Assembly: GCA_015229005.1 (NCBI GenBank)
Contig: JADGCL010000019.1
Coordinates: 1-44,261, forward strand
Length of the DNA: 44,261 bases
Origin: Magnetococcales bacterium
Lineage (GTDB): Bacteria; Pseudomonadota; Magnetococcia; Magnetococcales; JADGCL01
Direction of reading: 5' to 3'
A program made the position numbers and the translations under genes. The notes beneath the pieces were generated by a model. It searched no databases, had not been told where the DNA came from, and was given only the letters and a program-made list of their open reading frames with translations. Positions 1-44,261 of the stretch are shown here, piece after piece. How positions within the stretch are numbered: position 1 is the first letter of the stretch; each line of letters starts with the position of its first letter.

Positions 1-53
1 GAATTTGGCCGGCCATCCCTGGCCGGCGCAGCCCGTTTATCAACGGGCTGCTA
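1..53 (-). repeat. Dispersed hairpin repeat, fragment at window edge
   Basis: Contains the palindrome GCCCGTT-TATC-AACGGGC and a GGCCGGCCATCCCTGGCCGG tract. On the minus strand it begins TAGCAGCCCGTTGATAAACG, the end motif of a repeat family seen again near 12.5, 34.1 and 40.4 kb. It matches the right half of the 157-bp copy at 34030-34186. The TAG at 51-53 is also the stop codon of the HD-GYP gene. The copy may continue beyond the window. Confidence 0.7.
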
Positions 54-1124
54 CCGAGGTTCCGCCAATTCCCGATGGATAGCGAGGAGTTCGGGCAGGA
101 TCCCGGTGAACACTTCGACCAGGTCGGGATCGAACTGCCGTCCCGACTCCCGGCGAATCTCCGCCACCGCCCGTTCCACCGGCCAAGCCTCCTTGTAGGG
201 ACGCCTCGCCAGGAGCGCATCGAACACATCGGCCAGGGTCGTGATCCGGGCCAGAAGGGGAATCCCAACCCCCGAAAGTCCCTGCGGATAGCCACCGCCA
301 TCCCACCGCTCGTGATGCGTCAGGGCGATCAGGCGCGCCACTTCCAGGAGATCGGAATCGTTGCCCGACAGGAGTTCGGCGCCGATAGTCGTATGGGTCT
401 TCATGATCGCCCACTCCTCCGGGTCCAGCTTCCCCGGCTTCAGGAGGACGCGATCGGGGATCCCGAGCTTGCCCACATCGTGCATCGGACTGGCATTCAG
501 GAGGGTATCGCATTCGCCATCCCGAAGCCCCGCCGCCCGCCCGATCCGTTCCGCCCACTGGCTCATCCGCAGGATGTGCAGCCCCGTCTCGTTGTCCCGG
601 TATTCCGAGGCCCTCCCCAAACGCCGGATCACCTCCAGGCGGGTCTGGTGCAGCTCCCGGGTCCGTTCCCAGACCCGCTCTTCCAATACCTGATTCCGCC
701 GCTTGACCTCGTTGTGCAGGAGGCGAACCTCGAGCATGTTGTAGATGCGGGAGAGAAACTCGATCCGATCAAAGGGCTTGCTGATGAAATCCTTGGCCCC
801 CGCCTCCAGCGCCTTGACCCGGGTCTCCCGATCGGTCTGGGCGGTGAGAACCAGGACCGGAATATAGCGGTCGCCCTCGACCGCCTTCAGCTCCTCCATC
901 ACCTGGAAGCCGTCCATCCCGGGCATGCGGATATCCAGCAGCACAAGGTCGAACCCGCTTTCCCGGTAGAGAAGCACCGCCTCCCGGGGATCGTCGACCC
1001 CCCGAACATCGACATAACCCGCCTGACGGAGCATCCGCTCCATCAGCTTGAGGTTGGCGGCCTGATCATCCACGACCAGGATGCGGGCCTCTCTCATCTC
1101 TCCGGCAAGTGGCGTGATTTCCAC
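51..1124 (-). CDS. Two-component response regulator with HD-GYP cyclic-di-GMP phosphodiesterase domain
   Basis: A 357-residue RpfG-like protein. The N-terminal receiver domain (about residues 13-130) has the acidic pair VVDDQ, the phospho-acceptor region LVLLDIRMPGMDGF and the conserved Lys in FISKPFD. A short helical linker (about 135-160) leads to an HD-GYP domain (about 165-340) with HDVGKLGIPD and HHERWDGGGYPQGLSG. Proteins of this family hydrolyse cyclic di-GMP when phosphorylated. The chosen start is GTG: GAGGAGG lies 8 bases upstream, inside the last codons of lolD, so the gene is probably translationally coupled to it. An internal ATG at 1097 has poorer spacing. No partner histidine kinase is visible in the window. 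The stop codon TAG falls on the end of a dispersed repeat. Confidence 0.93.
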   Translation of the reverse strand: MEITPLAGEMREARILVVDDQAANLKLMERMLRQAGYVDVRGVDDPREAVLLYRESGFDLVLLDIRMPGMDGFQVMEELKAVEGDRYIPVLVLTAQTDRETRVKALEAGAKDFISKPFDRIEFLSRIYNMLEVRLLHNEVKRRNQVLEERVWERTRELHQTRLEVIRRLGRASEYRDNETGLHILRMSQWAERIGRAAGLRDGECDTLLNASPMHDVGKLGIPDRVLLKPGKLDPEEWAIMKTHTTIGAELLSGNDSDLLEVARLIALTHHERWDGGGYPQGLSGVGIPLLARITTLADVFDALLARRPYKEAWPVERAVAEIRRESGRQFDPDLVEVFTGILPELLAIHRELAEPR

Positions 1125-1127
1125 TTT

Positions 1128-1814
1128 TCAGACCTCCTCGACCAGGGCCCCCCCATCCAGATGAAAGCGCCGATCCAGGCGCCGGGCCAGCTCGGGATTG
1201 TGCGTAACCATGAGGCAGGTCAAATGCCGCCGGCGATTCATCGCCACGAGCAACTCGAAGATCGCCCCGGCATTGCCCTGGTCCAGATTGCCGGTCGGCT
1301 CGTCGGCCAGCAAAAGGTCAGGATCGCCCACCATCGCCCGGGCGATGGCCACCCGCTGCTGCTCCCCGCCGGAGAGCTGTCCCGGCTTGTGATGCCGCCG
1401 CCCGGATAATCCCACCTCCTCCAGCATCACCTCCGCCCGGGAACGGGCCTCGCCGGCCTTCAGGCGCCGGATCAAAAGGGGCATCATGACGTTTTCCAGG
1501 GCCGAAAAATCGGCCATCAACCGGTGAAACTGATAGACGAACCCAATCCGGCGATTGCACACGGTCGATCGCCGTTCCTGGCTGAGGGCATACAGATCCT
1601 CCCCGGCGAGGAATACCTGCCCAGCGTCCGGTCGGTCCAACCCTCCCAGGATCTGGATCAGGGTACTCTTCCCGGATCCGGAAACCCCTACCAGCGCCGC
1701 TGTCTCCCCCTCATCCAGGGTCAGGTCAACCCCGGCCAGGATCCGCAGGGAATGGTCCGGTGTGCGGAACACCCGCTCGATCCCGACCGCCCGCACCAGG
1801 GGTGAATCACTCAT
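1128..1814 (-). CDS. lolD: Lipoprotein-releasing system ATP-binding protein LolD
   Basis: ATPase of the inner-membrane LolCDE complex, which extracts mature outer-membrane lipoproteins and hands them to LolA. The 228 residues show Walker A GVSGSGKST, signature LSGGEQQRVAIARA, Walker B LLLADEPTGNLD and the switch His in MVTHNPELA. The EPTGNLD form is typical of the LolD/MacB group. The ATG overlaps the lolC stop by 8 bp, indicating translational coupling with the permease. Identification rests on the motifs together with the lolC neighbour. Confidence 0.95.
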   Translation of the reverse strand: MSDSPLVRAVGIERVFRTPDHSLRILAGVDLTLDEGETAALVGVSGSGKSTLIQILGGLDRPDAGQVFLAGEDLYALSQERRSTVCNRRIGFVYQFHRLMADFSALENVMMPLLIRRLKAGEARSRAEVMLEEVGLSGRRHHKPGQLSGGEQQRVAIARAMVGDPDLLLADEPTGNLDQGNAGAIFELLVAMNRRRHLTCLMVTHNPELARRLDRRFHLDGGALVEEV

Positions 1815-3060
1815 AGCGCAACGTTTCCACCGGATCGACCCGCGCCGCCCGCCGGGCGGGATAGAGGGTCGCCAGGAGGCTGATGCCCAGACTCACACCG
1901 GTGATCCAGGCCACGTCCGAGAACAGCACCCGCGACGGCAAATGATCGATATAGTAAACCTCGCCGGAGAGTATCTGGATATGAAAAAGCCTCTCGATCG
2001 CCTTGAGGGTCACCTCCAGATTGTCCGCCAGGATAAGCCCCAGGCCCAATCCAACCAGGGTGCCGACGATGCCGATCACACCGCCGTTGATCAGGAAGAT
2101 CGCCATGATCCCCCGGGAGGTGGCCCCCATGGTCTTGAGGATGGCGATATCCCGCCCCTTCTCCATGACTATCATGATCAGAGTGGAGATGATGTTGAAG
2201 GCCGCAACCACGACCACCAGGAAGAGGATGACAAACATCGTCGCCTTCTCCAATTGGAGCGCCTTGAAAAAATTGGCGTTCATGTCCATCCAGTTCTTGA
2301 TGTCGTACACCCCGCCGAACCCCTCGCGAAACGACCGGCTGACCTCGAGGGCGTCATCGGGGGTGGTGCAGCGCACTTCGATGCCGGTCACCCCCTCCCC
2401 GAGGCGGAAGAGCTTCTGCACGTCCGGAAGGTGGGCATAGGCCAGGGTATTGTCATAATCATACATGCCGGACTCGAAGATCCCGACCAGCCGGAAGCGC
2501 TTCATCCGCGGGAGGCTCCCCATCGCCGTGACATCCGTCACCGGGACCATGACATTCACCCGGTCGCCGCGACCGACCCCAAGCCTGTCCGCCAACCGCC
2601 GCCCCAGGATGATGCCGAAACCCGGCAGATCGGCGAGATTCCCCCACCTGAGATTCCCCTCCAGGGAAGAGACGTCCTTCTCCGCGGCGGGATCCACCCC
2701 GCGAAACACCGCCCCCGCCGCCCCCCCGTCGGCACTCAACAATGCCTGGCCGACCACAAAGGGGGCCGCCGCCTCGACCTGGGGATGGGAACGAATCTTC
2801 TGCAACAGCTCCCCATAGCCGGTCAGCATCCCCCCCAGGGGTTGGATGACGATGTCGCTGGTGACCCCAAGGATCTGCCTTTCCAACTCGGCCCGAAAGC
2901 CGGTCATGACCGCCAGGACGACGATGAGGGCCGCCACCCCCAGGGCGATCCCCCCCATCGACAGAAAGGTGATGACACTGATGAAACCCTCAGTGCGCTT
3001 GGACCTGAGATATCTGAGGCCGATCAGCCACTCGTACCGATCCCCAACCATCATCCGCAT
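1807..3060 (-). CDS. lolC: Lipoprotein-releasing system permease LolC/LolE family
   Basis: Integral membrane subunit of the Lol exporter, 417 residues from the start at 3060. The N-terminus (YEWLIGLRYLRSKR, then the hydrophobic segment GGIALGVAALIVVLAVMTGF) is the family hallmark. A large periplasmic MacB-type domain follows (about residues 50-260). Three C-terminal membrane segments lie around FVILFLVVVVAAFNI, GGVIGIVGTLVGLGLGLI and the stretch before LYPARRAARVDPVE. Longer starts add a Pro/Gly/Trp-rich stretch unlike the family, so they are rejected; ATGs at 3054 and 3051 are also possible. Only one permease is present, as in bacteria using a single LolC/E-type (LolF-like) subunit. In many proteobacteria lysS lies between prfB and this gene; it is absent here. 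Confidence 0.93.
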   Translation of the reverse strand: MRMMVGDRYEWLIGLRYLRSKRTEGFISVITFLSMGGIALGVAALIVVLAVMTGFRAELERQILGVTSDIVIQPLGGMLTGYGELLQKIRSHPQVEAAAPFVVGQALLSADGGAAGAVFRGVDPAAEKDVSSLEGNLRWGNLADLPGFGIILGRRLADRLGVGRGDRVNVMVPVTDVTAMGSLPRMKRFRLVGIFESGMYDYDNTLAYAHLPDVQKLFRLGEGVTGIEVRCTTPDDALEVSRSFREGFGGVYDIKNWMDMNANFFKALQLEKATMFVILFLVVVVAAFNIISTLIMIVMEKGRDIAILKTMGATSRGIMAIFLINGGVIGIVGTLVGLGLGLILADNLEVTLKAIERLFHIQILSGEVYYIDHLPSRVLFSDVAWITGVSLGISLLATLYPARRAARVDPVETLRYE

Positions 3061-3145
3061 CCCACTCGCCCGCCTGGGAGACCACCCCCCTCCCCCGGCG
3101 CCGATATCAGGAAACCCACCCCCCGACCCAGGGCCGCACCCCCGG

Positions 3146-4247
3146 TCAGGAGACCACCCGCTGCGCCAGGGCAGCCTTGATGAACGGATCCAGGGTGCCA
3201 TCCAACACCCCATCGGCATTGCCCACCTCGACCCCGGTTCGCAGATCCTTCACCAGCCGGTAAGGGTGGAGAACATAGGAGCGGATCTGATGTCCCCAGC
3301 CGATGTCGCTCTTGGCGTCGTTGATGGCCTTGGCCGCTTCCGCACGAATGTCCAACTCCCGCTGGTAGAGTCTCGCCCGGAGCATCTGCATCGCCTCGTC
3401 CTTGTTGCGGTGTTGCGAGCGTCCGTTCTGGCACTGGACGACGATGTTGGTCGGCAGGTGGGTAATGCGGATGGCGGAACTGGTCTTGTTGACGTGTTGC
3501 CCGCCGGCGCCGGAGGCGCGAAAGGTGTCGATCCGGAGATCCTTGTCCTCGATGTGGATCTCGATCCGATCGTCCACCTCGGGATAGACGTAGACCGAGC
3601 TGAAAGAGGTATGACGCCGAGCCGAGGCATCGAACGGGCTGATCCGGACCAGGCGATGGATACCCCCCTCGGTCTTGAGGTAACCGTAGGCGAATTGCCC
3701 CTCGACCCGCAGGCTGACCGACTTGATGCCTGCCTCCTCCCCCGGCTGCTGATCGACGATCTCGACCTGAAAACCGTGGGACTCGCACCAGCGCAGATAC
3801 ATCCGCAGGAGCATCTCCGCCCAATCCTGCGATTCGGTTCCTCCGGCACCCGGGTGGATTTCGAGAAAGGCGTTGTTGGCATCGGCCTCCCCCGAGAGGA
3901 GGCGGGTCAGCTCCAACTCTTCCACCCGGAGGAGAAGACCCCGCCCCTGCTGGGTGACGTCGGCCATCACCGCCTCATCCCGTTCCTCGACCGCCAACTG
4001 CAGCATCTCCCGGCAGTCGCCGAACTCCCGGGAGAGGGCATCCCACTCGCCGATCGTCTTCTCCAGCCGGCTTTTCTCCTGCATCAACACCCGGGCGGCC
4101 TCCGGTCGCCCCCAAAGATCGGGGGCGGCACTCAGCGCCGTCAGCTCTTCGAGCCGCTTCTTGCCGTTTTCGTAGTCAAAGATGCCCCCTTAGGAGAACG
4201 AGTTTCTCCTCGATGGCATTGAAGGTCCGGGAAAGTGAGTCGTCCAT
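3146..4247 (-). CDS. prfB: Peptide chain release factor 2 (RF2), with programmed +1 frameshift
   Basis: RF2 releases the peptide at UGA and UAA codons. Frame zero starts at ATG 4247 and runs 23 codons to an in-frame TGA at 4178-4176. Translation continues in the +1 frame at GAC (4177) down to 3146, giving about 366 residues, the usual RF2 length. The catalytic motif [15 protein letters not shown] and the stop-recognition tripeptide SPF (in [15 protein letters not shown]) are both present, and SPF identifies RF2 rather than RF1. A caller that ignores the frameshift would start at about 4090 and lose some 52 N-terminal residues. The gene is the first of a likely minus-strand operon with lolC and lolD. 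Confidence 0.96.
4175..4188 (-). promoter_or_regulatory. prfB autoregulatory +1 frameshift site
   Basis: Read on the minus strand the site is AGG GGG CAT CTT TGA C. The internal Shine-Dalgarno-like AGGGGG, the slippery CTT codon and the TGA followed by C match the canonical RF2 recoding site. When RF2 is scarce, slow termination at TGA favours the shift and more RF2 is made. I checked the frames: ATG 4247 and the main ORF differ by exactly +1. Confidence 0.95.
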
Positions 4248-4550
4248 GGCCGTGAGTGTCGTCCGGGGATCAGGTCGATGGCGGGTGGAACCGGGGAGAG
4301 AGAGGAGGGCACCGCCAGGCCGCTACTGGGCAAAGCCCTCCCGGCATTCGCAAGCCCCACCGGGACCCGGCATCATCTCCCCGCCGACGACGGCACGCAA
4401 GGTTTCCGATCAAGAATCCTGGTTCTGAACTTCGGTGAGCGCTTACACTCCCGCCCGGGGAGACCCCTGCCCGGCACTTCCCGCTACCGGGGGGCAGGGC
4501 TTCAAGATGGAAAGCTCTCCCACCTGTTCAGCCACGAGGAGCCCCGTGTC
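4248..4550. other. Divergent intergenic region, prfB / yciI-like gene
   Basis: About 300 bases between divergently transcribed genes. It must hold promoters for both sides, but I see no convincing -35/-10 pair, RNA gene or repeat. Reading frames crossing it are rich in Arg, Gly and Pro and resemble no protein I recognise. Confidence 0.4.
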
Positions 4551-4853
4551 GTGTATTACGCCATCATGAGTCGAGACGTCGAAAACTCCCTTCCCTTGCG
4601 GCGCCAGGCCCGTCCGGCGCACCTGGAACGACTGGAACTCCTGGAACGACAGGGGCGTCTGCTCCTGGCCGGGCCGCTGCCGGCCATCGCCAGTGATGAC
4701 CCGGGCGAGGCCGGCTTTACCGGCAGCCTGGTCGTGGCCGACTTCGCCTCACCGGAGGAGGCAAAGAATTGGGCCGACAACGACCCCTATGTGGCCCAAG
4801 GGGTCTACGCCGAGGTGGTGGTGAAGCCCTTCAAGAAGGTCTTTCCCCGCTGA
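4551..4853 (+). CDS. YciI-like protein
   Basis: About 100 residues of the YciI/YCII superfamily, a small ferredoxin-like fold with a conserved His-Asp pair and, for most members, no established physiological reaction. The start is taken as GTG at 4551 because GAGGAG precedes it by about 9 bases and the resulting N-terminus ([17 protein letters not shown]) aligns with the family beginning. The motif [11 protein letters not shown] carries the family His, and [12 protein letters not shown] is the typical C-terminal motif. A caller may choose a longer start, but the added residues look non-coding. The gene stands alone and converges on the small ORF at 4871-5194. Confidence 0.85.
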
Positions 4854-4870
4854 CACAAGCCACCAGCGAT

Positions 4871-5194
4871 CTAGACCGTATGTCCCAGAGCGACGTGCTT
4901 GGCGTGGGTGGCACGTTCCCGGAGTTGACGCCAGTGTTCCGCCTGCTGGCGCAGCGACTCCAGTTCCGCCTGCGCCGCCGCGTGGTCCTCATCCCCGGGG
5001 GTCAGGGCCGCCATCCTTCCCTTGACCGCTGCGGCCGCCGCACGAAGCTCCTTCAACCGAGCGAGGGCCGCGAGCTCCTCCTCCGAGAGTACGTCCAAAC
5101 TCCGGCAGAAGACCCCCGCCACCCGCAGCGACCCCTCCTCGCGAATGGGAATCGAAATCGATCGGGACACGGCACCCCCTCCCGGAAACACCAA
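4871..5194 (-). CDS. Hypothetical protein
   Basis: I do not recognise this ORF of about 107 residues. The N-terminal half (SRSISIPIREEGSLRVAGVF) looks like beta-strand sequence, and the second half is a charged, Ala/Leu-rich probable coiled coil (EEELAALARLKELR and on). Only non-ATG starts exist, TTG at 5194 or GTG at 5191, and neither has a visible ribosome-binding site. It begins 27 bases after the ppiD stop on the same strand, so it could be the last gene of that transcript. Coding-like composition is the only support. Confidence 0.4.
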   Translation of the reverse strand: MVFPGGGAVSRSISIPIREEGSLRVAGVFCRSLDVLSEEELAALARLKELRAAAAAVKGRMAALTPGDEDHAAAQAELESLRQQAEHWRQLRERATHAKHVALGHTV

Positions 5195-5220
5195 TTCGCG
5201 GCCAAGTACCCAACGAGCCG

Positions 5221-7134
5221 CTAGAACCGGTTCAAGACATCCTCGTGGATGACCACCTCCGACCTGGACCTCAGGCCGTACAGATAGGCCTCGAACATCT
5301 CTCCAGCCAAGCCCGCCTCCAGACGCGGCCTGAGCTTCGCCTCCGCCTCGGGCAGGGCGGCGGGGTCTGCCGGAACCACCTTCTCCAGCCTCACAACGTA
5401 GAGACCGTCACGGCTTTCGACCGGTTCCGGAAAGAGTGGCTTGTTCGGACTTGTGCGAAAAGCAGCCTTCCGCACCTCAAGGGGCGGCCCATCCTTCTCA
5501 CCGGCGCCGTTGAAGGTCACCGCTTCCCAGCGGTGACTCAGAGCCGCCGCATGCAGCTTGTGGGCATCCTCCCACGTACCACCGTCGGCCAAGGCCTTGA
5601 GCATCGTCTGGACATGCTCCTTCGCCATCTCCCGAGACTTTTCCTTTCGATAATCGATCAAAAGCGCCTCCCGGGCCTGATCCAGACTCTGGAATTCGGG
5701 TTCGGTACGGTCGACCACCTCCAAGGCAAAAAACTGCCCGTCAGCCAATTCGACCAGAGCGCTGATCTCCCCCTTGGGGGTGGCGAAGGCCGTCTCCATG
5801 AACTTGGGATCGGCCTCCACCCCCTGACGGGCGGGATCTTGACCGCTCTGAAAATCGATCTCCCGGAAGGTGAGATTGTTCTCCTGGGCGAGGGCCTTGA
5901 GATCCCCGGAAACATACAATTGCTCCTCCAGGGTCTCCGAACGGGCATAGACCTGGTCCACCGCCTTCTGCCGGAGTACCCGTTCCTTGACCTCCGACTC
6001 CACCTCGGCAAGCGGCTTCTCTCTGCCCGGAGTCACCGAATCGACCCGAATCAGGTGGTAGCCGAAAGTGGTCTTGACCGGGTCGGAAACCTTGCCCTGA
6101 GGCAGGGAGAAAAGGGCCTCATCGAAGGACTTGGTCATGAGGCCGGGGGTGACCTCTCCCAGATCCCCGCCCTGGCTCGCGGTCACATCCTGGGATTCGG
6201 ACCGGGCCACCTCCTCAAACGACTCCCCCGCCCCGATCCGGGCCGCCAACCCCTGGATCTTCTTCAGGGCCGCCTCTTCGCCCCCCTCCCCGGGGGCAAT
6301 GGGGATCAGAATGTGACGCGCCCGCCGCACCTCCTGCCGATGCCATTCGTCCAGATGTTCCTGATAGAAGGCCTCCATATCCTCCGGGGAAGCCGTCACC
6401 GAATCCCGCACCGCATCCGTGGAAAGAACCAGATAACGCAACTTGAGCCGGGCCGGGGTCCGATACCGCTCCCGGTTCTCGGTCAGAAAGGCCGTCAGCG
6501 CCTCATCATCGGGCTGAATCTCCGGCTCCAGATCGAGAGGCTTGAGAAGCAGGGCCTCGATCACCCGCCTCTCGTTCTCCATTTGGAAGGTATCCTGGAG
6601 GAGGAGCGTCGGAAGCGGGGCAGTTGCGTCCATCAGCGAATTCTGCAACTGACCGACGAGAATCTCCTTGACGATTTCCCCCTCGAACTCTCGTGGTGTC
6701 AATCCGCTATTGCGCATGACCAGATCGTAGCGCCCCATGCTGAACCCTCCGCCCTCCTGGAAGAGAGGATTGGCGGCGATGCGCCGACGCAGGAAATCCG
6801 GAGAGACCGTCAGCCCCAGAGAGGTCGCGGCGGCCAGGATCAGGCGTTGGTCGATCAACCGACTGAGGGTCTGCTGGCGAAGTTGGAATGTCTCCTCGAA
6901 CTTCTTTTTGTCAAAGGCTTCGCCGACCCGTTTGCGCAGGGCGTTCAGCTGATCCTCGTAGGCCTTGGCGAATTCTCCGGGACCGATCCCTTCACCATCC
7001 ACAACTGCAACCGCTTTCTGACCGCGGCTGTTGACGTAGTCGCCCACCCCCCAGATGCCGAAACTCAAGGCCAACATCACCAGAAGCAGTTTGATGACCC
7101 AGGTATTGGCGCCGCGGCGCATCGCATTCAACAT
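5221..7134 (-). CDS. ppiD: Periplasmic folding chaperone PpiD (SurA/parvulin family)
   Basis: Inner-membrane-anchored periplasmic chaperone of about 637 residues, close to the 623 of E. coli PpiD. The start at 7134 gives MLNAMRRGANTWVIK followed by one membrane segment (LLLVMLALSFGIWGVGDYV), the usual PpiD beginning; GGAGAG lies about 8 bases upstream. A SurA-like N-terminal chaperone region follows (about residues 35-200). The central parvulin domain (about 265-360) contains RRARHILIPIAPGEGG, the GGDLGEV segment and FGYHLIRVDSV. The C-terminal half repeats the non-catalytic PpiD fold. PpiD works near the SecYEG exit and helps outer-membrane protein biogenesis. It is divergent from ribF. Confidence 0.92.
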   Translation of the reverse strand: MLNAMRRGANTWVIKLLLVMLALSFGIWGVGDYVNSRGQKAVAVVDGEGIGPGEFAKAYEDQLNALRKRVGEAFDKKKFEETFQLRQQTLSRLIDQRLILAAATSLGLTVSPDFLRRRIAANPLFQEGGGFSMGRYDLVMRNSGLTPREFEGEIVKEILVGQLQNSLMDATAPLPTLLLQDTFQMENERRVIEALLLKPLDLEPEIQPDDEALTAFLTENRERYRTPARLKLRYLVLSTDAVRDSVTASPEDMEAFYQEHLDEWHRQEVRRARHILIPIAPGEGGEEAALKKIQGLAARIGAGESFEEVARSESQDVTASQGGDLGEVTPGLMTKSFDEALFSLPQGKVSDPVKTTFGYHLIRVDSVTPGREKPLAEVESEVKERVLRQKAVDQVYARSETLEEQLYVSGDLKALAQENNLTFREIDFQSGQDPARQGVEADPKFMETAFATPKGEISALVELADGQFFALEVVDRTEPEFQSLDQAREALLIDYRKEKSREMAKEHVQTMLKALADGGTWEDAHKLHAAALSHRWEAVTFNGAGEKDGPPLEVRKAAFRTSPNKPLFPEPVESRDGLYVVRLEKVVPADPAALPEAEAKLRPRLEAGLAGEMFEAYLYGLRSRSEVVIHEDVLNRF

Positions 7135-7331
7135 GAAACGGCTCTCCAAATCAGGACTGACGGGATCCACGCAACAGGCGACGCACTCTAAATCGCCACC
7201 GCCCCCTTTTCAACCCACGTCCCGGCGTTGACTGGAAGGAAACCTTCCGGTAGCTTCCCGCTCGCGCCCTTCAGGAGTACCCCGGGGGCGCGTGGTTTTG
7301 CTCGGCTGCATCGGGAGTCTGCCCCCCCTCA

Positions 7332-8267
7332 ATGTACATCATTCGCGGTCTTTCCAACATCCCCGGGAAGTTCCGGGGGGCTGCCGCCACGATCGGCAAC
7401 TTCGACGGCGTCCATCTCGGCCACCAATCCCTCTTCCACGAGCTGGACCACCTGGCCGCCCCGCACGGGGCCCCGGTCATGGCGATCACCTTCGAGCCCC
7501 ACCCCATGCGCCTCGTCAATCCGGCCATGGCGCCTCCCCGCATCACCGGCGTGCGCGGCAAATCCCGGTGGATGTCCCGCTTCGGCGTCGACGCCATGTT
7601 CATTCTCCCTTTCACCCATCTCCTCGCCGCCTTGACCCCGCGTGCCTTCGTCGAAGAGATTTTGGTCGGCGGGCTTGCCCTCAAGGAAGTGCTGGTCGGA
7701 ACCAATTTTCATTTCGGATGCCACGGCTCCGGCAACTTCGATGTCCTCAGAGAGCTGGGACGGCACTTCGGCTTCGGTGTCCATCAACGCGAACTCCTCA
7801 ACCTGGACGGCGAGGTGATCTCCTCCACCCGGGTCCGCGAGGTGGTTCACAACCGCGACTTCTCCCTCGCCGCCCGCCTTCTCGGGCATCACTTCGAGAT
7901 CGAAGGACGGGTCGGACACGGACACCACAGGGGAAGGAGCCTGGGGTTCCCGACCGCCAACCTCAACCTGAACGGACTCCTCCATCCCCCACCGGGGGTC
8001 TACATCGTCGAAGGTCGTACCGAGGAGGGGTGGCTCCCCGGTGTCGCCAATGTCGGCGGCAATCCCACCTTCGGGGAAACGGAACCCCACCTGGAGGTCC
8101 ACTTCCTCCGGCCCTGCGGGAACCTCTACCGCAAGGTCATGCGCATCCGCTTCCATGAGTTTCTACGGGAGCAGATTGCCTTCCCCTCCCCATCCGAACT
8201 GATGCGGCAGATCGCCCGCGACATCGCCCGCGCCGAGGCCATGTTCGCCGCCCTTGAAGGAGATTGA
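7332..8267 (+). CDS. ribF: Bifunctional riboflavin kinase / FAD synthetase
   Basis: Converts riboflavin to FMN and then FAD. The 311 residues have the usual two-domain order. The N-terminal nucleotidyltransferase (about 1-180) carries GNFDGVHLGHQ, FEPHPMRL and the ISSTRVRE motif. The C-terminal flavokinase (about 185-305) carries GRSLGFPTANL, PGVYIVEG and GVANVGGNPTFG. The length is normal for the family. In many proteobacteria ileS lies between ribF and lspA; here lspA follows after about 105 bases with no gene between. Confidence 0.96.
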   Translation: MYIIRGLSNIPGKFRGAAATIGNFDGVHLGHQSLFHELDHLAAPHGAPVMAITFEPHPMRLVNPAMAPPRITGVRGKSRWMSRFGVDAMFILPFTHLLAALTPRAFVEEILVGGLALKEVLVGTNFHFGCHGSGNFDVLRELGRHFGFGVHQRELLNLDGEVISSTRVREVVHNRDFSLAARLLGHHFEIEGRVGHGHHRGRSLGFPTANLNLNGLLHPPPGVYIVEGRTEEGWLPGVANVGGNPTFGETEPHLEVHFLRPCGNLYRKVMRIRFHEFLREQIAFPSPSELMRQIARDIARAEAMFAALEGD

Positions 8268-8372
8268 GATGTCCTCTTCCCAGTCAGTGCTTCCTGCACC
8301 CTCCGCTCTCGGCCCGAACGACCCCTCGCCCCCAACCCGGATCCGGCGGACTCCCTTCGGGAAGGTGGCGTC

Positions 8373-8867
8373 ATGACCTGGCCCTTTCGCATCGATGCCA
8401 GAATCGTCTCCTCACTTCTCGGCGGCGTCGTCCTCGTGCTCGATCAGGTGAGCAAGCACCTGGCCACCCTCCACCTCTCCCGCGAGGGAGTGGCCATCAT
8501 CCCTGGATTCTTCGACCTGACCCTGGTCCACAACCCGGGCGCCGCCTTCGGTCTCTTCAACGCCCTGCCTGGCCTCTACCGGCAACTGCTCCTGGTCGGC
8601 GTCGCTCTGCTCGCCTCGGGCGTGATCCTTTACCTCCTCTCCCGCACCACCCGCCCTTTGAGCGCCCTGGCCCTGGGATGGATCCTTGGAGGAGCCCTCG
8701 GCAATCTCGTCGACCGACTCCGTTTCGGCTGGGTGGTGGACTTTATCCACGTTCATTGGCATGATCTTTCGTGGCCGGTCTTCAATATCGCCGACAGCGC
8801 CATCACCCTGGGTATCGGCGTGATGGTCTGGGAAAGCTTCACCCTGCCCAAGGAAGCCGAGAAATGA
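8373..8867 (+). CDS. lspA: Lipoprotein signal peptidase (signal peptidase II)
   Basis: Aspartyl protease of the inner membrane that cleaves the signal peptide of prolipoproteins after diacylglyceryl transfer. The 164-residue protein has four membrane segments. The two catalytic Asp motifs are GALGNLVDRL and FNIADSAIT, and the conserved VHNPGAAFGLF is also present. GGGAAGG-like purines (gggaaggtgg) lie about 8 bases before the ATG. The stop overlaps the next ATG (ATGA), coupling it to a lipoprotein gene that would be one of its own substrates. Confidence 0.96.
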   Translation: MTWPFRIDARIVSSLLGGVVLVLDQVSKHLATLHLSREGVAIIPGFFDLTLVHNPGAAFGLFNALPGLYRQLLLVGVALLASGVILYLLSRTTRPLSALALGWILGGALGNLVDRLRFGWVVDFIHVHWHDLSWPVFNIADSAITLGIGVMVWESFTLPKEAEK

Positions 8868-9226
8868 GACGACTGACGTCCTGTGCGCTCCTGTTCTGCT
8901 GTAGCACCCTCGCCTCCGGCTGCTCCAGCAATTTCAAATTGCCCTGGGAAGCCGATTACCTCGACCCCAGCCGCGTCGCAACCCGAGAGCCCCTGGAGGT
9001 GCCCCCGGATCTCGATCAACTCCCCGCTCCCCCCACCCCGTCGGGGGAAGGCTCCAAAAAGAGTCAGCAGGAGGAGAGCAGTCCCGCCGACGCCTCTTCC
9101 CGGGAGAGCGCCGCCGGTATCCTGTTCGGCACCCCCGCCTCCGCTCCCAGAAACAACCCCGCGCCCAGGAGTGATCGTGAACAGGAAAGTCTCCCCGAAT
9201 GGATCGGTGGCAAGAAAGGCCCTTGA
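8864..9226 (+). CDS. DUF3035/BamF-like outer-membrane lipoprotein
   Basis: A 120-residue lipoprotein: basic start MRRLT, a hydrophobic stretch, then the lipobox-like STLASGC with Cys about residue 20. The mature N-terminus contains REPLEVPPDLDQLP, the short motif shared by BamF (DUF3035) of Alphaproteobacteria and the N-terminus of BamC, which contacts the outer-membrane assembly machine. The rest is Ser/Pro/Glu-rich and probably disordered. Its position between lspA and an M16 peptidase matches the alphaproteobacterial gene order and supports the call. ATG overlaps the lspA stop; its own 3' end overlaps the start of the M16 gene by about 50 bases. Position at -3 of the lipobox is Ala rather than Leu. 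Confidence 0.7.
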   Translation: MRRLTSCALLFCCSTLASGCSSNFKLPWEADYLDPSRVATREPLEVPPDLDQLPAPPTPSGEGSKKSQQEESSPADASSRESAAGILFGTPASAPRNNPAPRSDREQESLPEWIGGKKGP

Positions 9227-12017
9227 CCGGCGTGCAACAGAGAAACCCGGGAGGTCGGGCCTGACCTTTCTCCTGACGACGCCTCTCATCCTGGGGTGGC
9301 TCGTCTGCCTCCTCCTGCCCTTGTGGGGCGCGGCAGCACACGCTGATACCCCCTCATCGCAACCCTCTCCGGTAACCGCAGTGCCGGGTCTCGATTACCG
9401 GGACGGAAAACTGGGAAACGGTCTCCAGGTCATCATGATCCGGGAACCCAAGGCCCCGATCATCACGAGTCAGGTCTGGTATCGGGTAGGTGCGGTCGAT
9501 GAGGAAACGGGCAAAACGGGCCTCGCCCACATGCTGGAACACATGATGTTTCAGGGAGACACCGAAGAGGGACCCGGGCAATTCAGCCGCATCGTCGCCC
9601 GCAACGGCGGCGACGATAACGCCAGCACAGCCGCCGACTATACCCTCTACCACATCAATCTGGCCTCCGACCGCCTGGAACTGGCCCTGCGGCTCGAATC
9701 GGCGCGGATGCGCGAGCTGGCCACATCGGGAGAGAAATTTTCCTCGGAAAACAAGGTAGTCCAGGAAGAGCGCCGCACCTCGATCGATTCCGATCCTTTC
9801 GGCGGCATGCAGGAGAGGTTCCGCGCCATGGCCTTTGCCGGGCACCCATACGGACGCCCCATCATCGGCTGGATGACCGATATTGAAAAGCTCACGGTGG
9901 CGGACCTCCAGGCCTGGCACCACCGCTATTATGCCCCCGACAATGCCTTGCTCGTCCTGGCGGGGGATCTCGACTTCAATCGGACCTGGTCACTGGTCGA
10001 GCGCTACTTCGCACCTTTGCCGCCCCGTACCCGCCCTTCCGTAGCCCAATCCGTCGCTGAAGCCCAACCCGGCGCTGTCGGCCCCCCGCCCAAGGGGGAG
10101 CGTCTGGAGGTCGCCGATCCCAGGGCGACCCTCTCCGTCCTTCAGATAGCCTTCCCCGTACCCTCCCTGGGCGAGCCGGGGATCGACCCCGACGAGGTCA
10201 TCTCTCTGAAGCTCCTGGCCTGGGTCCTCGGGGGAGGCAATTCGAGCCTGCTTTACCGCCGTCTGGTCATGGAACAGGGCGTGGCCGTCTCCACCTCGGT
10301 CGACCACCCATGGATGTCGCGCCATCGGGATCTCTTCACCATCACGGCGGTTCCCAGGGCCGGAGTGTCGCTGGCCACGCTGGAGTTCAGCCTCTTCCAG
10401 GAAATAGCCAAAGTGGCCGAAGAGGCGATAAGCGCCGAAGAATGGGAAAGGGCCACCAACGGGATCATCGCCGGCCACACCTATTCCCGGGATTCGGTCT
10501 ATCGCACCGCCTGGACCGTCGGTCGGGCATGGGCCAGTCACGTCGACTGGCACCTCGCCCTGGAAGAGTATCCCGATCGTATCCGCAAGATCACCCCGGT
10601 CGCACTCCGACAGGTGGCCGCCAAATACCTGCAACGCGATCTGGCCATGGTCGGAACCCTCACCCCGGCATCCCCCGATTCCACCCCTGCCCAGGTGGAG
10701 GAAAAATCAGGAACGGGTTTACCGCCCCGGCCAGGGACTGCCGTCCAGACCTTTACGACCCCTCGGGGAATGGTCGTATATCTCTTCGAGAGTCACAGCA
10801 ACCCCATGGTGGAGGTCCGGATCCTCGCCGGAGGAGGGTCCGCGCAGGATCCGGTCGGCAAGGAGGGATTGGCCAGTCTGGCGGCCTGGATGTTCAATGA
10901 GGGTGGAGGCGATCTGGATGCCGCTGCCTTCCACGATCGGCTGGACCGGTTCGGTATCGTCCTCTCCGCCGAGGCCGGGCGCGATACCACGGAAGTCACC
11001 CTCACGAGTCTGACCCAACATCTGGATGTGGCCTGGGCATCACTGGCCGATGCCCTGATCAGACCCCGCCACGATGGCGCCAATCTGGAGCGGGGACGAG
11101 CCGAGCTGATCGCCTCCTGGGCAAACGGGCGCAGCGACCCCGATGTGGTCGCCGGCGAGGCCCTGGACCGCTCCCTCTACGGCAAGCACCCCTACGCCCG
11201 ACCCACCGGAGGAACGGAGGATTCTCTCAAGGGAATCGGACTGACCGACGTGGCGGGCTTCCACCAGGAGCTTTACCGGGGAAGGAACATGGTCATGGCC
11301 GTCGCCGGGGACGTGACCCCGGCGCGGCTTCAGGAGCTTCTTTCCCGTCACCTCTCCGGGCTGAGCGACGAGCCCACGGCCCTGCGACCGGTCCCTCCCG
11401 CCGAAGGAATCCCGCAGGAGGGGCCGATCCATCTGCCGATGGACATCCCCCAGTCGACGGTCCGCCTGGGAGTGATCGGCATCAACCGCGCTGATCCCGA
11501 CTTCTTCCCCCTCCTCGTCCTGAACCATATCCTCGGTGGGGGCTCCTTCAGCAGCCGCCTGACCGAGGAAATCCGACAGAAGCGCGGGCTCGCCTACTCG
11601 GTCTATTCCCACTTCATCACCGATATCGGTCGCGGCAGTTGGAGCATCGACACCAAGAGCAAGACTGCATCCGCCCAAGAGGCCTTGGCGCTGATCCGGG
11701 CCGAGATCGCCCGTCTTTACCAGGACGGGGTCACCGAGGCAGAACTCCAACAGGCCAAAGAATACCTGACGGGCTCATTTCCTCTCCGCCTGAGCGGGCT
11801 CGGCAACATCGCCTCCACCTGGGCCATCGTCGCTTTCCACAAACGGGGAACCGACTACCTGGAAAAGTGGCCCGAGCGGGTGCGGGCCGTTGGTCGTGAC
11901 GACATTCTTCGGGTGGCCCGACGTCTCCTCGTCACCTCCCAGTGGCATGTGGTAACCGTGGGAAGGAATGCCACCCCTTCCGCGGATCCATCTGCTGGTC
12001 CCGGGGGGCCGCGCTGA
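9177..12017 (+). CDS. Double-length M16 (pitrilysin/insulinase-type) zinc metallopeptidase
   Basis: About 946 residues from GTG 9177, preceded by AGGAG with 5-base spacing; GTG 9208 is an alternative. A membrane or signal segment lies near residues 28-55. The first M16 unit (about 70-500) has the inverted zinc motif HMLEH at about residues 118-122 and the third ligand in NKVVQEE about 75 residues on, so it should be catalytic. The second unit (about 525-930) lacks HxxEH but keeps the substrate-binding segment RQKRGLAYSVYS. In related bacteria these units are usually two adjacent genes of about 450 residues forming a heterodimer; here they are one chain. The likely role is periplasmic or membrane-associated protein turnover; the substrate is unknown. 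The 3' end overlaps a convergent zinc-ribbon ORF. Confidence 0.93.
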   Translation: MNRKVSPNGSVARKALDRRATEKPGRSGLTFLLTTPLILGWLVCLLLPLWGAAAHADTPSSQPSPVTAVPGLDYRDGKLGNGLQVIMIREPKAPIITSQVWYRVGAVDEETGKTGLAHMLEHMMFQGDTEEGPGQFSRIVARNGGDDNASTAADYTLYHINLASDRLELALRLESARMRELATSGEKFSSENKVVQEERRTSIDSDPFGGMQERFRAMAFAGHPYGRPIIGWMTDIEKLTVADLQAWHHRYYAPDNALLVLAGDLDFNRTWSLVERYFAPLPPRTRPSVAQSVAEAQPGAVGPPPKGERLEVADPRATLSVLQIAFPVPSLGEPGIDPDEVISLKLLAWVLGGGNSSLLYRRLVMEQGVAVSTSVDHPWMSRHRDLFTITAVPRAGVSLATLEFSLFQEIAKVAEEAISAEEWERATNGIIAGHTYSRDSVYRTAWTVGRAWASHVDWHLALEEYPDRIRKITPVALRQVAAKYLQRDLAMVGTLTPASPDSTPAQVEEKSGTGLPPRPGTAVQTFTTPRGMVVYLFESHSNPMVEVRILAGGGSAQDPVGKEGLASLAAWMFNEGGGDLDAAAFHDRLDRFGIVLSAEAGRDTTEVTLTSLTQHLDVAWASLADALIRPRHDGANLERGRAELIASWANGRSDPDVVAGEALDRSLYGKHPYARPTGGTEDSLKGIGLTDVAGFHQELYRGRNMVMAVAGDVTPARLQELLSRHLSGLSDEPTALRPVPPAEGIPQEGPIHLPMDIPQSTVRLGVIGINRADPDFFPLLVLNHILGGGSFSSRLTEEIRQKRGLAYSVYSHFITDIGRGSWSIDTKSKTASAQEALALIRAEIARLYQDGVTEAELQQAKEYLTGSFPLRLSGLGNIASTWAIVAFHKRGTDYLEKWPERVRAVGRDDILRVARRLLVTSQWHVVTVGRNATPSADPSAGPGGPR

Positions 12018-12270
12018 TGCCGGCGCTTCCCGGAGGAATCGGGTGGTAGCGACCCTCCCCGCAACTGCGACACTGGATCCCGGATCCGGCCCACCATGGG
12101 GTCGCGTTGCGACCGCTGCCGGTACAACCCTGGCCGCCACAACGCACCTCGCCGCAAGAGGAACATTGGAAGATGTTGGCCGGGTGACCGCCGCAGACCG
12201 GACAGGTGATCGCCGGTCGCCGCTGCACAGTCGGGCTGACCAATGGAACGATTTTCATCTTTTTAGCCAT
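11932..12270 (-). CDS. Small zinc-ribbon-like protein
   Basis: About 112 residues starting MAKKMKIVPLV, with four paired-Cys motifs: CPVCGG, CSSCGE, CGGQGC and CRSCGE. These suggest two treble-clef or ribbon zinc sites in the first 70 residues; the C-terminal third is low-complexity. The ATG is preceded by AGGGGAG at about 9 bases. The last 86 bases overlap the 3' end of the M16 gene on the opposite strand, so either the overlap is real or the true protein is shorter. Function unknown. The regular Cys spacing is the reason for calling it coding. Confidence 0.6.
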   Translation of the reverse strand: MAKKMKIVPLVSPTVQRRPAITCPVCGGHPANIFQCSSCGEVRCGGQGCTGSGRNATPWWAGSGIQCRSCGEGRYHPIPPGSAGISAAPRDQQMDPRKGWHSFPRLPHATGR

Positions 12271-12606
12271 CGCGTCTTCGCTCCCCTGACAGACTCACGA
12301 AAAGTCCATCCATAAACACCTCCGCCCCGGAGGGACGATGCGCAGACTTTGCCTTTCCGGGACATGTACCGGGGGTATTGCAATTTCGATGCAATTTCGC
12401 AAAACTCACCTCCACGGTCGGCTCTTTCGGGATCCGCCCGCCGGCTTTGGCCGCCGATCTCTTCCGGAAGGTGTCAAGGGAAGGTGTAGCAGCCCGTTGG
12501 AAACGGGCCGCTCCCGCCGGGGATGGCCGGCCAAACTCAACGGGCATGCCGGCTCTTCCGGCATCAATCAAACGGTGCTGGTCATCTTCTGGCTGGGGGT
12601 CGTCGG
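12271..12606. other. Intergenic region holding two repeat fragments
   Basis: Between two divergent zinc-ribbon genes. Positions 12287-12311 (CAGACT..CGAAAAGTCCATCC) match the left end of the MITE-like element at 34030, and 12487-12545 match its right half in the opposite orientation, beginning TAGCAGCCCGTTGGAAACGG. ORFs crossing the region begin with repeat-encoded residues (MDGLF...) and are not supported as genes. Confidence 0.6.
12487..12545 (-). repeat. Dispersed hairpin repeat, right-half fragment
   Basis: Reads TAGCAGCCCGTTGGAAACGG, then GGGATGGCCGGCC and AACTCAACGGGCA on the plus strand. Its reverse complement aligns with 1-53 and with 34128-34186. The palindrome GCCCGTT/AACGGGC is kept, with a GGA loop. 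Confidence 0.7.
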
Positions 12607-12912
12607 ATGGATCTTGTCGGGAGTTGCCACGCCTGCCGGACCGGAATCGCCGCAGAGGGGTTTGGGCGTCGCGATGGTTGCCCGCGCTGCGGGCGGGACA
12701 CCCGGGTCTGTCTGAACTGTCGGTTCCATGATCCCGGGGCCTACAACCAATGCCGGGAAAATCAGGCTGAAAGAGTCATCCGGAAGGACGCAGCCAACTT
12801 CTGCGACTTTTTCAAGCCAGGGCCGGGAAAAGGCCAGCCCCTCGGGGGCCACCCCAAGGAGGAAGCCTCCCCCCGCAATGCCGCCGAGTCCCTCTTCAAG
12901 AATTCCAGCTGA
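12607..12912 (+). CDS. Conserved small Cys-rich zinc-binding protein
   Basis: About 101 residues from ATG 12607 (MDLVGSCHACRTG). Cysteines fall in CHAC, CPRCG, CLNC, YNQC and NFCDFF. The block RVCLNCRFHDPGAYNQC followed by ANFCDFFKP is a pattern I associate with a conserved but functionally uncharacterised bacterial family. The C-terminal 30 residues are polar and probably disordered. Longer in-frame starts begin inside the hairpin repeat and are rejected. It stands alone; the neighbour on the left is also a zinc-ribbon protein. Confidence 0.78.
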   Translation: MDLVGSCHACRTGIAAEGFGRRDGCPRCGRDTRVCLNCRFHDPGAYNQCRENQAERVIRKDAANFCDFFKPGPGKGQPLGGHPKEEASPRNAAESLFKNSS

Positions 12913-13566
12913 TCACCGTTACGACCACACGGCGGAAGAGTGCCTGTCATGGATTCGAAGTAAATTTGTTATGTTTAGGTCAATTCGTCAACCCCGGGAA
13001 GCATTCAACAACAACAGCCCACCGCAGTGAGTTGTGGATTATTGCCTTCCCCTGGAAGCTCCGGATTCCAGAATGGCGAGAGCGTGTCGTGGAGTCCTTC
13101 CATGGCCATGCCATTCGACGGCAACCGCGTACAAGTTTTCACCTTCCTCGCGGAACCGATCGGTTACACCGTTTGATCCCGCAAACGCATCCCTGCGTCC
13201 CAGGGCCTGCTGCATTCTTGCGACAGGCTCTTGCCCAATGACATATCAACTTTCCGCATATGCCTGCACCATTTTCTTCCTCCCGCAAACTCAATTCAGA
13301 GAATCAAACCGGGGCCGCCCGGAAGACCCCGGACCCAAGGTTCCCGATCGGCAGAGAGTTGGGGAATAGCGGCTTCCTTGGAAACAACTCTGAATATCCT
13401 CTGATTTTTTCGAAGCCCTCCGGATCCGCTCCCAGGATGAGGGCAAGGGAAAATTTTTTCCTTCTAATTAATTCCTTATACTATTATATTATCCGCTCCT
13501 GTCGTTGAGATCAGTTATTTTGTTGTTGTGGCATGCCCGGGAACGGGCGGGGATGGGTAACGGTCG
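12913..13566. other. Long non-coding stretch upstream of the MucR-like gene
   Basis: About 650 bases with no supportable gene. The last 130 bases are markedly A+T-rich, for example around 13453-13496 with several TATA-like words (TATACT, TATTAT, TATATT), and probably hold the promoter and operator of the regulator. Ros/MucR proteins commonly bind AT-rich DNA at their own promoters. A small GC hairpin (GCCCGGGAACGGGC) lies at about 13535-13548, just before the start codon. Confidence 0.5.
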
Positions 13567-14052
13567 ATGTCACTGGTCAAATTCACCACCCAGATTGTGG
13601 AATCCTTCGTCTCAAGGAACGAAATTTCCCCAGAGGCGCTCCCAGCCCTTGTCAAGGAGATCTTCCGAACCTTGTCCGCCATCGCAGCGGAAACCGAAGC
13701 CGGCCAGGAGACGCCTTCTTTCGGTACCAGGCAGATGGTGGAAGAGCTGTTCCAAGGGACAGGACGGACGTTACTCCCGGAGAGGGAGAGACATCTCCCG
13801 GTCATCCCCATCGCCGAAGCAGTCACAGCGGAGAACGTCTACTGCCTCATCTGTGGCAAGGCCACCAAGGCCCTGAAGAGCCACCTGACCCGATCACACC
13901 ACCTGAAGGTCCACGAGTACCGCAACCGCTTCAATTTACCCAAGGACTTCCCCATGGTGGCCCCTACCTACTCGAAAAGGCGACGGGAGTTGGCATTGGA
14001 AGCCGGTCTTGGGGAGCGACCGAAGAACATCCGGGATCCGTCCATCAAGTAA
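13567..14052 (+). CDS. MucR/Ros family zinc-finger transcriptional regulator
   Basis: A 161-residue protein of the prokaryotic C2H2 zinc-finger family. Residues about 85-150 carry the domain: YCLICGKATKALKSHLTRSH followed by HEYRNRFNLPKDFPMVAP and YSKRRRELALEAGLG, all characteristic. The N-terminal half is helical and in this family mediates oligomerisation. Family members silence or activate AT-rich promoters, often controlling exopolysaccharide, motility or cell-cycle genes, and commonly repress themselves; the AT-rich upstream stretch fits that. The family is best known from Alphaproteobacteria, which informs the taxonomic guess. A tRNA-Leu gene on the other strand lies beyond its 3' end. 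Confidence 0.93.
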   Translation: MSLVKFTTQIVESFVSRNEISPEALPALVKEIFRTLSAIAAETEAGQETPSFGTRQMVEELFQGTGRTLLPERERHLPVIPIAEAVTAENVYCLICGKATKALKSHLTRSHHLKVHEYRNRFNLPKDFPMVAPTYSKRRRELALEAGLGERPKNIRDPSIK

Positions 14053-14309
14053 CGACCCGCCGACCGACAGCCCGACGAGCAAAGCCCGGTGGGAGCAACC
14101 GCCGCAGCAACTCTTTCCGGTCGGATTGGTACAACGACCGGTACTCCCCCGCATCCTTGACTTCCCGGGCGAAGACGACGAACCTCCAACCCGTTCCCGT
14201 TGTCTTGCGATCCTCCAGTCTTGTGGTCCCCCTCCCTGCCTCGAACCCGGGGAACGGCGCCCGCGACGAGCCGGGCCTCCCGCGACTCGCAGCAGAAGGA
14301 GGGGGGTCT

Positions 14310-14396
14310 TGGTGCCCACGCCCGGGGTCGAACCGGGACGGCCGCAAGGCCAGCGGATTTTAAGTCCGCAGCGTCTACCGTTTCCGCCACGCGGGC
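14310..14396 (-). tRNA. tRNA-Leu(UAA)
   Basis: An 87-base class II tRNA on the minus strand with CCA encoded. The acceptor stem GCCCGCG pairs with CGTGGGC (one G-U), the anticodon stem is GCGGA/TCCGC with loop CTTAAAA (anticodon TAA), a long variable arm follows, and the T-loop is GGTTCGACCCC. Discriminator base A. Confidence 0.97.
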
Positions 14397-14598
14397 CGGG
14401 GATCCTGTCGGCAGACCGCCATACGGGCTCGTGGAACACCCTCATGGGAGCACGGATCTGCCGGAAACGACCAAAGGATCGCGCCTGGGATGATCGATCC
14501 CGCTCGGGAATCTGTCAACCCTCACACCCCGGGTCTTATGGCCGGCTCCTGATTTTTTTTTGACCTGGTTCGGCTTTTCGCGGAAGGAGTTTGACATC

Positions 14599-15801
14599 AT
14601 GATGAAGAAAAACAAGTGGCTGGACGATGGAAACGCCGGCCAGGCCACCCGTGCCCTGCACAGTGGCGAGATGGCAACCGACGCCAGGGAAAACAGCCCG
14701 GCGATGTTCGTCACCTCCAGTTTCGTCTTCACCTCTGCCGCTCAGGCCAAGGCCGTTTTCGCCGAGGAGGAGAGTGGCAACATCTACAGTCGCTTCACCA
14801 ACCCAACCGTCGCCGCCTTCGAAGAGCGTCTGGCCGCCCTGGAGGGTGGTGAAAGGGCCTTGGCCACTGCCTCGGGCATGGCCGCCATTCATGCCATCTT
14901 CTTCTCCTTCCTCGCCGCCGGTGACCATCTTGTCGTCAGTCGCTCGGTCTTCGGCTCGACCACCAACATTGCCACCGGTATCCTGCCCCGTTTCGGCATC
15001 CAGGTCGATCAGGTTCCCCTGGCGGATCCGGAGGCTTGGCGGAGGGCCGTTCGTCCCAATACCCGTCTCTTCATGGTCGAAACACCCGCCAACCCGACGC
15101 TGGAAATGGTCGATCTTGCTGAATTGGCCGCGATCGCCCGTGGAAATAACATCTTGCTGGCGGTGGACAACGTCTTCTCCACCCCCTGCCTCCAGCAGCC
15201 CCTGAAACTGGGGGCCCACCTCGTCGCCCATTCGGGGACCAAGTATCTCGACGGCCAGGGAAGGGTACTCGGTGGCGCCGTCGTCGGCTCGCGATCACTC
15301 CTGATGGGGTCTCTCTATCCCTTCCTGCGCAATACCGGCCCCACCCTCTCACCCTTCAACGCCTGGGTCCTGCTCAAGGGGATGGAGACGCTGCCGCTGC
15401 GCATGGACAAACATTGCGAGAATGCCGAGGCCGTCGCCCGATATCTGGAAAGCCGCCCCGAACTGGCCGGCGCCGTCCGTTACCCCGGTCTGGCCAGCCA
15501 CCCACAGCATGAGTTGGCCAAACGCCAAATGCGTCGGTTCGGGGGAGTCGTCTGCCTGGAGTTGGGCAGTCGAGAACGGGCCTGGGCCTTCATCGATCGC
15601 CTCCGTCTGGCGACCATCACCGCCAATCTGGGTGACTCCCGAACCCTGGTCACCCACCCGGCCACCACCACTCACGGCAAATTGAGCGAGGAGGCCCGAC
15701 TGGCCGCCGGTATCACCCAGGGACTTGTCCGCCTCTCCATCGGTCTCGAGGATTCCGCCGATATCCTGGCCGATCTGGACCAGGCGCTGGTTGCCCTCTG
15801 A
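14599..15801 (+). CDS. metZ: O-succinylhomoserine sulfhydrylase
   Basis: PLP enzyme making homocysteine from O-succinylhomoserine and sulfide in methionine synthesis. About 400 residues from ATG 14599, chosen because GGAAGGAG lies 9 bases upstream; ATG 14602 is equally possible. The Cys/Met-metabolism fold is clear: YSRFTNPTVAAFEERLAALE, the PLP-phosphate region TASGMAAIHA, VETPANPTLEMVD and the Schiff-base Lys in AHSGTKYLDGQGR. The GQGR after the lysine, together with TLVTHPATTTHGKLS, fits MetZ better than cystathionine gamma-synthase. It lies between two tRNA-Leu genes and looks monocistronic. Confidence 0.93.
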   Translation: MMKKNKWLDDGNAGQATRALHSGEMATDARENSPAMFVTSSFVFTSAAQAKAVFAEEESGNIYSRFTNPTVAAFEERLAALEGGERALATASGMAAIHAIFFSFLAAGDHLVVSRSVFGSTTNIATGILPRFGIQVDQVPLADPEAWRRAVRPNTRLFMVETPANPTLEMVDLAELAAIARGNNILLAVDNVFSTPCLQQPLKLGAHLVAHSGTKYLDGQGRVLGGAVVGSRSLLMGSLYPFLRNTGPTLSPFNAWVLLKGMETLPLRMDKHCENAEAVARYLESRPELAGAVRYPGLASHPQHELAKRQMRRFGGVVCLELGSRERAWAFIDRLRLATITANLGDSRTLVTHPATTTHGKLSEEARLAAGITQGLVRLSIGLEDSADILADLDQALVAL

Positions 15802-15881
15802 TGCAGCGAACTCTTCTCCAGCCATGGACCAGGACCCGGGATCGGCCATGGAAGCGGTCAAGGGCAAAGACATCTTCCACA

Positions 15882-15910
15882 TTGACGCCGGGCCCAGCCT
15901 CTGCCAGACT
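15882..15910 (+). promoter_or_regulatory. Possible sigma-70 promoter for tRNA-Leu(CAA)
   Basis: TTGACG, a 17-base spacer, then CAGACT ending 18 bases before the tRNA. The -35 is strong and the -10 weak (three of six consensus bases), so this is a tentative call supported mainly by spacing and position. Confidence 0.4.
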
Positions 15911-15928
15911 GTGGCGGGTTGCCTGTCA

Positions 15929-16015
15929 GCCGGGGTGGCGGAACTGGTAGACGCACCAGACTCAAAATCTGGCGTCCCTTGGGATGTGCGGGTTCGACTC
16001 CCGCCTCCGGCACCA
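15929..16015 (+). tRNA. tRNA-Leu(CAA)
   Basis: An 87-base class II tRNA with CCA encoded. The acceptor stem GCCGGGG pairs with CTCCGGC (one G-U), the anticodon stem is CCAGA/TCTGG with loop CTCAAAA (anticodon CAA), and it has a long variable arm and T-loop GGTTCGACTCC. A terminator lies about 135 bases downstream. Confidence 0.97.
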
Positions 16016-16064
16016 GGATGAGATCCGGGAAACTCCCGGGAAGGTCCTCACGAAGAACCCGGAA

Positions 16065-16130
16065 AGATCTTGGGAAGATCTTGGGAAGATCTTGGGAAGA
16101 TCTTGGGAAGATCTTGGGAGGGTCTTGGGA
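16065..16130 (+). repeat. 11-bp tandem repeat in the tRNA-Leu trailer
   Basis: Five perfect head-to-tail copies of AGATCTTGGGA (16065-16119), then one degenerate copy, GGGTCTTGGGA. It lies between the tRNA-Leu(CAA) 3' end and the terminator and so is probably transcribed. The 11-bp period is about one helical turn. Confidence 0.95.
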
Positions 16131-16150
16131 CCATCCCAGGGAGATCCGGA

Positions 16151-16184
16151 AAGCCCGCAAGAATGAGCCGCTGCGGGCTTTTTT
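16151..16184 (+). terminator. Rho-independent terminator after tRNA-Leu(CAA)
   Basis: Stem AAGCCCGCA / TGCGGGCTT with a 12-base loop, running directly into TTTTTT. It is well placed to end the tRNA transcript. Confidence 0.9.
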
Positions 16185-16395
16185 GTGTCCCGGGTCTCCG
16201 GAGGTGACCGTTCAGTGGGACTTGGGAAGAGGTATCGTTCCGTCATCTCAGGGACTTCACCCCCGGACCCCCACCAAGGGGCAAGGCGGGGCCTCCACCC
16301 GGTCCCCCGGCCAACTCACGGTGTCGTCTTTTTTGTCGTTTTTCTTTTGTCGTCTTTCGTTCGATGTCGATCAATCCGACCAAAGGATGTGCAGA

Positions 16396-18222
16396 ATGAC
16401 GAGACCAGCCCCGAACCCTCGGGAACGGAGTCGCCTGTTCGCGACAGCAATCCCTCCCCTTCTCCTGTTGCTCCTGCTGACATGGTGCCAACCGCTTCTG
16501 GCCGAGTCGGGAATCAGTCTTGACGGCAAACGGAAATACGGCAATGACTTCCAGGGATTCGACTATACGTCTCCAGAGGCCAAGGTCGGGGGAACCCTGG
16601 TGTTGCACAGCCTGGGCGGATTCGACAAGATGAATCCCTACACCCTCAAAGGAACCCCGCCGGATCTCCTGGGCGCCCTGGTCTTCGAGCGCCTGACCGT
16701 CCCCTCCCTGGATGAACCCTTTGCCCATTACGGCCTCCTGGCCGAATCCATCGACCTGGCCGAAGATGGCCTCTCCCTGGTCTATACCCTCCACCCCAAG
16801 GCCCGTTTCGCCGACGGCTCCCCGGTCACCGCTCAGGACGTCAAGTTCTCCCTGGAAACCATGAAATCGGACAAGGCCAGTCCCGGTTTCCAGGCCTACT
16901 GGCGCGATATCCAGGGTGCCGAAGTGATCGACACCCACCGGGTCCGTTTCCTCTTTTCCCGGAAAAACCGGGAACTGCCTCTGATCGCGGGCGAGATTCC
17001 CATCTTCAGCCGGGCCTATCTCGAGAAAATCCCCTTCGACAAGGATGACCTGACCCCTCCCCTCGGCTCAGGACCCTACCTCGTCGAATCCGTAGACCCC
17101 GGACGAACCATCACCTACAAGCGCAACCCCGAGTATTGGGGATGGGAGCGACCCGTCAATCGCGGGATGTACAATTTCGAGCGGATCGTCGTCAAATACT
17201 ACCTCGACCCGGTCGTCGCCCTGGAGGCCTTCAAGGCAGAAGAGTTCGATTTCATCTCCGAGAACAATTCCAAACAATGGGCCAGAGACTACGAGGGCTC
17301 GAAATTTACGTCGGGAGAGCTGCGGAAGGAACTCCTCCATCACAAAAATGGGGCGGGTATTCAAGGGTTTGCCTTCAACCTGCGACGTCCCCTGTTCAAG
17401 GACCTCCGGGTACGGCAGGCCCTTTCCCTGGCCTTCGATTTCGAGTGGTCGAACCGCAATCTCTTCTACGATCAATATCGACGTTCCGAAAGTTATTTCT
17501 CCAACTCCGAAATGGCGGCCGTCGGCAAACCGACACCGGAGGAGCTGGCCATCCTGGAACCCCTGCGGGCCAAACTGGATCCGGTCGTCTTCGAGGCGGT
17601 CCAACCTCCCCCTTCGACCACCCCGCCAGCCTCCCTGCGCGAAAATCTCCTGAAGGCCAAGGAACTGCTGACCGCCGCCGGCTGGCGAATGGGCCCGGAC
17701 AAGGTTCTCGTCGATGGCCAGGGGAATCGGTTCGCCTTCGAGGTACTCCTCTCGTCGCCCGCCTTCGAAAGGATCATGGCTCCCTACGCCGCCAACCTGA
17801 AAAAACTGGGGGTGGCGGTCAGCTACCGCACCGTGGATCTCTCGCTCTACCAGAGGCGTCTGGATGAGTTCGACTATGACCTGATCGTCGCCGTTTTCCC
17901 CCAATCCCAGTCGCCAGGCAATGAACAGAGATCCATGTGGCACTCCACCAGCGCCACCATACGCGGCAGCCAGAATCGCATCGGTCTCGCCGACCCCGCA
18001 GTGGATGCCCTGGTCGAGAACATCATCCAGGCCCAGGACCGAAAAACCCTGATCGCAGCCTGTCGCAGCCTGGATCGGGTTCTCCTGGCCGGTCATTACC
18101 TCGTCCCCCACTGGTACCTGGACGCCCACCGGATCGCCTTCAAAAACCGCTTCGCCCGGCCCGCCACCCAGCCCCTTTTCTTCTCCCCCGAGGATTGGCT
18201 GTTCTCCTGGTGGGTCCGCTGA
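16396..18222 (+). CDS. yejA: Periplasmic oligopeptide-binding protein of the YejA type
   Basis: Extracellular solute-binding protein family 5, 608 residues. A signal peptide covers about residues 1-36 (IPPLLLLLLLTWCQPLLAES). The mature start with GNDFQGFDYTSPEAKVGGTL is characteristic of the YejA group, which binds oligopeptides and microcin C-like substrates. Further family signs are the KRNPEYWGW segment and the end FFSPEDWLFSWWVR. ATG 16396 is chosen because AAAGGA sits about 8 bases upstream; ATG 16387 is in the same frame. yejB follows after 25 bases, forming an operon. Confidence 0.92.
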   Translation: MTRPAPNPRERSRLFATAIPPLLLLLLLTWCQPLLAESGISLDGKRKYGNDFQGFDYTSPEAKVGGTLVLHSLGGFDKMNPYTLKGTPPDLLGALVFERLTVPSLDEPFAHYGLLAESIDLAEDGLSLVYTLHPKARFADGSPVTAQDVKFSLETMKSDKASPGFQAYWRDIQGAEVIDTHRVRFLFSRKNRELPLIAGEIPIFSRAYLEKIPFDKDDLTPPLGSGPYLVESVDPGRTITYKRNPEYWGWERPVNRGMYNFERIVVKYYLDPVVALEAFKAEEFDFISENNSKQWARDYEGSKFTSGELRKELLHHKNGAGIQGFAFNLRRPLFKDLRVRQALSLAFDFEWSNRNLFYDQYRRSESYFSNSEMAAVGKPTPEELAILEPLRAKLDPVVFEAVQPPPSTTPPASLRENLLKAKELLTAAGWRMGPDKVLVDGQGNRFAFEVLLSSPAFERIMAPYAANLKKLGVAVSYRTVDLSLYQRRLDEFDYDLIVAVFPQSQSPGNEQRSMWHSTSATIRGSQNRIGLADPAVDALVENIIQAQDRKTLIAACRSLDRVLLAGHYLVPHWYLDAHRIAFKNRFARPATQPLFFSPEDWLFSWWVR

Positions 18223-18247
18223 CTCGGGACGATCGACCGGAGGCCTC

Positions 18248-19309
18248 GTGACCGCCTACATCATCCGCCGCCTGCTTCTCATGATCCCGACCCTGCTCGG
18301 TGTCATGGCCGTCACCTTCCTGGTGATCCAGTTCGTCCCCGGGGGACCGGTGGAACGGATGATCGCCCAGTTGGAGAAACATGACAGCGGCAGTGGCGGC
18401 GAAACCCTCGCACCTGCCGGCAACGGCGCCTCCTACCGCGGCGGCAAAGGCTTGGACCCGGCCCAGATCGAGGCCCTGCGTCGCCTCTATGGCTTCGACA
18501 AACCGGCCCATGAACGGTTCGCCACCATGATCTGGAACTTCCTCCGCTTCGAGTTCGGCGAATCCTACTACCACCACCGGCGGGTCGTCGATCTCGTGAT
18601 CGAAAAGCTGCCCGTCTCCATTTCCCTCGGAGTCTGGAGCTTCCTGCTGACCTATCTGGTGAGCATCCCCCTGGGGATCCGGAAGGCGGTCCGTCACGGC
18701 AGCCGTTTCGACGCCTGGACCTCGGTGTTGATCCTGGCGGGCTATTCCATCCCGGGTTTCGTCCTGGGAATCCTGCTCATCGTTCTCTTCGGAGGAGGCA
18801 GCTTCTGGTCAGTATTTCCCATGCGCGGCCTGGTCTCGGACAACTGGGAACTCCTCTCCTGGCCGGCCAGGATCAGCGACTACCTGTGGCACATGGTCCT
18901 TCCGGTGACCGCTTCCACGGTCTCCTCATTTGCCGTCATGACCATGCTGACCAAGAACAGCTTTCTGGAAGAGATTTCCCGGCAATATGTCATCACCGCC
19001 CGCGCCAAAGGGCTCTCCGAACGGGCCGTCCTCTACCGCCACGTCTTTCGCAACGCCATGATCCCCCTCGTGACCGGCTTTCCCGGATCCTTCGTCGCCG
19101 CATTTTTCTCTGGAAGCCTCCTCATCGAGACCCTGTTCAGTCTCGATGGCCTCGGTCTGCTGGGCTACGAGTCGGTCATCAACCGGGACTATCCGGTCGT
19201 CATGGCCACCCTCTACTTTTTCACCCTCCTGGGACTCGTCACCAAGCTGCTTACCGATCTGAGCTACGTCCTGGTCGATCCCCGCATCACCTTTGCCAGT
19301 GCCCAGTGA
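18248..19309 (+). CDS. yejB: ABC transporter permease YejB
   Basis: Inner-membrane permease of the DppB/OppB family, 353 residues from GTG 18248 with GGAGG five bases upstream. It has the N-terminal segment MTAYIIRRLLLMIPTLLGVM, a YejB-type extracytoplasmic insertion (about residues 45-85), and the permease cytoplasmic loop ITARAKGLSERAVLYRHVFRNA. The partner permease yejE and ATPase yejF, which normally follow in the same operon, are missing; the next gene is on the opposite strand. The transporter must take these parts from elsewhere or be incomplete. Confidence 0.93.
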   Translation: MTAYIIRRLLLMIPTLLGVMAVTFLVIQFVPGGPVERMIAQLEKHDSGSGGETLAPAGNGASYRGGKGLDPAQIEALRRLYGFDKPAHERFATMIWNFLRFEFGESYYHHRRVVDLVIEKLPVSISLGVWSFLLTYLVSIPLGIRKAVRHGSRFDAWTSVLILAGYSIPGFVLGILLIVLFGGGSFWSVFPMRGLVSDNWELLSWPARISDYLWHMVLPVTASTVSSFAVMTMLTKNSFLEEISRQYVITARAKGLSERAVLYRHVFRNAMIPLVTGFPGSFVAAFFSGSLLIETLFSLDGLGLLGYESVINRDYPVVMATLYFFTLLGLVTKLLTDLSYVLVDPRITFASAQ

Positions 19310-19392
19310 CCACTTTCCTCGGATGACCGAGACCCTCAGCCATGGTAACCGTTCAGGGGGGCATATATGCTCCACTCTTGATATTATCTTTG

Positions 19393-19989
19393 TCAGCGAA
19401 TGAGAAGCCCCGCCGCGAACAGAAAGGTGAGACCGACCGCCCCAGCCAATCGCCTGGCGGTGGCGACGGGGAGATCGAATACCAGGATCAACCCCTTCGC
19501 CGTCAATACACATTCGACCACGACGATCGTAACGTGCCAGGGGATGATCACCATCGGTCCCCCCAACCCGGCCCGGACCAGGTAGCTGTCAATCAGGAGG
19601 CTCGGAATCCAGGGGGTGAAGAAGGTCAGACCGACCAGCGCCCAGCAGCGGCGAAAGCTCATCTCCCCACCCCTTGCGTGGGATCTCCCCCAACGCCAGA
19701 GGACGTAGGCCATGGCCGAGATGATGACAAATCCGTAGGGGCCGTAGGCGATGACCTCGGCCATACGATACGAAGACTGCTCCAACCCAAAGGGAACCGG
19801 AAGCAACATCGGCGGCGCATACCGGTATATGCTCATCATTGTCGTCAGCGCTGTCCCTTCCCAGCGAATGGCCTGGAGAAGGAACGCCAAGGGAAACAGA
19901 TCCTGATGCCGCATCCGCAAAAAGATATCCTGCGGCATGAAGAGTACCAGAAGGACAATCCCCTTGACTTGGCGTAGGGTCTCTTTCAT
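19393..19989 (-). CDS. Multi-pass inner-membrane protein of unknown function
   Basis: 198 residues from ATG 19989 with four to five hydrophobic segments, including YGPYGFVIISAMAYVLWRW, the stretch around CWALVGLTFFTPWIPSLLI, MVIIPWHVTIVVVECVL and a C-terminal GAVGLTFLFAAGLLI. The pattern recalls Yip1-domain proteins but I see no diagnostic motif. A longer start at 20103 adds residues that look non-coding. It converges on yejB and is separated from the upstream OmpA-like gene by a terminator, so it is probably transcribed alone. Confidence 0.65.
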   Translation of the reverse strand: MKETLRQVKGIVLLVLFMPQDIFLRMRHQDLFPLAFLLQAIRWEGTALTTMMSIYRYAPPMLLPVPFGLEQSSYRMAEVIAYGPYGFVIISAMAYVLWRWGRSHARGGEMSFRRCWALVGLTFFTPWIPSLLIDSYLVRAGLGGPMVIIPWHVTIVVVECVLTAKGLILVFDLPVATARRLAGAVGLTFLFAAGLLIR

Positions 19990-20113
19990 CGGTATCCGCT
20001 TCCCATCCCCAGCTTCCCGTCCCGGGCAGAGACCACCTGCCTCGATCGCAAATATATGGTAACGCCATAAACCGGCCAAGGCCAACCACTCGACCGCTCT
20101 CACTCGTATCAGG

Positions 20114-20151
20114 AAAAAAAAGACCCCATGGATACTGATCCCATGGGGTCC
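20114..20151 (-). terminator. Rho-independent terminator of the OmpA-like gene
   Basis: On the minus strand the stem GACCCCATGG/CCATGGGGTC has a nine-base loop and is followed by eight T residues. A second perfect hairpin, GCCTCTCCGA/TCGGAGAGGC (20221-20250), lies between the stop codon and this terminator but lacks a T run; it could protect the mRNA 3' end. Confidence 0.92.
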
Positions 20152-20261
20152 TTGCAGCCATCCACCCTGAGTACTTCCAGAGTCTCCCGCAAACGTCCGG
20201 TCATCACCCTCTTACAGTCAGCCTCTCCGACGGTTTCCCATCGGAGAGGCCTCGGAACTGC

Positions 20262-21149
20262 TTACGGCATGGGCTTCAGCTCCACCCGCCGGTTCAGACG
20301 CCGACCCTCGGCGCTCTTGTTGTCGGAAGCCGGGACATCGTACCCAAATCCCTTGACCGACAGACGTCCCGCTTCCACACCGCCCTTGATCAGATAGTCG
20401 CGGACCGCATCAGCACGCTTCATCGACAACTGCTTGTTGTGCTTGGCGCTGCCCTGACGATCGGTATGCCCATCCACCTCAAACCGCATGCCGGCGTTGC
20501 GCTTCAGAACAACGATCGCCTCGTCGAGGACGCGCCGCCCCTCTTCCTTGATCACCGCCGAATCGGTATCGAAGTGGAGGTTCTGCAACACCCAGCACCC
20601 GCGCACATCCGGCTTGACACCAGCCGGAGTCCCGGGGCATTGGTCGGTACCATCCACCACCCCATCACCGTCCGTATCCTTGGGGCTCTCCTTGCCGCAA
20701 CCCTGTCGGTCCACCGGGGTCCCTGCGGGCGTGCCGGGGCACTTGTCGAGGAAATCGGGGACCCCGTCCTTGTCCGAATCCAAACCGCAACCCTGCTTAT
20801 CGACAGCCACTCCCTTCGGCGTATCGGGACACTTGTCGTCACTGTCCGGGACACCGTCCTGATCCTGGTCCGCGCCACAGCCATCGGCATCGACCTTGGT
20901 TCCGGCGGGGGTATTCGGACACTTATCCTTGGAATCGGGAACGCCGTCCTTGTCGCTGTCGGGAAACTCCCCGGGGCAGAAATAACACTGGGTCCCGGTC
21001 GAGGAGACAGTCGTCTTGCCCGTCTGCGGGTGCCACTGGTGAAAGCCGTTGCTGATCCAGCCGCCATCATTCGCCGTCGAGCAGGCAGCCAGCGCCACGC
21101 CCAGAACACCAATGCCCAACGCCTGGCCAAAAATTCTCATTTTGTTCAT
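20262..21149 (-). CDS. OmpA-family lipoprotein with thrombospondin type-3 repeats
   Basis: 295 residues from ATG 21149, with GGAGG five bases upstream. The signal peptide ends in the lipobox ALAAC (Cys 23). Four Asp-rich repeats follow (about residues 64-180), each of the form DxDxDGVxDxxDxCPxTPxG, which bind calcium in thrombospondin type-3 domains. The C-terminal OmpA domain (about 185-293) has LHFDTDSAVIKEEG, VDGHTDRQGSA and the end SAEGRRLNRRVEL, the residues that bind peptidoglycan. The expected role is an outer-membrane to cell-wall tether. It is the last gene of a minus-strand set behind a sigma and an anti-sigma factor. Confidence 0.92.
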   Translation of the reverse strand: MNKMRIFGQALGIGVLGVALAACSTANDGGWISNGFHQWHPQTGKTTVSSTGTQCYFCPGEFPDSDKDGVPDSKDKCPNTPAGTKVDADGCGADQDQDGVPDSDDKCPDTPKGVAVDKQGCGLDSDKDGVPDFLDKCPGTPAGTPVDRQGCGKESPKDTDGDGVVDGTDQCPGTPAGVKPDVRGCWVLQNLHFDTDSAVIKEEGRRVLDEAIVVLKRNAGMRFEVDGHTDRQGSAKHNKQLSMKRADAVRDYLIKGGVEAGRLSVKGFGYDVPASDNKSAEGRRLNRRVELKPMP

Positions 21150-21252
21150 CACGCCTCCGTCCCTGTAAAATGCTGTGATCCGCCATCCAGTCCAAGCGAA
21201 AAGAAGACCGGGAAGTTTACCCGAAAAATAGGGAAAAGTCATCGAAATCCCA

Positions 21253-22041
21253 CTACAGTGCCCGCCCCTCGCCCGCCCCCGGATCCGGACTGACAACGGC
21301 GCTCTCGTCATCCGAGGCGTGAAGATAGACCAGAACCGGAACCCGACCATCATTGCGAACCGAAAGCCAGTCCCCCGATTGTGGGCGTTGGAGGGAGGCA
21401 TAGCCGAAACCCGACACGGTAAGGCTCTGCACCGCCCCAAGCGATCCGCTGGGGGGGCGATGCTCAACCACGATTTTGACCGACTCCGCCGCCTCGAATT
21501 GAAGATGGACCGACTTCGACCCACTCGAACGCAGGACCAACTGCGCCGCATCCCCAGCCGGAACGATGAAACGTTGATTCCAATCCAGCTTGGCGGTCGC
21601 CTTGACGAAAGGAACCTGATGAACAGCCAAACGCACTGGTTCGATCTTCGGACCCGGGTCCACCGAGGGAACGGAGACCAAGAGCACCAGCAGGGAGACC
21701 AACGATCCGGCCACAAAGGAGATCGGCTGAAACGACAAACCGCTGGGGGAGCGCAACCAGGACCAGACCGCGGACAGGGGACCGTAGTGGAAGGGAGAGG
21801 AACCGACGCCCCCTCGTGAAACAGCGGAACGAACCCGTTCCACAAAATCCTCCCCTGGACGGTGATCAAGGGCCCGCGCCGCCAACTCCACCAGTCCGGA
21901 CTCAAGGTCGGCCATTGCCTTCATCTCAAAGGCGACCCTGGGGTCCTGAACGGAACGGAAAAGCCGGCGGATCTCACCCCGATCCAGATCACCGTCGAGC
22001 CCACGACTGACCAGCTCCTGAATTTCGGCCTCGTTCATCAC
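21253..22041 (-). CDS. Putative anti-sigma factor (RseA-like topology)
   Basis: 262 residues. The N-terminal part (MNEAEIQELVSRGLDGDLD) has the EIQxLVSxxLDGDL pattern of anti-sigma domains. One membrane segment lies near residues 107-128 (ISFVAGSLVSLLVLLVSV), followed by a beta-rich periplasmic domain of about 135 residues. No His-Cys zinc motif (HxxxCxxC) is present, so it is not a ZAS-type anti-sigma. It lies downstream of an ECF sigma gene on the same strand, the usual partner arrangement, although 222 bases separate them. It is expected to hold the sigma factor at the membrane until a signal releases it. Confidence 0.72.
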   Translation of the reverse strand: MMNEAEIQELVSRGLDGDLDRGEIRRLFRSVQDPRVAFEMKAMADLESGLVELAARALDHRPGEDFVERVRSAVSRGGVGSSPFHYGPLSAVWSWLRSPSGLSFQPISFVAGSLVSLLVLLVSVPSVDPGPKIEPVRLAVHQVPFVKATAKLDWNQRFIVPAGDAAQLVLRSSGSKSVHLQFEAAESVKIVVEHRPPSGSLGAVQSLTVSGFGYASLQRPQSGDWLSVRNDGRVPVLVYLHASDDESAVVSPDPGAGEGRAL

Positions 22042-22263
22042 ACCCCTGCCTTGCCCCCGGGACTCTCTCCCCCGGTATCCCGCCGCCCCGCCCGGCGACC
22101 TGCCGCACTGCCCCGTAACCCAACAACCAATATCCCAACCCCCTGCCGGGTTCCGCTCGGAACCGGCCTATGAATGGGTAACCGATCAGGTCGATCGGGT
22201 TTCATCCGTGCGCGTTTTCTTTAGTCCGTCCAAAATCCGTCACGGGAGGGGGGCCTCAGCCCG

Positions 22264-22884
22264 TCAATCTCCCTGGAACAAATCCAAGAGCCCTTCGCTT
22301 TCGAGACCATCACGCAACAAACGCCTGGCTCTGAATACCCGCGTCTTCATCGTTCCAACCGGGATGCCGGCCACCCTCGCCGCATCCTCGTAGTTCATTC
22401 CCTCCATGGAGACCAGCACCAAGGCCTCACGAAGCTCTTCGGTAAGAAGTCGATCCAGAGCTGCCTGCAACACCTGCAGCCTGTCCCCACAGCGGACCCT
22501 CTCGTGGGGACCGGGCGAAGGATCCGGGGTCGCCACCAAGGCCTCTTCCGGCAGCGACGGATGCCTCAGATGCCGCGCACGATTACAGTGGTTGCGCGAA
22601 ATGTTGAGAGCAATCCCCAGCAACCAGGTCGAGAACCGACTTCCCCCGCGAAAAGCATGGAGGGTGCGGTAAGCCTCAATGAAGGTCTCCTGGGCCAAAT
22701 CTTCCGCCTCGTCCGGAATGGGGAGACGACGGAGTAAAAAGCGGAGGGTCCGGGTATGGTGACGCCGCACCAGCTCGGAGAAGGCAGGAACGTTTCCCGA
22801 CTTGGCCTTTGCGACCATCTCTGCGTCAGGATCACGGCTGCCCGGGAGGGCCCTGGACTCATGGGGAATCTGATCGTATCTCAC
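22264..22884 (-). CDS. ECF-type RNA polymerase sigma factor (RpoE-like)
   Basis: 206 residues with only sigma regions 2 and 4. Region 2 (about 20-105) includes DEAEDLAQETFIEAYRTL and FSTWLLGIALNISRN; region 4 (about 140-195) includes the helix-turn-helix MNYEDAARVAGIPVGTMKTR and VFRARRLLRDGL. The gene begins inside the 3' end of the upstream secreted-protein gene (26-base overlap), implying coupled expression. Downstream are a membrane anti-sigma factor and an OmpA-type lipoprotein, so an envelope-stress regulon is the natural inference. Confidence 0.93.
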   Translation of the reverse strand: MRYDQIPHESRALPGSRDPDAEMVAKAKSGNVPAFSELVRRHHTRTLRFLLRRLPIPDEAEDLAQETFIEAYRTLHAFRGGSRFSTWLLGIALNISRNHCNRARHLRHPSLPEEALVATPDPSPGPHERVRCGDRLQVLQAALDRLLTEELREALVLVSMEGMNYEDAARVAGIPVGTMKTRVFRARRLLRDGLESEGLLDLFQGD

Positions 22885-23242
22885 ACTGGATCCGCTGCTG
22901 GCCGCCGGTGACCATCACCGAGTCTCCGGACGAAGGTCGGATCCGGCACTCGGCTTCCCACCCGGGATGGCTCTCCCGGGTGACCGGGACGTACCCCGTC
23001 ACCACCATGAGAATCGTGGTCCGTTGTTTCCGCTTGAAACACCCCGGGGCCTCGCAACACCGGTCTTCCCCCGGGGGAATGTCCGCAACAAAGGCCGGCG
23101 TATCCAGCGAAACGACATGAATCTCGACATCGGCGCCATTGACAACGCAGTATCCGGAAGCCTCCGCCGACAAACTCCACCCACCCGTCATCAAGAGAGA
23201 GCAGAGGAGGAGACGCCACTTCCCAAGACGACCAGCACTCAT
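22859..23242 (-). CDS. Small secreted Cys-rich protein, unknown function
   Basis: 127 residues from ATG 23242, with GAAGG about 7 bases upstream. A signal peptide (KWRLLLCSLLMTGGWSLSAEA) precedes a mature domain of about 95 residues with six Cys (SGYCVVNG, DRCCEAPGC, WEAECRIR, RIQCEIR), suggesting disulfides in the periplasm. I do not recognise a family. It overlaps the ECF sigma gene by 26 bases, so it heads that operon. A redox or envelope-stress sensing role is possible from its position but nothing in the sequence proves it. Confidence 0.65.
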   Translation of the reverse strand: MSAGRLGKWRLLLCSLLMTGGWSLSAEASGYCVVNGADVEIHVVSLDTPAFVADIPPGEDRCCEAPGCFKRKQRTTILMVVTGYVPVTRESHPGWEAECRIRPSSGDSVMVTGGQQRIQCEIRSDSP

Positions 23243-23654
23243 CGAAACACCTTCATCCAACAACCCCGCGACAGACCGCCTGACACCATAACCGACTGCC
23301 CCGACACGCCCACCACCCCCTGCTGAAAGCCCCCCCCTGGACGATCAACCGGGAAAAAAAGAGGTCGGGGTAGCCCTCGGCAAGCAGAACAACCCACCCT
23401 GGTGGACGATCACACCCCGTCAACGGCGAGTCAAGGAGTTTCAAACTTCCGGGCCCAAGCGGGACACGATCCTCGAAAAAACGGAGAGATCCAAAAATCG
23501 ATGTCCGTATTCGACGGACAGATACCTTCCCAATACAATGGCACGTGATCCTTCGACGTCGATATCTGTGGCTTTTTTTTCCCAATTTCGGGACAATGCG
23601 CCGCTGCGAATCCGGGAAAGACCCGGTTCCCCAACCGGACGGAGGTGCCTCCCC
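23243..23654. other. Divergent intergenic region, stress operon / FHA gene
   Basis: About 410 bases. A small inverted repeat TGTCCG/CGGACA lies near 23502-23520, and TACAAT at 23534-23539 is a good -10 match for transcription to the right, though the -35 is poor. No gene is supported here; the in-frame ATG at 23538 of the next gene gives residues unlike its domain. Confidence 0.4.
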
Positions 23655-25430
23655 GTGTACAAGCCAGGCAGAGAAGACGATCTGGCACATCAGATCACCC
23701 GCCTCATCAACGCCAACGGCAGAATTCAATATGCCGCCATCAAAACCCTGGCCGAACACCTCCCCGAGGAGCAGTTCCTCCTCCAGTTCCGCGCTCCCGT
23801 CCTCATGGGAAAAAGCGTGATCCCCGTCGACCTGATGGCCCGGCGCGGCGACCGGCCCGACTCTCCGGGCAGTGCCCCCGAGCAGGCGCACCCCGTTGCC
23901 GCCCAGGGAATCCTCGGGGATCTGAGCCAGGTCGTCTTTCCCCTGATCCACAAGGAGGTGAGCCAATCCCGCGAGGAGGTCGAAGAGTTCACCATCGGCA
24001 GTTCCGATGCCAACGACCTGGTCATGCCTGACTACATGGTCTCCCCATCACATGCCACCATCCGCAGAACAGGGTCGACTTTCGTACTCAACGACCTGGG
24101 ATCCGTGAGCGGGACCCAAGTCAACGGCGCCGATTTCGGCACTCAGGAGGTCATCCTCTGCGAGGGCGACGAGATACGCTTCGGACGCTACATCTTCCTT
24201 CTTCTGGCGCCCGTCCACTTTTACGATCTGCTGTTGGGTCGGCTCCGCGATACCTACGAACAGGAACCCCTCTCCGTCTCGCCCAAGCCCCCCCACCCCA
24301 AGGGTTCCAGGCCCCCCGGTGATGCCAAATCCCCGAGCCCCACCATGGATGCCTCCACGCCCCCGCTGGAAGAGCATGCCCCTTTCGCGGCTGAACTCAC
24401 GGCAGAGTGGATCAAGACCGTGACCGGGGCCGAACTCCAGACCCAGGACGGGATTCCTCCAGAGAAAATCGTCGGAATCATGGGGTACCTGCCCTTCTTC
24501 TCCGTCTTCTCCGAAACCGAACTCGGAAAGATCGCCTCCTTCCAGCGTTGGATTCGCCGTTACAAGTTGGGAGAGTATATTATCAGGGAGGGGGAACAAA
24601 GCTCGGATTTCTTCCTCCTCCTCATGGGAGAAGCATCGGTCATCAAGGATGGAACCACCACCCCCTTGGCCCTCCTTACCCCGGGGGCCTGCTTCGGCGA
24701 GGTCTCCTTTCTGTCCGGAAGCAAGCGCATCTCCAACGTCATCTCCAATACGGTAGTTATCGCCCTGGCCATAGACGGCAGACTCCTGGAGGAACTCGGT
24801 GGAGAGATCCGCCTCAAAATCAAGGAACGGATCATCCTCCAACTCCTCCTTCGTTTGGATCGGCAGAATGTCGAGCTGTCGAAATTTCGTGCCATGCTGG
24901 GCCCTCACACCGACGCCACCAACCCCGCCACCGAGATCCCTTCCAGGAGCGACGCCATCAGAGAACATATGACCCCGGAGGAGTTGCTCAAAGTCGTCGA
25001 CGAAATCGGCCTGTTCGACTCCTTCACCCCCTACGAAAAGCGCCGGATCGTGAGCGACAACGCCATGGTCAAAGAGTATCAACCCGACGAGAATATTATC
25101 CGCCAAGGAAGTCGCGGCAGAACGCTCTTCATTCTCATCAACGGCAGCGTCCGCGTCTCACGACAGGGCAAAACCGCCATCCTGGCCATCCTGAGGCGCG
25201 GAGAATTCTTCGGCGAGGTCTCCTTCCTGACCTCCCGCCTGCGCACCACCAACGTGACCGCAAACGAACCCGTCACGGTCCTGGTCGTCTCCAACACCCT
25301 CTTTGCCCGCCTCGGCATCGGCATCCGAGAGAAAATCAAGGATGCCATCCTGCTCCGTTTACTGAAACGACTGGACGCCCAAAACGACGAGATCATCCTT
25401 GGTCGGAAGTCCTTCCGCTTCGTCTTCTGA
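23655..25430 (+). CDS. Signalling protein: FHA domain plus two cyclic-nucleotide-binding domains
   Basis: About 591 residues from GTG 23655, chosen because GGAGG sits 9 bases upstream. An N-terminal helical stretch is followed by an FHA domain (about 110-185: FTIGSSDANDLVMPD, SPSHATIRR, GTQVNG), which in other proteins binds phosphothreonine peptides. After a Pro/Ser-rich linker come two cNMP-binding domains (about 280-400 and 445-575). Each has a phosphate-binding-cassette-like segment (FGEVSFLSGSKRIS and FGEVSFLTSRLRTT) keeping Gly-Glu and a downstream Arg. Both are followed by the same KIKE/D-LLRLLxRLDxQN helix. There is no DNA-binding or catalytic domain, so it probably reads nucleotide and phosphorylation signals and acts by protein contact. 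Confidence 0.88.
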   Translation: MYKPGREDDLAHQITRLINANGRIQYAAIKTLAEHLPEEQFLLQFRAPVLMGKSVIPVDLMARRGDRPDSPGSAPEQAHPVAAQGILGDLSQVVFPLIHKEVSQSREEVEEFTIGSSDANDLVMPDYMVSPSHATIRRTGSTFVLNDLGSVSGTQVNGADFGTQEVILCEGDEIRFGRYIFLLLAPVHFYDLLLGRLRDTYEQEPLSVSPKPPHPKGSRPPGDAKSPSPTMDASTPPLEEHAPFAAELTAEWIKTVTGAELQTQDGIPPEKIVGIMGYLPFFSVFSETELGKIASFQRWIRRYKLGEYIIREGEQSSDFFLLLMGEASVIKDGTTTPLALLTPGACFGEVSFLSGSKRISNVISNTVVIALAIDGRLLEELGGEIRLKIKERIILQLLLRLDRQNVELSKFRAMLGPHTDATNPATEIPSRSDAIREHMTPEELLKVVDEIGLFDSFTPYEKRRIVSDNAMVKEYQPDENIIRQGSRGRTLFILINGSVRVSRQGKTAILAILRRGEFFGEVSFLTSRLRTTNVTANEPVTVLVVSNTLFARLGIGIREKIKDAILLRLLKRLDAQNDEIILGRKSFRFVF

Positions 25431-25512
25431 CATCCCGACGACAACCGGGTCTCTCCGGTCAGGGTCGTGGCCGGTCCCTGTCCGCCGAACGAAACCACCC
25501 GACGGCAGAGTT

Positions 25513-26055
25513 TCAACTCGCCCCCTTTCGTGCCTCCTGGAGGAGTCTGCCCAGCTTCTCGAGCTCACTCCGGAGTTTGTTCTCCTTGGAGGGATGATCA
25601 AGCTGCTCGGGTAGAGTTCCGACAGAAACGTCCCGTGAACGGTCGGAAACATAATCGCCCCTCTCATGCGACAGCGAGACCGGACCCCCGTCATGCAACG
25701 GTTGGGGATTCTCCTTGGTCAAAGATGGTGGAATTCGCGAAGGAAGCGCCAGGCGCTGGGAAGCGGAAAGCTCCACCACCCCGCTCACCGCATCGAAGGG
25801 TGGGGGAGCGGGAGATGTCGCATCCGGCACCGAAGCAGGTTCAAACCAGACTCCCACCCCCCGACCCTCCTGAACGAAGGCCAGACCCTCCGCTTCCAAG
25901 GTCCGTTGCATCCTCTGGAGGGTCTTGCCGAGAGCATCGGCGCCGTTTTCAAAACGCCTCACCGAACCGACCGCCACCCCGGATTTCTGGGCAAGATCCT
26001 GGGCAGTCCACTGAAGGGCAGCCCTGGCCATGCGAACCTGCTCACGCGTGATCAT
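25513..26055 (-). CDS. XRE-family helix-turn-helix regulator with a long C-terminal tail
   Basis: About 180 residues from ATG 26055; GTG 26067 is an alternative. The helix-turn-helix is at about residues 1-65: MITREQVRMARAALQWTAQD, LAQKSGVAVGSVRRFENG, and LEAEGLAFVQ, a layout typical of short alphaproteobacterial XRE proteins. Those usually end near residue 75. Here a further 105 residues follow, Pro/Ser-rich first and then a charged helix (KENKLRSELEKLGRLLQEAR) that could dimerise. The targets are unknown. It is convergent with the FHA gene. Confidence 0.8.
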   Translation of the reverse strand: MITREQVRMARAALQWTAQDLAQKSGVAVGSVRRFENGADALGKTLQRMQRTLEAEGLAFVQEGRGVGVWFEPASVPDATSPAPPPFDAVSGVVELSASQRLALPSRIPPSLTKENPQPLHDGGPVSLSHERGDYVSDRSRDVSVGTLPEQLDHPSKENKLRSELEKLGRLLQEARKGAS

Positions 26056-26169
26056 CACCACCCTCACCTTCCCCCCCCGTACAAGACTGGGGAACCCGAA
26101 CGAGGGCAGGATACTGGGTTGACCCGGGACAATTCAATGCCAGGAGATGACTCCCTGGCCACCATCGGT

Positions 26170-27408
26170 TCACCCTCTCTTCAGAATAACCTCACGAATC
26201 ACCTTCTTCGACGCCCGCTTCACGGTAAAAGTAAGGTTTTCATGTTGAATCACCTGGCCAGGAGCCGGGATATCCCGAGCTTTCTCCAATAAAAAACCGG
26301 AAAGGGTTTCATAATTCCCGTCCGGGAGGACGATCCCCGTTTTTTCCTGGAAGGTGACCAAGCCGATGCGCGGATTGACCCTGTAGGAACCATCTTCCAG
26401 CGGCACCAACCACTGCTGCGCAGACGGCTTGCCCACATCGTACTCATCGCTGATTTCGCCGACGACACGCTCGAGGATGTCTTCCATCGTGACGATCCCC
26501 TCGGCGGCGCCATACTCATCCACAACCACCGCCATCCCCTCCCCGCTCTTGCGGAACTCCATCAACAATTCCTCGATCCCTTTAGCCTCGGGAACATAGC
26601 GAACCGGTTTGATGAAGGGCATCAGGCTCTGACCGCCCTCCTCCCACAGGAGGTCCAGCGCACTGACCATACCGACGATGTCATCAACACGCCCATTATA
26701 TACCGGAATTTTGTTATGGCCGCTCTCCCATGCCAACTGGGCCATGGCACCACAAGTGGCGTTCTGCGGAATCGAAACAACCTCAATCAGGGGAATGGCA
26801 ATATCACGGGCATAGATCTCCCCGAAACTGAACATCCTCCGGATCATTGTCCGTTCCATGGGCTGAATGTCACCACGATCTGCCGGAAGCTGCAACATGA
26901 GGTCAATCTCTTCACGCAAAGTAAAAGGGCTCGGTCCGACTCCCCCAACCAGGCGCGCAAAGAACTTCGTGACCGACGTAAAGATAATCAGTATGGGGGA
27001 AAAAATGATCGAAGCCGCACGCAGGACAAAAATGATTCTCGGGGTCAGCTGATCGGCACGCTGCTGAAAGACACTCTTCGGGACGATCTCACCAAAGACC
27101 CAAATGATCGGGGTGATGATGGGAACCACGAGCCAACTATTCTCGGCCCCAAACAAGCGAACCATGAGGAGAGTGGCCAACGAAGTGTTGCTGACAATGG
27201 CGATATTGGTTCCTACCAATGTCGTCGAAAGCAGCCACTCCGGCTTTTCCAACATTTGAATCGCCAGCCCCGCCCCCCGCGAGCCCTTGGCCGCATCATG
27301 GCGCAGCTTGATGCGGTCCGCACTGACCACGCTCATTTCAGAACCGGAAAAAAAGCCCTCCATGAGCAGAAAAAAAAGCATGAGGACAAGGATGGTCAGA
27401 GTATCCAT
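26170..27408 (-). CDS. CNNM-domain membrane protein with CBS pair and CorC/HlyC domain
   Basis: 412 residues. The N-terminal CNNM transmembrane domain (about 1-175) has FFSGSEMSVVSADRIKLRHD and FGEIVPKSVFQQRAD. A CBS pair (about 195-320) includes IPVYNGRVDDIVGMVSALDLL and VDEYGAAEGIVTMEDILE. The C-terminal CorC/HlyC domain (about 330-408) has YRVNPRI and the DGNYETLSGFLLEK segment. Proteins of this kind are linked to magnesium or cobalt export and ion homeostasis in the inner membrane. The start lies 5 bases after the stop of a second member of the same family, so the two are co-transcribed and may form a heteromer. Confidence 0.9.
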   Translation of the reverse strand: MDTLTILVLMLFFLLMEGFFSGSEMSVVSADRIKLRHDAAKGSRGAGLAIQMLEKPEWLLSTTLVGTNIAIVSNTSLATLLMVRLFGAENSWLVVPIITPIIWVFGEIVPKSVFQQRADQLTPRIIFVLRAASIIFSPILIIFTSVTKFFARLVGGVGPSPFTLREEIDLMLQLPADRGDIQPMERTMIRRMFSFGEIYARDIAIPLIEVVSIPQNATCGAMAQLAWESGHNKIPVYNGRVDDIVGMVSALDLLWEEGGQSLMPFIKPVRYVPEAKGIEELLMEFRKSGEGMAVVVDEYGAAEGIVTMEDILERVVGEISDEYDVGKPSAQQWLVPLEDGSYRVNPRIGLVTFQEKTGIVLPDGNYETLSGFLLEKARDIPAPGQVIQHENLTFTVKRASKKVIREVILKRG

Positions 27409-27413
27409 GGGAG

Positions 27414-29102
27414 TCAGGAACCCTCTTTCGGGGGGAGTCTGCGCCTTCGACCGGGCTCACCCTTCAGCCCTTCCGACACCCCCGCCTCCGGCGAGCCCTG
27501 GGGGCAGGAATCTTGAATCGACGCAGCAAGCTGCCCCCCCTCCACCGGCGACACCCCTCCTGCGACATTTCCCGCAACAGCCGAATCCCCTGTCGCCTCG
27601 CCTTCCACCTCATCCCCGGCAACCGTTACCGTCCCGGTCGACTCCCCGGCTTCAGAGAGATCATCACCCCAATTTCCTGCCAAATCCTCTCCCGCCTGCC
27701 TCGCCAGCACCTCCTCTGCATGACCGACAGCCATCTCTCCAGGCAATTCTCCAGCGGATAGAGCATCCACCGGCTTCTCTCCCACCGATACGCCCGGAGG
27801 GAGTTTCCCAGGAGGTCCTCCCCCTCCTCCCGCCCGGCTGTCAAGGACACAAGCCACGGTCTGGATGCGATTCCCAACCAACTCCACCACGGTGAAGCGC
27901 CACTTATCCAAGGTAAGGGACCTACCCACAGAGGGCAATTCACCAAAGCGGTGGAGCAACAGCCCCCCCAGGGTCTCCGCCACGTCAAGTGGAAGCTCCG
28001 CACCAGCACGCTGATTGAAATGGGAAACCGGCAGCGCACCGTCCAATTTGACCACTCCCCCCCGCCCCAGGAGGGGATCCGTTGGACGATGAATCACAGG
28101 ATCCGGACCGAGTTGACCGAATATGGAGCGCAACAAATCCTCCATGGTCACAAGGCCGGTAATGGAACCAAATTCGTCCAATGCCAGGGCAAAGGAGAGC
28201 TTGCGCTGCCGAAACAAGTGAAAGAGATCGAGAAGCGGCTTGGTTTCCGGGACAAAAAGCGGCGGTCGGGTCAATTTTTCCAGCCCCGCCGCCGTCAACT
28301 GGCTGCCATCGAAATCGGGATTGAGAATATCCCGCAAATGGATCACCCCAACAATGGCATCCCTGTCGGTTCCACGGTAGACGGGAATTCGGGTGAAAGG
28401 AGCTTCCTGCAGGGCCTTCAACAACTCGGGCAGAGGGGTATTCAGCGACAGCGAGAAGATACGCGCCCGCGGGGTTTGCACTTCTTCCACGGTCTGGTTG
28501 CCGAAGTCAAAGATATTATTGATAAACTCCCGCTCAAGACCGCCCAGATCCCCTTCTTCGGTCGCCTGGTGCGCCAGGGTGCGGACCATGTCCTCGGTGA
28601 CCTCCCTCCCCTTGCGGTAATGGTCTCCCACAAGGAGCGTCGTCAGCCGGTCCGCAACACCCCTAACCAGTCTGAGGACAGGAGACATGAAGGAAATAAT
28701 CAGGGACAAGGGACGGCTGATCACCGTGGCGAAGGCCATATTGTTCTTGACCGCCACCGTTTTCGGTGTAACCTCACCAACAATAAGAAGTACAGGAAGC
28801 ATGATAAGAAGGTTGACCCAGAAAACATCCTCACTGCCGAAGTGGCTCAAGACGATGCTGGCCGATATCACCGAAGCCGAAACGTTGACCAACTCGTTAC
28901 CGACGAGAACCGCCACGATCAGGAGACGCGGATCGTTCAACAGCCGCCGAATCAGCTGGATCCGAGGATGGCCACTCAACTCCATCTGCTCGAGCTGATG
29001 CCGATTCAGGGAGAAAAGGGCCGTCTCCGATCCGGAAAAAAAGGCCGAGCAAGCAAGGAGAAGGACAAAAAGAAACAGCTTTACCGGGAGAAGCAGTTCC
29101 AT
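27414..29102 (-). CDS. CNNM/CBS/CorC-type membrane protein with acidic C-terminal extension
   Basis: 562 residues from ATG 29102 (MELLLPVKLFLFVLLLACSA). It has the same order as its downstream neighbour: CNNM domain with FFSGSETALFSLNRHQLEQ and VGEVTPKTVAVKN, CBS pair with IPVYRGTDRDAIVGVIHLRD and DEFGSITGLVTMEDLL, then the CorC domain. Unlike the family norm of about 410-430 residues, it carries some 135 extra residues, Gly/Glu/Ala-rich, with no Lys/Arg cluster until the end (RRRRLPPKEGS). The tail starts after a poly-Gly run and is probably disordered. Sequence before 29102 looks non-coding. The ribosome-binding site is weak. Confidence 0.88.
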   Translation of the reverse strand: MELLLPVKLFLFVLLLACSAFFSGSETALFSLNRHQLEQMELSGHPRIQLIRRLLNDPRLLIVAVLVGNELVNVSASVISASIVLSHFGSEDVFWVNLLIMLPVLLIVGEVTPKTVAVKNNMAFATVISRPLSLIISFMSPVLRLVRGVADRLTTLLVGDHYRKGREVTEDMVRTLAHQATEEGDLGGLEREFINNIFDFGNQTVEEVQTPRARIFSLSLNTPLPELLKALQEAPFTRIPVYRGTDRDAIVGVIHLRDILNPDFDGSQLTAAGLEKLTRPPLFVPETKPLLDLFHLFRQRKLSFALALDEFGSITGLVTMEDLLRSIFGQLGPDPVIHRPTDPLLGRGGVVKLDGALPVSHFNQRAGAELPLDVAETLGGLLLHRFGELPSVGRSLTLDKWRFTVVELVGNRIQTVACVLDSRAGGGGGPPGKLPPGVSVGEKPVDALSAGELPGEMAVGHAEEVLARQAGEDLAGNWGDDLSEAGESTGTVTVAGDEVEGEATGDSAVAGNVAGGVSPVEGGQLAASIQDSCPQGSPEAGVSEGLKGEPGRRRRLPPKEGS

Positions 29103-29433
29103 AGGCCATGAGAGTCCGGGAGGAGGGTCGCAACAGCACGCCTTGCGACCGGTTTGCAGCCTGTCAGGCGACAGGCCGCGCCCACCATTCGGGCAAACCA
29201 CCGACGACGGGACGGTGCGCCGCCCACCGGGCGAAAACCCCGGACCACCCGGACGACCAAACCGGAAACCGGAACGAACCGGGAATCAAAACAATCCGCA
29301 CGAAACAGGAGGAGACCGCCACCCGAATATCTCCCCAGGGTACCTCATGGACAGGTCCGAGCCAAGGCTTCCCGCTCACGGCGTCACCCCCCGCGCCATG
29401 ATCGATCCCGCCGATTGGCCCCATTGGACCGTG
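29103..29433. other. Gap between the YdjM-like gene and the CNNM gene
   Basis: About 330 bases between two same-strand genes. I see no terminator with a T run, no repeat match and no recognisable protein. A minus-strand ORF (29164-29424) has unconvincing Trp/Gly/Pro-rich content. A small hairpin, CCTGTCAGGCGACAGG, lies at about 29160-29175. Confidence 0.4.
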
Positions 29434-30174
29434 TCACCACGTCACTTCCCGTCCTCGCCACAGAGGCGCGAACCAGCTCCCCTCCGGAACGAAGCGGGTA
29501 CGAATCCCCCGGAGGGTCTCGTCCCTGAAAATATCCGCAAGCAACCCCTGGGAGTCGGGAGTCAGGAAAAAGGCCCCGACGACAGCCGCATAAAGGGCCA
29601 GCGTCGCCAACCAATTCGAGGAATGCCACTTCAAGGCCCTCCCGGAAGAGCGCTTCGCCCCGCCCGTGCCGAAAAGGTTCAGCCCATAAAGCTCATCGAC
29701 AACCAGGTGGAGCCAGTAGCCCAGCAACAGAAACCCCCCGGCCAACCAGGAGAGGCGGGGTGAAAACCCCAACAGGGAATGCAGAGAAGCGGTAAAACCG
29801 AAACTGAAGAGGAGTCCCGCCGGGATCGAATGGATCAGGCCCCGATGGACCGTAAGGCGGTTGAACAGACGAAACACCACCCGTTTCACGAAAGCGGCGC
29901 ATGCAAACCCCAGCAACAACAGCTCCACTACCGTCAGTCGACTGGCCAGGGCGAAGACCACCAGAAAGGCGAAGGCGGTGGAAACGAACGAAAAGGCCAG
30001 CTCCAGAGGGATGGAATCGTCCGCATCGATATCCGGCAACACTCCCCCGAGAATCCCCGCCGCAAAGCAAAGGAGCACCCCCTCGACCCCGGAGAGACCG
30101 GTGACCAGCAGCGACGCCCCCCCCAGACCGCTGGCAATCGTCGCCGCCGTCACATGCCCGTGAAAGTCAGCCAT
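29434..30174 (-). CDS. YdjM-like inner-membrane protein (putative membrane-bound metal-dependent hydrolase)
   Basis: 246 residues from ATG 30174 (MADFHGHVTAATIASG), with GAGGGG about 5 bases upstream. Six or so membrane segments are present. The family signature is there: an early His (HGHV), GGVLPDIDADDS, the HRGLIHSIP motif and YWLHLVVDELYGLNLFG near the end. The DID, HRG..HS and HLVVDE clusters are the presumed metal site of the YdjM/DUF457 family, for which a hydrolase activity is predicted rather than shown. It follows the Memo-AMMECR1 gene by 7 bases, so the two are probably co-transcribed. Confidence 0.85.
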   Translation of the reverse strand: MADFHGHVTAATIASGLGGASLLVTGLSGVEGVLLCFAAGILGGVLPDIDADDSIPLELAFSFVSTAFAFLVVFALASRLTVVELLLLGFACAAFVKRVVFRLFNRLTVHRGLIHSIPAGLLFSFGFTASLHSLLGFSPRLSWLAGGFLLLGYWLHLVVDELYGLNLFGTGGAKRSSGRALKWHSSNWLATLALYAAVVGAFFLTPDSQGLLADIFRDETLRGIRTRFVPEGSWFAPLWRGREVTW

Positions 30175-30181
30175 GAACCCC

Positions 30182-31705
30182 TCAGCTATTGCCTTCTTTC
30201 GACTTTTCCACCGTATAGACCGATACCTCCACCCCCTGCCGCCAGGCGTCGTCCGGAAGCCCCGCCTTCCGGCAAAGGTGTTCCAGGAAGAGACGCGGAT
30301 CGGGAAGTTGCTCCCAGACCTGGGGTAAAAACGTGGCCCGGCGCCCTCCCCGCGCCAGAATGACACCGTGAATCCCCGGCTTGAGAGCCCGCAGCAACTC
30401 CTCGGGAGAGTCGTGGGGCAGAGGCACGGGCTCCGACAACAGCGACACCTCGATTTGCACACCAGCCAGGTCATCGGCGGTGAGCGGCGGAAAACGGGGA
30501 TCCCGAACCGCCGCCGAGACGGCGTTCCCCAGAAGATCTACCGCCAAGGGGCGATGCGCCACCAGGGTACCGATACACCCACGCAGGGCTCCTCCCTGGG
30601 TCAAGGTCACAAAACAGGCCCCCTGCCGGGAGAGCCCAGGCCGCTCGCGCATCAACTCCTCTCCCTTCAATCCCGGCTCTCCCCGCAACACCCGATCGAG
30701 GTGGGCCCTCGCCATATCCGGCAGCGAGGCCAACCCTGCATCTCCCCCTCCCGCCTCGGCGGGGATCGCCCCTCCCCCACTCCGAGGCTGCCCCGGTCTC
30801 TCCCCATCCCCCGGAGGCAGTGCCTCCCCTCCCGCACAACCCGGGGAGGACCCCGTCCCCGGATCCCCCGGGGTAGCCCCCGCCCCACTCCCGGCAGTTT
30901 CCCCGGAGACCGGCGCATGGAACAGATAGGTAGCATAGCCCACCACCCGACTGCGATCCCCGGCGGTATCACCAGAGTTCCGATAATCGGCGAGTTCCAC
31001 CCGCCAGGAATGGCGGATGGCAGCATCGACCAGGGCAACCATCCCCTTGTTCCCGCAGGCCTCGCAGGAACTCAGGGCCACGGGGTCCAAACCAAGAACG
31101 GCCCCGTGACAACGACGATCCCGGCCGACCGCATCGTCGTATGGGTGAAAATGCGAAAGATCGGACGAGGCCACAACCAAATCGCCCGGTTGCCAGATCA
31201 TCTCAAGAAGTTCGGCCAGGCGCCTCCCGTGGATTTCCCCGTAGACCATGGGAACCAGGGTGAAGTGGCGCAGGGTCCGTTGCAGAAACGGCAACTGCAC
31301 CTCCAGTGAGTGTTCCAGACGATGCGGACCCGGGTCATCGTTGACATCACTCTCCCGACCAAGGCGCACCAAAGCCTCCATGGCCACCGGGACCTCCCCG
31401 AGAGGGGTGAGAAACGCCGTATGATTGCCGACGGAAACCCCGCGAAGATAGACCCGATGGCTCGGGGCCAGCACCACCACCCGCCTCGGACTCTCCCGAC
31501 TGGCCGGGGAGAGACCGGCATAGCCGAATGCGGCGGTCAACCCGGAATAGCGATAGCCGGCATGGGGGGAAATCATCGCCACCGGCTCTGCGGGCGGGAG
31601 GGGGACAGCCCGCAGCAACTGATCGATCATATTGCCGAGCGCCTGCGGATCGGCCGGATAGAACTGCCCTGCAACCGCCGGCTCCCGAATGCTGTTCGTC
31701 GACAT
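30182..31705 (-). CDS. Memo-AMMECR1 fusion (AmmeMemoRadiSam system proteins B and A)
   Basis: 507 residues. The N-terminal Memo domain (about 1-270) keeps its metal-site residues: SPHAGYRYSG, APSHRVYLRG, EHSLEVQLPFLQ, SSDLSHFHPYDDA and SSCEACGNKGMVALV. A Gly/Pro-rich linker of about 70 residues follows. The AMMECR1 domain (about 340-500) has the hallmark LRGCIGTL, plus GACFVTLTQGG and RDPRFPPLTADDL. In many bacteria and archaea these two are encoded next to, or fused and adjacent to, a radical SAM enzyme (AmrS); the trio's reaction is not established to my knowledge. No radical SAM gene is in this window. Confidence 0.93.
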   Translation of the reverse strand: MSTNSIREPAVAGQFYPADPQALGNMIDQLLRAVPLPPAEPVAMISPHAGYRYSGLTAAFGYAGLSPASRESPRRVVVLAPSHRVYLRGVSVGNHTAFLTPLGEVPVAMEALVRLGRESDVNDDPGPHRLEHSLEVQLPFLQRTLRHFTLVPMVYGEIHGRRLAELLEMIWQPGDLVVASSDLSHFHPYDDAVGRDRRCHGAVLGLDPVALSSCEACGNKGMVALVDAAIRHSWRVELADYRNSGDTAGDRSRVVGYATYLFHAPVSGETAGSGAGATPGDPGTGSSPGCAGGEALPPGDGERPGQPRSGGGAIPAEAGGGDAGLASLPDMARAHLDRVLRGEPGLKGEELMRERPGLSRQGACFVTLTQGGALRGCIGTLVAHRPLAVDLLGNAVSAAVRDPRFPPLTADDLAGVQIEVSLLSEPVPLPHDSPEELLRALKPGIHGVILARGGRRATFLPQVWEQLPDPRLFLEHLCRKAGLPDDAWRQGVEVSVYTVEKSKEGNS

Positions 31706-31738
31706 GGAGACCTCGAGGTGGGCTGTTGTGACTGGTTG

Positions 31739-33403
31739 CTAGATCAGGCAAACCTTCTCCTTGAGTTCATGGGTCAAAACGCGAACATTTTCGGAGTAGT
31801 CTATCGGGAGATCCACCAGGTGAACCCCCGGCGTCCGCAGGCATCGCTCCATCACCGGCACGAAACCATCGGCACTCTCCACCCGATGCCCGAAGGCCCC
31901 GTAACTCTCGGCATAGCGGACAAAATCCGGATTCCTGAAGTCCAAACCGAAATTGGCCAGTCCCATGCTTTCCTGCTTCCACTTGATCATCCCGTAGCCG
32001 CTGTCGTTCACGACAACGACCGTCAGGTCGAGCCCCAACCGGACCGCCGTCTCCAATTCCTGGGAGTTCATCATGAATCCCCCGTCTCCGCAAATGGCCA
32101 CGACCCGACGTTCCGGCATCACCATTTTGGCAGCCATGGCGGAGGGGAGCCCCGTCCCCATGGTGGCCAAGGCATTATCAAGAAGGACGGTATGCCGGAA
32201 ATAGGCGGGATAGTTGCGGGCAATCCATATCTTGTACATGCCGTTATCCAATGCCAGGATACCATCGTCGGGCATGACCTGCCGCAAATCCCGAACGAAC
32301 CGCTGCGGCTTCATGGGGAACCCCGGATCTTCGCTCCTTTCCAGAAGGTGACGTCGATGTTCATCCCGCATTCGGTAAAAATAGGTGAAATCCCAGTTCG
32401 GTGAAGGTTCCAGTTGCGCCGTCAACAAATGGATCGTTTGCGAAATGTCACCGATAACCTCAAGGGACGGGAAGTAAACATCGTCGATCCGGGCCGGCGA
32501 AAAATGGAGGTGAATGACCCGGGCGGTATTGCCGTGCCCCATGATCGCCGGAGGTTTTTCGGTGATGTCATGACCGACGCTGATGATGAGGTCGGCCCGT
32601 TCGATGGCGCAATGCAGGTAATCCCCCTCGGTCAAGGCCGCCGTGCCCAGGTACCCGCTCCGGCGCTCGTCGAGGACCCCCTTGCCCATCTGGGTCGAGA
32701 AAAAGGGGATACCCGTCTTGTCGACAAATTCCCCCAAACTTTCGGAGATCCCTTTGCGATTGGCTGCGGCGGCGACCAAGAGCAGAGGATGCCGGGCATG
32801 GAGGATCATCGCCGCCGCCTCGGCCAGCGCCTGAAGATCGGGTCCCGGTCGCCTCACCCGCATTCTCACCAGGGGAGCGGCGAAGGTCATCTCGGCGGCG
32901 ATATCCTCGGGAAGTTCCAGGTGAGTCGCCCCCGGTCGATCTTCCTCGGCCAGGCGAAAGACCTCCCGGACCAGGGAGGGAATCTTCTCCGCCGAAGGCA
33001 CCTGGGCCGCCATCTTGGTGATGGGAACCATGGTGGCGACCACGTCGAGGATCTGGAACCGACCCTGCTTGCTCCTCTTGATCGGTTTTTGCCCGGTCAG
33101 GGCGACCAGAGGCATGGCCCCAAGTTGGGCATAGGCGACACCGGTGATCAGGTTGGTCGCCCCCGGACCCAGCGTCGCCAGAGCGACACCCGCCCTGCCC
33201 GTCAGCCTACCCAGGGTGGCGGCCATGAAGGCTGCCGCCTGTTCGTGTCGGGTGGTGACCAGGCGAATGGAGGAATTCCGCAAAGACTCCACCAGATCCA
33301 GATTTTCCTCTCCCGGAACCCCGAAGATATGGGTCACCCCTTCCGACTCCAGACAGGCCACGAACAGGTCCGCCGCTTTCCGGGCAATTGCAGGAATCGT
33401 CAT
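31739..33403 (-). CDS. Acetolactate synthase-like thiamine-diphosphate enzyme, large subunit
   Basis: About 554 residues from ATG 33403, with AGGAGG 9 bases upstream; ATG 33409 is in frame with tighter spacing. Shows the catalytic Glu in FGVPGEENLDLVE, the substrate region TLGPGATNLITGVAYAQLGA, and the ThDP-Mg motif ICGDGGFMMNSQELETAV followed by NDSGYGMIKWKQ. Members condense two pyruvates to acetolactate. KQGRFQILDVVATMVPITK and the absence of a small regulatory subunit gene beside it suggest a stand-alone or catabolic (AlsS-like) enzyme more than biosynthetic IlvB, though another ThDP enzyme activity cannot be excluded. A repeat-derived hairpin lies in its 5' flank. Confidence 0.85.
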   Translation of the reverse strand: MTIPAIARKAADLFVACLESEGVTHIFGVPGEENLDLVESLRNSSIRLVTTRHEQAAAFMAATLGRLTGRAGVALATLGPGATNLITGVAYAQLGAMPLVALTGQKPIKRSKQGRFQILDVVATMVPITKMAAQVPSAEKIPSLVREVFRLAEEDRPGATHLELPEDIAAEMTFAAPLVRMRVRRPGPDLQALAEAAAMILHARHPLLLVAAAANRKGISESLGEFVDKTGIPFFSTQMGKGVLDERRSGYLGTAALTEGDYLHCAIERADLIISVGHDITEKPPAIMGHGNTARVIHLHFSPARIDDVYFPSLEVIGDISQTIHLLTAQLEPSPNWDFTYFYRMRDEHRRHLLERSEDPGFPMKPQRFVRDLRQVMPDDGILALDNGMYKIWIARNYPAYFRHTVLLDNALATMGTGLPSAMAAKMVMPERRVVAICGDGGFMMNSQELETAVRLGLDLTVVVVNDSGYGMIKWKQESMGLANFGLDFRNPDFVRYAESYGAFGHRVESADGFVPVMERCLRTPGVHLVDLPIDYSENVRVLTHELKEKVCLI

Positions 33404-33421
33404 GAGCATCGACCTCCTAGG

Positions 33422-33462
33422 GTTGAGAAAGTCCATGGATGGACTTTTTCGACAGTCTGCTA
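33422..33462 (-). repeat. Dispersed hairpin repeat, left-end fragment
   Basis: On the minus strand it begins TAGCAGACTGTCGAAAAAGT and folds as GTCGAAAAAGTCCAT/ATGGACTTTCTCAAC with almost no loop. It matches the left end of the 157-bp element at 34030-34186. The first three bases (33462-33460) are the TAG stop of the CopD-like gene. The element sits between that stop and the acetolactate synthase start. Confidence 0.85.
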
Positions 33463-33912
33463 CAGATAGCGACCGGACGAAGCCACGAATATCGTGACCA
33501 TTCCGAGGCCAAAATTGACGGCCACAAGCCGGCGAATGGCCATGAGATAAAGCCCAGCCTCGGGGATCAGTTCATGTTTGACCATATGCTGCAATCGACG
33601 AAATGGTACAAAATAGAGATAGCATAAAACAATGAACATTGCCCAGGCCAACAGGTGCATGACGTGGATGTAAGGTCCCACCGCGGAAAAACCGCCAAAA
33701 GCCGTATGGATCATGCCATATCCTGTCACCAACAGGGTTACGACAGCAACCCAGGCCCATGTCAGAAAACGGGACAATACCCGAAACCAAACAGCAACGC
33801 GCAAAGGAAGATCAACCGGGGCCGTCGCCGGCCCCAATACGAACAAGGAAAAGGCCATCCCCCCGATCCAAACAACGGCCGCCAGGAGATGCGTCGCAAT
33901 CAACAGGGGCAC
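33460..33912 (-). CDS. CopD-like four-helix membrane protein
   Basis: About 150 residues from GTG 33912, chosen because GGGAGG lies about 5 bases upstream and the protein then starts directly with a membrane helix (LLIATHLLAAVVWIGGMAFS). Four hydrophobic segments are seen, with His in IATHLL and in YIHVMHLLAWAMF, consistent with the CopD / conserved membrane-bound family related to copper uptake or haem-binding membrane proteins. The exact role is not clear. The longer in-frame start at 34053 lies in the MITE-like element and yields the repeat-derived MDFFNRL, so it is rejected. The stop codon is contributed by a repeat. Confidence 0.75.
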   Translation of the reverse strand: MPLLIATHLLAAVVWIGGMAFSLFVLGPATAPVDLPLRVAVWFRVLSRFLTWAWVAVVTLLVTGYGMIHTAFGGFSAVGPYIHVMHLLAWAMFIVLCYLYFVPFRRLQHMVKHELIPEAGLYLMAIRRLVAVNFGLGMVTIFVASSGRYL

Positions 33913-34029
33913 AAAGACCTCCCGGGGATAGACCCCAAAGTTTCCCAACCACCCGACGCGTGGAAAAGGATGGCATCTGTCCAGAACAATCCGAACACCA
34001 CACCAACGGTCTCCAAAACGGCGATCCCT

Positions 34030-34186
34030 TATCAGCCTGTTGAAAAAGTCCATGGACGAACTTTTTCAACCCGGAAAGGCAAAAACAAGTTTTGCCTTTC
34101 CTTCAAAATTCAAAGAGTTACACCGTCCCGTTGAATTTGACCGGCCATCCCTGGAAGGCTCTGCCCGTTTATCAACGGTCTGTTAT
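34030..34186 (+). mobile_element. MITE-like element, most complete copy (157 bp)
   Basis: The left end TATCAGCCTGTTGAAAAAGT and the right end, read inward as ATAACAGACCGTTGATAAAC, form imperfect terminal inverted repeats with core CAG-NC-YGTTGAWAAA. The left end also folds on itself (GTTGAAAAAGT/ACTTTTTCAAC, 34039-34070), the middle folds as GGAAAGGCAAAA/GTTTTGCCTTTCC, and the right end folds as GCCCGTT/AACGG. No ORF inside. Fragments of the same sequence occur at 1-53, 12287-12311, 12487-12545, 33422-33462, 34796-34906, 40355-40392 and possibly 41887-41927. Confidence 0.75.
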
Positions 34187-34276
34187 CCGCATGTAAAAAT
34201 TCCAAAAGTCTACGACCAATTACAAATAACGCCTGTAAAATCCATCAATCCGGACATGTCTCGATCAGACCAAAAA

Positions 34277-34738
34277 TCACTTGCGACCGGTCCATCCAAA
34301 AGTGTCTGAAAGCTCCAACGCCCCGGAATTTTCTCTGCCGACAAGACGATCGACGAGGACGGATATCAACTTGTCCTTGAGTTTATCTCGCAATTCGGGA
34401 TCAAGTGTCTGGAAGGCCTCCTTGCCAACACGCATGACAATGACCTCGCTATTGGCTATGACATCCGCGGTACGTGGCTTATTGGGAGCCAGGAAAGAAA
34501 CTTCACCAAAGACCTCCCCGGGCTGCAAAATGGCAAGAGGCTTCTTATCGCCACCAGCGACCGTTGCCGTCCCTTTGATCAGGAAAAACAAATGATTGTC
34601 AGTCTCTTTTTCCCGTATAATCAATGAGTGAATTTTGTATCGAAAAATTTTCAAATCCAATTCGGCAATCATGGCTTTCTCTTCGGCAGTCAATCCCCCG
34701 AAGAACCGGATCTGGTCAATGATGAGAAGCTTTTCCAT
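34277..34738 (-). CDS. Small cyclic-nucleotide-binding domain protein
   Basis: 153 residues from ATG 34738 (MEKLLIIDQIRFFGGLTAEE). It consists of one cNMP-binding domain: LIIREKETDNHLFFLIKGTA, then the cassette LQPGEVFGEVSFLAPNKPRT with Gly-Glu and Arg kept, then a C-terminal helix ending RLVGRENSGALEL. There is no DNA-binding domain, so it is not a CRP-type regulator; it may be a single-domain sensor or regulatory subunit. It resembles the cNMP domains of the 23655-25430 protein (shared FGEVSFL). The first 36 residues of the longer ORF derive from repeat sequence and are rejected. A truncated second copy of its 5' end lies at 36961-37057. Confidence 0.85.
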   Translation of the reverse strand: MEKLLIIDQIRFFGGLTAEEKAMIAELDLKIFRYKIHSLIIREKETDNHLFFLIKGTATVAGGDKKPLAILQPGEVFGEVSFLAPNKPRTADVIANSEVIVMRVGKEAFQTLDPELRDKLKDKLISVLVDRLVGRENSGALELSDTFGWTGRK

Positions 34739-34795
34739 CAATTCCGCCTTCGGCAAAGGTGAGTTTATTTCACAACATGCGGACCGGCGTCGACC

Positions 34796-34906
34796 AACAA
34801 AATTCAACGGGACAGAAAAACCCATTGAACTTGCAGGTGAAGACAAAACCGCGTGCTGCCTTCACGGGTAAAAAAGCCCACGGATGGACTTTTTCAACAG
34901 TCTGAC
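34796..34906 (-). repeat. MITE-like element, partial copy in opposite orientation
   Basis: The reverse complement starts CAGACTGTTGAAAAAGTCCA and runs to GTCCCGTTGAATTTT. It aligns through about 105 bases with 34033-34138. The right third of the element is missing. It sits between the HNH gene stop and the small cNMP gene, so two copies in inverted orientation bracket the cNMP gene. Confidence 0.75.
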
Positions 34907-34914
34907 AGAATGCA

Positions 34915-35580
34915 TCAGACGTCTCCTCGCACAAGCCGCCCTTGTCGTCGAAGCTCGGACGCGATGAAAGGCGCACAGATCTCCAGGTAAGCGAGATCGA
35001 TGCCACCCATTCCCGGCCCAAGCTGATAGCGATCAACGTACTCCTCACGCGCTTTGACGCACTGCCGCTGATTGAGTACGGGGAGAGTTGCATCGATGCG
35101 CGACCCCTCGGCCTTCGGAGCTTCCGGCCCTTTCTCGACGCAGAGGGTATTCAGGTTGAGCGCAAACCAGCCAAGTCCGATCGCGAAGGGGTCGGCAAGC
35201 GTGCGCAACTCGCCCTTCTTGGAATTGATGATAGCCGCACAAAGTCGATAATTCGCCCATTCGTAAACATGATGCCAAGCGTAGGACTTCGGGAGCGCAT
35301 GATCGACGGTCGGGCTCCCCGTCGCGTGATGGATGTACATCGCCAGATAGGCACAGCGACTCTCATATGCGTCAAGCATCTCGGGGATTACCCTGCGCCA
35401 GTACGGCGGAAACTTCACGGCAGGGATTTCCTGCTCCTGATTGGCGATCTTTTTTCGCCTCCGGCCAGGCCGACCGAGTCTCGGTTCGCGACCGACCAGT
35501 TCGTCGATGGCCGAAAGTCCCGGCTGTCTGACGATGGTGTCGAACGTTGCCGGTTCCGGTGCCTGTGCGACCGGGATCAT
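34915..35580 (-). CDS. HNH-type nuclease, partner of the ATPase (Septu PtuB-like)
   Basis: 221 residues from ATG 35580. That ATG overlaps the ATPase stop (ATGA), so the two proteins are translationally coupled. After an N-terminal stretch (MIPVAQAPEPATFDTIVRQPG) comes an HNH-like core at about residues 85-135: SRCAYLAMYIHHATG, VDHALPKS, YEWANYRLCAAIINSKKG, then LADPFAIGLGWF. The Asp-His, the Asn of WANYRL and the Asn of INSKKG are the expected catalytic and metal residues. The CxxC zinc pairs of many HNH enzymes are absent. ATPase-HNH gene pairs of this order and size are known as Septu (PtuA-PtuB) and related anti-phage modules. A DNA or RNA cleaving effector is inferred, not shown. Confidence 0.75.
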   Translation of the reverse strand: MIPVAQAPEPATFDTIVRQPGLSAIDELVGREPRLGRPGRRRKKIANQEQEIPAVKFPPYWRRVIPEMLDAYESRCAYLAMYIHHATGSPTVDHALPKSYAWHHVYEWANYRLCAAIINSKKGELRTLADPFAIGLGWFALNLNTLCVEKGPEAPKAEGSRIDATLPVLNQRQCVKAREEYVDRYQLGPGMGGIDLAYLEICAPFIASELRRQGRLVRGDV

Positions 35581-36905
35581 TGCTGTTTCTCCGGCATGTC
35601 GTCTCGTTTGGCCTGCTGAACAAAATAGTCCCAGCGAACCCAAAAGGGATCGATATCGGGAAGGCCCGCCTCATGCAACTGCCTGTCGGCCACCTCGATC
35701 TGCTCCCGGGACGGTCTGCTCGTGCCAAGCACCTCTCGAGCTGCGCGCACTGCCCGCTCACCTTCGAGCGAACGCGGTTCGGCGAGATCGAACGCCTCGC
35801 TCGTCAGCCAATTCCCAACCTCGCCGAGTCGAACAAACGGACGCTTGCGCAGTTCGACTTTCCGACCCACGAGGTCGAGATCGAACCATGCGTCTCGCTC
35901 GACATCGAACAAGGGCTCGACCGATGCGAGTACGAGCGGCGAGTGTGTTGCCGCAATGAGCTGAACCGACGCAGACGCGTCGTCGGTCAGCCTCTGCGCG
36001 ACATCGACGAGCGCGGGAACGACGGCGCGCTGCCAGCGTGGGTGCAGGTGCGCTTCGACCTCGTCGAACAACATCACCACACGCGACGAGCGATCCTGCC
36101 CAAGCTGCTTCGACGCAATGAGGTGTTCGCGCCACGCCCATGAGAGCATGTACGCAAGCGCGGTGATACGGCGGACGCCAAGCGAAGCGTATAAGACGGG
36201 GACATCTTGGTCGTAACCCATGCAGATGGTTGGGATGTCACGCACATCGTCGACCGACAACCTTGCAAAACCGTCACCCGGCTTCAGGCCGCCGTCACCA
36301 CCGACGGTCGACGTCAGCAGCGCGAGTACGGAAGCCATGCGCCTTGCATCGTCGCCATCCTCGCGAATCCAGGATACCCAGTCAGCGATGAGCCCATTGC
36401 TCACAAGTGCCGTCTTGTCGCCGATGTGGACTCGCAGTCCGTCCCAAACCTCCTTTGAGCTGAAGATGTACGCCGGAACACGGTCCTGAATGTCGACGTT
36501 GCCCTTCCGCTTCCAATAGTTTCGGGCAGGATCCCAAACGGCGAAACCGCCATCGGCCAGAGCGTAGATGACAAGCCCCGGGTTCCAGGGACGACCGGCC
36601 TTGCCGAGCCACGACTGTTCGTCGGGAACATAGGAACTTTCGTACCCGACACGTCCCACCTTGCTTTCAACACTGAACTCGATGGTGGCCTTCTTGCCGG
36701 CATCCGTGGGACGTGCCGCATAGCCTGACGTAAGATTTTCGTTGAGATCCTGAGGCCATCTCCGTGTCAGCGCCCACCACGCCACATCGAGAAGGAAGCT
36801 CTTGCCGAGTCCGTTGTCTCCCGTGATGAGGTTCAGCCTCGGCGCAAGATCCATCCCCATCCTGGATGCTGGCCCGACGTTTCTCAGGTAAAGGGATTCA
36901 AGCAT
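35577..36905 (-). CDS. AAA/ABC-type ATPase of an ATPase-HNH pair (Septu PtuA-like)
   Basis: 442 residues from ATG 36905, with CGGAG just upstream; ATG 36923 is in frame. Walker A GDNGLGKS is at residues 29-36 after an N-terminal strand (MLESLYLRNVGPASRMGMDL), as in SMC/RecF-like ATPases. The central part is alpha-helical. Near the end come SLGVRRITALAYMLSWAW, Walker B VVMLFDEVEAHLHP and the switch region IAATHSPLVLASV. It carries no nuclease or TOPRIM domain of its own. It is coupled to the downstream HNH gene. More A+T than neighbouring housekeeping genes, consistent with acquisition. An anti-phage role is inferred from gene pairing and domain type. Confidence 0.8.
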   Translation of the reverse strand: MLESLYLRNVGPASRMGMDLAPRLNLITGDNGLGKSFLLDVAWWALTRRWPQDLNENLTSGYAARPTDAGKKATIEFSVESKVGRVGYESSYVPDEQSWLGKAGRPWNPGLVIYALADGGFAVWDPARNYWKRKGNVDIQDRVPAYIFSSKEVWDGLRVHIGDKTALVSNGLIADWVSWIREDGDDARRMASVLALLTSTVGGDGGLKPGDGFARLSVDDVRDIPTICMGYDQDVPVLYASLGVRRITALAYMLSWAWREHLIASKQLGQDRSSRVVMLFDEVEAHLHPRWQRAVVPALVDVAQRLTDDASASVQLIAATHSPLVLASVEPLFDVERDAWFDLDLVGRKVELRKRPFVRLGEVGNWLTSEAFDLAEPRSLEGERAVRAAREVLGTSRPSREQIEVADRQLHEAGLPDIDPFWVRWDYFVQQAKRDDMPEKQQ

Positions 36906-36960
36906 TGGCTCCGACAGTCCCATAAGATCGGACAGAGTGGCAGACTCCGAACCTATTCCT

Positions 36961-37057
36961 CTCTTCGGCGATCGATCTCCCGAAGAACCGGATCTGGTCA
37001 ATGATGAGAAGCTTTTCCATCAATTCCGCCTTCGACAAAGGTGAGTTCATTTCAAAG
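36961..37057 (-). pseudogene. Truncated copy of the small cNMP-binding gene (5' end only)
   Basis: About 97 bases align without gaps to 34679-34775 in the same orientation, with only about a dozen differences. The fragment keeps the start codon (ATG at 37020) and MEKLLIIDQIRFFG, then breaks after about 20 codons, where the frame runs into unrelated sequence at the edge of the ATPase gene. The rest of the gene is absent, so this is a remnant rather than a functional gene. Confidence 0.85.
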
Positions 37058-37291
37058 CATGCCGACGGTGCCGCCCATGGCATTCAAGCCAGTCGGGTGA
37101 TCTCCCCATCTTCCCGAAACCGCCCCAGTGCAGGACGAGGGATTGTACCGCCGATCCGGCCAAACTCGCGAGGGCGCACGGTCAACGCAGCGAGTCACCA
37201 CCGGCATCTGCGAAGCATCTTCCATCGGCATTCAAGCTTCTTCGTCCGGACAAAGGGGGGGCTGATCGGAAAGATTCCGCTCCAGGAGGAC

Positions 37292-37320
37292 TTGACGGGA
37301 ACCGCGCGGAGCCCCATTAT
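37292..37320 (+). promoter_or_regulatory. Sigma-70 type promoter for tRNA-Asn
   Basis: TTGACG (37292-37297), a 17-base spacer, then CATTAT (37315-37320). Transcription would start about 20 bases before the tRNA. Both boxes are close to consensus and the spacing is ideal. The preceding 235 bases show nothing I can identify. Confidence 0.75.
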
Positions 37321-37347
37321 GGCGCCACCAGGGCGGAGGCGGCCCTA

Positions 37348-37423
37348 TTCCCCAGTAGCTCAGCTGGCAGAGCAGGTGGCTGTTAACCACCGGGTCCGTG
37401 GTTCGAGTCCGCGCTGGGGAGCC
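37348..37423 (+). tRNA. tRNA-Asn(GUU)
   Basis: A 76-base class I tRNA with CCA encoded. The acceptor stem TCCCCAG pairs with CTGGGGA, the D-arm contains TAGCTCAGCTGGCAGAGCA, the anticodon is GTT in loop CTGTTAA, the T-arm contains GGTTCGAGTCC, and the discriminator is G. Confidence 0.97.
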
Positions 37424-37599
37424 AAAGAAATCAAGGGGGTCGCGGGCATTCCACGCGCCCCCTTTTCTGCTTCAGGGGGGCCTCGGTTCAACTTTTCCGG
37501 GTCCCCGAGCCTCTCTCCGGGGCACTGCTGCCCTTCGTCCGTGGGAAGCGGTGCCTTTCCCTGACCCGGGAGAATCAGTCGTCCCTGACGGGGGTGGGG

Positions 37600-37708
37600 G
37601 AAGTTGTCGGAACCAGGATAAGACGAAGTTGTCGGAACCAGGATAAGACAGGGATAAGATCAGGATAAGAGCGGAGGCATGGCCCGGATAAGCATGGCAC
37701 CGGATAAG
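37600..37708 (+). repeat. 25-bp tandem duplication and six GGATAAG motifs upstream of tkt
   Basis: The 25-base unit GAAGTTGTCGGAACCAGGAT+AAGAC occurs twice in a row (37600-37624 and 37625-37649). The heptamer GGATAAG occurs six times on one strand, at 37616, 37641, 37652, 37663, 37686 and 37702, with start-to-start spacings of 25, 11, 11, 23 and 16. It ends about 70 bases before the transketolase start. It could be a regulator-binding array or simply slippage-derived repeats. Confidence 0.85.
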
Positions 37709-37780
37709 TGCGGAGGCGTGGTCCGGCGCTTCCCTGGCGACCGCGACTCCGGCCCGTCGGCCCTCTTCCGGAATGAGGAC

Positions 37781-39775
37781 ATGGATTCTCTGGAACAGGA
37801 TCTCCTGAGCGTCGCCACCCTGCGTATGCTCGCGGTCGATGCCATAGAAAAAGCCAACTCAGGCCACCCCGGAATGGCCCTGGGAGCGGCGCCGATGGCC
37901 TATGTGCTGTGGCATCGGATCCTGGTCCACAACCCCCGCGATCCCGCTTGGCCAAACCGGGATCGGTTCGTTCTCTCCGCCGGCCACGCTTCCGCGCTCC
38001 TCTACGCCCTCCTCCACCTCTCCGGCTACGACCTGGGCCTGGAGGAACTCGAGGCCTTCAGGCAGTTGGGGTCGCGCACCCCCGGGCACCCCGAATACCG
38101 ACGAACTCCCGGAGTCGAGGCAACCACCGGTCCCCTGGGCCAAGGAATCGGTATGGCGGTCGGGATGGCCGTCGCCGAGCGCTCCCTGGCCGATTCGTTC
38201 AACCAACCGGGACTCGCGCCGCTCGTCGACCACCATACCTATGCCCTCCTTTCCGATGGCGATCTCATGGAGGGCGTCGCCTACGAGGCCGCGTCCCTGG
38301 CAGGACACTGGCAACTCGGAAAACTGGTCTGTCTCTATGATGCCAACCACGTCACCATCGAGGGACCGCTCGAGTTGGCCTTCAGCGAGGATGTCGAAGG
38401 GCGCTTTCACAGTTGCCGATGGCAGGTCCTCAAGGTCGCCGATGGCGAGGATCTGGCGGCCATCGAGGCAGCCTTGCGAACAGCCCAGGCCGAAACGACA
38501 CGTCCAACCCTCATCATCGTCCGGACCCGCATCGGCTTCGGCTCCCCCAAGGAAAACGACGCAGCCAGCCATGGCTCCCCCCTTGGTGCGGACGCAGTGG
38601 CAGCCACCCGTCGCCGTTTCGGCTGGCCCGATCGTCCCTTCCACGTCCCCGAGACCGTGCCCGACCACTTCCGCGCCATTTCGGAACGGGGTGGCCGGAA
38701 AGAAGAGGAGTGGCGTCTCCTCCTGGAAGAGTATGCCCGTCGCTTCCCGGAACGACTCCAGGAGTTCCAACGGCGCCTCGCCGGGACTCTTCCGGGCTCC
38801 TGGGAGTCCGCCCTGGAGGGGCTGGAACTGCCCACTCGACCGCTGCCCTCGCGAATGGTCTCCGGGATGGCCCTCAACGCCCTCTCCCGGGTTCTGCCGG
38901 AACTCTGGGGAGGGGCTGCGGATCTGGGACCTTCGATCGGGACCCTGTTGACCCATGAGCCGGAGCGGGTCGTCCATTTCGGCCTGCGGGAACACGCCAT
39001 GGGCGCCATCGTCAACGGCGTTGCCCTTCACGGTGGCCTGTTGCCCTTTTGCGGCACTTTCCTCTCCTTCGCCAATTACATGTTCGCCGCCATGCGTCTG
39101 TCGGCAGTCATGGGGCTCAAGGTCGTCTATGTGATGAGCCACGACAGCATCGCCGTGGGCGAGGATGGGCCGACACATCAACCGGTGGAGCACGTCGCCG
39201 CGCTCCGCGCCATGCCGGGCATGGTCGTGATCCGTCCGGCAGACGGGCGGGAGACCGTGGCGGCCTGGCGCACCGCCCTGGAAATCCCAGGCCCGGTCAC
39301 CTTGATCCTCTCCCGGCAGCCGCTCCCCCCCCTGGTCGATACCCCGGTCGACGTGGCCCGTGGCGCCTACATCAAAGTCGGTGCGGATCCCGATCCCGAT
39401 CTCATCCTCATCGCCAGCGGCAGTGAGGTCAGCCTCGCCGTAGCCGCCGGACAGGTGTTGAGTTCCCGCAGGCTGCGGGTGCGCGTGGTCTCCATGCCCT
39501 CGTGGGAGCTTTTCCTGGCCCAACCACCATCCTATCGGGAGGCGGTGTTGCCTCCAACCATCACCTGCCGGCTCGCGATCGAGGCCCTCGCCTCCCTGGG
39601 CTGGCACCGCTGGGTGGGCGATTCCGGGGAGGTCCTGGCCCTGGACCGGTTCGGCGTTGCCGCACCCTACCCCGAAATAATGCCGTATTTCGGGTTCTCC
39701 GTGGAACAAATCGTGGACCGGGGATGGTCTTTGTGGCAGCGTAGAGCCGGAAAGAGCGGGTCGGGGGCAGAATAG
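37781..39775 (+). CDS. tkt: Transketolase
   Basis: ThDP enzyme of the pentose phosphate and Calvin pathways, transferring two-carbon units between sugar phosphates. 664 residues from ATG 37781, almost exactly the E. coli length, with GAGG just upstream; longer starts run into the GGATAAG repeats. The ThDP motif is [20 protein letters not shown] followed by [12 protein letters not shown]. The N-terminal [15 protein letters not shown], the central [13 protein letters not shown] with its catalytic Glu, and [18 protein letters not shown] are all conserved. It is followed after 100 bases by a phosphatase gene with its own strong ribosome-binding site. Confidence 0.96.
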
Positions 39776-39874
39776 TCGGGGATGAATACTCGGATGGCAT
39801 CGGCCCATGGCCGTGGTCGGTCGTAACAAACCGGCAAAGAGAAAAGCGCAAGCCAATCAGAAGAAGGAGAGGCC

Positions 39875-40345
39875 ATGAGAAGTGATATCGATATTGCCGC
39901 TTGGTTGAAATTTTCCCTGGTCATTCCGGGGCGTCTGGCCGGTATGAGCATGCCTGGATTCAACAACCCGGTCGATGAGGAGATCGACTTCCTTCGCAAG
40001 CAGGGGGTCGTCTCCATGGTCAATCTTTCGGGAAACGATTACCGCTCTCCCCTCTACCGGGCCACCTTCCGGGTCATCGACATACCGATCGTGGAATACG
40101 AGCCCCCCAGCGTCAAGCAGATGGATCAGTTGATCGACATGCATCTCAGTCTGCCCATGGGACAGGTGATGGCCGTTCACTGCCGCGGAGGCATTGGCCG
40201 GACAGGCACGGTCCTCGCCTGCATGCTGGGCAAGATCGAGGGGTTGAGCGGCGACGAGGCGATCCGCATGGTGCGCAATACCCGCCTCGGCAGCGTCGAG
40301 TCCGGGCCGCAGCTCGAGTTCGTCAAGAAGTACCTGGGGTCTTAG
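39875..40345 (+). CDS. Dual-specificity (Cys-based) protein phosphatase
   Basis: 156 residues from ATG 39875, with AAGGAGAGG upstream. It has the PTP signature VHCRGGIGRTGTVLACML, in which the Cys is nucleophile and the Arg binds phosphate. The general-acid region is probably DIPIVEYEPPS (about 68-78). The compact size fits dual-specificity or atypical tyrosine phosphatases; the substrate may be a phosphoprotein, a phosphoinositide-like compound or RNA 5' phosphate. It converges on ffh, and the two genes share a long hairpin between their stops. Confidence 0.88.
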   Translation: MRSDIDIAAWLKFSLVIPGRLAGMSMPGFNNPVDEEIDFLRKQGVVSMVNLSGNDYRSPLYRATFRVIDIPIVEYEPPSVKQMDQLIDMHLSLPMGQVMAVHCRGGIGRTGTVLACMLGKIEGLSGDEAIRMVRNTRLGSVESGPQLEFVKKYLGS

Positions 40346-40354
40346 GGCAAAGCC

Positions 40355-40392
40355 CCGGTTGGCAGCCCGTTGATAAACGGGCTGCTAACCGG
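40355..40392. terminator. Long palindrome between convergent genes (repeat-derived, possible bidirectional terminator)
   Basis: CCGGTTGGCAGCCCGTT-GATA-AACGGGCTGCTAACCGG forms a 17-bp stem with a single G/A difference and a 4-base loop. It is the right-end hairpin of the MITE-like family. It lies between the phosphatase stop and the ffh stop and contains the ffh TAG (40387-40385). No T run follows on either side, so terminator function is inferred from position only. Confidence 0.6.
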
Positions 40393-41758
40393 CGCGAAAC
40401 GGATTGCCCATCTTCGGCAGCCCCGGGAAACCTCCCCGGAAAAGGCCTTTCTTTCCCAATTTGCCCATGCGCTTCATGAGCTTCTGGGTCATCACGAACT
40501 GCTTGAGCAAACGGTTGACATCCTGCACGCTCGTGCCGGATCCGGCGGCGATCCGGCGCTTGCGCGAAGCGTTGAGAAGGTGGTGCTTCGTCCGCTCCTG
40601 CGGCGTCATCGACAGGATGATCGCCTCCACCCGCTTGATCTGTTTCTCGTCCACATCGACAGGCTTGCCCTTCATCGCCTGCTTGACCCCGGGGATCATG
40701 TCGATCAATTCCGACAACGACCCCATTTTCCGGATCTGCTGCATCTGTGCCAGAAAATCATCCAGTCCAAAGGCCGTCTTCTCGATCTTCTGCTGGAGCC
40801 TCGCCGCTTCCTTGAGATCCACCTTCTCCATGGCGGTCTCGACCAGGGAGAGGACATCCCCCATCCCCAGGATCCGCGACGCCAGACGATCCGGGTGAAA
40901 CGGCTCCAGCCGATCCAGGGTCTCACCGGTGCCAAGATACTTGATCGGCTTGCCGGTGACGTGCCGGATCGAGAGCGCCGCCCCTCCCCGGGCATCGCCG
41001 TCGTTCTTGGTGAGGATCACCCCGGTGATCGCCAGACGGTCGTTGAAAGCCCGGGCGACGGTGACCGCGTCCTGACCTGTCATGGCATCGGCGACAAGAA
41101 GAATCTCCACCGGTCGGACGGCACTCTTGACGGCCTCCAATTCGGCCATCAGGGTCTCGTCGACGTGGAGGCGACCGGCGGTATCGACGAGGAGAAGATC
41201 GTAGCCGCCGTTGCGGGCCGCATCCAGGGCCTCCCGGACGATCTCGACAGGCTTCCCGGTGGGACGGGCAGGTTGCACCGTCACCCCCGCCTGCGCCCCC
41301 ACCGTCGCCAACTGTTCCATGGCGGCGGGTCGGTAAACGTCCAGGGAGACGAGCAGGCTGCGGCGATTCTCCCTCTCCAGGAGGCGCTTGGCGAGCTTGG
41401 CGGTGGTCGTGGTCTTGCCGGACCCCTGCAAACCGACCATCATCACCACCGCCGGCGGCTGCACCGAGAGGTCCAGACGCTCGTTCTCCTCACCCATCAG
41501 GTGGACGAGTTCCTCGTAAACGACCTGGATCACCTGCTGACCCGGGGTCAGGGAGTCCAGCACCTCTCGACCGATCGCCTTCTCCTGCACCCGTTCGAGG
41601 AAGGCCCGGACCACCTCCAGATGGACATCCGCCTCCAGCAGGGCCAAACGAACCTCGCGCAACGAGTCCTGGATATTCTTCTCGTTGAGCGCCCCGCGGC
41701 CCTTGAGTTTCTTGAAGACCGCTTCCAATCGGTCGGAGAGGGTATCGAACATGCTCAA
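40385..41758 (-). CDS. ffh: Signal recognition particle protein Ffh (SRP54)
   Basis: GTPase of the signal recognition particle; with 4.5S RNA it targets nascent membrane proteins to FtsY and SecYEG. 457 residues. N domain about 1-90. The G domain (about 95-295) has GLQGSGKTTTTAKLA, DTAGRLHVDE, VILTKNDGDARGGAALSIRH and GKPIKYLGTGE. The methionine-rich M domain (about 325-455) has IPGVKQAMKG, ILSMTPQERTKH and SRKRRIAAGSGTSVQDVNRL. TKND replaces the commoner TKLD but keeps the TKxD guanine motif. The stop codon is part of a dispersed repeat. The upstream 100 bases are A+T-rich and likely hold its promoter. Confidence 0.97.
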   Translation of the reverse strand: MSMFDTLSDRLEAVFKKLKGRGALNEKNIQDSLREVRLALLEADVHLEVVRAFLERVQEKAIGREVLDSLTPGQQVIQVVYEELVHLMGEENERLDLSVQPPAVVMMVGLQGSGKTTTTAKLAKRLLERENRRSLLVSLDVYRPAAMEQLATVGAQAGVTVQPARPTGKPVEIVREALDAARNGGYDLLLVDTAGRLHVDETLMAELEAVKSAVRPVEILLVADAMTGQDAVTVARAFNDRLAITGVILTKNDGDARGGAALSIRHVTGKPIKYLGTGETLDRLEPFHPDRLASRILGMGDVLSLVETAMEKVDLKEAARLQQKIEKTAFGLDDFLAQMQQIRKMGSLSELIDMIPGVKQAMKGKPVDVDEKQIKRVEAIILSMTPQERTKHHLLNASRKRRIAAGSGTSVQDVNRLLKQFVMTQKLMKRMGKLGKKGLFRGGFPGLPKMGNPFRAG

Positions 41759-41886
41759 TTCATCCCTTCAATTCAAACTCAGTAAGCGTTCACCGAAGTA
41801 CGGAACCAGGATCCTTGATCGGATTGACCGATATCAAACAAAAATCGACAAAAAAATAATATCAAGTTACCATCCCTTCAATCCAA

Positions 41887-41927
41887 GCCTGTTGCAGAAG
41901 GCCATCCACGACCGTTCCGCAACAGGC
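41887..41927. repeat. Inverted repeat, probable member of the dispersed hairpin family
   Basis: GCCTGTTGC and GCAACAGGC form perfect 9-bp arms around a 23-base interior containing AAGGCCATCCACG. This recalls GCCTGTTGAAAAAGTCCATGGACG of the 34030 copy. It lies 20 bases beyond the sulfurtransferase stop and so could also stabilise or terminate that transcript. Confidence 0.55.
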
Positions 41928-41946
41928 CCCTTCCCGAAAAACCCGC

Positions 41947-42849
41947 TCACCCGGGGAACTCCCCCGCGACCAGCGGCAGACCGCGACCGCCCCACTCCGC
42001 CATCGAGCCGTCGTAGAGACGGACCCGAAGAAAGCCCAGGTGGCGAAGGAGCAGCCAGCTCTGTGCTGCCCGATGCGCCGTCTGGCAATAGAGGATCATC
42101 TCCCGCTCACGGTCCTCGATGCCAATCCGCGCCAACCGCTGCAGTAGTAACTCCCGATCCAGAAGATGAGGATCCTGAGGGCCGCGCAGCGACTCGGTCC
42201 ACTCCCAGTGGCTGGCCCCGGGGATGTGGCCACGAGGCCCCCTGAGGGTCGTACCCACATACTCGTTGCGGGAGCGGGTATCGATCAGCTCCGCCTCCAA
42301 CCTCTTCTCGACCACCGCCAACACCCGTTCCCAATCGGCCGTCACCTCGGGGGTCGCCCGGGCGACAAAGGCGCCTGGTTCCACCCCGACCGGCCCCCCC
42401 CCGGTCGAAAGGCCCGCCTGGACCCAACCCACGAGGCCCCCGTCCAGGACCACCGCCCGTTCATGCCCCAGAGTGGCCAGGGTCCAAACCAGGCGCGCCG
42501 CGTCCAACCCACCGGTCGGGTCGTAGGCGACCACCAGGGTCCCCGCATCGATACCCAAACCGGAAAACAGGGCCGAAAGAACGTCCGTATCGGCGACCAT
42601 CCCCGGCACGCCATCCCGGCTGGTCACCAGATCGGAATACCGCACCTGAATCGCCCCGGGAAGATGATAACGGTCGAAATATTTCTCCCCTCCGACCTGC
42701 AGAATACGCAGGGCGGGATGGTCGAGGTTGGCCTGCAACCACTCCCGGGCCACGAAGCCTCCCCTCACCTCCAGAGGGCAATCCTTTCCCGCCAACTCCC
42801 CTTCCTGCGTCATCATCGTCACCCCGAAACGCGCCAAGCCAACGGTCAT
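41947..42849 (-). CDS. Sulfurtransferase with two rhodanese domains (SseA/TST type)
   Basis: 300 residues. Two rhodanese folds: an inactive N-terminal domain (about 25-150: ILQVGGEKYFDRYHLPGAIQ, DGGLVGWVQAG) and an active C-terminal one (about 165-295: LIDTRSRNEYVG, GHIPGASHWEW, then the Cys loop LYCQTAHRAAQSW). The loop CQTAHR differs from both the CRKGVT of thiosulfate and the CG(S/T)GVT of mercaptopyruvate enzymes, so the sulfur donor is uncertain. ATG 42816 or 42813 are possible internal starts. It lies just downstream of a Maf-family gene on the same strand. Confidence 0.88.
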   Translation of the reverse strand: MTVGLARFGVTMMTQEGELAGKDCPLEVRGGFVAREWLQANLDHPALRILQVGGEKYFDRYHLPGAIQVRYSDLVTSRDGVPGMVADTDVLSALFSGLGIDAGTLVVAYDPTGGLDAARLVWTLATLGHERAVVLDGGLVGWVQAGLSTGGGPVGVEPGAFVARATPEVTADWERVLAVVEKRLEAELIDTRSRNEYVGTTLRGPRGHIPGASHWEWTESLRGPQDPHLLDRELLLQRLARIGIEDREREMILYCQTAHRAAQSWLLLRHLGFLRVRLYDGSMAEWGGRGLPLVAGEFPG

Positions 42850-42908
42850 CCCCCCAATCCAACAATCACCACCTGGTCGATCCCCACCCCTTCCACCCTT
42901 TCACTCTT

Positions 42909-43484
42909 TCAAAAGGGCATCACCCCTTCCCGCTCCAACATGGCCGTCAGGCGGATCAACGGCAGCCCCATCAGGGCCGTCGGATCGTCACCTTCCAGGC
43001 GCGTGAACAAGGCGCTGGCCAACCCCTCGGAGCGAATGGAACCGGCGCAGTCCAGAGAGGGTTCCCGTTCCAGGTAGCGCCGGAGACGTTCGCGGTCAAG
43101 TCTCCGAAAATGAACCCGGTATGGCACCACCTCCGCTTGTTCACGCCCGCTCTCGGCCTGAACCAGGGCAAGCCCGGTGAGAAAGGTGACCACCCGCCCG
43201 GAGGCCCGTTCCAGTTGCCCCAGGGCGACGGCGATCTCCCCAGGCTTCCCCAGAATCTCCCCCTCCAACTCAGCCACCTGATCGGAGCCGATCACAAGCT
43301 CCCGAGGGTGCCTCACGGCCACCGCCCAGGCCTTCTCCCGGGCCAACCGCAGCACCAGGGCTTCCGGATTCTCCCCCTCCAGGCGACCTTCGTCGACCCC
43401 GGACACCTCCACCGTAAAAGGCAGCTTGAGCCGACCCAAAAGCTCCCGCCGGTAGGGAGAGGCCGATGCGAGAATCAATCCCAT
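42909..43484 (-). CDS. Maf-family nucleotide pyrophosphatase (YceF-like, probable m7GTP pyrophosphatase)
   Basis: 191 residues from ATG 43484 (MGLILASASPYRRELLGRLK). Maf proteins hydrolyse modified or non-canonical nucleoside triphosphates to monophosphates and PPi. SASPYRRELL is the N-terminal signature and VIGSDQVAELEGEILGKPG the catalytic block; GSDQV, rather than the GADT of the dTTP/UTP-acting subgroup, points to the YceF-like group. The end LMGLPLIRLTAML is also typical. Sequence upstream of ATG 43484 in the same frame looks non-coding. It lies between the sulfurtransferase gene and the Gly/Pro-rich ORF. Confidence 0.9.
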   Translation of the reverse strand: MGLILASASPYRRELLGRLKLPFTVEVSGVDEGRLEGENPEALVLRLAREKAWAVAVRHPRELVIGSDQVAELEGEILGKPGEIAVALGQLERASGRVVTFLTGLALVQAESGREQAEVVPYRVHFRRLDRERLRRYLEREPSLDCAGSIRSEGLASALFTRLEGDDPTALMGLPLIRLTAMLEREGVMPF

Positions 43485-43563
43485 GACTCGACCCGTCCGG
43501 ACGACCTGGTCACCCGGGCAACGGGGGCAACCCTCTCTCTGGTGACGGTGGGAAGGGGGGCAA

Positions 43564-44229
43564 TCATTTTCCACCCCCCTCCGCCGTCCCCGCCCCGACC
43601 AAGTCGAGATCGCTCAATTCGACCGCAACCTCACCCTGCCATCCCCCCGGGGCCCCGTCAACATCCACGCTCAGCTCGCGCGAACGGCCAGCCGGCAGCG
43701 GCTGGGTCCGATCACCGAAAAATCCGCCCGAAACCACCAGCGGATTCACCTTGCGCGTCATCAGGATCTCCCCCCGCCCCCCCAGAAAATGGACCGCCAA
43801 CAACGCCCCCCGCAACTGCCGACCGGTGAGGTTGTGCAAGCGGGCGACCATCAGCCGACCCCCGTCATCGCCGGGGGCCACCCGCACCCCGTCGATATAG
43901 ACACGCTCCTGCTGCGGCCTCCCGTGGGGCTCCTTCCCCCCGGGCCCGGCCTGCTGGGGCGGGGCGGCAACGGTCCCGTCTTTCCGACCGGCACCACCAC
44001 CCTTCGCGGGGGATCCTTCCTCCCCCGAGGCCTCCCCCGGGGCACCACCGTCCCCGCCAGGCCGAGGCCCGTGCCCCCCCGCCCGAGCCCGTGCCGATTC
44101 ATCGACCCCCGCCATCCCACTTCCAGGCTTGCCTTGCCCCTCCGGGGACCCGCCCCCTCCCCCCCCCGCCACCACCCTCCCCCCCCCCCCCCCCACAAAA
44201 ACAAAAACCAAACACAACACAAACAACAA
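43564..44229 (-). CDS. Hypothetical Gly/Pro-rich protein, N-terminus unreliable
   Basis: The C-terminal 115 residues look real: QERVYIDGVRVAPGDDGGRL, MVARLHNLTGRQLRGALLAV and GEVAVELSDLDLVGAGTAE suggest a beta-sandwich domain of the kind seen after a membrane anchor, but I recognise no family. The middle is a Gly/Ala/Pro-rich low-complexity stretch. The first 30 residues (LVFVFVGGGGG...) are read from the A/C-only tail of the window, which looks artefactual, so the true start is unknown and the gene is probably incomplete here. Confidence 0.45.
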   Translation of the reverse strand: MLFVLCLVFVFVGGGGGRVVAGGGGGGSPEGQGKPGSGMAGVDESARARAGGHGPRPGGDGGAPGEASGEEGSPAKGGGAGRKDGTVAAPPQQAGPGGKEPHGRPQQERVYIDGVRVAPGDDGGRLMVARLHNLTGRQLRGALLAVHFLGGRGEILMTRKVNPLVVSGGFFGDRTQPLPAGRSRELSVDVDGAPGGWQGEVAVELSDLDLVGAGTAEGGGK

Positions 44230-44261
44230 AACAAAAAAAAAAACAAAACAAAGATTATATG
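44165..44261. other. Low-complexity A/C-only window end
   Basis: From about 44187 to 44251 the plus strand contains only A and C: a run of C residues, then AAAAACAAAAACC-type sequence. It is unlike anything else in the window and has the look of a contig-end or sequencing artefact. No gene start or regulatory site should be read from it. Confidence 0.7.

What the first reader, a model, noticed from the sequence alone, without database searches (positions are those of the whole stretch)
40385..40387. Repeat ends supply the stop codons of three genes
The HD-GYP regulator (TAG 53-51), the CopD-like gene (TAG 33462-33460) and ffh (TAG 40387-40385) all terminate exactly at the TAG of the repeat's TAGCAG end motif, in the same orientation. 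Three independent coincidences suggest that the element inserts at, or is selected at, 3' ends and can redefine C-termini, or that it acts as a combined stop codon plus 3' hairpin module.
Basis: seen in the sequence. Interest (0 to 1): 0.55.

Follow-up and report, generated by a model that had tools for sequence, protein, structure and literature searches.

The report
Mobile repeats sitting on stop codons
A short gene-less mobile DNA element lands on the letters TA plus A or G and copies them on both sides, so it often sits exactly on a gene's own stop codon; the repeat only seems to supply the stop, and the protein's end is usually unchanged.

Summary
The coordinates are right: three genes stop at 53-51, 33462-33460 and 40387-40385, each at a TAGCAG end. 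But HD-GYP and ffh meet the element's left end, CopD its right end. The repeat is a MITE of about 150 bp with five hairpins. In 54 near-complete copies (38 here, 16 in relative G015) the flanks carry a 4-bp target-site duplication with a central TA: outer bases agree in 42 of 54 at each position, against 13.9 and 22.0 after shuffling. So TA(G/A) is duplicated host DNA and the element starts at CAG. TAR is also a stop codon; insertion there keeps the gene's stop. 13 of 60 read-into ends coincide with a stop (TAG 9, TAA 2, TGA 2). GyrB ends at the same residue in 22 of 22 relatives examined; CopD agrees within 2 residues, HD-GYP in the closest relatives; ffh is inconclusive. The excess over one third is real; over local TA supply it is weak (P 0.17 and 0.40 for full copies, 0.04 for all ends). 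Related ends occur in several phyla, four pairs around 1.3-1.5-kb IS5-type elements. Similar stop overlap is in print for REPs.

The parts
1..50 (-). Left part (hairpins 1 and 2) of an element copy, cut by the contig edge; behind the HD-GYP gene
51..54 (-). GTAG, target copy next to the left end; 53-51 is the TAG stop of the HD-GYP gene
   Evidence: sequence, ORF; the other copy lies beyond the contig edge
12490..12538 (+). Degraded left-end fragment (hairpins 1 and 2)
33421..33459 (-). Right-end relic (hairpin 5) behind the CopD gene
33460..33463 (-). GTAG, target copy next to the relic; 33462-33460 is the TAG stop of the CopD gene
34033..34182 (-). Only full-length copy of the element in the window (150 bp between the target copies)
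   Evidence: 86% to the query copy
34029..34032 (-). Target copy ATAA at the right end (TTAT on +)
34183..34186 (-). Target copy ATAA at the left end, identical to 34029-34032
34866..34904 (-). Second right-end relic (hairpin 5)
40363..40384 (-). Solo left-end palindrome between ffh and the convergent phosphatase gene; flanks CCGGTT/AACCGG extend the stem
40385..40388 (-). TTAG next to the palindrome; 40387-40385 is the TAG stop of ffh
   Evidence: no clear direct repeat on the other side (TTGG at 40359-40362 on +)

Best explanation
The repeat is a non-autonomous mobile element (a MITE of about 150 bp with ends CAGCCCGTTGA and CAGNCTGTTGAAAAAGTC and five hairpins in a row). It inserts at a 4-bp target with a central TA, most often N-TA-(A/G), and duplicates these four bases. 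TAA and TAG stop codons are such targets. An insertion there leaves the gene's stop whole in the duplicated copy, so it is tolerated even in essential genes, whereas insertions inside genes are lost. In a GC-rich genome with few TA dinucleotides the stop codon is the most TA-rich site where insertion does no harm, hence the spike. Shown: the copies, the duplication, the excess in the stop register, the unchanged GyrB end, the local TA supply. Inferred: loss of intragenic insertions by selection; mobilisation by an IS5-type transposase, which was seen between related ends in other bacteria but not found in this genome or in G015.
For: 4-bp duplication: positions 1 and 4 agree in 42 of 54 copies each, shuffled means 13.9 and 22.0, maxima 26 and 35 in 10,000 shuffles; no other length from 2 to 9 fits; 23 of 54 exact. 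Stops of all three kinds at the same place. hisS stop inside an exact TGAG duplication. GyrB end identical in 22 of 22 relatives. TA at the stop in 17 of 99 element-free genes but at 1.4% of each position 3-30 nt further; predicted share at the stop 30% here and 59% in G015, observed 6 of 13 (P = 0.17) and 5 of 7 (P = 0.40). IS5-type transposases between such ends: L268 and L195 over the NCBIfam IS5 cut-off, L175 with DUF772/DDE domains, L211 interrupted by a stop.
Against: No empty site in a close relative was available (the genome is the only one of its family among the 41 searched). With all ends, degraded ones included, 13 of 27 lie at the stop against 30% predicted (P = 0.04), and in the cross-phylum set the stop share outside genes is 16 of 91 against 145 of 2905 for other YTAR sites (P = 2e-5), so a bias to gene 3' ends beyond TA supply exists there, although within 60 nt of a stop it is not significant (16 of 29 against 145 of 350, P = 0.17). 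Strict YTAR holds for only 12 of 54 left copies (32 of 54 are NTAR). The central TA differs between the two copies more often than the outer bases would suggest; unexplained. ffh's palindrome has no clear direct repeat.
Confidence: 0.88

Rival explanations
1. The element brings its own TAG and thereby truncates or redefines the C-termini of genes it lands in.
For: Three genes in the window and 13 of 60 ends genome-wide stop at the end motif. One OmpA-like gene (L080) reads into the element and ends 11 nt inside it. Ffh ends in PFRAG here, in PF in at least five of 23 relatives.
Against: TAG is part of the duplicated target; TAA and TGA occur in its place; GyrB end identical in 22 of 22 relatives; CopD within 2 residues in 11 relatives and HD-GYP within 2 in four of 11, the three closest among them.
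Confidence: 0.04
2. The element is kept as a 3' module: its hairpins act as terminator, 3' stabiliser or ribosome-stalling structure, and copies directly behind stops are favoured for this.
For: Five strong hairpins, z = -12.35, kept in three families with rewritten stems. Left ends face gene 3' ends in 24 of 31 own copies with a called left neighbour. Cross-phylum 3' bias. In E. coli, REPs within 15 nt of a stop stall ribosomes (reported in passages of PMC12306157).
Against: In G015 only 5 of 15 left ends face a 3' end. Own copies show 85 broken against 36 one-sided and 23 two-sided kept pair changes, as expected of decay. Left sides prefer TAR (32 of 38 with intact TA, right sides 14 of 32), which explains the left bias.
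Confidence: 0.06
3. It is a GTAG-type REP moved by a RAYT, whose tag supplies TAG.
For: REP termini are reported to provide the TAG stop of flanking ORFs often (PMC3733652, section 15); solo 28-bp palindromes exist here.
Against: The base before TAG varies (left copies ATAG 9, GTAG 5, CTAG 5 of 54) and is repeated at the other end; the element has two inverted ends and a 4-bp duplication. A RAYT gene was not searched for.
Confidence: 0.02

Closest known systems
MITEPsy1 of Pseudomonas syringae (likely derived from ISPsy2)
   Same: Short MITE with a 4-nt duplication, CTAG or YTAA (PMC3189936, passages)
   Different: 100 nt, other terminal repeats (GGAAGGTCTGAAAAAGCC); no stop-codon coincidence in the passages seen
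IS5-family insertion sequences (NCBIfam NF033581 type)
   Same: YTAR target of IS5 in print (PMC10359306, passages); elements with the same ends as the MITE's right end carry such a transposase
   Different: The MITE has no gene, NTAR rather than strict YTAR, and its host genomes G000 and G015 show no such transposase
GTAG REPs
   Same: Palindromic repeats close to 3' ends; termini often provide the TAG stop (PMC3733652, section 15)
   Different: One-ended GTAG tag, no target duplication reported in the section read; here two inverted ends and a 4-bp duplication
ERIC / RU-1 and Correia elements
   Same: Hairpin-forming MITE-like repeats; RU-1 has TA at its ends and TA duplication and can lie at gene 3' ends (PMC2759123, passages; Correia from recall)
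   Different: TA duplication instead of 4 bp; the RU-1 case in the passages removes a normal stop rather than keeping it

Membership tests
MITE | Short, no open gene, inverted ends, multiple copies, target duplication | tested here: met
   150 bp, 40 places with E below 1e-28, ends and 4-bp duplication
IS5-type MITE | Ends shared with an IS5-family element | tested here: met
   Right end CAGNCTGTTGAAAAAGTC also bounds L175, L195, L211, L268; left end agrees over about 11 bases
IS5-type MITE | 4-bp duplication YTAR | tested here: inconclusive
   4 bp met; NTAR in 32 of 54 left copies, strict YTAR in 12 of 54
IS5-type MITE | Mobilised by an IS5-type transposase of the host | tested here: not met
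   No NF033581 match in G000 (78.6% complete) or G015 (99%); controls G041, G042 match. Past mobilisation stays possible; other transposase families were not searched except DDE_3
GTAG REP | GTAG tag at one end, single palindrome | tested here: not met
   GTAG in 5 of 54 left copies, five hairpins, two inverted ends
GTAG REP | RAYT (Y1 transposase) partner | not tested
   no search for it was made
IS630/Tc1-type MITE | 2-bp TA duplication and ends shared with a DDE_3 transposase | tested here: not met
   Duplication is 4 bp; the one DDE_3 element found has other ends

The most novel reading that the evidence does not exclude
The five-hairpin array is kept as RNA: the element spreads a structured 3' UTR whose loops 2 and 5 show ANGGA, the CsrA/Rsm-type binding motif, and so can plug genes, even essential ones, into a global regulator without touching their coding sequence.
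Probability: 0.05. Interest if true: 0.7.

Novelty: new member of a known kind. Interest (0 to 1): 0.33.

Why it matters
It gives a simple reason, target choice plus survival, for an oddity also reported for other palindromic repeats: repeat ends that double as stop codons. It warns annotators not to read such ends as evolved stop modules, and shows that a mobile element can settle on the stop of gyrB, clpP, nuoF or hisS without evident change to the protein (shown by orthologues for gyrB only). A MITE family whose five hairpins are kept in three families of one order while the stems are rewritten is a useful case for asking what secondary structure does for mobile elements or their hosts.

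Tried and rejected
TA-only duplication (IS630/Tc1 style) was my first model (note); dropped when the bases outside TA also matched. The DDE_3 element found for that model has other ends. Rfam: at gathering level only two tRNAs in the window; weak matches up to E = 5 for L034, L094 and L109 included TD-2 on the element at 28.8 bits, cut-off 48.7. Transposase of L268's kind: none in G000 (no positive control in that call, with controls). G018 has two genes over the IS5 cut-off, but the two fetched loci show no end of the wanted pattern.

Left-end bias as a sign of function: at stops 6 of 6 full copies here, 9 of 11 with G015 (two-sided P = 0.03 and 0.07); facing 3' ends 24 of 31 here but 5 of 15 in G015. 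Not general, and the left side's preference for TAR offers an explanation.

Two of the three genes ending 11 nt inside an end (right ends of L036 and L048) look like antisense artefacts of the codon model (my judgement). Four of the 13 stop sites (L014, L022, L029, L079) have short or weak repeat ends; they are not among the full copies. The hisS site (offset -1) was left out of the 6-of-13 test. In one search copies shorter than 130 aligned bases, with N, or cut by locus edges were dropped.

Literature: searches (no paper), listings seen; in parts read: PMC3733652 (passages, section 15), PMC2759123, PMC10359306, PMC3189936, PMC12306157 (passages only). Nothing in these describes MITEs with YTAR-type targets on stop codons; that is no proof of absence.

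Full report
Observation. They belong to a response regulator with an HD domain, a CopD protein and Ffh. The window is the whole contig C84 of a 3.28-Mb genome in 173 contigs, 78.6% complete; TAGCAGCCCGTTNA occurs at 25 places in it and its reversed control at none.

What the repeat is. Many inverted pairs of ends span 156 bases. BLAST with one 156-base copy finds 40 places with E below 1e-28, 38 of them over 140 bases long. That copy folds into five hairpins in a row, -97.4 kcal/mol against a mean of -50.4 for shuffles, z = -12.35. Of 40 relatives of the same order three had a match: G015 with 20 at 72-83% identity, G018 with one at 73%, and G032 with 26 bases. Consensus sequences of the own copies and of G015, and the single G018 copy, keep five hairpins with largely rewritten stems. 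Within the genome, 30 copies of equal length show 23 two-sided kept, 36 one-sided kept and 85 broken pair changes, so single copies seem to decay without strong structural selection.

Target-site duplication. For 54 near-complete copies (38 own, 16 G015) I compared the four bases before CAG with the four after the far end. Positions 1 and 4 agree in 42 of 54 each; shuffling the partners gives 13.9 and 22.0, at most 26 and 35 in 10,000 shuffles. The two central positions, mostly TA on both sides, agree in 37 and 42, no more than shuffling gives (34.5 and 38.1). Lengths 2, 3 and 5-9 show no such agreement; 23 of 54 are exact. Hence the TAG or TAA before CAG belongs to the host. L054 makes the point: TGAG stands on both sides, with the hisS stop TGA inside it. 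The central TA is often TG on the left or CA on the right; I cannot explain this. Left copies are NTAR in 32 of 54 and strict YTAR in 12 of 54.

Stops. A codon model trained on window genes and a simple gene caller give 60 ends, of 114 considered, with a gene reading towards them. The stop falls exactly on the end in 13: TAG 9, TAA 2, TGA 2; 12 are left ends. The genes include gyrB, clpP, nuoF, trmB and ffh (gyrB named from its sequence and orthologues). Among full copies it is 6 of 38 here and 5 of 16 in G015, there on both sides of the element.

C-termini. GyrB of 22 relatives ends at the very residue where the own protein ends, with TGA, TAA or TAG and no element behind (of 25 relatives searched, G014 had no match and G002 and G005 only a weak one). 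CopD ends within 2 residues in 11 relatives examined. Of 11 HD-GYP relatives four end within 2 residues, the three closest among them, and seven are longer (these are the best 12 loci, own included). Ffh tails vary among 23 relatives; at least five end in PF where the own protein has PFRAG, so ffh is open. One OmpA-like gene, L080, does read into the element and ends there.

Why stops. Of 99 element-free genes 17 end in TAA or TAG and 82 in TGA, so TA stands at the stop in 17%, while positions 3-30 nt on hold TA in 1.4% each. Use of TA sites in that stretch in proportion to their number predicts 30% at the stop; full copies show 6 of 13 (P = 0.17), all ends 13 of 27 (P = 0.04). In G015 59% is predicted and 5 of 7 seen (P = 0.40). 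With resolved ORFs the stop share outside genes is 16 of 91 against 145 of 2905 (P = 2e-5), but within 60 nt of a stop 16 of 29 against 145 of 350 (P = 0.17); 21 of 112 ends fell inside called ORFs. So there is a bias to gene 3' ends, by selection or insertion, and no firm preference for the stop beyond its TA.

Source of mobility. In one search's listing 22 of the 116 stretches pair the end with an inverted one and an exact 4-bp repeat. Four pairs enclose 1281-1532 bases, two with exact repeats and two with three of four bases. Their ORFs: L268 and L175 have DUF772 and DDE domains, L268 and L195 exceed the NCBIfam IS5 cut-off, L211 is interrupted by a stop. IS5's YTAR target is in print and so is a MITE with CTAG or YTAA duplications. 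G000 and G015 show no such transposase, so the link is inferred.

Known ground. [quoted passage not shown] The phenomenon is thus known for another repeat class; what this adds is the cause here, a duplicated target that contains the stop.

Most novel reading. Loop 2 reads CCANGGA: GGA is unchanged in 30 of 30 own copies while N varies (22 G, 5 A, 2 T, 1 C), and 15 of 15 G015 copies have ANGGA there. Loop 5 has ATGGA in 25 of 30 and 14 of 15. CsrA binds GGA motifs (start of the abstract of PMC4894983 in the listing; the ANGGA form in hairpin loops is recalled), and the genome has one csrA. Against it: 57 of 156 positions are invariant anyway, the orientation towards genes differs between the two genomes, the G018 copy has CAGGAAG in loop 2, and no binding data exist.

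Noticed in passing
34678-34784 and 36960-37066: A 107-bp direct repeat (92%): the start of the cyclic-nucleotide-binding gene (34277-34846, -) is found again as a fragment at the start of the AAA-ATPase ORF.
   Followed up: partly
34030-34053: The longest CopD ORF starts at an ATG inside the full element copy; relatives align only from about residue 3-17 of the shorter version, so the true start is probably further in.
   Followed up: partly
1-60; L018/L087 (C120), L016/L082 (C112), L088 (C85), L084 (C137), L023 (C150), L024 (C159): Several contigs end inside or next to element copies; C120 carries the same flank (CCGAGGTT) as the window start before a run of N, which suggests that the repeat breaks the assembly.
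   Followed up: no
L080:2534: An OmpA-like protein reads out of frame into a copy and takes its last residues (MAAR) from it: one real-looking change of a C-terminus.
   Followed up: no
54 full copies: The central TA of the target has often become TG on the left and CA on the right, mostly at the base next to the element; cause unknown.
   Followed up: partly
40363-40384; L013, L071, L075, L076, L082: Solo 28-bp palindromes of the left hairpin occur without the rest of the element; only L013 shows a near-direct repeat (GTAG/GCAG) in its flanks.
   Followed up: partly
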